This document shows, one piece after another, positions 1 through 43,280 of a stretch of 43,280 bases of DNA. The notes beneath the pieces are model-generated. The model made no database searches. It had not been told where the DNA came from and saw only the letters and a list, made by a program, of their open reading frames with translations. Source of the DNA: Pyrinomonadaceae bacterium. Its GTDB lineage: Bacteria > Acidobacteriota > Blastocatellia > Pyrinomonadales > Pyrinomonadaceae. Location: NCBI GenBank assembly GCA_014534425.1, contig JACVRN010000036.1, positions 1-43,280 on the forward strand, given 5' to 3'. Within the stretch, counting starts at the first letter, position 1; the number at the start of each line of letters is the position of its first letter. A program made the translations under genes and the position numbers.

Positions 1-432
1 GCCCACCATCTCAAGCATCTTTACGGCGTGCTCGTAGGCCTGGCTCTTGTTGTAGCCGAGGTGCAGGCGCGTCAGCTCCATCAACTGCTTTGAGATGCGC
101 ATGAAGGGATTGAGCGAGGTCATGGGGTCTTGAAAGATCATGCTGATGCGCTTGCCGCGAATCTTTCTGACCTCGTCAACTGGGAGCGCCATCACATCCT
201 GCCCGTCGAAGATAACCTCGCCCGAAACTATCTTTCCCGGAGGGTCTGGAATCAATCTTATAATCGAAAGATTGGTGACGGATTTTCCAGAGCCGCTCTC
301 GCCCACAATGCCCAGCGTCTCGCCGCGCTTGAGGTCAAAAGTAATCCCGTCCACAGCCTTGACCGTCCCGTCTTCCGTGAAGAAGTAGGTCTTCAGGTCT
401 CTGACTTCCAAAATGTTCCCGTCACGACTCAT
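1..432 (-). CDS. oppD: Oligopeptide ABC transporter ATP-binding protein OppD, N-terminal part (cut by window edge)
   Basis: Cytoplasmic ATPase subunit of an Opp/Dpp-type peptide importer that powers uptake through OppBC. The 144 visible residues carry the Walker A motif GESGSGKS at residues 44-51 and the Q-loop with the family-typical FQDPMTSLNP at 100-109. The signature motif and Walker B lie beyond the window start. The ATG at 432-430 gives the standard short N-terminus before the first beta strand. The gene is 48 nt downstream of oppC on the same strand, so it is probably cotranscribed with it. Assignment to OppD/DppD rather than OppF/DppF rests on position and N-terminal similarity and is less certain than the family. 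Confidence 0.9.
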   Translation of the reverse strand, partial: MSRDGNILEVRDLKTYFFTEDGTVKAVDGITFDLKRGETLGIVGESGSGKSVTNLSIIRLIPDPPGKIVSGEVIFDGQDVMALPVDEVRKIRGKRISMIFQDPMTSLNPFMRISKQLMELTRLHLGYNKSQAYEHAVKMLEMVG

Positions 433-480
433 AAAATTGTCTCATTGATTCAATGAACCGATGAAGAAATGAATCAATCG

Positions 481-1548
481 TTAAACCTTTCTCATGTGCG
501 GGTCGAGCGCGTCACGCAGTCCGTCGCCCACGAAGTTGAGACTAAAGAGCGTCAGTGCCATCGTCACGCCCGGAAAAATAATCATCCAGGGATAGATGGC
601 TATGTTGTCCGCGCCTTCGGAAGCAAGCGTGCCCCAAGACGAAAGCGGCGCTTGCACACCAAGTCCAAGAAAGCTCAGGAAGGCTTCTTGAAGGATGACG
701 GAAGGGACTGTCAGCGTCGCGTAGACTATGACAGGCCCAAGAGTGTTTGGGACAAGGTGGCGGAAGATTACCTTCCAAGTGGGCACGCCTATGGAGCGCG
801 CGGCTTCTATGAACTCCTGATTCTTCAGGGAGAGAACCTGCCCACGGACTATGCGCGCCATCGTCAGCCAGGAGACAGCGCCGAGCGCAGCAAAGAGCAG
901 GAAGAGACTCTTTTCAAAGAGCGCCAAGAGCACTATCACTATAATCATGTAAGGCACGGCGTAGATGAGGTCTACGATTCTCATCATGACGTTATCAATC
1001 TTGCCGCCGAAGTAACCGGAAATCGCTCCGTAGCTCACGCCTATGACGAGCGACACTGCGGTCGCCACCAGCGCCACCATCAGAGAGATGCGCCCGCCTA
1101 CAAGCACGCGCGCCAGTATGTCGCGCCCCTGCGGGTCTGTTCCCATAGGATGCTGCCAGCTAGGCGGCATGGCTTTCACAAGCGCCCGCTCGCTGGGGAT
1201 GGTGGCGTAGGTGTAGCCCGTGATGGTCTGCAAGATAATCGGGCCTATGAGCGCAGCCAGGATGACGAAGATGACTACTGCGCCGCCGAGCACAGCCAGC
1301 TTGTTCTTCTTCAAGCGCCGCCATGCGTCACGCCACAGGCTCGTGCCTTCCACGAAGCCCGCCGTCTCCTGCCCCAAACGGTTCGCAGGCGGCGCTGTGC
1401 CGTAGAGTTGGTCTGCGGCCATCGCTTCCGGCTCGTTAATCATCTTCTGCCGCGCGGCCACGTCCGGCGGCGCTAAATGCGTGGCATCCTCCACAGGCTC
1501 GTTCGGCCTCTCGGTCGGAACTCTTTCCGTCTCGTTCACTCGCGCCAT
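481..1548 (-). CDS. oppC: Oligopeptide ABC transporter permease OppC
   Basis: Inner-membrane permease of the peptide importer, 355 residues. A cytoplasmic leader of about 80 residues, rich in Glu, Pro and Ala, is longer than usual. TM1 follows at about 84-104, then the OppC-type motif MGTDPQGRD at 135-143, and five more hydrophobic segments in a BPD_transp_1 domain. The EAA loop that contacts the ATPase starts at residue 248 (EAARSIGVPTWKVIFRHL). The C-terminal GDGLRDALDPHMRK is characteristic of OppC/DppC. The gene starts 15 nt after oppB ends. Family assignment is firm; substrate (oligo- or dipeptide) is inferred from the neighbouring binding proteins. Confidence 0.95.
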   Translation of the reverse strand: MARVNETERVPTERPNEPVEDATHLAPPDVAARQKMINEPEAMAADQLYGTAPPANRLGQETAGFVEGTSLWRDAWRRLKKNKLAVLGGAVVIFVILAALIGPIILQTITGYTYATIPSERALVKAMPPSWQHPMGTDPQGRDILARVLVGGRISLMVALVATAVSLVIGVSYGAISGYFGGKIDNVMMRIVDLIYAVPYMIIVIVLLALFEKSLFLLFAALGAVSWLTMARIVRGQVLSLKNQEFIEAARSIGVPTWKVIFRHLVPNTLGPVIVYATLTVPSVILQEAFLSFLGLGVQAPLSSWGTLASEGADNIAIYPWMIIFPGVTMALTLFSLNFVGDGLRDALDPHMRKV

Positions 1549-1563
1549 AACGTTCCGCCTCCC

Positions 1564-2949
1564 TTAACTGTACCTGATACGCGGGTCTATGTACGCGTAC
1601 GCGATGTCCACCAGAAGATTGAAGAGCAAGATGATGGTTGAGATAAAGGCTGTGATGCCCAGGAGCAGAGGCTCGTCGCGGTTGAGCGCCGCGTTGATTA
1701 AATAGTTGCCCAAGCCCGGCAGCGCAAAGATGCGCTCGACCACCACGGTTCCGCCCACAAGGAAAGCCAGCGCTGGCCCCGTGTAACTCACCACTGGCAA
1801 GATGCCGCCCCTCAGCGCGTGACGAATAATCACGTCGCGCTCCTTCAATCCCTTGGCCCGCGCCGTGCGAATGTAATCTTTCCTCAAGACCTCAAGCATG
1901 CCCGCGCGGGTCAGTCGCGCTATGTACGCCATGTAAACGGCTGCGAGCGTGATTGCGGGCAGCAGTATGTAACGAAGGCGCGGGATGCCGAACGGGCCGA
2001 CCTGCGCCGTCAGTTGGAACAGTCCGCTCAGCATGCGAATCAAAAGAGCGAGAAGCGGCGGCACGGCTGCGGCGATGATGCCGTAGACCAAGGATTCGAG
2101 CACCACGGAATGCGAGCGGCCCGCCAGCCAGTAGCCCACGCCGACGGCTATGATGACCAGAACTAGCGCTATCACGGGCATAGCCACGCCGGACGGCCCC
2201 CAGTTAGCGCTCTTCATGAACATGAAGCCAAGCCCAACCAGCACGGCTGTTCCAATCAGGAAGCCTACGATTGTCACCGCCCAGCTTGAGACTCCTTCGG
2301 CGGAGCGGTCTTCGACCAGCCGGTCGGGGCTGCTGCGCCGTCTCATGATTCTGTAGATGGAGAATACAGCGATGCCCGCGACCAGAAGTATGAAGACGCC
2401 CCATAGTAGATATTTCAGCCAAGGGAAAGGCCCGAACTCTACCAGCCAGTCCCAACGCGCTGCGGGCAGCCAGTAGAGCGTTAGGGCAAACAACAACACC
2501 AGTATCGGCCCCAATACAAAATTAGGAATACTGATGCCGAGCATCGCCGCAGCCATAGAACTGTAATCGAGCGCGGAGTTTTGACGAAGCGCGGCCAGTG
2601 TGCCGAAGAAGAGGCCGGTCACTAGAGCAATCAGGTAAGCTACCAGGCCAATCGTCGCGGACACCGGAAGCGAGCGCGCAAGGATTTCGTTGACGGTCTG
2701 CTCCGGGTACTGGCGCGAAAATCCGAAGTCGCCTCCGAGGATTTGCCACATGGTCTTGCCGTACTGCACGTACCAGGGCTTATCCAGACCGTACTTGGCG
2801 CGTATGTTCTTCTCTACGGCAGGCGGCAAGGCTTTGGGCTGCGAGTAGAAGTTTCCGGGCGCGAGCCTTATCAAAGCCCACGTCAGCGTGATGACCAGCA
2901 GCACCATCGGAAAGATGACCAGCAAGCGGCGGATTATGAACTTGAGCAT
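1564..2949 (-). CDS. oppB: Oligopeptide ABC transporter permease OppB, with an enlarged central membrane insert
   Basis: Partner permease of OppC. The N-terminus (residues 1-60, first TM then AKYGLDKPWYVQYGKTM) and C-terminus (LVDIAYAYIDPRIR) are typical OppB/DppB, and the EAA loop lies at about 362-386 (RTARAKGLKERDVIIRHA). At 461 residues it is about 140-150 longer than the common 305-325. The extra length sits between LPAARW (near 161-166) and LPAITLA (near 330-336) and adds three or four hydrophobic stretches (about 176-198, 222-244, 257-274, 283-305) with a charged RRRSSPDR loop between them. It is followed by oppC at 15 nt. It lies 142 nt downstream of oppA1, with a palindromic repeat in the gap. 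Confidence 0.93.
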   Translation of the reverse strand: MLKFIIRRLLVIFPMVLLVITLTWALIRLAPGNFYSQPKALPPAVEKNIRAKYGLDKPWYVQYGKTMWQILGGDFGFSRQYPEQTVNEILARSLPVSATIGLVAYLIALVTGLFFGTLAALRQNSALDYSSMAAAMLGISIPNFVLGPILVLLFALTLYWLPAARWDWLVEFGPFPWLKYLLWGVFILLVAGIAVFSIYRIMRRRSSPDRLVEDRSAEGVSSWAVTIVGFLIGTAVLVGLGFMFMKSANWGPSGVAMPVIALVLVIIAVGVGYWLAGRSHSVVLESLVYGIIAAAVPPLLALLIRMLSGLFQLTAQVGPFGIPRLRYILLPAITLAAVYMAYIARLTRAGMLEVLRKDYIRTARAKGLKERDVIIRHALRGGILPVVSYTGPALAFLVGGTVVVERIFALPGLGNYLINAALNRDEPLLLGITAFISTIILLFNLLVDIAYAYIDPRIRYS

Positions 2950-2967
2950 GACAGTTTCCCCGAAAGA

Positions 2968-3063
2968 GATTTAACAGGGATGGATAGGATAGAGAGGATG
3001 AAAGAAAAAGAATTTATTCATTCTCTTCTTTATCCTTTTCATCCTGTCCATCCTGTTTGAATC
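2968..3063. repeat. Long palindromic spacer repeat, ACAGGATRG word family, copy 1
   Basis: Imperfect inverted repeat of about 96 bp. The left arm (2968-3008) and right arm (3024-3063) pair over roughly 36-40 bp. Each arm is made of degenerate words of about 9 bp centred on AGGAT. The ends are conserved with two further copies at 10772-10851 and 39151-39240: TTAACAGGG on the left and CCTGTTTGAATC on the right. It fills most of the oppA1-oppB gap and would fold into a long hairpin in the operon transcript. Confidence 0.85.
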
Positions 3064-3091
3064 TTTCTTGCATAAACTAATAGTCCGGCCC

Positions 3092-5083
3092 TTAACGATT
3101 CAGGAAGCCGAAGAATCTGCTCCTCCATCCAAGGTCGGCCACGCCCAAGGATTCAGCCGTGATGTTGTGGTCTATGTAGACGCCGCGCCAGTCGTGCTGA
3201 TCCAGAAGGTTCGGCACAAGGTTCTTCACATACGGCTTGCACATGAAAGAGCTTGGCCCCACGAAGAGCGGGATGACGGGCTGCTGCTTGAGCATGTAGC
3301 TTTCGGCATCGCGCAACATCTGCATGCGCTTCTCGTTGTTCGTCTCGGCGTTCGCGGTCAGGAGCATCTGGTCATACTTGGCATCGGCCCAGCCCGTGCC
3401 GTTGTTGGCCGACGCTGTGGTCATCAAATCAAGGAAGGTGTTCGGGTCAACGTAATCGCCTATCCAGCCGCGACGCGCCAGCCCCTTGAACTCCATCTTT
3501 GTGCTTCGCGTCTTCTCAAGATAGACGCGCCACTCGACGTTGGTTAGCTCCACCTTGATGTTCAACTCTTTTTTGAGCATAGCCTGCACAAGCTCCATCG
3601 TCTGCTTGTTGGATTCGGCTGTGTTGTAAAGCTGCTCTATTTCCGGGAAGCCCTTGCCGTTCGGAAATCCCGCCTCGGCCAGAAGCTTGCGCGCGAGGTC
3701 AGGGTTGTAGCCCTCGCCCTCCGCGTTCTGATACTCGTCCATCTTGGGCGTGAAGGCCGTCAAAGGCTGTCGGCCCGGTGCTTGGTCAGCGATTATCTGA
3801 CGATTGATAGCCAGATTCAGCGCTCGGCGCACACGCACATCGTTCATCGGCGGAATCTTCGTGTTGATTGCCAGATACTCAATCTGCAAGTAGGGGCCGT
3901 ACTTGTAATCCTTCTTCGTCTCCTTCATCTGGTTGCGCCAGGGCGGAGGCACTTCGTTACTTTGCGTGCAATCAATCTCGCCCGACTTATAGAGGTTCAT
4001 GGCCGTGGTCAACTGCTCTGTCGCGGGAAAGATTATCCTGTCGAGCTTGGTGTTCGCGTTGTCCCAGAACGCGGGGTTGCGTACCAGCACAATCTTCTCG
4101 TACGGCGACCACTCTTCGACTTTGAAAGCGCCGGAGGTGATGATGTGGCTCGGCTTGACCCACTGCTGGTCTCCCCACTTTTCAATCGCCTGCCGTGGGA
4201 CGGCGCGGAAGAACTGGTGATAAAGAAGCTTGACGAAGTAAGCGGTCGGCGCTTCGAGCGTCACCTGGAAGGTGTAATCATCAAGAGCGCGCACGCCAAC
4301 ATTTTCTTTCGCCACGTTGACGAACTCTTTGCCCTGAAGAAAGCGCGCAAGCTCAGGCTTTCCGGGCTTGTTCTTCGCGGGGTCGCCGTTGACGAGCTTG
4401 CCACGGTCATCAGCGTCCGCCGGAACGAAGAAATATTTCTCCTTCGCCTTCGCGCCATCAGCCGGAGCTTTGTCGAATCGCTCAGGCTCCGCGCCTGTAA
4501 AGCTGACGGGGCCGTTCGTGCCCGCGCGCTCAAGGTCTCCTTCGGTCGCGTACTTGCCTGTCTGCGGGTCGCGCACGAACGCGGAGTTGTTATTGTACGG
4601 CTCCGCGAATTTGACGACGTACATCAAGCTGGCGTACGGCGCGGCGAACTCCGGCGACACCGCTCTGCGCCAGGAGTAGACGAAGTCGTTCGCATTCAAA
4701 GGCGCGCCGTCCGTCCACTTTGCATCTTTGCGAAGATGAAATGTCCAGATGGTTCCGTCATCGTTCACGTCCCAGTTCGTGGCGAGCGAGGGCCTGGGCT
4801 TCATGTTCTCTTCTGTGTACTCCACAAGCCCGTCGAAGATTGCTGCGGCGATGCGGGATTCCGGCTGGCCGGTCATGTACTGCGGGTCTAGCGTCTGCGG
4901 CTCTGCGCCCGTGATGTAGCGTAAAGTCTGCCCTTCGGGTGGCTGCACCTTGCCGAAGTAAGGCTCGTTCTTTGCGCTTGCCGAACAGGCCGCGCTTATC
5001 ACGGCCAGGGCCAGAAGAAGCGCCACCAACTCAAGCTGTTTCGTGCGGACGGTCATCATTTCTTTAACTCCCAAAACTTTCAT
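3092..5083 (-). CDS. oppA: Oligopeptide-binding lipoprotein OppA, paralog 1
   Basis: Peptide-binding lipoprotein (SBP_bac_5 family) that delivers peptides to OppBC, probably anchored to the outer face of the inner membrane. A lipoprotein signal peptide ends in the lipobox ISAAC. From the first ATG the protein is 663 residues. The second in-frame ATG at 5059 (residue 9) follows a GGGAG Shine-Dalgarno by 8 nt and would give a 25-residue signal peptide, so translation probably begins there. The mature part starts with PYFGKVQPPEGQTLRYITGAEPQ-type sequence shared with the next gene, then WTFHLRKDAKWTDGAPL and YVYSWRRA-like binding-protein motifs. Only 3 nt separate it from the upstream paralog, so the two are coupled and arose by tandem duplication. 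Confidence 0.93.
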   Translation of the reverse strand: MKVLGVKEMMTVRTKQLELVALLLALAVISAACSASAKNEPYFGKVQPPEGQTLRYITGAEPQTLDPQYMTGQPESRIAAAIFDGLVEYTEENMKPRPSLATNWDVNDDGTIWTFHLRKDAKWTDGAPLNANDFVYSWRRAVSPEFAAPYASLMYVVKFAEPYNNNSAFVRDPQTGKYATEGDLERAGTNGPVSFTGAEPERFDKAPADGAKAKEKYFFVPADADDRGKLVNGDPAKNKPGKPELARFLQGKEFVNVAKENVGVRALDDYTFQVTLEAPTAYFVKLLYHQFFRAVPRQAIEKWGDQQWVKPSHIITSGAFKVEEWSPYEKIVLVRNPAFWDNANTKLDRIIFPATEQLTTAMNLYKSGEIDCTQSNEVPPPWRNQMKETKKDYKYGPYLQIEYLAINTKIPPMNDVRVRRALNLAINRQIIADQAPGRQPLTAFTPKMDEYQNAEGEGYNPDLARKLLAEAGFPNGKGFPEIEQLYNTAESNKQTMELVQAMLKKELNIKVELTNVEWRVYLEKTRSTKMEFKGLARRGWIGDYVDPNTFLDLMTTASANNGTGWADAKYDQMLLTANAETNNEKRMQMLRDAESYMLKQQPVIPLFVGPSSFMCKPYVKNLVPNLLDQHDWRGVYIDHNITAESLGVADLGWRSRFFGFLNR

Positions 5084-5086
5084 CTT

Positions 5087-7060
5087 CTAAAAAAAGCTGC
5101 GACTAAAGAGGGCGAAGTATTTGCTGCGCCAGGAGGCTTCCGATATTCCCAAAGATTCAGCCGTGACGCTGTGGTCTATGTAGACGCCGCGCCAGTCGTG
5201 CTGATCCAGAACGTTCGACACAAGGTTCTTGACATAAGGTTTGCAGACGAAGGCCGTGGGGCCTACGAAGAGCGGGATGATGGGCTGCTGTTCCAGCATG
5301 TAGCTTTCCGCATCCCGCATCATCTTTGCGCGCTTCGCAGGGTCAAGCTCCGCGCTCGAAGCCTGAAGCATCGTGTCATACTTTTTGTCGCCCCAGCCCG
5401 TGCCGTTATTTTCCGAGGCCGTGGTCATCAATTCGAGGAACGTGTAAGGGTCAACGTAGTCTGCGTTCCAGCCACGCCGCGCCATCCCTTTGAATTCGCG
5501 CTTTGAGTTGCGCGTCCTGTCCAGGTAGACGCGCCACTCCACGTTCGTTAACTCGACCTGAATATTTAGCTCCCGCTTGAGCATTGCCTGAATAAACTCC
5601 ATAGTCTGTTTATTCGACTCTGCCGTGTTATAGAGAAGCTCTATAGGCGGAAAGCCCCGGCCTCCGGGGAAGCCCGCCTCTGCCAGAAGCGCGCGGGCCT
5701 TTTCAGGATTGAAGTCGTTGCCGCGAGCGCTCTCGTAGCCTTCCATCTGCGGCGTGAAGGCTGTTAGAGGCTGACGGCCCGGAGCCTGGTCTGCGAGAAT
5801 CTGGCGATTGATTGCCATTGAGATTGCGCGGCGCACGCGAGCGTCGTCTAGCGGCTTCGTGGCCGTGTTGACCGCCAGAAATTCTATGTACATAAACGGG
5901 CCGTACTTGTAGTCCTTCTTCGTCTCCTTAAGCTGCTTGCGCCATGCCGGAGGGACTTCCGTAGATTGTGTGCAATCGACCTCGCCCGACTTGTAAAGAT
6001 TCATGGCGGTGGTCAGTTGCTCTATGGCCGGAAAAATAATTCGGTCGAGCTTCGTGTTTGCGTTGTCCCAGAAGAGAGGATTGCGCTCGACCACTATCTT
6101 TTCGTAAGGCGTCCAGGAGGCCAGCCGGAACGCGCCGCTTGTGACGATATGGCCGGGCTTGACCCACAACTGGTCTCCCCATTTCTCAATCGCCTGTCGC
6201 GGCACGGGGCGAAAGAAATTGTGGTAGAGCATCTTGATGAAATAAGCGGTCGGAGTTTCCAGCGTCACCTGAAAAGTGTAGTCATCGAGAGCGCGCACGC
6301 CAACGTACTCTTTCGTCACGGGCACGAACTCTTTGCCTTCCAGAAAGCGAGACAGGGCAGGCTGCGCGGGCTTGTTCTTGGCAGCTTCGCCGCTTAAAAG
6401 CTTTGCGCGCTCTTCGCGGTCGGCGGGCACGAAGAGATACTTTTCCTTGCTACCAGTTTCGCCGCTTCCCTTATCAAACCTCTGCGGCTCCGCGCCCGTG
6501 CATGAAATGTCAGCGCCCGCTTGTGCGCGCTCGAAATCGTTTTCGGTGACAAACTTTCCGCTCTGCGGGTCGCGCACGAATGCCTGTTGACTGTTATAGG
6601 CTTTGCCGTGCCTGAGAATGTGCATCATGCTGGCATAGGGTGCGGCAAATTCTGCGGAGAGGGCGCGACGCCAGGAGTAGACGAAGTCGTTGGCGTTGAG
6701 AGGCGCGCCGTCTGTCCACTTCGCGTCTTTGCGAAGATGAAATGTCCAGACGGTTCCATCCGGGCTTACTTCCCAACTGGTCGCAAGCGAAGGTCTGGGC
6801 AGGCTGCTGACCTCTTCGTATTCCACAAGCCCATCGAAGAGAGCCACTGCGATGCGAGACTCTGGAACTCCTGTCATGAATTGAGGGTCAAGGGTCTGCG
6901 GCTCCGCGCCAGTGATGTAGCGCAAGGTCTGTCCTTCGGGCGGCTGGATTTTTCCGAAGTAGGCATCGGATTTCGCGGCAGCCGTGCAGCCCGCCGCGAC
7001 CACAGCCGCAACGAACAGGAGAGCACCTAGGAAGTGTTTGTTCGAGCGACAGGTGTACAC
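5087..7060 (-). CDS. oppA: Oligopeptide-binding lipoprotein OppA, paralog 2
   Basis: Second SBP_bac_5 lipoprotein, closely similar to the next gene along its whole length, including FVYSWRRALS and WRKQLKETKKDYKYGP. The frame is open upstream to a TTG at 7093, but a strong ribosome-binding site (AAAGGAGGT) lies inside that extension. The GTG at 7060, 13 nt after GGAGG, is therefore the more likely start; the spacing is on the long side. It gives 657 residues and a 25-residue signal peptide ending in the lipobox VAAGC. The gap of about 220 nt upstream may contain its own promoter (7160-7188). Probable role: peptide capture with a specificity differing from paralog 1 (inference). Confidence 0.92.
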   Translation of the reverse strand: MYTCRSNKHFLGALLFVAAVVAAGCTAAAKSDAYFGKIQPPEGQTLRYITGAEPQTLDPQFMTGVPESRIAVALFDGLVEYEEVSSLPRPSLATSWEVSPDGTVWTFHLRKDAKWTDGAPLNANDFVYSWRRALSAEFAAPYASMMHILRHGKAYNSQQAFVRDPQSGKFVTENDFERAQAGADISCTGAEPQRFDKGSGETGSKEKYLFVPADREERAKLLSGEAAKNKPAQPALSRFLEGKEFVPVTKEYVGVRALDDYTFQVTLETPTAYFIKMLYHNFFRPVPRQAIEKWGDQLWVKPGHIVTSGAFRLASWTPYEKIVVERNPLFWDNANTKLDRIIFPAIEQLTTAMNLYKSGEVDCTQSTEVPPAWRKQLKETKKDYKYGPFMYIEFLAVNTATKPLDDARVRRAISMAINRQILADQAPGRQPLTAFTPQMEGYESARGNDFNPEKARALLAEAGFPGGRGFPPIELLYNTAESNKQTMEFIQAMLKRELNIQVELTNVEWRVYLDRTRNSKREFKGMARRGWNADYVDPYTFLELMTTASENNGTGWGDKKYDTMLQASSAELDPAKRAKMMRDAESYMLEQQPIIPLFVGPTAFVCKPYVKNLVSNVLDQHDWRGVYIDHSVTAESLGISEASWRSKYFALFSRSFF

Positions 7061-7159
7061 GGGCTTTGTAGAACCTCCTTTAAGGAACTTCAATACACGT
7101 CTGCCAAACCGTACGGCGGGAGAGCTTTAACCTGTAACTTGCGGGGGAGCGGAAGGCTC

Positions 7160-7188
7160 ACGTTATCACGCGCGGCTTCCCATTTCAA
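7160..7188 (-). promoter_or_regulatory. Possible sigma70 promoter for the oppA2-oppA1-oppB-oppC-oppD transcript
   Basis: Read on the minus strand, TTGAAA (7183-7188), 17 nt, then TAACGT (7160-7165), about 100 nt before the oppA2 start. The -35 box is good but the -10 box is weak. Its place in the only large gap within the Opp cluster fits a promoter, but the match could be chance. Confidence 0.35.
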
Positions 7189-7284
7189 GACGCATACTCT
7201 TTACGCACGACCACTTAACCGATGCTCAAGCGGCCCGCGCGAGTTGCTTTCCATTTTCCCATCGAAAAATCCATCGCGGCCCGA

Positions 7285-9117
7285 CTATTTGTACCAAGTG
7301 GCACTAGCTTTCTGCGGCTGCTGCCAACCAGTTTCAATACGCACGCTCTTGAGCGAGGGCGCGTCCAGCAAATTAGTATCAAAGCCGACGACGTAAGGCT
7401 TTATAAGCTGGTAAGACGACGCGAAGTAAATAGGAATCGCGGGTAATTCTCTGAGCGCCTGCTCTTCGGAAAGCACGGGCGGCACAAGCGGCGCGCTTCT
7501 TTCGGGCAAGCGCTTTTCATCAACCTTCTTCCCGTTCTGGTTCGCGTTCGCGCCCAGGGCAGGAGTCTCAGTCTTTTCGGGCGAAGGCGATGCGGCATCA
7601 CCGGCGGCAGCCTCCACGCTCGTAGTGTCGAACATCAAGCGCATGTTCGTCTCTTCGTCCATAGTCTGCATGACGAAGCCACGGCGCACCACGTCATAGT
7701 CGCCAGCCTTGACGGCCTGCTCATATTCGTCCCACGGCTTTGAGATGACTTCAACCTTGATGCCAAGCGACGTGCGCCACATCTCAGCGACGCTTTCGGC
7801 CACCTGTCGCTGCTGCTCGTTGCGATTGATTAGGAGTCTTAAGACGGGAAAGCCCGCGCCTTTTGGAAAGCCTGCGGCGGCCAGCAGCGTTTGAGCGCGC
7901 GTGACATTCTTTTCCAGCGTGGGCAGCTTGTTCTCTGTATGTGCAAGCTCTTCCGTCTCAGGCAGGAACCTTCTGGCAGGCTCGGTCGCGCCGCCCATCT
8001 CGTCCTCGCAGATGCGGTCGCGGTCAATCACAATCGCCAGAGCCTCACGAACGCGCACATCGTCAAAGGGAGCTTTCGCAGTGTTGAAGCTGTAGAAGGT
8101 TATGGCACCGTAGGTCGAGCGGCGAAAATCTTTGTAGGGCGCAAGCAGCTTTATCGCCAGAGGCTCAAATCCTGCGTTCGTCACGGCGTCCACCTCTCCC
8201 GCGCGATAGGCTGAAAGCGCCGCTTCCGTATTCTGCGCCGCGACGAACTGCACGCGCTGAAGGCTGACGCTGCGCGCGTCCCAATAGTTCCCCGCCCTCT
8301 CAAGCGTCACGCCTTCGCGCGTGGCGCGAGTGAACTGGAAGGCTCCGTTAGAGACTACGCGCTGCGCCTGCATGGGCGAAGGCAGTTGCGCGTCTATGTC
8401 ATGAACGGGACGGAAAACAGGATGCGCTACGAGCGACGGAAAGTTCGCGTCCGCACGAACCAGCCGCACGCGCAGAGTATGGTCGTCCAACGCCTCTGCG
8501 CCGAAAGGCGGCGGGGCCTGAGGCTCCTGCGCCTTCTCTTTCTTGGACTCGGCCTTGGTCTCTTTCTTCTCGCCCACCCGCGCAACGCTTTGAGGCTGCG
8601 TCTCTAAAGTATCGGTCGTCGCGCTCGTCGTCGGAGGCGGCGCAACGCCTCGTATGTTAGCCAGCAGCCGTGCGTGAGGGGCGCTGTCGCCCATCTTCAG
8701 GGTTCGCTTCCACGAGTTGACGAAGTCCTGCGCCGTGACGGGGTCATTGTTCGACCAGCGCGCGTCACGCCGCAGATGAAATGTCCACTCAAGATTGTCC
8801 GGCGTAGATTCCCAACGCTCCGCGACTGCGGGCACGGGCGCTAAAGTTTTCGGGTCGTAATCGGTCAGCCCCTCGAACATGGCGCGTATCACGTCCGTCT
8901 CCGGCGGAGCAGCCGCCAGCGCGGGGTCGAAGGTCTGCGGCAAGCCACCATTGCTCCAGCGAAACTCCTGCGTGCGCGGAACGCTGACGCGGCCATAGAA
9001 AGGCTCAACCTCGTGGTCAAGAAAGCAGCCGCCCGTCAGAGAGATGACGAGAATCAGGCAGGCCGCCGCACGCCCACGCCATCTTTCCAATCTACCGTTC
9101 GCTCTTCCTCTATTCAT
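7285..9117 (-). CDS. Divergent oligopeptide-binding lipoprotein (SBP_bac_5 family)
   Basis: A third solute-binding lipoprotein of 610 residues, clearly related to the OppA pair (RWESTPDNLEWTFHLRRDAR, then AQDFVNSWKRTL) but much diverged. The signal peptide ends in the lipobox LTGGC with Cys31. Two low-complexity inserts are seen: about residues 160-204 (Thr, Lys, Glu and Pro rich) and about 513-550 (Pro, Glu, Asn and Lys rich). The C-terminal segment keeps the family feature of an Ile-Pro-containing strand near the end (LPAIPIYFASSYQLIKPYV). It starts 17 nt after coaE. The substrate cannot be read from sequence; it may share the OppBC permease or serve another one. Confidence 0.88.
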   Translation of the reverse strand: MNRGRANGRLERWRGRAAACLILVISLTGGCFLDHEVEPFYGRVSVPRTQEFRWSNGGLPQTFDPALAAAPPETDVIRAMFEGLTDYDPKTLAPVPAVAERWESTPDNLEWTFHLRRDARWSNNDPVTAQDFVNSWKRTLKMGDSAPHARLLANIRGVAPPPTTSATTDTLETQPQSVARVGEKKETKAESKKEKAQEPQAPPPFGAEALDDHTLRVRLVRADANFPSLVAHPVFRPVHDIDAQLPSPMQAQRVVSNGAFQFTRATREGVTLERAGNYWDARSVSLQRVQFVAAQNTEAALSAYRAGEVDAVTNAGFEPLAIKLLAPYKDFRRSTYGAITFYSFNTAKAPFDDVRVREALAIVIDRDRICEDEMGGATEPARRFLPETEELAHTENKLPTLEKNVTRAQTLLAAAGFPKGAGFPVLRLLINRNEQQRQVAESVAEMWRTSLGIKVEVISKPWDEYEQAVKAGDYDVVRRGFVMQTMDEETNMRLMFDTTSVEAAAGDAASPSPEKTETPALGANANQNGKKVDEKRLPERSAPLVPPVLSEEQALRELPAIPIYFASSYQLIKPYVVGFDTNLLDAPSLKSVRIETGWQQPQKASATWYK

Positions 9118-9134
9118 AAAGCCAGATAAGCTAA

Positions 9135-9758
9135 TCAGCCCTGGTGTGTGTACAGCCTGCTCAGGGCTTTGAGCTTCTGAAAGACTTCAAGGACGCGCTC
9201 TTTTGTCGTCTCGAAATCTTCCGAAGTGTCAATCAGAAAATCCGCGTGGCGCATCTTCTCTTCCTGTGGCATCTGCGCGGCTATGCGCTGCTCTGCTTCC
9301 GCGCGCGAGAGATGGTTACGCCGCATGAGTCTTTCGACCTGAATCTCAGGCCGACAATGTACCACAACTATTTTGTCAAAGCGTTTGTAGCCGCCAGATT
9401 CTATCATCAAAGCGGCGTCCACGATTCCAATACCTTCGGGGTCTTCCTCCTCGAAGGCGCGCATCTGTTCGTCCTGCGTTCTAATAATCAAAGGATGCAG
9501 GATTGCATTCAAGCGCTCGCGCTTCTCTTTATCTCCGAAGATGATTGCGCCGAGGCGCGTGCGGTCTAGCGAGCCGTCCGGCTGCAAGACCCCTTCGCCG
9601 AACTCCGCCACCACCCTCTTCAAACCTTCCGAGCCGACGGCCACGACTTCTCTTGCCGTCTGGTCTGCATCAATCACGTGGCAGCCAAGCTCTTTGAGCA
9701 GGTTGACGACGTGAGATTTGCCCACGGCTATGGAGCCGGTTAAGCCTACGCGTAGCAT
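9135..9758 (-). CDS. coaE: Dephospho-CoA kinase
   Basis: Last step of coenzyme A synthesis: phosphorylates the 3'-hydroxyl of dephospho-CoA with ATP, in the cytoplasm. It has 207 residues, the usual length. The P-loop GSIAVGKS is at residues 8-15, the DADQTAREVV motif follows at about 31-40, and the LMRRNHLSRAEAEQRIAAQM lid helix comes later. It begins 7 nt after folD ends and is followed by the divergent binding protein at 17 nt, so all three are probably one transcript. Nothing unusual is seen. Confidence 0.97.
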   Translation of the reverse strand: MLRVGLTGSIAVGKSHVVNLLKELGCHVIDADQTAREVVAVGSEGLKRVVAEFGEGVLQPDGSLDRTRLGAIIFGDKEKRERLNAILHPLIIRTQDEQMRAFEEEDPEGIGIVDAALMIESGGYKRFDKIVVVHCRPEIQVERLMRRNHLSRAEAEQRIAAQMPQEEKMRHADFLIDTSEDFETTKERVLEVFQKLKALSRLYTHQG

Positions 9759-9765
9759 AAAGGAT

Positions 9766-10719
9766 TTAAGAAAGCCCTCTGCGCCTGCGCGCGGCCTCTA
9801 CGGTGTTACGCATGAGCATAGCCACCGTCAGAAGACCTACGCCGCCAGGCACGGGCGTTCGGAGTCCGGCAACGCGGTCGGCTTCAGCCGGATGAACGTC
9901 TCCCACAATAGTCGAGCCGCGCCGCGCGATTATCTCAAGCCGCCGCTCCGCCTCGTCTCCGAAAAGCTCTCGCGCAGCTTTCTCATCTGAAATCCTGTTG
10001 ATGCCAACGTCTATGACGGTCGCGCCCGGCTTTATGTGCTCGCCGCGTATGAAGCCGGGGCGTCCTATGGCCGCTATCAAGATGTCAGCCTGCCGAGTGA
10101 TGCCTGGAAGGTCGCGCGTCTTTGAGTGACAGATGGTGACGGTCGCGTCGCGCTGCAAGAGAAGCTGAGCGACGGGGCGGCCAACTATCTGGCTGCGACC
10201 GACTACGACGGCATGCGCGCCAGCTATGATTACGCCCGCGCGCTCCAGCAGTTCTATGATTCCGGCAGGCGTGCAGGGCGCAAGCACGGCTTGTCCAAGG
10301 GCAAGGCGGCCCACGTTGACGGGATGAAAGCCGTCCACGTCCTTCGCGGGGTCAATCGCCTCAATCACACGCTGCTCTTCTATGCCCTTTGGCAAAGGCA
10401 ACTGAACCAGTATCCCGTCCACGTCCTCGCGCTCGTTCAGTTGATGCACGAGCGCGAGAAGCTCTTCCGTAGTCGTATCGGCAGGAAGCGCGTGACGCTC
10501 GGACAAAAGGCCAAGCTCTTCGGAGGTGCGAACCTTGCTGCCCACGTAAACGGTCGAGGCAGGGTCGTCTCCGACCTGCACGACCACCAGGCACGGGCGC
10601 ACCCCATGCTCGCTCTTCATCCGTGCGACTTCTCCGGCGACTTCACGCTTAATCTCTTCGGCCACACGCGCGCCGTCCAGTATCCCCGCGCGGCTCTCTT
10701 CTTTCGCTCTGCTCTTCAT
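9766..10719 (-). CDS. folD: Bifunctional methylenetetrahydrofolate dehydrogenase/cyclohydrolase
   Basis: Interconverts 5,10-methylene-THF, methenyl-THF and 10-formyl-THF with NADP. From the ATG at 10719 the protein is 317 residues. The frame is open further to a GTG at 10743, but neither start has a strong Shine-Dalgarno. Catalytic Tyr58 and Lys62 lie in STVYVGSKVR. Family motifs DGILVQLPLP (101-110), PCTPAGI (148-154), the NADP loop GRSQIVGRPVA (174-184) and a C-terminal PGGVGLLTVAML are all present. It heads the minus-strand cluster. A C1-folate enzyme here fits with the methionine synthase/MTHFR gene at 37241, though the two are far apart. Confidence 0.97.
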   Translation of the reverse strand: MKSRAKEESRAGILDGARVAEEIKREVAGEVARMKSEHGVRPCLVVVQVGDDPASTVYVGSKVRTSEELGLLSERHALPADTTTEELLALVHQLNEREDVDGILVQLPLPKGIEEQRVIEAIDPAKDVDGFHPVNVGRLALGQAVLAPCTPAGIIELLERAGVIIAGAHAVVVGRSQIVGRPVAQLLLQRDATVTICHSKTRDLPGITRQADILIAAIGRPGFIRGEHIKPGATVIDVGINRISDEKAARELFGDEAERRLEIIARRGSTIVGDVHPAEADRVAGLRTPVPGGVGLLTVAMLMRNTVEAARRRRGLS

Positions 10720-10771
10720 AGGATTCACGCGGCATCCTAGCACAAATCCAGTCAGTTTAAGGAAGGGAGGA

Positions 10772-10851
10772 AATTAACAGGGATGAACAGGATGAATAGG
10801 ATAAAAGAAGAGCTATTGCTTTATCTTTATCCTGTCCATCCTGTTTGAATC
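10772..10851. repeat. Long palindromic spacer repeat, ACAGGATRG word family, copy 2
   Basis: About 80 bp, arms of about 33 bp around AGAGCTATTGCTT. The left end AATTAACAGGG and right end CCTGTTTGAATC match copies 1 and 3, in the same orientation in the window. It sits between the divergent starts of folD and the transglycosylase gene. Confidence 0.85.
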
Positions 10852-10895
10852 CACTTTCCATTTTCTCAATCGCATGGGTTAGACTGATAGTTGAA

Positions 10896-13391
10896 ATGAT
10901 GACGAGCAACTGCAAGCGATTAATCTTTCTCGTTCTCCTCTTATCCATTCATATTTCGGTCTACGGGCAGAGCGCGCGGGAGCGGCAGGAGCGCATTCGC
11001 GTGAGCATGGACGGCGGCGACGATGTTGCGGCCTTAAATGAGTTGCGACAGCTTGCGGCTTCTGACCCGGCACAGTTTGCGCTCAATAATTACGACTATC
11101 TTCTGGCGCGGCTTTCGGAGCGGCGCGGGGACAGGGCTGGCGCTGCCGCAGCCTATCAAAAGCTGGTCGCGCGCAACTCTCTGCTCACGGAATATTCGCT
11201 CTGGCATCTTTCGCAGATAGCCCGCACTATGGGCAACCTAGTGCTTGAGCGCGAGCAGTTGCGCCAGCTACTCCTGACGGCTCCGGCCAGCCTCTTGCGG
11301 GAAGCGGCTGAAGCGCGTCTTGCCGAGAGCTTCTTCGAGAGCGGCGATTACAACTCCGCGATTCAACTGCTACGCCCGCGCGCGGGCGAGGCGGACAAAC
11401 GACCGACTGCGCGCGAAGCCCTCTCGCTCATAGGCCAGGCTTATCTTAAAAGTAACCAGCAGGAGGCGGCGCGCGAAGTTTTCAACACACTTCTGTCGAA
11501 GATGCCGGACGCAACGAGGCCGGACGATTACGCGCTCGCAGCCGTTCGCGGCCTGGATGTGCTCGATAGCGGAAGCGCGGAGAAGGCGGCAAGCCCGCAA
11601 GCCCCGCAACTTGCCGAGAGCGAGCATCTGAGGCGCGCTTTCATCTACAACTTCAACCGCGACTTCAGCGCCGCGCGCAGGCATTACATGGCAATCGTAG
11701 AGCGCTACGCGCAGAGCGCAAACCTCTCGGACGCGCTTTATCAAACGGGCCGCACCTTCTATCAGGAGTCTCGCTTTGACGAATCAATCGGTTACTTTCA
11801 GCGCGTCTCGCAGCAGTTCCCGGATTCTGCGGGCGCACGCGACGCGCTCGCTCAGATGGCAGCAGCCTACGCGCGCACGAAGCGATACGACGAAGCCCTC
11901 AACACGTACAAGCGCATCATAGAGCGTTACACGGAGCAGTCCGTTCAGGAGCGCGCGTACCTGAACATCATAGACGTGCTTCGTGACGCGGGCCGAGACC
12001 GCGAGGCGCTTGAGTGGGCGCGAGACACTCGCACTCGCTTTCGCGGCCAGGCAGGCGCGCTCGCGCTCTTTTCCCAGGCGCGAATCCACCTCACGCAGGG
12101 CGCTTGGGCCGAAGCCCTCGCAGACTTCGATGCCCTGATGGGCGAAGGCGACCTGGGCGTAGGCCGTGCGGCTGGCGGAACCAACAAGACGGAAATCGCT
12201 TTCGCGCGTGCGTACGTGCTAGAGCAGATGGGCCGCGCGGATGATGCGGTCGGCGCTTATCTTTCAATCCCGGACGGGCGCAACGAGTATTACGGCTGGC
12301 GCGCGACAGAGCGTTTAAGAGGGATGGCAAGGGCTGAAAGCACTCGCGCCAGCTTGGCCGCGCGGCTTCAATCCCTGCGCGCCGAAGCGCAGCAAGCAAT
12401 CTCTAACGGAGATGCGGAGCGTGCGCGAACGGCGGCGCACGCTGCGCTCAGGCTGACCGAAGATGAAAGCGTGCGTCGTGAAATGCTGGACATAGCATCT
12501 AGAGCATACGCGCGTCTGCCCGCTTACAATCGCCTGCCTCAATTCAAGCTCTTGCCTTTCGGTCGGCAGGAGATTCGGCAAACAGGCTCGACTGTTCCTT
12601 CAAAGCCCACGCACAAGGCTCTAGCAGACGAACTGCTCTTCCTGGGGCTTTATGATGAAGGCGCGCCTGAGTTGGCCGTAGCGGAAAACGTTGCGGAGAC
12701 GAGCGTGGCTGCAAACAACTCTGCCGAGACCGCTCCAAAACCGGCAGCGCCTTCTTCTTCATCCTCGCGCGACGCTCTTTACACTCTGGCAGTGCTTTAC
12801 AAGCGAGGCGAAGAGGCGGATCACGCGATACGATTTGTGGAGCCAATCTGGAAGACAATGCCCGCAGACTTTCTGCTGGAATTGGCACCGCGCGAGATGG
12901 TGGAGCTTTTTTATCCTGCCCCTTATCGCTCGGCGCTTCTGGAATACGCGCCGCAGCGTGGCGTTGACCCACGCTTTGTGCTCTCCATCATGCGACAGGA
13001 ATCTCGCTTTCGTGCGGACGCGAAATCCATCTCGGCGGCGCGAGGGCTGATGCAGTTTATTCCTTCCACAGCAGACCAGATGGCCGCGCAGTTGGGCCGC
13101 AAAGGTTTTATTCAGGACGAGCTTTACGCTCCGCGTACGGCGATTCTCTTCGGCTCGCAGTATCTAGGGAATCTGTTCAAGATGTTTCCGGGGATGCCGC
13201 AGGCCGTGGCCGCGTCCTACAATGGTGGAGAAGACAACGTCGCGCGCTGGAAGGCTCGCGCACGAACCGACGACCCTGACCGCTACGTGCTGGAAATAGC
13301 CTACGCGCAATCGAAGGACTACGTTTACAAGGTGCTGGCGAACTTTCGCGTCTATCAAACGCTCTATAATGAGCAACTCAAACCGCGCTGA
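10896..13391 (+). CDS. Soluble-type lytic transglycosylase (Slt70-like) with N-terminal TPR region
   Basis: Periplasmic murein hydrolase that cleaves MurNAc-GlcNAc bonds with 1,6-anhydro formation. The start is the ATG at 10896, which opens a clean signal peptide (MMTSNCKRLIFLVLLLSIHI). A TTG at 10845 lies inside the palindromic repeat and is rejected. Residues from about 25 to 600 are helical, TPR-like repeats such as ALYQTGRTFYQESRFDESIG. The catalytic SLT domain occupies about 690-800, with Glu702 in RQESRF, ARGLMQFIPSTA and AVAASYNGGEDNVARW. At 831 residues it is longer than E. coli Slt70, and a Ser/Pro-rich linker precedes the domain. The SCO1 gene follows 12 nt downstream. Confidence 0.93.
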   Translation: MMTSNCKRLIFLVLLLSIHISVYGQSARERQERIRVSMDGGDDVAALNELRQLAASDPAQFALNNYDYLLARLSERRGDRAGAAAAYQKLVARNSLLTEYSLWHLSQIARTMGNLVLEREQLRQLLLTAPASLLREAAEARLAESFFESGDYNSAIQLLRPRAGEADKRPTAREALSLIGQAYLKSNQQEAAREVFNTLLSKMPDATRPDDYALAAVRGLDVLDSGSAEKAASPQAPQLAESEHLRRAFIYNFNRDFSAARRHYMAIVERYAQSANLSDALYQTGRTFYQESRFDESIGYFQRVSQQFPDSAGARDALAQMAAAYARTKRYDEALNTYKRIIERYTEQSVQERAYLNIIDVLRDAGRDREALEWARDTRTRFRGQAGALALFSQARIHLTQGAWAEALADFDALMGEGDLGVGRAAGGTNKTEIAFARAYVLEQMGRADDAVGAYLSIPDGRNEYYGWRATERLRGMARAESTRASLAARLQSLRAEAQQAISNGDAERARTAAHAALRLTEDESVRREMLDIASRAYARLPAYNRLPQFKLLPFGRQEIRQTGSTVPSKPTHKALADELLFLGLYDEGAPELAVAENVAETSVAANNSAETAPKPAAPSSSSSRDALYTLAVLYKRGEEADHAIRFVEPIWKTMPADFLLELAPREMVELFYPAPYRSALLEYAPQRGVDPRFVLSIMRQESRFRADAKSISAARGLMQFIPSTADQMAAQLGRKGFIQDELYAPRTAILFGSQYLGNLFKMFPGMPQAVAASYNGGEDNVARWKARARTDDPDRYVLEIAYAQSKDYVYKVLANFRVYQTLYNEQLKPR

Positions 13392-13403
13392 CTGTAATCT
13401 CTC

Positions 13404-14345
13404 ATGATGACGAAGCCAAACTTTTTCTTTACCGGAACGGGCCACAACTCTGCACGCGCTCTGATACTGCTCGCGGCTCTTCTCTGTTTATCCATCTCTT
13501 TCTCCTGTCGCCAAACGGGCGGCGAAGCCACATCCCCTAACGCCAGGCGTTACGACCTGCAGGGAAAAGTCGTCGCGGTTGATAAGGCCGAGAAGCGCGT
13601 CTCGATTTCGCACGAAGAGATTAAAGAATACATGGACGCCATGACCATGCCGTTCGCCGTGCGAAAGAATGATTACTGGGCGCTGGACGTTCTCAAGCCC
13701 GGCGACAAGGTGACGGCTGTGCTGGTGGTAGACGGCGGCCTGACATGGATTGAGAACATAGTGATTACAGAAGAGAGCGCGGGCAACACGGATGCGGGCG
13801 CGCAGCCGGGCGCTGGAGAGCGTGAAGCGCAACCGGGCGACACGCTGCCCAATTTCTCCTTAATCAATCAGGACGGAAAGAAAATACGTCTAGCGGAATA
13901 TCGCGGGCGCGCACTGCTTTTGACCTTCATCTACACGCGCTGTCCTCTGCCGGACTACTGTCCGTTGATGAGCGAAAACTTCAAGGCACTGGAGAAGGAA
14001 TTGAAGAAGGACGAGGCTCTCTATGCACGCACGCACCTTTTAAGCATCAGCTTCGACACTGCCTATGACACGCCGAAAGTGCTGAAGAGCTACGGCGGGG
14101 CTTACACCGAGAATTACACCAGCGAGAAGTTCACGCACTGGGAATTCGCCACCGGCACGCCCGAAGAGATACGCGACATAGCAGCTTTCTTCGGCCTGCG
14201 CTACTACAACGAATCCGGCCAGATAGTCCACGGCCTGCGTACGGCAATCATCACGCCCGAAGGGAAAGTCTACAAGGTCTATCGCGGCAACGAGTGGAAG
14301 CCCGAAGAAGCCCTGCGCGACATTCAAGCCGTCATGAACAAATAA
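13404..14345 (+). CDS. CusF-like copper-binding domain fused to SCO1/SenC domain, lipoprotein
   Basis: Probable periplasmic copper chaperone for cytochrome oxidase assembly or copper handling. An N-terminal signal ends at a possible lipobox around Cys35 (ISFSC). Residues 50-122 form a CusF-like domain with MDAMTMPF (77-84) and Trp92, the Met/Trp features of CusF copper sites. Residues 145-313 form the SCO thioredoxin fold with Cys180 and Cys186 in RCPLPDYCP and a conserved-type His276. The Cys spacing is CX5C rather than the classic SCO CX3C. It is probably cotranscribed with the transglycosylase and ends 9 nt from a convergent gene. Copper binding is inferred from family knowledge. Confidence 0.9.
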   Translation: MMTKPNFFFTGTGHNSARALILLAALLCLSISFSCRQTGGEATSPNARRYDLQGKVVAVDKAEKRVSISHEEIKEYMDAMTMPFAVRKNDYWALDVLKPGDKVTAVLVVDGGLTWIENIVITEESAGNTDAGAQPGAGEREAQPGDTLPNFSLINQDGKKIRLAEYRGRALLLTFIYTRCPLPDYCPLMSENFKALEKELKKDEALYARTHLLSISFDTAYDTPKVLKSYGGAYTENYTSEKFTHWEFATGTPEEIRDIAAFFGLRYYNESGQIVHGLRTAIITPEGKVYKVYRGNEWKPEEALRDIQAVMNK

Positions 14346-14353
14346 AGCCTCTC

Positions 14354-15439
14354 TCAATCCAGAAATTGAACGGAGCTCATGCTGTCGTCGAATCTGTTGG
14401 AGTCGTTGTCGGGTTTGAGCACCTCGACATGCGGTTGTGCTTCAAGCTCAGCAATGCTAACTCTTAACGACGGAATGAGCGTAATCATTTCGTCCCCCAC
14501 GTCAACCGCGAAGGCTCCTTCGCCTTCCGCTTGATTCTGATCATTGTAGCAACCCACCTTTCGTCCCTTCGGGGCCATAAAGATAAGCGAGCTGACCCTA
14601 TCGTTGGGCCGCAAGTCGCGGTTGAGCAGGTCTGCCCCAAAAAGCGTCTCCACCCGCATGTGGATATCGGTTAGATCGTCGATGTCACCATGCCGGAGTC
14701 GAACCATCGGCTGGGCCGATAACGCCTGACGAAGTATAGTCAGCCCCGACAGGAACGCGGCAAGGCCCAGGAGTGTACGGATTGGTCGAACAACCTCGTC
14801 TATTTTAACAAGCAGGTCGTTCATCTGCTCCGTCAAGCCTTGCAAGTAAGAATAGCTCGGCACCACCATCAAAACGAACCCACCGTCCAAGTTATCATCC
14901 GGGAGCGCCCTGAACTGTTCATTACGAAAGAGGGCCAGGATGGTCGGGATTTCAAGGGGCATCAGGCTCAGGGGCAACTCCAGTGTGATATCCTTACTCA
15001 CCTGGGCAGTCGGGATAGCCGTAGCGATAGCACCGTTGGTGGGCCACGCCCTCAGTCTGACCGTCGCCTTGATGACTAAGCGGGCGGGGAACGGGTTCTT
15101 TGAAAACCCGAGGTCTATGAACTCCGGTTTGAAGAGAAAAGCCACCGATGGCCCCTCGACATTATTGGTCGCCAGAAAATCCGTGCCGGACTTGAGCGGT
15201 TTCCCGTTCAACGTCACCGACCACGTAACCTGAATCTCGACCGGAACCTGCGTTAGAAGTTGCGCCGTTCCGGCCAACACGGGATTGTCCAGTGCATTGA
15301 CGGTTGCGAAGAGGTCTGGGGCACCCGACACAACCTCCAGTTCAACTTTTTGTCCAGGCTCGACAGGGCCAGCGACGTTGGAGACGAGGTGCAGGGTATC
15401 AGTCAGCGCATCGAGTTGGTTTTTTAAATTGAGAAGCAT
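14354..15439 (-). CDS. Hypothetical protein, no family recognised
   Basis: 361 residues, ATG at 15439 with a GGCGGA ribosome-binding site about 7 nt upstream. No signal peptide. The N-terminus is a short amphipathic helix, followed by a beta-rich region of about residues 25-165 (alternating hydrophobics, WSVTLNGKPL, resembling an Ig-like fold). A middle segment near 213-240 (LLGLAAFLSGLTILRQAL) could be one membrane or hairpin helix. The C-terminal part has an acidic tail. Codon use looks less GC-biased than in the neighbours by eye. It faces the SCO1 gene convergently and stands alone. It may be an acquired gene; function unknown. Confidence 0.7.
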   Translation of the reverse strand: MLLNLKNQLDALTDTLHLVSNVAGPVEPGQKVELEVVSGAPDLFATVNALDNPVLAGTAQLLTQVPVEIQVTWSVTLNGKPLKSGTDFLATNNVEGPSVAFLFKPEFIDLGFSKNPFPARLVIKATVRLRAWPTNGAIATAIPTAQVSKDITLELPLSLMPLEIPTILALFRNEQFRALPDDNLDGGFVLMVVPSYSYLQGLTEQMNDLLVKIDEVVRPIRTLLGLAAFLSGLTILRQALSAQPMVRLRHGDIDDLTDIHMRVETLFGADLLNRDLRPNDRVSSLIFMAPKGRKVGCYNDQNQAEGEGAFAVDVGDEMITLIPSLRVSIAELEAQPHVEVLKPDNDSNRFDDSMSSVQFLD

Positions 15440-15988
15440 TTGCGTCCGCCTTTCAGGAAGTGCCTAAGCGCGGTAGTGGGGCACTACAACGGTTGAGCAA
15501 AGAAGGATAATTCGTATCTGAACATGAGACGCCCGGCGTCGAGCGCTCACTTGAGAAGATTGAAGGGAGGCTAATAAGCGAAGAAGTTTTTATTAGCAGG
15601 AAGCCAGCAATCGTACCCCCACCTACAGCAATACTCATACCAACCGCGACGTACAGTATACTTGGGCGCTTTAGGCGCGAAAGAGACTTTGGTTTCCAGC
15701 AGCGCCACAAAGTGTCTACAAAAGGAGACGGTTTGGAGCAGAGGGGAGTACTTCTGTTGACTCTAACTTTCTGTTCAAGGTTGAAACTGACCCACTACAG
15801 GAAGAAAAAGATGCCGCCACATTTATTGAGACCGTGTTGCGACCTCTCGCCGGTTTGATGTGGACGGCGGATGAATTGCTTTAGATTAGTCGGCAGTATT
15901 TATCTTGCCTTCGTTTCGGGTGGTGTGACACAATCCGCTCCGGTCAGACGGAGTTTCGATTGTTTCGGAAGAGGTTTGAATTTCCCCC
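15440..15988. other. Stretch of about 550 bp without a confident gene
   Basis: Minus-strand frame 15453-15710 could encode a short peptide with one hydrophobic segment, but it begins with TTG and has no ribosome-binding site. On the plus strand a start-less frame from 15775 to 15885 reads VETDPLQEEKDAATFIETVL and on to a TAG, which looks like the tail of a lost gene. A weak hairpin (CTCCG/CGGAG, 15938-15953) precedes the next gene. Nothing else is recognised. Confidence 0.5.
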
Positions 15989-16618
15989 TTGCGTGCAGTG
16001 CCCTTCCATTCTCTTCCTCTTGTGCGCGCCCTTTCGGCGGCGCTCCTGGCGATTGCTATTTTATCGAGCGTAGTCCCGTTTACAGTTCTATCGAAAGCGC
16101 ACTCCTGCTCCATGCCCTGCTGCGCCGGAGCCGATGGCGGCTGTGCGACGGGGGCTTGCAAGGGCGCGCTCTTCAAGAGTCCGAAAAAGACGGAAGAGGA
16201 AAAGCTCTGCGGCGCTGAGATGAGCGCGAGTTCTGCACACGGCGGGGCAAAGAAGGCGCACGACGCTCATGCTCCCGCCGCAAGTTCGGAAGACGGCGAC
16301 CACTGCGACGCGGAGAAGAATAAGACCGCACAGGCCAAATCAAAGCCTGTGGCAGAGAAAGCTGCAACCGCATACGGTGAAGAACAGGGCAACTCTCTTT
16401 CGGTCAGCGCTCTTTACGCGCCTTGCTCCAGGGATTGCTGCGCCGTCGCAAGCTCGTCCGTACAACCCAGACGCGGGCGAGACTCGGCCCTGGCTTCTCA
16501 ATCAGGAAACCTGTCGCCGCCCGCTTTCGTCCCTCTTTCGCTTTACTCTCTGAACCTTCAACCCACAGCCTACGCTTATCTCAAGCGGCTTAGGGGACGC
16601 GCACCTCCCCTGGCCTAG
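15989..16618 (+). CDS. Exported Cys/His-rich protein, unknown function
   Basis: 209 residues from a TTG at 15989; a GTG at 15998 is an equally possible start and neither has an ideal ribosome-binding site. One hydrophobic segment at about 14-34 looks like a signal anchor or signal peptide. It is followed by a cluster of cysteines (C40, C44, C45, C52, C57, C74) in HSCSMPCC and GGCATGACKG, a His-rich stretch (HGGAKKAHDAHAP, about 84-96), Cys106, and CSRDCC at 146-151. Ten cysteines plus histidines suggest metal binding. It lies upstream of the TonB receptor gene on the same strand and near the CusF-SCO1 gene, which makes a copper role attractive but unproven. No family recognised. Confidence 0.65.
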   Translation: MRAVPFHSLPLVRALSAALLAIAILSSVVPFTVLSKAHSCSMPCCAGADGGCATGACKGALFKSPKKTEEEKLCGAEMSASSAHGGAKKAHDAHAPAASSEDGDHCDAEKNKTAQAKSKPVAEKAATAYGEEQGNSLSVSALYAPCSRDCCAVASSSVQPRRGRDSALASQSGNLSPPAFVPLSLYSLNLQPTAYAYLKRLRGRAPPLA

Positions 16619-16804
16619 CCATCCAATCCGGCCTTAATACTAAAGAGAGATTTTTCCGCCTCGCATAAGTTTGTGCGCGCTCCCTTAGGCGTGCAGCCAG
16701 CCGCGCGGCAAAGCTCTTTGTCCCGCTCTTTCCTGACGGACAAAAGCGCATCTCTCATTCAAGGCCAATCTCTATCTCAAAAGCTGCTTGTTGAGGTAAG
16801 CGAT

Positions 16805-19633
16805 ATGAAGCGTGTGCAATTTCTAAAATTTGCGCCGACGCTCTTATGTCTCGTCGCCTGCTCTTTAATGATTTTGAGCGAAGGGCTGAGACAGGAAGCG
16901 TGCGCGCAGCAGAACGTCACGTCTGCGACGCTGTCGGGCCGCGTGACGGATGCGAATGAAGCTGCCATAGGCGGCGCGACCGTGACGGTCACGAATACAG
17001 GGACGAATCTCTCCTGGACTGCGACTACGGAAGTGGACGGGCGCTTTCGCTTCTCGTTTCTTCCGGCGGGTGATTACAGGCTGAAGGTAGAGCAGGCGGG
17101 CTTTGCGAATCTGGAGGAGAGCTTTTCGCTCAACCTTGGTCAAACGCTGGACGTGCAGCTCAAGTTGTCGCTCGCCACTGTGACGGGAAGCGTCAACATC
17201 ACATCCGATGTCCCGCTCATAGAAATGGCGCGCACTCAGGTTTCGGAAACGATTCAGCCGCGCGAGATTGATTCTCTTCCCCTTAACGGGCGCAACTATC
17301 TAGACCTCGCGTTGCTTGCGCCCGCAGTCTCGCGCACCAACACCGGCAGCAACCAGCGCTTTGCAGAAACCTCCGCCGTTCCGGGCACGGGCATCTCCAT
17401 AGCGGGCCAGCGCAATTTAAACAACAGCTTCATCATTGACGGGCTTTCAGCCAACGACGACGCGGCGGGCCTGGCTGGAACTTTCTATAGCCAGGAAGTG
17501 ATAAGAGAGTTTCAGGTAGTGACCTCCGGCGGCATAGCCGAGTTCGGCAGGACTTCGGGCGGCATAGTCAACATAGTCACACAGTCGGGCAACAACAGCT
17601 TTCACGGCAGGCTTTACGGCTTCTTACGCAACCAGCTATTGGACGCGCGCAACCCTCTGGCCGCAAACAAAGACCCGCTCACGCAGGCGCAGTATGGCGC
17701 AAGCTTCGGCGGCCCATTAAATAAGAACCGCACCTTCTTCTTCACCAACTTCGAGCAGACACGGCGCAATGACGTGAGCATCATCACAATCGCGCCCGCG
17801 AACGTCGCTGCAATCAATAGCAGGCTGGACTCCGCAGGCTATCAGGGGCCGCGCATCGTGACGGGCGCGGCTGCGGGCGGCTATGATGTGACCAATTTCT
17901 TTGCGAGGGTTGACCACAGGCTCACGTCTTCAAGTCTACTGACGGCGCGCTACAGTCTTTACGACATCTCAAGCATTAACTCTCGCACGGTCGGCGGGCT
18001 GAACGATATAAGTCGCGGGACTAATCTGAACGCACTGGATCAGACTGCGGCTGCGAGTCTGGTCACGACGCTTTCGCCCAAGAGCATGAACGAGGTGCGC
18101 TTTCAAATTACACGCAGCCGCCTTCGAGCGCCCGTCAATGATGCGGTCGGCCCCGCCGTTAACATTCAGGGTGTAGCGAGCTTTGGCACCGCTACGTTTT
18201 CGCCTCTGGCCCGCGCCACAGACCTCTTTGAGATAGTCGACAGCGTGACTGCCGAGCGCGGCACGCATTCGCTCAAGGGCGGAGTGGACTTGCTTTACAA
18301 TCGCGTTGACATTCTCTTCCCCGGAGCATTTCAGGGCGTCTACACCTTCTCCTCGCTCGACAACTTTCAGGCGGGCCGTTACGTGACCTTTCAGCAGGCG
18401 TTCGGCGCGCCCGGACAGTTTAAATCGAATCCAAACCTGGGGCTGTTAGTTCAGGACGAGTGGCGGCCAAGGAAGGATTTGACGATTAACGCCGGGCTTC
18501 GCTACGACGTACAGTGGCTTCCAAGTCCGATTGAAGCCGACACGAACAACTTCGCGCCGCGCATAGGATTGGCCTACGCGCCCGGCAATCGCAAGACTGT
18601 GCTGCGCGCGGGCTTCGGCATCTACTTTGACCGCATCCCGCTACGCGCCACCTCGAACGCCCTGCAACGAGACGGCGTGAAATACAAGGTCGCGGTTCTC
18701 TCTTTCGGACAGGCGGGCGCGCCCGCGTTTCCAAATGTGCTGACGGAATTTCCCGCGAATCTTTTGACGAGCATCACTACGATTGACCCTCGGATTCAGA
18801 ACAGCTACAGCGAGCAGGCGAGCCTTCAGATTGAGCGGGAGTTGAACTCGCTGACCTCCGTTTCCGTCTCTTACCTTCACCTGCGCGGGCTTCACATAAT
18901 CCTGTCGCGCAACGTGAACGTGCCCACGCTCTCTGCGGCGGAGGCCGCGCGATTGGGCGTTCCGAATCTGGGGCGTCCTGATTCACGCTACGCAAACATC
19001 TCGCGCTTTGAAAGCGTGGGCGACTCTTACTACAACGGTCTGACCGTCTCGCTCAACCGTCGCGCCTCTGACTGGTCTAGCATACGGTTCTCCTACACCT
19101 ATTCGAAGGCGATTGATGACGCGGGCAATTTCTTCTTCTCCGCGCCGCAGAATAATTTCGACATACGCGACGACCGGGGATTGTCCGACAACGACCAGCG
19201 CCACAAGCTCACAATAAGCGGCACGATTGAAACACCTGAGAGCAAAGACGGCTCGGCCTTTCGTCAGCTTCTGGGAGGCTTTCGCCTGAGCTACATCTTT
19301 ACTTATAGCTCGCCGCTTCCCTTCAACATTCAGACGGGAACCGACCGCAACAACGACACTACGATCAACGATCGTCCCGTCGGCGTGGGCCGCAACACGG
19401 GGCGGGGTTTTAATTTCGCTTCGCTGGATTTGCGCCTGAGCCGCAGGTTCATCTTGCGTGAGCGCTTTCAACTGGAAACGATTGTTGAAGCCTTCAACGT
19501 CCTGAACCGCGCGAACCTTCAACTGCCGAACAACATCTTCGGCACAGGCACCGCGCCGCTTTCAACCTTCAGGCAGCCCACAGCCGCAGGAGACCCAAGG
19601 CAGATTCAACTCGGCCTGCGCTTCAGCTTTTAA
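16805..19633 (+). CDS. TonB-dependent receptor with N-terminal carboxypeptidase-regulatory domain (Oar-like)
   Basis: Outer-membrane beta-barrel for active uptake of an unknown ligand. The frame is open from 16673, but the ATG at 16805 has GAGG 8 nt upstream and opens the signal peptide (MKRVQFLKFAPTLLCLVACS), giving 942 residues. Residues about 40-125 are a CarboxypepD_reg domain (SGRVTDANEAAIGGATVTV, then GDYRLKVEQAGF). The plug domain follows, with NGRNYLDLALLAPAV and NNSFIIDGLSAND. The remainder is a barrel ending in the usual C-terminal Phe (IQLGLRFSF). The sialidase-fold lipoprotein follows at 24 nt, so the two are probably an operon. The ligand is not evident; the Cys-rich neighbours point to a metal only weakly. 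Confidence 0.93.
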   Translation: MKRVQFLKFAPTLLCLVACSLMILSEGLRQEACAQQNVTSATLSGRVTDANEAAIGGATVTVTNTGTNLSWTATTEVDGRFRFSFLPAGDYRLKVEQAGFANLEESFSLNLGQTLDVQLKLSLATVTGSVNITSDVPLIEMARTQVSETIQPREIDSLPLNGRNYLDLALLAPAVSRTNTGSNQRFAETSAVPGTGISIAGQRNLNNSFIIDGLSANDDAAGLAGTFYSQEVIREFQVVTSGGIAEFGRTSGGIVNIVTQSGNNSFHGRLYGFLRNQLLDARNPLAANKDPLTQAQYGASFGGPLNKNRTFFFTNFEQTRRNDVSIITIAPANVAAINSRLDSAGYQGPRIVTGAAAGGYDVTNFFARVDHRLTSSSLLTARYSLYDISSINSRTVGGLNDISRGTNLNALDQTAAASLVTTLSPKSMNEVRFQITRSRLRAPVNDAVGPAVNIQGVASFGTATFSPLARATDLFEIVDSVTAERGTHSLKGGVDLLYNRVDILFPGAFQGVYTFSSLDNFQAGRYVTFQQAFGAPGQFKSNPNLGLLVQDEWRPRKDLTINAGLRYDVQWLPSPIEADTNNFAPRIGLAYAPGNRKTVLRAGFGIYFDRIPLRATSNALQRDGVKYKVAVLSFGQAGAPAFPNVLTEFPANLLTSITTIDPRIQNSYSEQASLQIERELNSLTSVSVSYLHLRGLHIILSRNVNVPTLSAAEAARLGVPNLGRPDSRYANISRFESVGDSYYNGLTVSLNRRASDWSSIRFSYTYSKAIDDAGNFFFSAPQNNFDIRDDRGLSDNDQRHKLTISGTIETPESKDGSAFRQLLGGFRLSYIFTYSSPLPFNIQTGTDRNNDTTINDRPVGVGRNTGRGFNFASLDLRLSRRFILRERFQLETIVEAFNVLNRANLQLPNNIFGTGTAPLSTFRQPTAAGDPRQIQLGLRFSF

Positions 19634-19657
19634 GTCGTAAGGAGAATTTTTAGAGTT

Positions 19658-20929
19658 ATGCTCAAACACAAGAGACACATCATAGCGGCCACGCTCGCCC
19701 TCGCGGCTCTGCTTACAGCCTGCGGCAGTAAAGGAACGAAGCGAGAACCGGTCGCAGACTTTTCCCAGCCCCTGAGGCTTTCGACCGCCAACACGGATGC
19801 GGCTGAGCCTGCGATGGCTGCGGCCAGCGACGGCAGCGTCTACGTCGTTTGGGTAGAGCACGGCGAGAAGAAGCAGGCGGACGTGATGCTGGCGAAGCTG
19901 GACGCGAGCGGCACGCCCGCGTCGCAGCCCGTGCGCGTCAACCAGCGCGCCGGAGCGGCTTCGGCCTGGCGCGGCGACCCTCCAACAATCGCCGTGAGCA
20001 AGGACGGCACAATCTACGTGGGCTGGACAGGGCGCTCTTCCGACGAAGGGCACGCGACGGACATATTGCTCTCCGCCTCGCGCGACCGAGGAAAAACTTT
20101 CGAGCCGCCTGTGAAGGTCAACGACGACAGCGCGCAGGTCGTTCACGGCATGCACTCGCTGGCCGTTGATGAAAGCGGCAGAATCTTTCTGGCCTGGCTG
20201 GACGAGCGCAACGTCAAGATGATGGATGAAAACGGCAAGCTGGACGAGCACAAGATGGAGGCCAATCGAGAGGTCTTCGTGGCCTCTTCCACGGACGGCG
20301 GTCGCACCTTCTCTCAGAATCGACTGGTAGCGCGCGAAGCCTGTCCCTGCTGCAAGACAGCTTTGACAATCAGCAATGATGGGCGCGTCTACGTCGCCTG
20401 GCGGCAGGTGCTTCCCGGCAACTACCGTCACATAGCCGTCTCTTCTTCGACCGATGGCGGACAGACTTTTTCCGAACCCGTCATAGCCTCGGACGACAAG
20501 TGGATGATTGCGGGCTGTCCCGTCTCTGGCCCGGCGCTTGCGACTACGGAAGCGAACGCCCTGCGTGTCCTCTGGTACAGCGCTGGCGAAGCTGGAGCGC
20601 CCGGCCTCTACTGGTCTGAATCAAGAGACGGCGGAAAGAGTTTTACATCTCGGAAGGGACTGACGGAGGGCGCGGCCTTCGGTACACCGCACCTGCTCGC
20701 GGGGCCGGGCAACACTGTGACCGCCGTCTGGGAGAGCAATCAAAAAGGGGCGTCGAAAATCGTCGTCGCACGGCTCGATAATGCCGGAGCGCCTGCGGTC
20801 ACGGAAATTCCAAGCCAGGGACAACTTCCCACAGCCGCCGCCACACGCGACCAGCTTTACATCGCCTACATAGCCAAGCAGAACGAGCAACGCGTCATCT
20901 GGCTGGTGCGAGCAAAAGCAGTCGCCTGA
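19658..20929 (+). CDS. Sialidase-fold (BNR/Asp-box) lipoprotein with CPCC motif
   Basis: 423-residue lipoprotein; the signal peptide ends at Cys22 in LLTACG. Four Asp-box motifs (SRDRGKTF near 141, STDGGRTF near 211, STDGGQTF, SRDGGKSF) define a beta-propeller of the sialidase/BNR type. The arginine triad of true sialidases is not obvious, so hydrolase activity should not be assumed. Unusual features are ACPCCKT at 228-234 and AGCPVSGPAL further on, a set of cysteines that could bind metal or form disulfides. It is probably translated from the same mRNA as the TonB receptor and may be its surface or periplasmic partner (inference). It ends at a hairpin shared with the convergent etfA. Confidence 0.85.
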   Translation: MLKHKRHIIAATLALAALLTACGSKGTKREPVADFSQPLRLSTANTDAAEPAMAAASDGSVYVVWVEHGEKKQADVMLAKLDASGTPASQPVRVNQRAGAASAWRGDPPTIAVSKDGTIYVGWTGRSSDEGHATDILLSASRDRGKTFEPPVKVNDDSAQVVHGMHSLAVDESGRIFLAWLDERNVKMMDENGKLDEHKMEANREVFVASSTDGGRTFSQNRLVAREACPCCKTALTISNDGRVYVAWRQVLPGNYRHIAVSSSTDGGQTFSEPVIASDDKWMIAGCPVSGPALATTEANALRVLWYSAGEAGAPGLYWSESRDGGKSFTSRKGLTEGAAFGTPHLLAGPGNTVTAVWESNQKGASKIVVARLDNAGAPAVTEIPSQGQLPTAAATRDQLYIAYIAKQNEQRVIWLVRAKAVA

Positions 20930-20958
20930 TTAGCGGTTTGCGAACGGATGCGACAATC

Positions 20959-20987
20959 GTAGGGGCAGGGCTTGTCCCTGCCCCTAC
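20959..20987. terminator. Bidirectional hairpin between convergent genes
   Basis: Perfect 12-bp stem (GTAGGGGCAGGG with CCCTGCCCCTAC) and a 5-nt loop, placed between the ends of the sialidase-fold gene and etfA. It can serve both strands as a terminator, but there is no strong T-run on either side. The same motif could instead be a member of a dispersed repeat family. Confidence 0.6.
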
Positions 20988-20999
20988 AGTTATAAAGTC

Positions 21000-21983
21000 T
21001 TAGGCTTTGAGCTTCTTTATCTCTTCCGTCAGAACCGGCACGGCTTCGAAGAGGTCGCCGACGATGCCGTAGTCTGCTATGTCGAAGATGGGAGCTTCGG
21101 GGTCTTTGTTGATGGCGACAATTGTCTGCGCGTTTTTCATGCCGACGAGGTGCTGGATTGCGCCGGAGATGCCGAGCGCTATGTAGAGCTTGGGCGCGAC
21201 CGTTTGACCCGAAGAGCCTATCTGCCTGTCAATAGGCAGCCATTCGGCGTCGCAGATGGGACGCGAGGCAGCTATGTCGCCGCCCAGTGCTGCCGCGAGT
21301 TGTTCCGCGATGGCGATGTTGTCCTTGCTCTTGATGCCCCGGCCTATGGCGACTATGACATCCGCCTTGGTGAGGTCTACAGCCTGCTTGACCTCCTGGA
21401 AAGGAGCCTCAGGCTTCATGCGGACTTCGCCGACTTCGAGCGCCATCGTCTCGACCTCGGCGTCACTGTCGCCGCGCGTGGCCTGATCGCCACGATACGC
21501 GCCGGACTGGAACGTAGCGAACACGGGCGGCTCGCCTTCAGCGACTACGTCAGCATCAATCTTGCCCAGGAAGATGCGGCGCGAAAATGTCACTTGCCCG
21601 TTTGCGACCTGCGCGCGAATGCAATCGCTGATGACGCCCTTGCCGAAGCGAGCGGCAAGCTTCGGCGCGTAGTCGCGTACAAGATAAGTGTGCGGCATCA
21701 CCACGTACTGTGGGTTCACGGCGCGCACCACTCGCTCCATAGCATCCGCGTAGCCGTCCGACGTGTAATCCTTGAGCTTCTCGTTCTCGGCGTAGATAAC
21801 TTTGCTCAACCTGTAGGCCGCAATCTCTTCGGCCAGCCCTTGCGCGCCAGAGCCGAGCAGCACGGCCAAGACTTCCTGCCCCAACTCGCTCCCTAGGGCT
21901 TGGCCCGCCGCAATCGCCTCAAAAGATGTCTTATTTAAAGTTCCCTCGCGCTGCTCCGCGAAGACTAGAATTCCGTTACCCAT
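21000..21983 (-). CDS. etfA: Electron transfer flavoprotein alpha subunit
   Basis: FAD-carrying subunit of ETF, which collects electrons from acyl-CoA dehydrogenases. 327 residues. An N-terminal ETF domain ([17 protein letters not shown]) is followed by a C-terminal FAD-binding domain with [19 protein letters not shown] at about 256-274 and [20 protein letters not shown] at about 291-310, both diagnostic. It lies 15 nt after etfB and ends the long fatty-acid operon. The pairing with thiolase and 3-hydroxyacyl-CoA dehydrogenase upstream suggests beta-oxidation or related acyl-CoA metabolism. Confidence 0.97.
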
Positions 21984-21998
21984 CCTGAACCTCTGTGA

Positions 21999-22775
21999 TT
22001 AGATTACCCTTGCTTCCGCGCGAAGTTTTTCGGCCAGTTCGGCGGCTCCTTTTTTGGCGTCGCCGCCGCCGAGGAACTGCGTCTGTTTGGTCTTCTGCGG
22101 GAAGTAAATCTTTTCTATGCGCTGGAAGGATGCGGCGCTGGTGCCTTCGCTCGAAGGCTGAACCTCTTTAATCTCCTTCTTCTTGGCCGCCATGATGCCC
22201 TTCAAAGTGGCGTAGCGAATCTGGCTGATGCCCGACTGAATCGTGAGCATAGCGGGGCGCGGCATCGAATACCATTGATACCAGCCGCTCTCAAGCTCGC
22301 GCTTGACTCGAAGCGCCTCATTGGAAGCGTCAACCTCTATGACGATGGTCGCGTGCGGCAATCCAAGAAGTTCCGCCATGATGACGCCCGTCTGCGCGAA
22401 GCCCTGGTCGTCCGACTGCAAGCCTGTCAGAAGCAGGTCTGCGTTCTCTTCGCGCACGGCCTCGGCCAGAATCTTCGCGGCGGCAAAGGGCGAAAGATTA
22501 TTGAGGTTGTCCAGCACTACGTGAATCGCGCGGTCAGCGCCACGCGCTAGGCCGTCCTTGATAACAGCCTTCACGCGCTGCGGCCCCATAGAGCAGATGA
22601 CGACCTCGCCGCCCCCGTGCTTCTCCTTCAAGCGCAAAGCCTCTTCCAGCGCGTAGCCGTCCGATTCATTGACCTCGTAAGAGATGTCGCCCTCTTCGAC
22701 CCAAGTTCCCTCTTTGTTAATTCGCAGAATCGCATCCTTATTAACGACCTGCTTCATGAAAACGATGATCTTCAT
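21999..22775 (-). CDS. etfB: Electron transfer flavoprotein beta subunit
   Basis: AMP-binding partner of EtfA. The start is the ATG at 22775 (MKIIVFMKQVVNKDA); an upstream TTG at 22784 lies in the palindromic repeat and is rejected. 258 residues. Family motifs include DGYALEEALRLKE, the ETF-beta signature region DQGFAQTGVIMAELLGLPH, and VKRELESGWYQWYSMPRPAM with QSGISQIRYATLKGIMAAKKK. It is separated from fabF by 84 nt that contain a palindromic spacer. It is probably cotranscribed with etfA. Confidence 0.96.
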   Translation of the reverse strand: MKIIVFMKQVVNKDAILRINKEGTWVEEGDISYEVNESDGYALEEALRLKEKHGGGEVVICSMGPQRVKAVIKDGLARGADRAIHVVLDNLNNLSPFAAAKILAEAVREENADLLLTGLQSDDQGFAQTGVIMAELLGLPHATIVIEVDASNEALRVKRELESGWYQWYSMPRPAMLTIQSGISQIRYATLKGIMAAKKKEIKEVQPSSEGTSAASFQRIEKIYFPQKTKQTQFLGGGDAKKGAAELAEKLRAEARVI

Positions 22776-22779
22776 AATT

Positions 22780-22857
22780 AGCAATCAGCAATCAGCCATC
22801 AGCAGTCAGCAAAATCAGGTTTGAAAGCTGATAGCTGACTGCTGATGGCTGACGGCT
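22780..22857. repeat. Long palindromic spacer with 7-bp tandem words (CAATCAG family)
   Basis: The left arm is CAATCAG, CAATCAG, CCATCAG, CAGTCAG; the right arm is its reverse complement with the same 7-bp period (CCATCAG, CAGTCAG, CTATCAG). The centre is AAAATCAGGTTTGAAA. It fills the fabF-etfB gap. Confidence 0.85.
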
Positions 22858-22859
22858 TC

Positions 22860-24101
22860 TCATTCTTCAAATCTCTTAAACAGTAGCGCCGCGTTTGTGC
22901 CGCCGAAGCCAAAGCTGTTCGAGAGCGCGTAGCGCACCTCCAACTCTCGCGGCTCGTTGGGCACGTAGTCCAGGTCGCAGTCCGGGTCTGGAGTGACGTA
23001 GTTAATTGTCGGCGGAAGCGTTTTATGATGAAGCGCCAGCACGGAGAAGACGCCTTCGATGCCGCCCGCCGCTCCGAGCAGGTGGCCCGTCATGGACTTG
23101 GTGGAACTGACGGCCACCTTGTAGGCGTGCTCGCCGAAAGTCGTCTTGATGGCGCGCGTCTCGAACTTGTCGTTATAAGGCGTGGAGGTTCCGTGAGCGT
23201 TGATGTAGCCAATCTCTTCCGGCTGCGCGCCTGCGTCATGAAGCGCCTTCTGCATGACGCGCACAGCGCCAGAGCCTGTCTCGTCCGGCATGGTGATGTG
23301 GAAGGCGTCCGCAGTCATGCCGTAGCCCACAAGCTCCGCGTAAATCCGTGCGCCGCGACGACGCGCAAACTCAAGCTCTTCCAGAATCATGAGTCCAGCG
23401 CCTTCGCCTATGACGAAGCCGTCGCGGTCGCGCTCGAAGGGCCTTGACGCGCCCTTCGGGTCATCGTTGCGCGTGGAGAGAGCGCGCATGGCCGCGAAGC
23501 CCGCGACGCTCATGGGCGTAATGGCGCTCTCCGCGCCGCCGCAAATCATCACGTCCGCATCGCCGCGCTGTATTATCTTGAAGCTGTCGCCTATGGCGTG
23601 CGCTCCGGCGGAGCAGGCCGTGGCCGTTGCGGAGTTCGGCCCCTTGGCTCCGTGCCGTATGGAGACCTGTCCCGCCGCAAGGTTCACAATCGCGGACGGA
23701 ATAAAGAAAGGAGAGACGCGGCCGGGGCCGTCATTCAAGAGCTTTTCGTGCTCGCGCTCAATAGCCCAGAAGTCTCCTATGCCACTGCTGATGTAAGTGC
23801 CGACCTGTTCGGCCATCTCGCCCGTAATTGATAGGCCGGAATCACGCAGCGCTTCGTCCGAGGCGGCTATGGCGTAGTGAATGAAAGCGCCCATCTTGCG
23901 CGCTTCCTTCTTCTCTATGAAATCGAGCGGGTTGAAGTCCTTGACCTCGGCGGCGATACGCACAGGAAACCTGGTCGTATCGAACTTCTGTATGTAGTCC
24001 ACGCCGCTACGGCCCGACATCAAAGCGGCCCAGGTAGTCTCTACCGAATTCCCAACGGGCGTCACAAGGCCAAGCCCTGTCACCACGACGCGACGTTTCA
24101 A
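22860..24101 (-). CDS. fabF: Beta-ketoacyl-ACP synthase II
   Basis: Condensing enzyme for fatty-acid elongation. The frame is open to a GTG at 24110, but AAGGAG lies 8 nt before the TTG at 24101, which gives the canonical N-terminus [17 protein letters not shown] and 413 residues. In this numbering Cys163 (TACSAGAHA) is the nucleophile. The two catalytic histidines are in [11 protein letters not shown] and [13 protein letters not shown], and [11 protein letters not shown] closes the protein. A palindromic spacer separates it from acpP upstream, and another separates it from etfB downstream. Confidence 0.97.
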
Positions 24102-24118
24102 GATGAACACTCCTTGTT

Positions 24119-24216
24119 AAAAGTCTAGAGAGTCTTGGGAGTCTGGAGAGTCTAGAGAGGAAAGAAAGTCTCTTTGACTCTCTAGACTCTCCAGACTCTC
24201 AGGACTCTCCAGACTT
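24119..24216. repeat. Long palindromic spacer with 9-bp tandem words (AGTCTNGAG family), copy 1
   Basis: The left arm has four 9-bp words: AGTCTAGAG, AGTCTTGGG, AGTCTGGAG, AGTCTAGAG. The right arm is the reverse complement with four words. About 44-bp arms around GAAAGAAAGTCTCTTT, in the acpP-fabF gap. A shorter relative is at 30114-30171. Confidence 0.88.
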
Positions 24217-24460
24217 ATTTTCCTTTGTGCTGGTCAATGTAGTTGTAGGCGTCACGCACGCTCTGGATTTTCTCAGCGTCTTCGTCCGGGATTTCTATAC
24301 CGAACTCCTCTTCGAAGCGCATCACCAGTTCGACGGTGTCCAGCGAGTCAGCGCCAAGATCGTCAATGAAGCGGGCGTTGGGTGTGACTTCGTTTTCATC
24401 CACGCCGAGTTCATCAACGATTATCTGCTTCACTTTATTCTCGATCTCTTGATCGGGCAT
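24215..24460 (-). CDS. acpP: Acyl carrier protein
   Basis: Carries growing acyl chains on a 4'-phosphopantetheine arm. 81 residues, acidic, with the modification site [14 protein letters not shown] and the attachment Ser at residue 39. The usual length and N-terminus ([20 protein letters not shown]) confirm the start at 24460. It lies 34 nt after fabD; in most bacteria fabG would be between them. Confidence 0.98.
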
Positions 24461-24494
24461 TTTCCTTTTGCTCCTCTGTAATTATTGGAAAACT

Positions 24495-25448
24495 TTATGA
24501 AACCTTCTCTGTTCCGGTTAAGCTCTCGCGCGAGGCGCTGAGGCTCCTGGCATCTTCGACATTCAGACAACGCACAGCCTTATCAATCTGCCGCACGAGA
24601 CCCGAAAGAACTTTGCCGGGGCCGACCTCTACGAACGTGTCCACGCCCTCCTGCACAAGATAGGTGACGGATTCGTGCCAGCGAACCGGCGACGAAACCT
24701 GCCGCACGAGCGCGTCCCTGGCATCATCGCCTTTTGTTATCGCCGCCGCATCCACGTTCGTCACAAGCGGCACGCGCAAGTCCTGAAAATCGAGCTTCTC
24801 TAAATCTTCAGCTAGACGCTCCTGAGCGGGCATCATGAGCGCGCAATGAAAGGGAGCGCTCACGTTCAAGCGTATGGCGCGCTTTGCCCCTCGCTCTTTC
24901 AAAAGCTCGATTGCTCTGTCAACCGCCGCAGCATCGCCCGCAATCACGACCTGATTCGCGGAGTTGATGTTGGCGGGCGAGCAAACCTCGCCTTGCGCCG
25001 CTTCGTTGCAGGCTTCCATGATGACGCCCAAATCCGCGCCCATAATCGCGGCCATAGCGCCTGAGCCGACGGGCGCTGCCTCCTGCATGTATCGCCCGCG
25101 CGCTCGCACAGTTCTGACGGCGTCCGAGAGCGAGAGAGCGCCTGCGGCCACGAGCGCGGAATATTCTCCGAGAGAATGGCCCGCCACAGAATCAGGCTTC
25201 GGAAATCCTGCCTCTTCCATAGCGCGAAGCGCCGCGATTGAAGTCGTCAAAATAGCGGGCTGCGTGTTCTCCGTCAGTTGCAGCTTTTCCGCAGGGCCGT
25301 TAAAGCAAAGATCGGAGATTGCAAACTGAAGCGCTGCGTCTGCTTCTTCAAAGACCCTGCGGGCCGCCCCGGATTGCTCCGAGAGGTCGCGCCCCATTCC
25401 CGGCGCTTGCGAGCCTTGGCCGGGAAAGATGAAAGCCACTTTGCTCAA
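24495..25448 (-). CDS. fabD: Malonyl-CoA:ACP transacylase
   Basis: Loads malonyl groups onto ACP. 317 residues from a TTG start at 25448 that overlaps the TGA stop of the preceding small gene (TTGA), so translation is coupled. GQGSQ at 10-14, the nucleophile Ser92 in GHSLGEYSAL, and the catalytic-His region SAPFHCALM are present. Length and motifs are standard. Confidence 0.97.
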   Translation of the reverse strand: MSKVAFIFPGQGSQAPGMGRDLSEQSGAARRVFEEADAALQFAISDLCFNGPAEKLQLTENTQPAILTTSIAALRAMEEAGFPKPDSVAGHSLGEYSALVAAGALSLSDAVRTVRARGRYMQEAAPVGSGAMAAIMGADLGVIMEACNEAAQGEVCSPANINSANQVVIAGDAAAVDRAIELLKERGAKRAIRLNVSAPFHCALMMPAQERLAEDLEKLDFQDLRVPLVTNVDAAAITKGDDARDALVRQVSSPVRWHESVTYLVQEGVDTFVEVGPGKVLSGLVRQIDKAVRCLNVEDARSLSASRESLTGTEKVS

Positions 25449-25795
25449 CGCGAAATCTCTCCGACGCTTCTAGGCTGAAGAGAGAAAGCGACCGTCTCAA
25501 ACTCGGAGCCTACGACGACCACTCTCTTCTGCGCCGTGTAGCCGTCAACCTTGACGACGACTCTATAATTGCCCGGCGAGAGTCCCTTGACCTTCACATG
25601 GCCGTTCCTGTCCGCTTTGCGAAAAGTAATCTCGCCCTCTTTGGGAATCACAGTCACGCAGGCATTCTTCAAAGGCCGCCCCTCGGCGTTCGTCACTTCG
25701 ATAAGCAAGCCCTGCCTGCTCGTCTGTGCATTTGAAATAAAAGCACAGGCGAGAAGGATGATGAAGAGAGCGCTGGTGCAGATTCTTCTTTTCAA
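25445..25795 (-). CDS. Small secreted protein with a carboxypeptidase-regulatory-like (Ig-fold) domain
   Basis: 116 residues. A signal peptide (about 1-23, ends NAQ) is followed by a single CarboxypepD_reg-like beta-sandwich: GLLIEVTNAEGRPLKNACV, then a KADRNGHVKVKGLSPGNYRV-type segment and VVVKVDGYTAQKRVVV. This is the prealbumin-like domain often found in front of TonB receptors or in surface proteins. It starts 10 nt after fabH and its stop overlaps the fabD start, so it is embedded in the fatty-acid operon at or near the place normally taken by fabD/fabG. The function is unknown; it is not an enzyme by appearance. Confidence 0.82.
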   Translation of the reverse strand: MKRRICTSALFIILLACAFISNAQTSRQGLLIEVTNAEGRPLKNACVTVIPKEGEITFRKADRNGHVKVKGLSPGNYRVVVKVDGYTAQKRVVVVGSEFETVAFSLQPRSVGEISR

Positions 25796-25805
25796 GCTCT
25801 TCTTT

Positions 25806-26792
25806 CTACCAGCGAATCAAAACTCCGCCCCAGGTGACGCCGCCGCCGAAGGATGCCAGCAGCACGTAGTCGCCTTCTTTCACGCGTCCAGCCTCAACGC
25901 ACTCGTCCAGCGCAATCGGAATCGAAGCCGAAGAGGTGTTGCCGTGCATGGCTATGTTGGAATAGATGCGCTCCGGGTCAACGTCCAGCTTACCAGCCAC
26001 AGCGTCCGTGATGCGCTGGTTAGCCTGATGCGGGATGAAGAGTGCGACATCTTCTGCTCGCACGCCCGCTTCCTCCAGCACCTCGCGCGAAACATCCGCC
26101 ATAGAGCGCACGGCCACCTTAAAAAGCTCGTTGCCCTTCATCTTGTAGAAGTGTAGGCCCTGCGCGATTGTTTCAGGAGTTGTGCCGAGACGAGTTCCTC
26201 CGCCAGGCGCATAAAGCTGCTCGGCAAAGCGACCGTCCGAGCGTATGCGTGAAGCCAAAATACCGCGCCCTTCTTCAACCGCGCCCAGAATGGCCGCGCC
26301 CGCCCCGTCACCGAAGATGACGCACGTAGAGCGGTCTGTGTAATCCACGTACTGCGTCAGGACTTCCGCGCCTATGACTAAAGCCAGGCGCGACTGTCCG
26401 CAGCGAACCATGGTGTTGGCGAGCGTCAGTCCGTAAAGAAAGCCTGAGCAGGCTGCGGCTAGGTCAAAGGCTGCGGCGTTGTTGGCTCCAAGCTCTGCCT
26501 GAATCAGGCAGCCCGTGGAAGGAAGAATCTGGTCAGGAGTGACCGTAGCACAGATGAGCAGGTCTATGTCCGAAGGGTCTATGCGCGCTCGCTCAATGGC
26601 CTGGCGCGCGGCGCGCACGGCAAAGAGCGAGGTATATTCTCCGGGAGCGGCCTTGCGCCTCTGCTTAATCCCCGTGCGCGAGGTAATCCATTCGTCGGAG
26701 GTCTCGACCATCTTCTCCAGATCGGCGTTCGTCAGAATGCCTTCCGGGTAAGCGTGGCCGGTGCCCAAAATACCTGCATTTACTGTTGCCAT
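25806..26792 (-). CDS. fabH: Beta-ketoacyl-ACP synthase III
   Basis: Starts fatty-acid synthesis by condensing acyl-CoA with malonyl-ACP. 328 residues. The catalytic triad is visible: Cys115 in AAACSGFLYG, His in IPHQANQRI and Asn in MHGNTSSASIP. The N-terminus GILGTGHAYPEGILTNADLE and the SDEWITSRTGI substrate loop are typical. Downstream of plsX with an 83-nt gap that contains a palindromic spacer. Confidence 0.97.
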   Translation of the reverse strand: MATVNAGILGTGHAYPEGILTNADLEKMVETSDEWITSRTGIKQRRKAAPGEYTSLFAVRAARQAIERARIDPSDIDLLICATVTPDQILPSTGCLIQAELGANNAAAFDLAAACSGFLYGLTLANTMVRCGQSRLALVIGAEVLTQYVDYTDRSTCVIFGDGAGAAILGAVEEGRGILASRIRSDGRFAEQLYAPGGGTRLGTTPETIAQGLHFYKMKGNELFKVAVRSMADVSREVLEEAGVRAEDVALFIPHQANQRITDAVAGKLDVDPERIYSNIAMHGNTSSASIPIALDECVEAGRVKEGDYVLLASFGGGVTWGGVLIRW

Positions 26793-26803
26793 CAGAACCC
26801 CTC

Positions 26804-26884
26804 AGTAAATGGTAAATAGTAAATGGTGAATAGAAGAAGCGTCTCGTCTATTTACCATTTACTATTCACTATTCACTATTTACC
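26804..26884. repeat. Long palindromic spacer with 7-bp tandem words (RGTAAAT family)
   Basis: The left arm reads AGTAAAT, GGTAAAT, AGTAAAT, GGTGAAT. The right arm is the reverse complement, with five words. The centre is AGAAGAAGCGTCTCGTCT. Its right arm supplies the last two codons and the TAG stop of plsX. Confidence 0.88.
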
Positions 26885-27937
26885 TGCTATCGCTAACTCT
26901 CTGGCGTTGGTCTGTGCGATGCCAGCTTCAATGCGCTCGCTGGCGCGGTGTTCGGAAAACTCTTTGACGCTGCGAATGGCGCTGCGAATGGCGCGTGCAT
27001 TTGAGCTTCCGTGCCCTATGACCACAATCTGCCTGACGCCCAAAAGGGGCGCGCCGCCGTACTCCGTATAATCGAGCCGCTTCTTGATATTCCTGAACGC
27101 GGGCCGTGCCAGCATAGCGCCCGCCTTCGTTATCGCCGAAGCCGAAAGCTCCCTTCGAATCATGGAGAGCATAGCATCGGTCAAGCCTTCCGACAGTTTC
27201 AACATCACGTTGCCCGTAAAGCCGTCCGTGACGATAACGTCAACCGCGCCCGTGAAAACGTCTCGGCCCTCTACGTTGCCAACGAAATTGAGGCTCGTTA
27301 AATCCCTCAGCAAAGGGAAAGCCTCTTTCGTCAAGTCGTTCCCCTTGGCCTCTTCTTCGCCTATGCTCATGAGGCCGACCGTAGGGCGCATAGTCCCAAG
27401 CACGGCGCGCGAATAAGCGTCGCCCATAATAGCAAACTGCGCCAGATGATGCGGCTTGCACTCTGCGTTCGCGCCCACGTCTAAAAGAAGCGTTGGCTTT
27501 CCGCTCTTGGTCGGAATCAGTGCGGCGAGCGCGGGCCTATCTACGCCGGGCAGCATTCCTATCACCATCTTGGCCGTAGCCATAGCCGCGCCCGTATTGC
27601 CTGCGGAAACAAACCCGTCCGCCTGCCCCTCTGTGACAAGCCGCGTTCCGACTCTCAAAGAACTCTTCTTCTTACGACGGACTGCGGTCGCCACAGGCTC
27701 GTCCATGCCTATGACTTCCGCCGCCTCAACAAGCTCGATGCCACGATCACCCTGTCCGCGCCAGCCGCAGCGACGAAGCTCCGGGCCTACGATTTCGGGC
27801 TGGCCGACCAGGATAACGCCTATGCCGAAGTCGCGCGCCGCAGCCAGAGCGCCGTCAATCTCCGCGTGCGGCGCATGATCCGAACCCATCGCGTCGAGTA
27901 CGACCTTGCCGGTCAGTTGATGCGGGCCACGCTTCAT
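26876..27937 (-). CDS. plsX: Phosphate acyltransferase PlsX
   Basis: Makes acyl-phosphate from acyl-ACP for phospholipid synthesis. 353 residues. Diagnostic segments are VVLDAMGSDHAPHAEIDGAL, SAGNTGAAMATAKMVIG, LLDVGANAECKPHHLAQFA, VIVTDGFTGNVMLKLSEG and YGGAPLLGVRQIVVIGHGSS. The C-terminal Gly-Lys and the stop codon are encoded inside the palindromic repeat at 26804-26884, so insertion of the repeat appears to have reshaped the end of the protein. The rpmF-plsX-fabH order is a common bacterial arrangement. Confidence 0.97.
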   Translation of the reverse strand: MKRGPHQLTGKVVLDAMGSDHAPHAEIDGALAAARDFGIGVILVGQPEIVGPELRRCGWRGQGDRGIELVEAAEVIGMDEPVATAVRRKKKSSLRVGTRLVTEGQADGFVSAGNTGAAMATAKMVIGMLPGVDRPALAALIPTKSGKPTLLLDVGANAECKPHHLAQFAIMGDAYSRAVLGTMRPTVGLMSIGEEEAKGNDLTKEAFPLLRDLTSLNFVGNVEGRDVFTGAVDVIVTDGFTGNVMLKLSEGLTDAMLSMIRRELSASAITKAGAMLARPAFRNIKKRLDYTEYGGAPLLGVRQIVVIGHGSSNARAIRSAIRSVKEFSEHRASERIEAGIAQTNARELAIAGK

Positions 27938-27946
27938 CTTGTAAAA

Positions 27947-28033
27947 GCAGTTTTCAGTTTTGAGTTTTCAGCTTTCAGTCGGGAAGAGCGTCTTGCTTTT
28001 ACTGAAAACTGAAAACTGAAGACTTAAAACTGT
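27947..28033. repeat. Long palindromic spacer with 7-bp tandem words (CAGTTTT family)
   Basis: The left arm reads CAGTTTT, CAGTTTT, GAGTTTT, CAGCTTT, CAGT. The right arm is the reverse complement with the same period (one word degenerate). The centre is CGGGAAGAGCGTCTTG. It fills the rpmF-plsX gap. Confidence 0.88.
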
Positions 28034-28035
28034 TC

Positions 28036-28221
28036 TTATGTCGTCGGTTCTACCTGGATAATTTCGCGGCCCTTGTAATAGCCGCACTTGGGGCAGACGC
28101 GGTGCGACTGGCGCGGCTCCTGGCAATTCGGGCAAATGGATGTTTGCGGCGCACGCAGCGCATCATGTGCGCGACGCTTGCGCGAGCGCGATTTTGAATG
28201 TCTTCGTTTTGGATTAGGCAT
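28036..28221 (-). CDS. rpmF: 50S ribosomal protein L32 (zinc-ribbon form)
   Basis: 61 residues. A basic N-terminus (MPNPKRRHSKSRSRKRRA) is followed by a zinc ribbon with Cys30, Cys33, Cys43 and Cys46 (CPNC, CPKC) and GYYKGREI. This is the Zn-binding form of L32. It sits between yceD and plsX, the conserved order in many bacteria. Confidence 0.98.
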   Translation of the reverse strand: MPNPKRRHSKSRSRKRRAHDALRAPQTSICPNCQEPRQSHRVCPKCGYYKGREIIQVEPTT

Positions 28222-28245
28222 TGCTTACTTCCTTATAAACTGTCT

Positions 28246-28761
28246 CTAAAATCGTAAATCCTTCAGCGCTCCCCAGCGCGGGTCTGTCTCATTGGACTCG
28301 CACTCGCAGGGATTTTCGTTGCGGTTAGCGCCGCAGACGGGGCACAGCCCCTCGCAATCTTCCGTGCACAGAGCGCGTGCGGGCAGCGTCAAAAGGACTT
28401 GCTCGCGCACAAGCTCGTCTATATCAATCACCTCGTCCTCGTAAACCGAGAGGCCGAGGTCTTCTTCCTGTAACTCTGCCGCTTCGCCTTCGACGTAATC
28501 CGCAGCCGGGACGTACGTTACGTCAAACGTTGTCTCTATAGGCAAGCTGACCTGTTTCAGGCAACGGTCGCAATCAACCTCTGCGCGGGCGGTGATTTGG
28601 CCCTGTAAGCGAACGTTGTGGCCGCTACGGCTGATGCGCCCTGTGACCTGCGGCGGCTCTATAAGGCGCGCGTGCTCGTCGTCCAGCACAAGCTCATCTG
28701 GCTCGTACCTGTGCTCGAACCTGCCGGACTGTCCTTCCAGTTTATCAAGCTCGATTCGCAC
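28246..28761 (-). CDS. yceD: YceD/DUF177 family protein
   Basis: Family implicated in 23S rRNA accumulation, normally encoded directly before rpmF as here (24-nt gap). 171 residues. The middle has VDCDRCL (C64, C67), an acidic segment with EDEVIDIDELVREQVLLTLP, then a cysteine-rich C-terminus with LCTEDCEGLCPVCG (132-143) and CEC (152-154). It ends in the DPRWGALKDL motif typical of the family. A consensus promoter lies 58 nt upstream, so it heads the fatty-acid/ETF operon. Confidence 0.93.
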   Translation of the reverse strand: MRIELDKLEGQSGRFEHRYEPDELVLDDEHARLIEPPQVTGRISRSGHNVRLQGQITARAEVDCDRCLKQVSLPIETTFDVTYVPAADYVEGEAAELQEEDLGLSVYEDEVIDIDELVREQVLLTLPARALCTEDCEGLCPVCGANRNENPCECESNETDPRWGALKDLRF

Positions 28762-28818
28762 GATTCACCCACCCTGATAATCATGGCGCTTCCGAGCAAC
28801 AAGCGCACAAAAGGTTGT

Positions 28819-28846
28819 ATTATAGCGGCTTGCGCGCTTGTGTCAA
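28819..28846 (-). promoter_or_regulatory. Consensus sigma70 promoter of the yceD-rpmF-plsX-fab-etf operon
   Basis: On the minus strand: TTGACA (28841-28846), 16-nt spacer, TATAAT (28819-28824). Both boxes are perfect. Transcription should start near 28812, about 50 nt before yceD. It lies in the 107-nt gap after the TPR gene. Confidence 0.85.
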
Positions 28847-28868
28847 CGCACCAGAGAAGCCTGCGATT

Positions 28869-30110
28869 TTACTGCTCCTTGTTACCGGCGCTTGATGATT
28901 TGAGCGCGTCCGTGATGACGGCATCTGCCAGCCGCTTGTCGCCGCACGTCACCAGACGACGCCCGTGCGCGCGTGCCACGTTGAAAAACGGGGCGTGCGG
29001 CGCAGTGCGCCTCGTAGTCTTCAGCATATTGCGCGCGGCTATGCCGTAGCGCGGCTCGCTGGAGGATTTCTCGCGCGCCGCCTGAAAACAGCTTCGCGCC
29101 TCCACTCTTTGGCCAGTCCTCAAGAGCACAAGCCCCAGCACGTAAAAGGCTGCGGCGTACCCGCTATCCATCCCAATGGCTTTGCGTAGATGGCGGGAGG
29201 CCATGCGGTCGTGCCCAAGCTGGTAATAGCAGCACCCGACCACGTAATGAGCTTCCGGCGAAGAGCGCACGGCCAGAGCGCGCTTGAACTCCTGCAAGGC
29301 ATCGCGCCAACGCTCTTCAGCCGCGAAGATTCTGCCCAGGCCATAATGGGCCGCGAACGACGAATCGTTGCGGCGAACGGCATCGCTCAAAAGCATCTTG
29401 GCGCTTTCGGCTTCGCCCTCGTCTCCGAGCGCAAGGCCGAGCAGTAGACAGACTCGGTCGTCGCCGGGCGCAAGGTCAAAGGCGCGTTGAAGGTAGCTGC
29501 GCGCGGGAGCCATGCGTCCGGCTCGGAAAAAGTATTCGCCTATGAAAGCGAGCAGAGAAATATTTTGCGGGGCCAGAGTGCTTGCGCGCTCAAGAGTCTG
29601 AAGGGCCTGTTCGGTCAAGCCTTCGGTCAGCAACTCCATCCCTTCCGCAATGTCCTGCGCGAAGTCTTCCGTCTGCGGCCCGCGATAGTCTGCGACTATC
29701 TCTGCGCGAACTCTCTCGCGCCGCTCTATCTCGTCGCGCTCGACCGAATCACGCTGGCAGCGCTCGTGCCACAAGCCTTCAAGCTTTTCACGGTCAACCG
29801 CGCCCGCCTCGCTCAAGAGCGCGATGAGCGATTCCAACAGCGCGTGGTCAAAGTAGGAGTTGCGCGCCTGCCTGAGCAGAAGGTTCAAGCTCTGCTCAAG
29901 GCGGTCAGTGATACGCATCAGCCGGTTTTCCAGTGCCGAAACTCGCTCCAGCAGATGCTCCTCCGGCCCCGCGCTCATCACGTCCGACTCGAACCTTCCG
30001 GTAGGCGGCTCCACAATCAACATCAAACGAGTGCCGCAACGCGTACACAACTCCTGCCCGAACGGATTCGCGGCAAGACATTTCTGGCAATAATAATTAA
30101 CGCTCTGCAT
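28869..30110 (-). CDS. TPR-repeat protein with N-terminal zinc ribbon
   Basis: 413 residues, no signal peptide, probably cytoplasmic. An N-terminal zinc ribbon is formed by C8, C11, C22 and C25 (YYCQKC, LCTRCG). A helical, partly coiled-coil segment (about 48-140) follows, then TPR repeats from about 155 to 360, for example NISLLAFIGEYFFRAGRMAP and SFAAHYGLGRIFAAEERWRD. The tail is basic. Such proteins act as scaffolds; no partner can be named. It is 62 nt after hbd, with a palindromic spacer in the gap, and probably ends the thiolase transcript. Confidence 0.85.
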   Translation of the reverse strand: MQSVNYYCQKCLAANPFGQELCTRCGTRLMLIVEPPTGRFESDVMSAGPEEHLLERVSALENRLMRITDRLEQSLNLLLRQARNSYFDHALLESLIALLSEAGAVDREKLEGLWHERCQRDSVERDEIERRERVRAEIVADYRGPQTEDFAQDIAEGMELLTEGLTEQALQTLERASTLAPQNISLLAFIGEYFFRAGRMAPARSYLQRAFDLAPGDDRVCLLLGLALGDEGEAESAKMLLSDAVRRNDSSFAAHYGLGRIFAAEERWRDALQEFKRALAVRSSPEAHYVVGCCYYQLGHDRMASRHLRKAIGMDSGYAAAFYVLGLVLLRTGQRVEARSCFQAAREKSSSEPRYGIAARNMLKTTRRTAPHAPFFNVARAHGRRLVTCGDKRLADAVITDALKSSSAGNKEQ

Positions 30111-30113
30111 ATA

Positions 30114-30171
30114 AAAAAGTCTGGAGAGTCTGGAGAGTGAAAAGAATCTAGTTGACTCTCTAGACTCTAAT
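30114..30171. repeat. Palindromic spacer with 9-bp tandem words (AGTCTNGAG family), copy 2
   Basis: A shorter relative of the repeat at 24119-24216. The left arm has AGTCTGGAG twice and the right arm has the reverse complement of AGTCTAGAG and AGTCAAC. It lies in the hbd-TPR gap. Confidence 0.8.
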
Positions 30172-30172
30172 T

Positions 30173-31018
30173 TCAGTATTCGTAAAATCCCCGGCCCGAT
30201 TTTCTGCCGAGCCAGCCCGCGTCCACGTATTTTTTCAGGAGCGGGCAGGGACGATACTTAGGGTCGCCCAAGCCTTCGTAAAGAACATTCATAATCGCCA
30301 GGCAGACATCAAGCCCTATGAAGTCCGCCAGGGTGAGCGGCCCCATGGGGTGATTCATGCCGAGCTTCATGATGCCGTCTATGCTCTCTCTAGTCGCCAC
30401 GCCTTCGTAGAGAGTGAAGACGGCCTCGTTAATCATGGGCATCAGCACTCGATTGGAGACGAAGCCGGGCGAATCGTTACACTCAAGCGGCGTCTTTCCC
30501 AGTTGCTCTGTCAGTGCGCGCACGCGCTCGAAGGTTTCGTCCGAAGTGGCTATGCCTCTGATTATCTCAACCAGCTTCATGACAGGCGCAGGATTCATGA
30601 AGTGCATGCCTATGACTTTATCGGGCCTTCGCGTCTGGGCGGCGATTTTTGTGATGGAGATGGACGAGGTGTTCGAGGCTAGTATCGCGTCCGCGCGGGT
30701 TATCTCGTCCAGGCGGCGAAAGACCTCCGACTTGATATTGAAATCTTCCGAGACGGCTTCGACCACAAGGCTTGCGTCCGAGAGCGCTTCCCATTCGGTC
30801 GTAGTCCTGATGCGAGAGATTATCTCCTGCTTCTCTTCCGCCCTGAGCCTCTCTTTGTCAACGTCTCGTTGCAGGCTCTTGTCAATAGTCTGAAGCCCAC
30901 GGTCTAGAAACTCCTGCTTGACATCACGCATGACGACCGAATAACCGGCGCGAGCGCACACCTGCGCTATGCCATTGCCCATAGTCCCCGCGCCTATCAC
31001 ACCAATCGTCTCGCTCAT
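30173..31018 (-). CDS. hbd: 3-hydroxybutyryl-CoA dehydrogenase
   Basis: NAD(P)-dependent interconversion of acetoacetyl-CoA and 3-hydroxybutyryl-CoA. 281 residues. The Rossmann motif [11 protein letters not shown] is at 9-19. Catalytic and substrate residues are Ser119 in SNTSS, His139 in GMHFMNP, Glu151 and the [16 protein letters not shown] segment. The C-terminal domain contains [18 protein letters not shown]. It is the short, stand-alone form (no hydratase domain). With the thiolase two genes upstream it forms an acetoacetyl-CoA module feeding either beta-oxidation or C4 synthesis; EtfAB nearby fits. Confidence 0.95.
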
Positions 31019-31042
31019 TCGTTAATCCAAAATCTAAAATCG

Positions 31043-31555
31043 CTACTCTCTCCAGTTGGGCATCTCTTTGGGCGGAACGTATTCGCGTTTGCGCTCCGTC
31101 CACCTGCCGACCGAGTTTGCGTCCGACGGCTCGTTCAGGAAAAAGTCGGAGCCGGTGCGCGCTTCCGTCAGGGGCCGCCGCTCGTAAAGCTCTTTGCCGT
31201 TTTCACCGAAGAGAAACCAGAAGGTATAAACGCAGACAGCCGTGCCTATGGGAAAGCTCATGGCGGACAGCACGCCCGCTATGATGGTCGCGGTCTTTGC
31301 CCAGCGCTTCCTCTTCAGCAACCCGAAGCCCGCGATTAATGACGGCACGCTGAAGATAAGCTGAAAGATGAAGCTGAAAATCAGGATGGCCGCGACCATC
31401 CCCATAGGGAACTCGCCCCTTGGAGCGCTTCTGCTCATCAAGTCCAGCATGATGTACGAGAAGATCATCATCATGAACATCATAAAAAGCTGGAAGCCCG
31501 CGTAACCCAGATGCGAGTAGGCGAGATATTTATTGTGCTCTTCCTTCGTAGCCAT
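31043..31555 (-). CDS. Multi-pass membrane protein, unknown function
   Basis: 170 residues, with three or four hydrophobic segments (about 16-40, 52-75, 87-113, the last ending in WFLFGENGKE) and a hydrophilic C-terminal tail rich in Arg, Glu and Pro. The Met-rich first helix (FMMFMMMIF) and an LLKRKRWAK loop resemble small DUF-type membrane proteins of acidobacteria, but no family is recognised with confidence. It lies 3 nt after the thiolase and 24 nt before hbd, so it is firmly inside their operon. Confidence 0.78.
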   Translation of the reverse strand: MATKEEHNKYLAYSHLGYAGFQLFMMFMMMIFSYIMLDLMSRSAPRGEFPMGMVAAILIFSFIFQLIFSVPSLIAGFGLLKRKRWAKTATIIAGVLSAMSFPIGTAVCVYTFWFLFGENGKELYERRPLTEARTGSDFFLNEPSDANSVGRWTERKREYVPPKEMPNWRE

Positions 31556-31558
31556 CGC

Positions 31559-32746
31559 TTATCTTTCCACAGCCATCGCCACAGCATTGCCTCCGCCTAG
31601 GCAGAGCGCGGCCAGCCCGCGATGCACGTTTCGACGCTTCATCTCGTAGAGCATTGTGGTCAGCACGCGCGAGCCGGATTGACCTATGGCGTGGCCGAGC
31701 GCGACCGCGCCGCCGTTGACGTTCACCTTCTTAGGGTCAAGCTCAAGCTCTCTGATAATCGCAATGGCCTGCACCGAGAAGGCTTCGTTTAGTTCAATCA
31801 AGTCCACCTCGTCGAGCGTCCATCCGGCTTTCTTCAATACGCGGCGTATGGCTTCGACGGGAGCCATCATGACAAGCTCCGGTTGGATGCCGCTTGTGGC
31901 CTGCGCCGCTATGCGGGCCAGAGGCTCGACGTTCATCTCACGCGCGCGGTCAAGCGAAGTGACGACCAGTGCGGACGCGCCGTCGTTGACGCCCGGAGCA
32001 TTTCCGGCAGTCACCGTTCCGCCCTCTTTGAAAGCGGGCTTCAATTTTCCAAGCGCTTCGATGGAAGCGTCCAGACGCACAGGCTCGTCCGTGTCGAAGA
32101 TGACCGGAGCGCCCTTCTTCTGCGGAATCTCTACCGCCAGGATTTCGTCTTTGAACCTTCCCTCCTTGATTGCCGCCGCAGCCTTGCGATGAGAATTGAA
32201 GGCGTACTCGTCCTGCTCCTGGCGTGTTACGTTGTAGCGCTCCGCCACTACCTCGCCCGTGTTGCCCATGTGATAGTTCTCAAAGGCGCACCACAATCCG
32301 TCGTGAATCATGGCGTCCACCAGCACGCCGTTTCCCAGGCGATAGCCTTCGCGCGCGTTCGGGATAAGATAAGGCGCGTTCGACATTGATTCCATGCCGC
32401 CGGCTACGACTACGTCCGAGTCGCCAAGCTGTATCCCCTGCGCGGCCATCATCACGGCTTTGAGTCCAGAGCCGCAGACTTTATTAATCGTCACGGCAGA
32501 GACGCCAAAGGGAATGTCGCCCTTGAGCGCAGCCTGGCGCGCGGGGTTCTGCCCGAGGCCGGCCTGTATGACGCAACCCATTATCACTTCGTCAACCTCT
32601 TTGGGACGAACGCCTGCACGTCGCACGGCTTCGCGCACAACCATCGCGCCCAGTTCCGTCGCCTTGAATCCCTTCAAAGCGCCCTGAAACTTTCCCGTAG
32701 GCGTGCGCGCCGCGCTGATGATGACGGCTTCCTTTCTCTCGCTCAT
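31559..32746 (-). CDS. atoB: Acetyl-CoA C-acetyltransferase (thiolase)
   Basis: Condenses two acetyl-CoA to acetoacetyl-CoA or runs the reverse thiolysis. The frame is open to 32782, but the ATG at 32746 has GAGGAG 7 nt upstream and gives the canonical start [20 protein letters not shown], 395 residues. Catalytic residues: Cys91 in [11 protein letters not shown], His352 in [10 protein letters not shown] and Cys382 in [10 protein letters not shown]. It heads the atoB-membrane protein-hbd-TPR transcript from a consensus promoter at 32842-32869. Confidence 0.96.
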
Positions 32747-32841
32747 AACTCGACTCCTCGGAACTAAAATAACAGGTGACAATTCACAGGCTAATAGCTT
32801 TAACTTGTTAACGGCTATCTATGACTGTTCATGTGTCTTCG

Positions 32842-32869
32842 ATTATACGTTGGCATCAAAGGGTGTCAA
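32842..32869 (-). promoter_or_regulatory. Consensus sigma70 promoter of the atoB operon
   Basis: Minus strand: TTGACA (32864-32869), 16 nt, TATAAT (32842-32847), both perfect. It predicts a leader of about 90 nt before atoB. It lies in the 405-nt divergent gap to 33152, which otherwise holds the palindrome at 32935-33024 and no gene. Confidence 0.85.
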
Positions 32870-32934
32870 GCAAGCGACTCTGGCTCCAAAGCAATAGCAG
32901 GTCAATTTGAAGATAAGTGTAATGGGAATTGGTT

Positions 32935-33024
32935 TTCACCACAGAGGCACAGAGTACGCAGAGGATGCACAGAGGAATTCAACTCTCTGTGCTATCTCTG
33001 TGTCCTCTGTGCCTCTGTGGTGAA
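32935..33024. repeat. Long palindromic spacer with CACAGAGG tandem words
   Basis: The arms start TTCACCACAGAGGCACAGAG and end with its reverse complement; about 40 bp each. Words of 8-11 bp built on CACAGAGG recur three to four times per arm. The centre is AATTCAACTC. It lies in the divergent gap between atoB and the sugar-nucleotide gene. Confidence 0.88.
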
Positions 33025-33151
33025 TATCAACCTTCTCTACACTCAATCTTGGATTGACCCTTTACCTCAAGAACGGCTTGATTGAAAAGGCGCGCGAGTG
33101 AGTGATAGACTTCGTGAGTTTTGAAGACTTAATCTCTTAATCATAAAAATC

Positions 33152-34201
33152 ATGCAGGCACTCATTCTAGCGGGCGGTAAGGGGACGAGGCTCAGGCCGT
33201 TGACCGTTTACACGCCGAAACCCATAGTCCCAATCTGCAATCGCCCTTTCCTGCTTTACCAGATTGACACGCTGCGCCGCGCAGGCATCAAGGACATCAC
33301 GCTCTCGCTCTCTTATCAGCCGCACAAGATTGAGCAACTCCTGGGCGACGGGAGCGACTACGGCGTCAATCTAAAGTACACGGTGGAGCCTCAGCCTATG
33401 GGCACAGCCGGGGCTTACAAGTACGCGGAAGACTTGATAAGAGAGCGCACGGTCGTCTTCAACGGCGACATTCTCACAGACCTGGACTTGAAGACCGTCA
33501 TACGCGAGCACAACGCCAGGGGCGCGACCGCCACGATAGTTCTCACGCCGGTAGATAACCCTACGGCTTACGGCCTTGTTGAGACGGAAGAGGACGGGCG
33601 CGTGCGCCGCTTTCTTGAAAAGCCCAAGGCGGACGAGATAACCGTCAACACCATCAACGCAGGCACGTACATACTTGAGCCTAAGGTTCTGGACTTCATC
33701 CCTGCGGGAGAGAATCATTCCTTCGAGTACGGGCTGTTCCCTACTTTATTAGAGCGCAAGGAAAAGTTCTTCGCGCACATTCCGCAACGCACCTACTGGA
33801 TAGACATAGGCACGCCGGAGCGATACCTGCAAGCGCACCTGGACTTGCTGGGGGGCCGCGTCGGTCGTATTCATCTAAAGGAGCGGCGTGGTAATTTCGA
33901 CTCGGCCACAGCCGCAGAGATTGACGAGCTTTCGATGATAGGCGACGACTGCTTCATCAAGCCCGGCGCTGAAGTCATCAATAGCTGCATAGGCCCCGGC
34001 TGTTACATAGAAGAGAAGGCGCGCGTCGAAAACTCCGTCCTCTGGCCGCACACGCGCGTAGGCTCAAACGCACAGGTCATAGGGGCCATCACCGGGCGAG
34101 GCTGTCACATAGGCCGCTCGGCTCACATTGGCCCTGGCGCGGTCTTAGGCGATAAGACTTCCATCACGGATTATTCGCAGACCGGAGGCGAAGGCGAGTG
34201 A
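33152..34201 (+). CDS. Sugar-1-phosphate nucleotidylyltransferase (GDP-mannose/NDP-glucose pyrophosphorylase type)
   Basis: Makes a nucleotide sugar for polysaccharide or glycan synthesis. 349 residues. The N-terminal nucleotidyltransferase domain has LILAGGKGTRLRPLT (5-18), TPKPIVPICNRPFL, FNGDILTDLDL and FLEKPKADE. From about residue 250 a left-handed beta-helix of hexapeptide-like repeats follows (CFIKPGAEVINSCIGPGCYI). The domain order matches mannose-1-phosphate guanylyltransferase-like proteins, but glucose or other substrates cannot be excluded. Its TGA stop overlaps the GTG start of the mutase (GTGA), indicating coupled translation and a shared pathway. Confidence 0.9.
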   Translation: MQALILAGGKGTRLRPLTVYTPKPIVPICNRPFLLYQIDTLRRAGIKDITLSLSYQPHKIEQLLGDGSDYGVNLKYTVEPQPMGTAGAYKYAEDLIRERTVVFNGDILTDLDLKTVIREHNARGATATIVLTPVDNPTAYGLVETEEDGRVRRFLEKPKADEITVNTINAGTYILEPKVLDFIPAGENHSFEYGLFPTLLERKEKFFAHIPQRTYWIDIGTPERYLQAHLDLLGGRVGRIHLKERRGNFDSATAAEIDELSMIGDDCFIKPGAEVINSCIGPGCYIEEKARVENSVLWPHTRVGSNAQVIGAITGRGCHIGRSAHIGPGAVLGDKTSITDYSQTGGEGE

Positions 34202-35634
34202 GCGCGACCGGCGAGCCTGTGCCCATACGCTTCGGGACTGACGGCTGGCGCGCAGTCATAGCCGAAGGCTTCACCTTCGCAAACCTTGAACGCGTCGCGC
34301 AAGCTTACGCTGAGTTTCTTCAACATCAAGCGGCAAACGCTTCGTCTTCTCTGGTCATAGTCGGCTGCGACCGCCGTTTTCTCTCGGAGCATTTTGCGCT
34401 TCACGCGGCAGAGGTGCTGGCGGGGAACGGATTCAGAGTCGCGCTCTTTCCAGAAGCGGTGCCGACGCCTTTAGTCTCCTGGGCCGTGCGCGAGCAGGGT
34501 GCGCTCGGCGGCGTAATCATCACTGCTTCGCACAATCCGCCGGAATTCAACGGCTTCAAAATCAAAGCGCCTTGGGGCGGAAGCGCAACAACCGAGACCA
34601 CGTCTGCGGTCGAAGCGCTTCTGGACAAGCATCCGGTCGAACGCGCTAATCTTTCCGCAACAGACGCCCGCGCGTTTTATGAAGAATGCGTGGAGAGCTA
34701 TCGCGCGCAGGTTTCCGATTATGTTGACCTCAATCGACTGCGCGCTTCAAAGCTTCGCGTGATAGTCGATTCCATGCACGGCTCCGGCGCTCGGTGGGTT
34801 GAGAGCTTTCTTCAGGGAGGCGCGCTTGAGGCAGAGACCATCAGGGCCGAACGAGATGCTCTGTTCGGCGGCGTTAATCCAGAGCCGATTGACCGCAACC
34901 TCTCGCCTCTTAAACAGCGCGTGAGAGAACGGGGCGCGACGCTCGGACTGGCGACCGATGGAGACGCGGACAGGGTCGGCGCTGTCAATGAGCTTGGCGA
35001 GACCATGACCATGCACGAGGTAGTGCCGCTCATACTCCTGCACCTGGCACGCAATCGAGGCATGCGCGGCGGAGTCGTTCGCACTTTCTCTCAAAGCGTG
35101 CTGTTGAAGCGCATCTGCGAATCGCTCAACCTCACGCTCTTTGAAACGCCCATAGGCTTTAAGTACGTCGCAGACCTCATGCTCAGAGAAAATATTCTGA
35201 TGGGTGCGGAAGAGTCCGGCGGCATTGGCGTCGCAGGTCACATCCCGGAGCGCGATGGCCTTCTCAACAGCCTTCTCTTTCTTGAGACGGTAGTGGCTGC
35301 GGGCAAGCCTCCGTCTGAACTTGTGCGGGAGATGCACAGGGAGTTCGGCGAGTTCCACTTTAATCGAAGAGACCTGCACATGCCCGTGGAGCGCGGCCTC
35401 GCGCTGGTGGAAGCTCTGGCTGAAAACTCTCCTTCACAAATCGCCGGCTACAAAGTGGTGGGCTGCGAGCGGCTGGATGGAACCAAGCTTCTCTTTGAAG
35501 ACGAATCGTGGCTTCTCTTCCGGCAGTCGGGCACGGAACCCGTCCTGCGCGTTTACGCGGAAGCTACAACCACGGACAAGACCGACGCGCTTTTAAGCGA
35601 AGGCGAGGAGTTGGCGACTTCGGCTAATTCTTAA
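34198..35634 (+). CDS. Phosphoglucomutase/phosphomannomutase
   Basis: Interconverts hexose 1- and 6-phosphates, supplying the pyrophosphorylase it overlaps. 478 residues from GTG. Active-site Ser111 in ITASHNPPEFNGFK, metal loop DGDADR at 254-259, sugar-specificity loop GAEESGGIG, and phosphate-binding RQSGTEPVLRVYAE near the C-terminus. Four-domain alpha-D-phosphohexomutase layout, normal length. Glucose versus mannose specificity is not decided by the sequence alone. Confidence 0.94.
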   Translation: MSATGEPVPIRFGTDGWRAVIAEGFTFANLERVAQAYAEFLQHQAANASSSLVIVGCDRRFLSEHFALHAAEVLAGNGFRVALFPEAVPTPLVSWAVREQGALGGVIITASHNPPEFNGFKIKAPWGGSATTETTSAVEALLDKHPVERANLSATDARAFYEECVESYRAQVSDYVDLNRLRASKLRVIVDSMHGSGARWVESFLQGGALEAETIRAERDALFGGVNPEPIDRNLSPLKQRVRERGATLGLATDGDADRVGAVNELGETMTMHEVVPLILLHLARNRGMRGGVVRTFSQSVLLKRICESLNLTLFETPIGFKYVADLMLRENILMGAEESGGIGVAGHIPERDGLLNSLLFLETVVAAGKPPSELVREMHREFGEFHFNRRDLHMPVERGLALVEALAENSPSQIAGYKVVGCERLDGTKLLFEDESWLLFRQSGTEPVLRVYAEATTTDKTDALLSEGEELATSANS

Positions 35635-35760
35635 TCAAATTTTATTGACTCAAAGCGAGCGTCGGGCATACCCTTTACGCGCGTAGAAAAATCAAGTGGT
35701 GCTTGTGAATCGAGCCATGAGGCATTCCAACTCAACTCTTTGGTGAACAGGAGTCACGAA

Positions 35761-35916
35761 ATGTTAGGCACAATTCTGATCATCATACTGATTCTGCTGC
35801 TTCTGGGCGCAGTTCCGACGTGGCCCTACAGTCGCGGCTGGGGCTATTACCCTAGCGGGCTGCTCGGATTGATACTGCTGATAGTGATTATCCTGGTCTT
35901 GCTGCGATACATTTAG
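35761..35916 (+). CDS. Small membrane protein of DUF3309 type
   Basis: 51 residues from ATG with AGGAG 7 nt upstream. Two hydrophobic segments (1-18 and 33-50) flank the aromatic loop WPYSRGWGYYPSG. The N-terminus MLGTILIIILILLLLGAVP and loop match the DUF3309 family of tiny membrane proteins, whose function is unknown. It stands 126 nt after the mutase and is followed by a strong terminator at 35950-36006. High Ile/Leu content is normal for the family. Confidence 0.85.
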   Translation: MLGTILIIILILLLLGAVPTWPYSRGWGYYPSGLLGLILLIVIILVLLRYI

Positions 35917-35949
35917 TCAGCAGGTCTTGCCGCTCTTAATTTAGCTTGC

Positions 35950-36006
35950 GAGCCGGGCTTAAACGCATGGCAGCTTGCGCCATGGATTAAGCTCAAGGCT
36001 CTTTTT
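35950..36006 (+). terminator. Three-segment hairpin plus T-run after the DUF3309 gene
   Basis: Stem segments GAGCC/GGCTC, GCTTAA/TTAAGC and CATGGC/GCCATG, separated by small internal loops, close over a 7-nt loop and are followed by TTTTT (36002-36006). A good intrinsic terminator for the gene at 35761 and possibly the mutase. Confidence 0.75.
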
Positions 36007-36045
36007 ATGTCTTTTAAGTTAGCGGTGTGATTTAAGGAGAGAGTT

Positions 36046-36129
36046 ATGGCAGAGGCGCTGTTTGCAGGTCTGTTGCTTTTCATAGGAATCATGCTCATCT
36101 TTTATGTCAAGAAAGCTTTGAAAAGATAG
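36046..36129 (+). CDS. 27-residue single-pass membrane peptide
   Basis: ATG preceded by AAGGAG with a 6-nt spacing, a near-ideal ribosome-binding site. The product is one hydrophobic helix (ALFAGLLLFIGIMLIFYV) with a basic tail (KKALKR). Size and shape resemble small membrane-stress or regulatory peptides, but no family is recognised. It lies after the terminator at 36006 and 52 nt before mutM, so it may be translated from the mutM transcript. Confidence 0.6.
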   Translation: MAEALFAGLLLFIGIMLIFYVKKALKR

Positions 36130-36181
36130 CTTGCCCAGTTACACATTTGTCGCCGCCTTTTTCTACACTCACCCTGCTTGT

Positions 36182-37012
36182 ATGCCTGAGCTTCCAGAAG
36201 TTGAACTCGTAGCCCGCTCGCTCGATAAGCTTTTACGCAAGCGTCGCATCGCTTCGGCGCGATTGATACGACCGGGGCTTGCGCCCGCGAGCACTCAGGA
36301 AGATTTCTCGAACCAACTCGGAGGCCGTCGCATAGAGCGCGTCAGCCGTCGCGGCAAGCACGTTCTGATTCATCTCTCGTCTTCGCTGGTTCTCATCACG
36401 CATCTTCGCATGACCGGAAGATTCATGCTTCTACGGCGCGGCGCGGAGTTGCCCAAACACACGCACGCGCTCTTTCATCTGGACGGCGGAAGTCTTCTGG
36501 CCTTCACAGACCAGAGACATTTCGGGATGATGAAGATAGTCTGCGCCGGTGAGCTTTCAACTGCGAAGGAACTTGCCTCGCTTGCGCCCGAGCCGTTTTC
36601 AGAAGAGTTCACGAGTGATTATCTTCACCGCGCGCTCAAGCGTTCGCGCCGCACCTTGAAAGAGATGCTGCTTGACCAGAAGAAGGTCACGGGCCTTGGA
36701 AACATCTACGCAGCCGAAGCCATGTTTCTGGCCCGCGCCAATCCGCTTCAAACAGCTTCTTCTTTATCAAAACGGCGCGCAGAGTTGCTTCATCGCGCAA
36801 TCCTGGACGTACTGGGCGAAGCGATTCGTCACGGTTCTACCATGAACGTTGACCCTGAAAATATTGACGGGAGCTATTTCGGCGGAGGCGGCGGGCGCTG
36901 GCGCATCTACGACCGCGAGGGCGAGCCTTGCATCAAGTGTTCCGCAAAGATTCGTCGCATCACTCAGGGCGGGCGCTCCACCTACTTCTGCCCGCGCTGC
37001 CAACGCGGTTAG
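36182..37012 (+). CDS. mutM: Formamidopyrimidine-DNA glycosylase
   Basis: Base-excision repair of 8-oxoguanine and formamidopyrimidines. The frame is open from 36131, but the ATG at 36182 gives the obligatory N-terminus MPELPEVE, with Pro2 as the catalytic nucleophile and Glu3. 276 residues. Lys59 in RRGKHVL, the helix-two-turn-helix region DQKKVTGLGNIYAAEAMF, and a C-terminal zinc finger with C250, C253, C270 and C273. The zinc finger and length favour MutM over Nei. The usual GYF-type loop is altered (DGSYFGGGGGRW), a Gly-rich variant. Confidence 0.95.
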   Translation: MPELPEVELVARSLDKLLRKRRIASARLIRPGLAPASTQEDFSNQLGGRRIERVSRRGKHVLIHLSSSLVLITHLRMTGRFMLLRRGAELPKHTHALFHLDGGSLLAFTDQRHFGMMKIVCAGELSTAKELASLAPEPFSEEFTSDYLHRALKRSRRTLKEMLLDQKKVTGLGNIYAAEAMFLARANPLQTASSLSKRRAELLHRAILDVLGEAIRHGSTMNVDPENIDGSYFGGGGGRWRIYDREGEPCIKCSAKIRRITQGGRSTYFCPRCQRG

Positions 37013-37049
37013 CTCCAGTTATTAACAGTCAGGCGAGGTCAATTTGCAC

Positions 37050-37078
37050 TTGACAGCCCGCCATGAGCGGCGTATAAG
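37050..37078 (+). promoter_or_regulatory. Sigma70 promoter for the riboswitch-controlled methionine gene
   Basis: TTGACA (37050-37055), 17 nt, TATAAG (37073-37078). A start near 37085 would place the aptamer at the very 5' end of the transcript. Confidence 0.8.
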
Positions 37079-37090
37079 CAGCTTTGACAA

Positions 37091-37140
37091 ACGTGGTGAG
37101 TTAAGGCGACTTGCGGCCACGAAAAATAATCCGCTAAACA
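37091..37140 (+). ncRNA. SAM-II-like riboswitch aptamer (SAM-alpha)
   Basis: An H-type pseudoknot with the SAM-II layout: P1 CGTGG (37092-37096) with CCACG (37117-37121); P2 GCGG in the loop (37113-37116) with CCGC (37131-37134); between them the TGAGTTAAGG loop segment, an A-rich linker AAAAATAAT, and the conserved GCTAAA (37133-37138) at the 3' side. The order matches known SAM-II RNAs (stem, UGAnUUAA-type loop, UUGC, stem, A-rich linker, GCUAAA). It precedes a methionine-cycle gene. Recognised by eye; covariance scoring would settle it. Confidence 0.82.
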
Positions 37141-37200
37141 GCTCGGCTCGGCCTTCAAGATAAAAGCTTCTGCAAGGCCCCGAAAACTTCAGCTTCCGCA

Positions 37201-37238
37201 GAAGTCCCGCGCTGGTTTAGCGCGGGACTTCTTTTATT
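37201..37238 (+). terminator. Intrinsic terminator of the riboswitch leader
   Basis: Perfect 13-bp stem GAAGTCCCGCGCT/AGCGCGGGACTTC with loop GGTTT, then TTTTATT, ending 2 nt before the start codon. An alternative 7-bp pairing of CTTCTGC (37167-37173) with GCAGAAG (37198-37204) takes the first four terminator bases and may be the antiterminator. Confidence 0.8.
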
Positions 37239-37240
37239 AA

Positions 37241-39139
37241 ATGAGAAATTTCAGAGACCTTCTTGAATCCGACGAGATCAGCGTCTTTGACGGCGCGATG
37301 GGGACGATGCTCTATGAAAAGGGCATCTACATCAATCGCTCGTATGACGAACTGAATCTGACCAACCCCGACCTTGTGCGCGAGGTGCATCAGGAATACG
37401 TGCGCGCGGGCGCAGACATCATAGAGACCAACACCTTCGGCGCGACGGCTCATAAGCTGCAACAGTACGGACTGGAAGGAAGCCTTCGTCTCATCAATGT
37501 GGCGGCTGCCCGCATAGCCCGTGAAGCCGCAGGCGAGCGAGTTTTTGTGGCAGGCGCGGTCGGGCCATTGGGTCTACGCATCGAGCCTTATGGCCCGACC
37601 TCTTTTGACGAAGCGAAGGAGATGTTCAAGGAACAGGTCTCTGCGCTGCTGGACGGCGGCGTAGACCTCTTCATCCTTGAGACCTTCTCCGACATCTCCG
37701 AAATTCGACAGGCCATACGCGCCGTCAAGGAGCTTTGCGATCTTCCAATCATAGCGCAGATGACAATTCTTCCCGACGGCAACACTTCATTCGGCACCAC
37801 GCCCGAAGTCTTCACCACGCGGCTGGATGAATGGAAAGCTGATGTCGTGGGCGTCAACTGCTCCGTCGGCCCGGCCACACTTCTTTCGGCCATAGAGAAG
37901 ATGCGCGGCGTGACGGAGAAGAAGCTTTCGGTGCAGCCCAACGCTGGACTGCCGCGCGACGTGCAAGGCAGACAGTTTTATATGTGCTCGCCGGAGTATA
38001 TGGCAAAGTTTGCGCGCCGCTTCATACAGGCCGGAGCGAAATTCATAGGCGGCTGCTGCGGCACGACGCCCGCGCACATCAAGCTCATCTCGGATGCCGT
38101 GCGCGCCGCCAGCCCGCGCAAGCAGCGCGTCGTTATCAAAGAGTCAGAGGCCAAGCACATTGACGAGTTGACGCCAGCCGACATCAAGGTCATTGCGCCC
38201 GAAGAGCGCTCGCGCTGGTCTAGAAAGATTACCTTCGGAGAGTTCGTCACCTCCGTTGAAGTTCTGCCGCCGAAGGGATGCGACGCCGCGAAGACACTCG
38301 ACTCCATACGCCTCTTAAAAGAAGCGGGCGTTGATGCCGTCAACGTCCCTGACGGCCCGCGCGCACAGACTCGTATGGGCGCACAGGCCACAGCCGTTCT
38401 GGTCGAGCGCGAGATTGGCATAGAGGCTGTGCTTCATTACTGCTGCCGCGACCGGAATCTCCTTGGAATGATGAGCGACCTGCTGGGCGCTGCGGCCCTT
38501 GGCATACACAACCTTCTGTTGATTACGGGCGACCCGCCGAAGATGGGGCCGTACCCGGACGCCACGGCTGTCTTCGACATAGACTCAATCGGTCTGACGA
38601 ACATGGTCAACAAGCTCAATCACGGGCTTGACCTAGGCAACAATCCAATCGGGAAGCCTACCTCTTTCTGCATAGGCGTCGGAGTGAATCCTGGCGCGCT
38701 CAATCTGGACGAAGAGATAAAGCGCTTCGAGTGGAAGGTAGAGGCCGGAGCGCAGTACGCCATCACTCAACCCGTCTTCGACACCGAACAACTGTGCGAG
38801 TTCCTCCGCCGCATAGAGCACGTACGCATCCCAATCGTCGCGGGCATCTGGCCGCTCGTCTCCTTCCGCAACGCGGAGTTCCTGCACAACGAAGTGCCCG
38901 GCGTGCGCGTCACGCCCTCCATCATGGAGCGCATGCGTATAGCCTCTGAGAAAGGCAAAGAGGCGGCGCGCGACGAAGGCTTGAAGATAGCGCGCGAGCT
39001 ACTGACGGACGTGCGCGACCAGATACAGGGCGTACAGGTCTCCGCCCCCTTCGGCAACGTACGCTACGCCCTGGAAGTCTTCGAAGCGCTCGAAGACTTC
39101 GGCTCGCGCAAAGAAGCCGATGCCGTCGCCAGCGATTAA
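37241..39139 (+). CDS. Homocysteine S-methyltransferase/5,10-methylenetetrahydrofolate reductase fusion (YitJ-like)
   Basis: Bifunctional methionine-cycle enzyme, 632 residues. Residues 1-295 are a homocysteine methyltransferase barrel with DGAMGTML at 17-24 and the zinc ligands Cys207 (VNCSVGP), Cys272 and Cys273 (GGCCGTTP). Residues 325-615 are a MetF-type reductase with SVEVLPPKG, LHYCCRDRN, LLLITGDPPK and YAITQPVFD. There is no cobalamin domain, so it is not full-length MetH. The same architecture is found in B. subtilis YitJ, whose gene is under a SAM-I riboswitch; here the leader is SAM-II-like. No clear Shine-Dalgarno lies between the terminator hairpin and the ATG. The AhpD-like gene follows 125 nt downstream past a palindrome. 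Confidence 0.93.
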   Translation: MRNFRDLLESDEISVFDGAMGTMLYEKGIYINRSYDELNLTNPDLVREVHQEYVRAGADIIETNTFGATAHKLQQYGLEGSLRLINVAAARIAREAAGERVFVAGAVGPLGLRIEPYGPTSFDEAKEMFKEQVSALLDGGVDLFILETFSDISEIRQAIRAVKELCDLPIIAQMTILPDGNTSFGTTPEVFTTRLDEWKADVVGVNCSVGPATLLSAIEKMRGVTEKKLSVQPNAGLPRDVQGRQFYMCSPEYMAKFARRFIQAGAKFIGGCCGTTPAHIKLISDAVRAASPRKQRVVIKESEAKHIDELTPADIKVIAPEERSRWSRKITFGEFVTSVEVLPPKGCDAAKTLDSIRLLKEAGVDAVNVPDGPRAQTRMGAQATAVLVEREIGIEAVLHYCCRDRNLLGMMSDLLGAAALGIHNLLLITGDPPKMGPYPDATAVFDIDSIGLTNMVNKLNHGLDLGNNPIGKPTSFCIGVGVNPGALNLDEEIKRFEWKVEAGAQYAITQPVFDTEQLCEFLRRIEHVRIPIVAGIWPLVSFRNAEFLHNEVPGVRVTPSIMERMRIASEKGKEAARDEGLKIARELLTDVRDQIQGVQVSAPFGNVRYALEVFEALEDFGSRKEADAVASD

Positions 39140-39150
39140 GGTTAGAAATA

Positions 39151-39240
39151 AATTAACAGGGATGGACAGGATAGAGAGGATAAAGAAAAGACAATACTTC
39201 TTCTTTTATCCTGCTTATCCTGTCCATCCCTGTTTGAATC
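39151..39240. repeat. Long palindromic spacer repeat, ACAGGATRG word family, copy 3
   Basis: The best-preserved copy: arms begin AACAGGGATGGACAGGATA on both strands and pair over about 35 bp with few mismatches. Outer ends AATTAACAGGG and CCTGTTTGAATC match copies 1 and 2. Confidence 0.88.
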
Positions 39241-39264
39241 TACCTTTCATGAGGATAAAAGAGA

Positions 39265-39861
39265 ATGGAAGAGATGTACCTGAAGGACGTTGAGAGTCAT
39301 AAAGCCGAGGGGCCGTACAGTGAGTTGATAGAGCAAGGAAGGAACGCGGGCTTTCCTGTTCCGCAAATCTGGCATCTCTTCGCTTTCAAGCCCAGGGCGA
39401 CGGAGCATCTGGCGCGCTTTACGCAGGAAGTTATGCGCGGGCCTTCGCCGCTTCCCGCAGGGATACGCGAGTTGATTGCGGCCTTCACTTCGCGTCGTAA
39501 CGAGTGTCCCTTTTGAATCGGCTCTCACGCTGCGGTCGCGGCGGAGCTACTCGGAGACCGTCGGCTTGTTCAGGCGGTTCTGGAAGATTACAAGACCTCT
39601 CCGCTCTCGGAAGAGCTTAAAGCGCTCTTCGCCTTCGTAGATAAAGTCAACCGCACTTCTAATCAGATTCGCCAAGGTGATGTTGACGAAGTGAAACGCG
39701 CCGGATGGTCTGACGAAGCCGTCTATGACGCCATCACGGTTTGCAGCCTCTTCAACTTCTACAATCGCTGGATTGACGCCACGGGCGTACAGGACATGCC
39801 CGCCGAAGCATACGAACTGAGCGGCGTACGCATGGCCGAGCACGGTTACATCAGAGAGTAG
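39265..39861 (+). CDS. AhpD-like alkylhydroperoxidase family selenoprotein, in-frame TGA read as selenocysteine
   Basis: Read through the TGA at 39514-39516 the frame gives 198 residues of a complete carboxymuconolactone decarboxylase/AhpD-like protein. Residue 84 is the TGA, inside CPF-U-IGSHAAVAAELL. The AhpD active-site spacing is exact: Glu69, Cys81, Sec84 and His88 match the E-x11-C-x2-C-x3-H pattern, with Sec in place of the resolving-position Cys. Both sides of the TGA are conserved-looking, and the second half (LSEELKALFAFVDKVNRTS, then AVYDAITVCSLFNFYNRW) continues the family fold without another stop. GAGG lies 10 nt before the ATG. A SECIS-like hairpin follows (39521-39547). Alternative: a nonsense-mutated pseudogene, which the hairpin and the exact position make less likely. 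Confidence 0.85.
39521..39547 (+). promoter_or_regulatory. Bacterial SECIS-like hairpin for selenocysteine insertion
   Basis: Upper stem CGCTGC (39528-39533) pairs with GCGGCG (39538-39543) over 6 bp with one G-U. The apical loop is GGTC (39534-39537), 17 nt after the TGA. Lower stem GCTC/GAGC, with a 3-nt TCA bulge on the 5' side. The E. coli fdhF SECIS also has a GGUC loop, 18 nt after its UGA. The Ala-Val-Ala codons of the protein overlap the stem, so part of the hairpin could be coding coincidence. Confidence 0.78.
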
Positions 39862-39880
39862 ATACTAAAAACTTCACCGC

Positions 39881-40780
39881 TTATTCTTTCAGGATGTGAC
39901 GCAGGGCTTCTTTCAGTTCTGGATACTTGAAAACGTAGCCGGATGCTTTCAGGCGCGCAGGCTCTACTCTCTGGCTTGCCAGCAGCGCCACGTCCGCCAT
40001 CTCTCCGAAGGCGAGTCGCATAGCAAACTTGGGCACGGGGAATATCGTAGGGCGAGATAGCACATCGCCTAAAGCTTTTGTGAACTCTCTGTTCGTCACG
40101 GGCGAGGGCGCGACAGTGTTGACGGGGCCGCTCAAGGAATCTGTGTCGAGCAGGTGCTCAACGACTCCTACGACATCGTCTATGGCAATCCAACTCATGT
40201 ACTGCTCGCCGGAGCCTAGACGACCGCCAATCCCAAGCTTGAAGGGCATGAGCATTTTAGTTAGCGCGCCGCCTTTTGAACTAAGGATGATGCCGAAGCG
40301 CATCTGCACTGTGCGTATGCCAGCGCGGGCTGCCGGTGTTGTTGCTTCTTCCCACTCACGACAGACCTCCGCCAGAAAATCGTCTCCGGGGCGACTCTCT
40401 TCGGTCAGGATTTCGGAGCCGCGCGAGCCGTAATAGCCTATGGCCGAGGCCGACAAAAATGCTGAGGGCTTGCGCTCTAAGCCCGCCAGCGCTTCAGCCA
40501 AAATTTTTGTTCCCACAACACGGCTTTCGCGTATGCGGCGCTTTTTATCTTCCGTCCAGCGTCCTTCCGCAATCGGCTCGCCCGCAAGGTGTATGACAGC
40601 ATCAAGGCCCTCCAGCTTGCCAGCCGCTTCGATTCCCTTCTGAGGGTTCCAAAGTATCTCGCTAGACTGGTCAGGCGAAGGCTTGCGTACGAGGCGCAGC
40701 ACATGAGCGCCTCTGGAAGAGAGCCTGCCGACCACAGCATTTCCTACCAGCCCGGATGCTCCGCTCACCAGAATCTTCAT
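39881..40780 (-). CDS. TIGR01777 family NAD-dependent epimerase/dehydratase (YfcH-like)
   Basis: 299 residues. An atypical short-chain dehydrogenase fold with a GxxGxxG nucleotide motif at 7-13 (GASGLVG), then LDAVIHLAGEPIAEGRW, the SAxxYYG catalytic region SASAIGYYGSRG, and MSWIAIDDVVGVVEHLL. The C-terminal DUF1731 segment (LKASGYVFKYPELKEALRHIL) is diagnostic of the family. The physiological substrate is unknown; homologues have been linked to cell division in some bacteria. It converges on the AhpD-like gene with 19 nt between the stops. Confidence 0.92.
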   Translation of the reverse strand: MKILVSGASGLVGNAVVGRLSSRGAHVLRLVRKPSPDQSSEILWNPQKGIEAAGKLEGLDAVIHLAGEPIAEGRWTEDKKRRIRESRVVGTKILAEALAGLERKPSAFLSASAIGYYGSRGSEILTEESRPGDDFLAEVCREWEEATTPAARAGIRTVQMRFGIILSSKGGALTKMLMPFKLGIGGRLGSGEQYMSWIAIDDVVGVVEHLLDTDSLSGPVNTVAPSPVTNREFTKALGDVLSRPTIFPVPKFAMRLAFGEMADVALLASQRVEPARLKASGYVFKYPELKEALRHILKE

Positions 40781-41059
40781 CGACGCTCTCTCCTCTTTCA
40801 GACTAAGTTACCAGATTTCCTTTCTGAAAGACTTGCCAGAATGAAAATATTTTCTGTATTATCGGCGGGTCTCGAATAGCGCGCTTCATCAGGTGGCAGC
40901 TCTGCCGCGCGCTCGTGCCCTTTTCCAAGTTCATACATTTAGTGCTTCTGTCATAAATGGCCCCGGGTGCCATTGAAACTGCGGCTTCAACTATTTTCAG
41001 AAAGAGGCCGCCCCTCGCAGGCGTTGAATTTGGCTGACGCCGGAACGGAGTCCTACTCT

Positions 41060-43280
41060 TTGCTGCGTATCAGAACAGTCGCTGCGTTTCTATTCGTAGC
41101 AACGGCTCTTTGTCTCTTCGGCCTGTGGAGCGTTTCGTCTCAATCCGGCGGGCTTCGTCGCATCACCAACACAACTGAAGAAGGTCTCAACCTCAGCCCT
41201 ACTCTGAGCGGCGATGGCCGTCGCATAGCTTTTGAGTCGACCGAAAATCTGACTGGGTCTTCGACCGGCGACTTCTTCCGCGCCATTCGAGCGGACATCA
41301 CCTCTGACCCTGCGACGTTTTTTCAGATGGCTGCCACGCGCGGGCCTGCGCCAGGGCTTTCACAGGACGGCTCTCGCGCAGCCTTCGCCGCCAGAGAAAA
41401 TCCGCTCGGCTCAAACTCCGACTTCAACTCCGAAATCTTCTACTTCAACGGCTCAACATTACAGCAGGTCACTAACACAACTCCGGCCAGCGTGGCTGAA
41501 AGGGCTGTGCACGGAAATTATCTTCCGTCGCTCTCCGATGACGGTCGCTTCATAGCCTTCTCGTCGAACCGGAACCTGGCGGGCGGAAACGCCGACGGCA
41601 ACTTTGAAATCTTTATCTTCGACACTTCTACTTCGACCTTCACGCAATTAACAAACACGACCGGAATAATCGGAGCGACCGATGCCAAGATTAGCGGCGA
41701 CGGCTCGCGCGTAGCCTACATCAGAGACTCAAGCACCACAGGGAGCGCGACGCGCGACCTTTTACAACAACCGCGCACGGGCGGAGCCATCAGCGTCCTG
41801 GCTTCAAGCGTCAACAATCTTTCGCTTACCCTGGGCCGCGCCATCAGTGATGACGGAACGCGCGTAGTTTATCAGGGCGACTCTGCCGCCAACACGCCGC
41901 AGGTCTATCTATACGACGGGCGCAACAACATCACGCGGCAAATTACCGCGCTCGATGCTTTGAGCAGCATCACGACTTCGCCCGCAGGCCAGGACGTGCC
42001 TCTTGACCCGTCAATCAGTGGCGATGGACGGCGCATCTCCTTCGCCACGCGCCGCAAGATTGGAACTGCAACGCCCCTGCGTAACCCTGATTTCAGCGTA
42101 GAGGTCTATCTTTACGACATTCCGACCGGACTGTTCACGCGTATCACTGCGGCGGACGGGACGCCCGCGAATCAGGCGGATGGTTTTACAGGCTCCAACA
42201 GGCAGCTAAACATCATCACCTCGATGAATGATGACGGCTCGACGCTGGCCTTCAACTTCCCGCGCGTTATATCGGGCGTGGTCACTGATTCCGACAATCA
42301 GAACAACTCCGAGATTTACGCCACGAGTCCTGCGGCGCGGCCCGCCTTTGGCGACCTGCGCGTGGTGAACTATGCCTCCTTCGGTCTTGAGCCTTCGACG
42401 AACAAGGCCATCGCGCCCGACAGCCAGGCGGTAGCCTTCGGCACAAACCTTTCGGTCTGCACACAGCAGACGCAGAGGATTCAAGGCACCAACAATTTCC
42501 CCACAGAGGTTTGCGGAACGAGCGTCACGGTCAACGGGCGCGCGGCGCAGATTCTCTTCGTCTCGCCCACGCAGGTCGTCTTCCTGGTTCCGGCGCAGAC
42601 AGAGCTTGGCACCGCGACTGTCATCGTCACCAACTCCGACGCCTTCCCCTCGCGCGGAACCGTCTCAGTCCTGAAAGCCGCGCCCGGCCTCTTTACAAAG
42701 AGCGGCGACGGTCGTGGTCAGGGCAGGTTCCTTGACGCGGATACGATTACAGACCCAGGGACATTCGACGTGCGCGAGGGGCCGCGCCGCGCCATAGTCT
42801 TCGCTACGGGCGTGAGGGGCGCGACGACCGTGACGGCAACGGTCGCGGGCCGCTCCGTGACGGTCGAAAACTTCATGGCCTCTACAGACCTGCCTGGCCT
42901 GGACGAGATACGCATAGTGCTGCCCACAGATTTACCTTCGGGCGACCTTAATCTGGTGGTCATGGCTGACGGGCGCGCAAGCAACACCGTGACGATTCCC
43001 GTCAAGAGCAACGTCGCGCCGACCGCTACGCCTACGCCGAGCGCCACGCCATCGTCAACGCCTCCGCCCGGAGGAGGCGGCACAGGCTCTGTCGTCATCA
43101 GCCAGGTTTACGGCGGCGGCGGAAATAGCGGAGCCTTCTACAGGAACGACTTTATAGAGTTGTTCAATCGCGGCTCGGCGGCGGTAGATATTTCCGGTTG
43201 GTCTGTGCAGTACAACAGCGCTGCGGGCACTGGCACATGGCAGGTCACGCCCGTCTGTCCCGCAGGCACATGCATACTCC
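41060..43280 (+). CDS. Secreted propeller/TIGR03437/lamin-tail protein, 3' end cut by window
   Basis: The frame runs open from 40943 to the window end. The TTG at 41060 has GGAG 9 nt upstream and opens a signal peptide (MLRIRTVAAFLFVATALCLF), so it is the preferred start; no ATG is suitable. About residues 30-430 carry PD40/TolB-like propeller motifs (LSGDGRRIAFES, LSDDGRFIAFSS, ISGDGSRVAYIR, ISGDGRRISFAT). About 470-650 resemble the TIGR03437 Solibacter-type domain (LFVSPTQVVFLVPAQ). A Thr/Pro-rich linker (653-672) leads to a lamin-tail-like domain (VVISQVYGGGGNSGAF, FIELFNRG) that is still open at 43280. It is a surface or secreted protein of unknown role. No annotated stop is in the window. 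Confidence 0.82.
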   Translation, partial: MLRIRTVAAFLFVATALCLFGLWSVSSQSGGLRRITNTTEEGLNLSPTLSGDGRRIAFESTENLTGSSTGDFFRAIRADITSDPATFFQMAATRGPAPGLSQDGSRAAFAARENPLGSNSDFNSEIFYFNGSTLQQVTNTTPASVAERAVHGNYLPSLSDDGRFIAFSSNRNLAGGNADGNFEIFIFDTSTSTFTQLTNTTGIIGATDAKISGDGSRVAYIRDSSTTGSATRDLLQQPRTGGAISVLASSVNNLSLTLGRAISDDGTRVVYQGDSAANTPQVYLYDGRNNITRQITALDALSSITTSPAGQDVPLDPSISGDGRRISFATRRKIGTATPLRNPDFSVEVYLYDIPTGLFTRITAADGTPANQADGFTGSNRQLNIITSMNDDGSTLAFNFPRVISGVVTDSDNQNNSEIYATSPAARPAFGDLRVVNYASFGLEPSTNKAIAPDSQAVAFGTNLSVCTQQTQRIQGTNNFPTEVCGTSVTVNGRAAQILFVSPTQVVFLVPAQTELGTATVIVTNSDAFPSRGTVSVLKAAPGLFTKSGDGRGQGRFLDADTITDPGTFDVREGPRRAIVFATGVRGATTVTATVAGRSVTVENFMASTDLPGLDEIRIVLPTDLPSGDLNLVVMADGRASNTVTIPVKSNVAPTATPTPSATPSSTPPPGGGGTGSVVISQVYGGGGNSGAFYRNDFIELFNRGSAAVDISGWSVQYNSAAGTGTWQVTPVCPAGTCIL

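Follow-up and report, generated by a model that had tools for sequence, protein, structure and literature searches.

The window, a stretch of 43,280 nucleotides forming one contig of the draft genome of a Pyrinomonadaceae bacterium, carries a gene for a protein of the AhpD-like, peroxidase-related kind (TIGR01926) whose reading frame holds a single in-frame TGA, at codon 84. The frame starts with the ATG at 39265, passes the TGA and continues for 114 sense codons to a TAG at 39859-39861. A plain ORF call gives an 83-residue product only, and the product of read-through reads ...NECPFUIGSHAAVAAELL... at the site, where U would be selenocysteine (Sec). The features of the locus are as follows.

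39265 to 39861, + strand: gene for a predicted AhpD-like / peroxidase-related (TIGR01926) selenoprotein, 198 residues if codon 84 is Sec, with a TAG stop.
39251 to 39254, + strand: GAGG, a possible ribosome-binding site 10 nt 5' of the ATG, proposed from sequence only.
39469 to 39471, + strand: Glu69, invariant in a 29-sequence alignment (A2) and by its spacing the counterpart of Glu118 of M. tuberculosis AhpD.
39505 to 39507, + strand: Cys81, the first Cys of the CxxU site, invariant in A2 and encoded by TGC or TGT in 55/55 TGA rows.
39514 to 39516, + strand: predicted Sec84, the in-frame TGA, with TGA at the aligned codon in relatives.
39526 to 39528, + strand: His88 of the CxxU-xxx-H motif, invariant in A2, its spacing matching that of AhpD His137.
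39520 to 39548, + strand: SECIS hairpin as supported by comparison, with an outer stem (39520-39524 with 39544-39548), a bulge (39525-39527) and an inner stem (39528-39533 with 39538-39543).
39534 to 39537, + strand: GGUC apical tetraloop, whose outer G-C pair becomes A-U (AGUU) in relatives.

A preliminary description of this DNA had recognised the TGA as taking the place of the second Cys in the CxxC-xxx-H site of AhpD, had located Glu69, Cys81, codon 84 and His88, had counted 114 further codons and had foreseen that a standard call would stop at residue 83. All of these were found as it had them, and the place of the TGA in the site is borne out by 14 relatives with a Cys codon there.

Rfam at gathering score has no match at the hairpin; its sole match in the window is a SAM_alpha riboswitch (RF00521, 37083-37158, 40.1 bits), directly upstream of a gene at 37241-39139 for a bifunctional homocysteine S-methyltransferase/methylenetetrahydrofolate reductase (NF006396). 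Three intergenic places, 2978-3053, 10781-10841 and 39155-39234, share a palindrome built on ATCCTGTCCATCC, the third copy lying between this bifunctional methyltransferase/reductase gene and the selenoprotein gene; 10/11 matches of ATCCTGTCCATCC fall within these three places, with 0.53 matches expected by chance.

Read through the TGA, the protein scores 102.9 bits with the NCBIfam profile TIGR01926 (cut-off 81.8), and neither half alone reaches the cut-off (24.5 bits before the TGA and 60 after it). The Pfam CMD domain PF02627 is matched at 31.9 bits against 23. The predicted structural model has the all-helical AhpD-like fold, in keeping with the earlier proposal that the continued frame completes the family fold. 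In both fold and profile comparisons the top matches are AhpD/peroxidase-related proteins; the Cys-type peroxidase-related structures 2prr, 6k40, 3c1l, 2pfx and 2oyo share 20-25% identity and have Cys where the window protein would have Sec. A relay of the form Glu-x11-Cys-x2-Cys(Sec)-x3-His is invariant in the 29 sequences with Sec and Cys pooled, and the proton-relay residues of AhpD are Glu118, Cys130, Cys133 and His137 (PMC3141380). The family assignment is thus supported by profile, by predicted fold and by active-site spacing. With NF041238 (AhpD_rel_CFYUT, alkylhydroperoxidase-related (seleno)protein) only part of the domain matches, at 41.2 bits against a cut-off of 175, and so the gene is not a member of that family. 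As the debrominase Bmp8 has the same fold, a genuine selenoprotein serving as a thiol oxidoreductase or as a reductive enzyme of other substrates has a fair though lesser chance, given that the top matches are AhpD/peroxidase-related and that the Glu-Cys-Cys-His relay spacing is retained; the Sec protein would more probably have peroxidase activity.

The TGA is widely shared among relatives. A scan of a genome collection gave a first set of 66 loci, 65 of which reach codon 84, and at this codon 55/65 have TGA and 10/65 have TGC or TGT. The TGA loci, 48-71% identical to the window protein, come from Acidobacteriota, Myxococcota (Corallococcus, Pyxidicoccus, Citreicoccus and others), Gemmatimonadota and one Planctomycetota MAG; the two closest by identity, both at 71%, are this planctomycete MAG (L063) and an acidobacterial MAG (L001). 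A second sample, drawn separately and comprising 396 genomes from the phylum of the window, with matches taken at E up to 1e-45, gave 14 genomes with a close match, namely the organism's own, nine with one TGA and four without. At the aligned codon 9/13 of these relatives have TGA (52-67% identity) and 4/13 have Cys, and the 210 bases around the site have no exact match in any earlier locus. Altogether the alignment at residue 84, a check the preliminary description had asked for, finds TGA at the same codon in 64 relatives and a Cys codon in the other 14.

That plain gene calling terminates at residue 83 would suit a pseudogene, in which a nonsense mutation or a sequencing error has put a true stop into a broken Cys-type gene. 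We find this reading hardly credible. The same TGA stands in 64 relatives, which makes sequencing error unlikely, and the aligned frame has no other stop there or in the window. At least 112 codons are open after the TGA in 54/55 relatives of the first set; in the remaining one, L064, Ns follow the site directly and the alignment reaches only residue 93. The downstream half, whose degeneracy in homologues had been named as refuting evidence, is instead conserved. An in-frame UGA aligned with a redox Cys and followed by a conserved frame is what is found in a selenoprotein gene.

The Sec machinery is present in the organism's own assembly, which measures 5.43 Mb in 323 contigs and is 89.8% complete and 3.8% contaminated. 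Matches were found for selB (387.6 bits, cut-off 242.25), selA (552.2 bits, cut-off 267.9) and selD (359.5 bits, cut-off 125), as well as for a tRNA-Sec at 68.8 bits (gathering score 47) that ARAGORN reports as tRNA-SeC with anticodon tca; a second match above gathering score, at 51.6 bits, is a tRNA-Ser by ARAGORN. The selD gene itself contains one TGA and reads MVSCAGUVAKLAP. This in-frame TGA (CAGU; G000:C129:79390-80310, L084) makes selD a likely second selenoprotein of the genome. The Sec genes sit on contigs other than the window's, and because the assembly is a draft and the window a single contig of it, the link from gene to machinery rests on the assembly grouping. The absence of selA, selB or selC had earlier been named as grounds for abandoning a selenoprotein here; the machinery found, with selD carrying its own TGA, supports the proposed use of selenium by this organism.

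Reading of the TGA as tryptophan, or through general suppression, might be suggested by the Trp that stands at the site in 42/120 protein homologues among the matches listed. The simplest account of such records is metagenome gene calling under a TGA=Trp code, as Trp is what that code would print. Relatives with a sense codon carry Cys, as befits a redox position (10/10 in the first set, 4/4 in the second), and the closing stop is itself TGA in 23/56 of the TGA genes examined, the L064 frame included, so that TGA still ends genes in these genomes. Together with the Sec machinery and the covariation of the SECIS described below, this leaves tryptophan decoding with a negligible chance of being correct.

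Occurrence of selB follows the codon at the site. In the first set, 40 TGA genomes (of the 55 TGA loci) and 10 Cys genomes were tested, and selB lay above cut-off in 38/40 and 0/10 respectively (Fisher 6e-9, with kinship not corrected for). The two others are the L001 genome, where selB is in two abutting pieces below cut-off, and the L057 genome of the TGA form, with no selB match at E 1e-30. In the second sample the counts were 9/9 TGA genomes and 1/4 Cys genomes, giving 47/49 tested TGA relatives and 1/14 Cys relatives overall. The Cys exception with selB, G021, is of the same family as the window, so a genome with SelB can retain a Cys form. The tree requires two changes of the Sec/Cys state altogether, one of them for the very long branch L089; the tree carries no inferred root and gives no direction for the change. 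As the Cys rows belong almost all to one clade, the selB association amounts to few independent events.

How selenocysteine insertion would be signalled is a question for the hairpin following the TGA. It has a 6-bp inner stem, a 5-bp outer stem and an MFE of -15.7 kcal/mol, and its GGUC loop starts 17 nt after the TGA, in fold and position as the preliminary description had it. In E. coli fdhF the distance from TGA to loop is 18 nt. The bSECIS model asks for a hairpin at 16-37 nt, a G among the first two bases of the apical loop and an MFE <= -7.5 kcal/mol (PMC13188914), and the window hairpin has all three. Against shuffled sequences its fold gives z -1.97, with 7/200 shuffles folding equally well, and folding energy by itself is weak evidence for the hairpin. 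Since folding energy alone is not decisive, codon conservation, covariation and a control of Cys homologues were used.

The inner stem and loop are encoded by the third base of His88, which is the first inner-stem base, and by codons 89-93. Columns 89-93, compared across 55 TGA sequences (54 relatives plus the window), have codon entropies of 0.31, 0.76, 0.76, 0.36 and 0.67 bits, compared with 0.70 to 2.13 bits for the remaining 45 conserved columns with four- or six-fold codons (Mann-Whitney p 1.9e-6, in a test that takes the columns to be independent). Both bases of the loop-closing pair are synonymous third codon positions, and the codons concerned are GCG-GTC in 42/55, GCA-GTT in 12/55 and GCG-GGT in L063; the combinations GCG-GTT and GCA-GTC are absent among the 55 TGA rows. 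On a tree with 17 open forks the loop-pair state takes 10 changes at the fewest.

With the nine TGA sequences of the second sample added, 64 TGA rows could be compared with 13 Cys rows. Their loops are GGTC in 46, AGTT in 14, GGGC in two, GGGT in one and CACG in one, and the loop-closing pair is formed in 64/64 TGA rows versus 2/13 Cys rows. Taking the inner stem and the loop pair together, 98.1% of cells are paired in the TGA rows, with all seven pairs present in 56/64 and six in 8/64; L119 keeps all seven despite changes that alter the amino acids (CACAGCGGGCGCTGTG). In 24 cells both sides of a pair have changed; shuffles average 4.3 (0/500 reach 24), and slid controls give no more than 2. 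Over 59 distinct sequences the inner stem pairs at 97.7% and the outer at 67.8%. The core CGCCGCGGTCGCGGCG is found in 34/64 TGA rows and CGCCGCAGTTGCGGCG in 11/64. In the 13 Cys homologues 63.7% of cells pair, which is not above shuffled, and there is no covariation above shuffles.

Some observations run against a SECIS. The loop of L122 is CACG, with no G in its first two positions, the outer stem is paired in just 67.8% of cells, six relatives folded singly give z from -3.35 to +0.34, so that single energies often fail to beat shuffles, and L063 folds best in a different register. The preliminary description had itself cautioned that Ala-Val-Ala codons shape part of the hairpin. In the extreme the structure would be an accident of the His-Ala-Ala-Val-Ala-Ala codons, some other signal driving read-through: first and second positions of Ala codons do give G-C pairs, a control slid by -3 columns pairs 80.5% of cells, and 4/13 Cys rows nonetheless form six of the seven inner pairs. 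However, in the TGA rows the third positions 15-30, 18-27 and 21-24 pair mutually and vary in concert, whereas Cys relatives with a similar peptide make the 21-24 pair of the loop in just 2/13, without that concerted change; this answers the caution, and a chance hairpin appears very improbable. Comparative evidence supports the hairpin as a SECIS: paired bases covary at synonymous sites, and homologues with Cys form the structure poorly. Pseudogene, tryptophan decoding and chance hairpin were rejected on the conserved TGA and frame, on the Cys of the sense-codon relatives and on the SECIS covariation.

From sequence comparison, then, the gene is of the AhpD-like (TIGR01926) family and its TGA84 is likely decoded as Sec by the organism's own SelB and tRNA-Sec with the hairpin that follows, a reading to which we give a probability of about 0.96. 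A ribosome reaching UGA84 would meet SelB with Sec-tRNA(Sec), bound through the GGUC loop to the hairpin 17 nt downstream; Sec would be inserted and translation would continue to the TAG at 39859. In the predicted all-helical fold, Sec84 together with Cys81, His88 and Glu69 would make up the AhpD redox site. The Sec84 selenolate may attack a peroxide or another oxidised substrate and then form a selenenylsulfide with Cys81, which some cellular dithiol would reset.

As the preliminary description had stated, AhpD-like selenoproteins are not a new family. A table in a 2026 review lists 'AhpD-like protein, TIGR01926, CxxU' as a selenoprotein family (PMC13188914), crediting reference 59 of the review, which appears to be the Sargasso Sea paper, whose set has AhpD-like proteins as COG2128 selenoproteins with CxxU and with hairpins after the TGA (PMC1088965). 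The window gene shares with the TIGR01926 family both the profile, over its cut-off, and the CxxU site. By their description the AhpD-like 2 selenoproteins of the GOS set (pfam02627, CxxU, commoner in non-marine samples; PMC2398784) also resemble it in the CMD domain PF02627 and in CxxU. In the review no occurrence of Acidobacteri-, Myxococc- or soil was found. For Acidobacteria four selenoproteins of three families were counted (PMC1794560), and for the acidobacterium Occallatibacter riparius three known selenoprotein genes (PMC12013277). Either count could include the AhpD-like family; in the open-licence literature no paper was found naming an AhpD-like selenoprotein in Acidobacteriota or Myxococcota. 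AhpD-like CxxU selenoproteins being already known, the window gene is a well-supported new member and the gain is a corrected annotation.

Within the window's own family, 51 of 99 genomes have some match at E up to 1e-10, and above 40% identity there are only the organism's own genome and G021 (50%, Cys). The other matches are mostly remoter AhpD-like genes with a stop inside the match. When 30 family loci were fetched, 26 had a TGA aligned with codon 84 (one being the window's copy) and two had Cys; L099 and L111 gave no row. The downstream codons of these TGA loci are unlike those of the window group in nearly all. Examples among L090-L116, with TGA at codon 84 and mostly differing downstream codons, are CHYU-IESHAEFLRR and CHYU-IRHHGEALRA. 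Judged by these codons there seem to be several separate AhpD-like selenoprotein groups within one bacterial family. The distribution of the window gene fits horizontal transfer or patchy loss; contigs wrongly grouped in draft genomes could also account for it.

No gene is kept beside the selenoprotein gene throughout the loci compared, and none of the neighbourhood clusters listed contained a window frame. An MFS-type transporter frame, its family named by eye, adjoins the gene on the same strand in 16 loci (L013, L045, L049 and L059 among them), downstream in 10 TGA loci and upstream in six Cys loci. In eight myxobacterial loci the adjoining frame is alpha/beta-hydrolase-like. A cluster of long frames from 19 loci shows no fixed distance and occurs on either strand.

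In the protein records, of the 120 homologues among the matches listed (1144 were found), 74 have Cys at the aligned position, 42 Trp, two Ser and two Arg; P0009-P0011 are among those with Trp. Seven proteins of 323-336 residues (P0002-P0008) start at the equivalent of residue 95-102, which is at or just past the expected SECIS end, and continue into another complete domain, in which Cys occupies the Sec position. By their sequences these are probably tandems of a Sec-AhpD and a Cys-AhpD, the N-terminal part up to the Sec site having been cut off by gene callers. DNA for such a tandem was sought in 193 genomes of one class and none was found; in 11 of these genomes there are matches (E up to 1e-60), all to single domains containing TGA, although that of G573 has four TGAs. 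We would give even odds to a wider proposal, that the window gene is part of a Sec-AhpD lineage of at least four phyla, mis-annotated for the most part, spread partly by horizontal transfer and with its catalytic-helix codons doubling as SECIS, and that P0002-P0008 are a two-domain offshoot pairing Sec-AhpD and Cys-AhpD in one chain. If that is true, the selenolate site and the thiol site of P0002-P0008 would act in tandem.

Overall a predicted redox enzyme of 198 residues is restored in place of the 83-residue stub of a plain ORF call, and the use of Sec in this organism is supported with its full machinery. The Trp printed in 42/120 homologues among the matches listed, where DNA relatives have TGA, is likely a systematic database error, and the SECIS signature with the cores CGCCGCGGTCGCGGCG and CGCCGCAGTTGCGGCG is ready for use in recovering the Sec-AhpD lineage. 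With Sec forms found mostly with selB and Cys forms mostly without it, these relatives offer a natural set in which to test the gain of Sec in the AhpD site.
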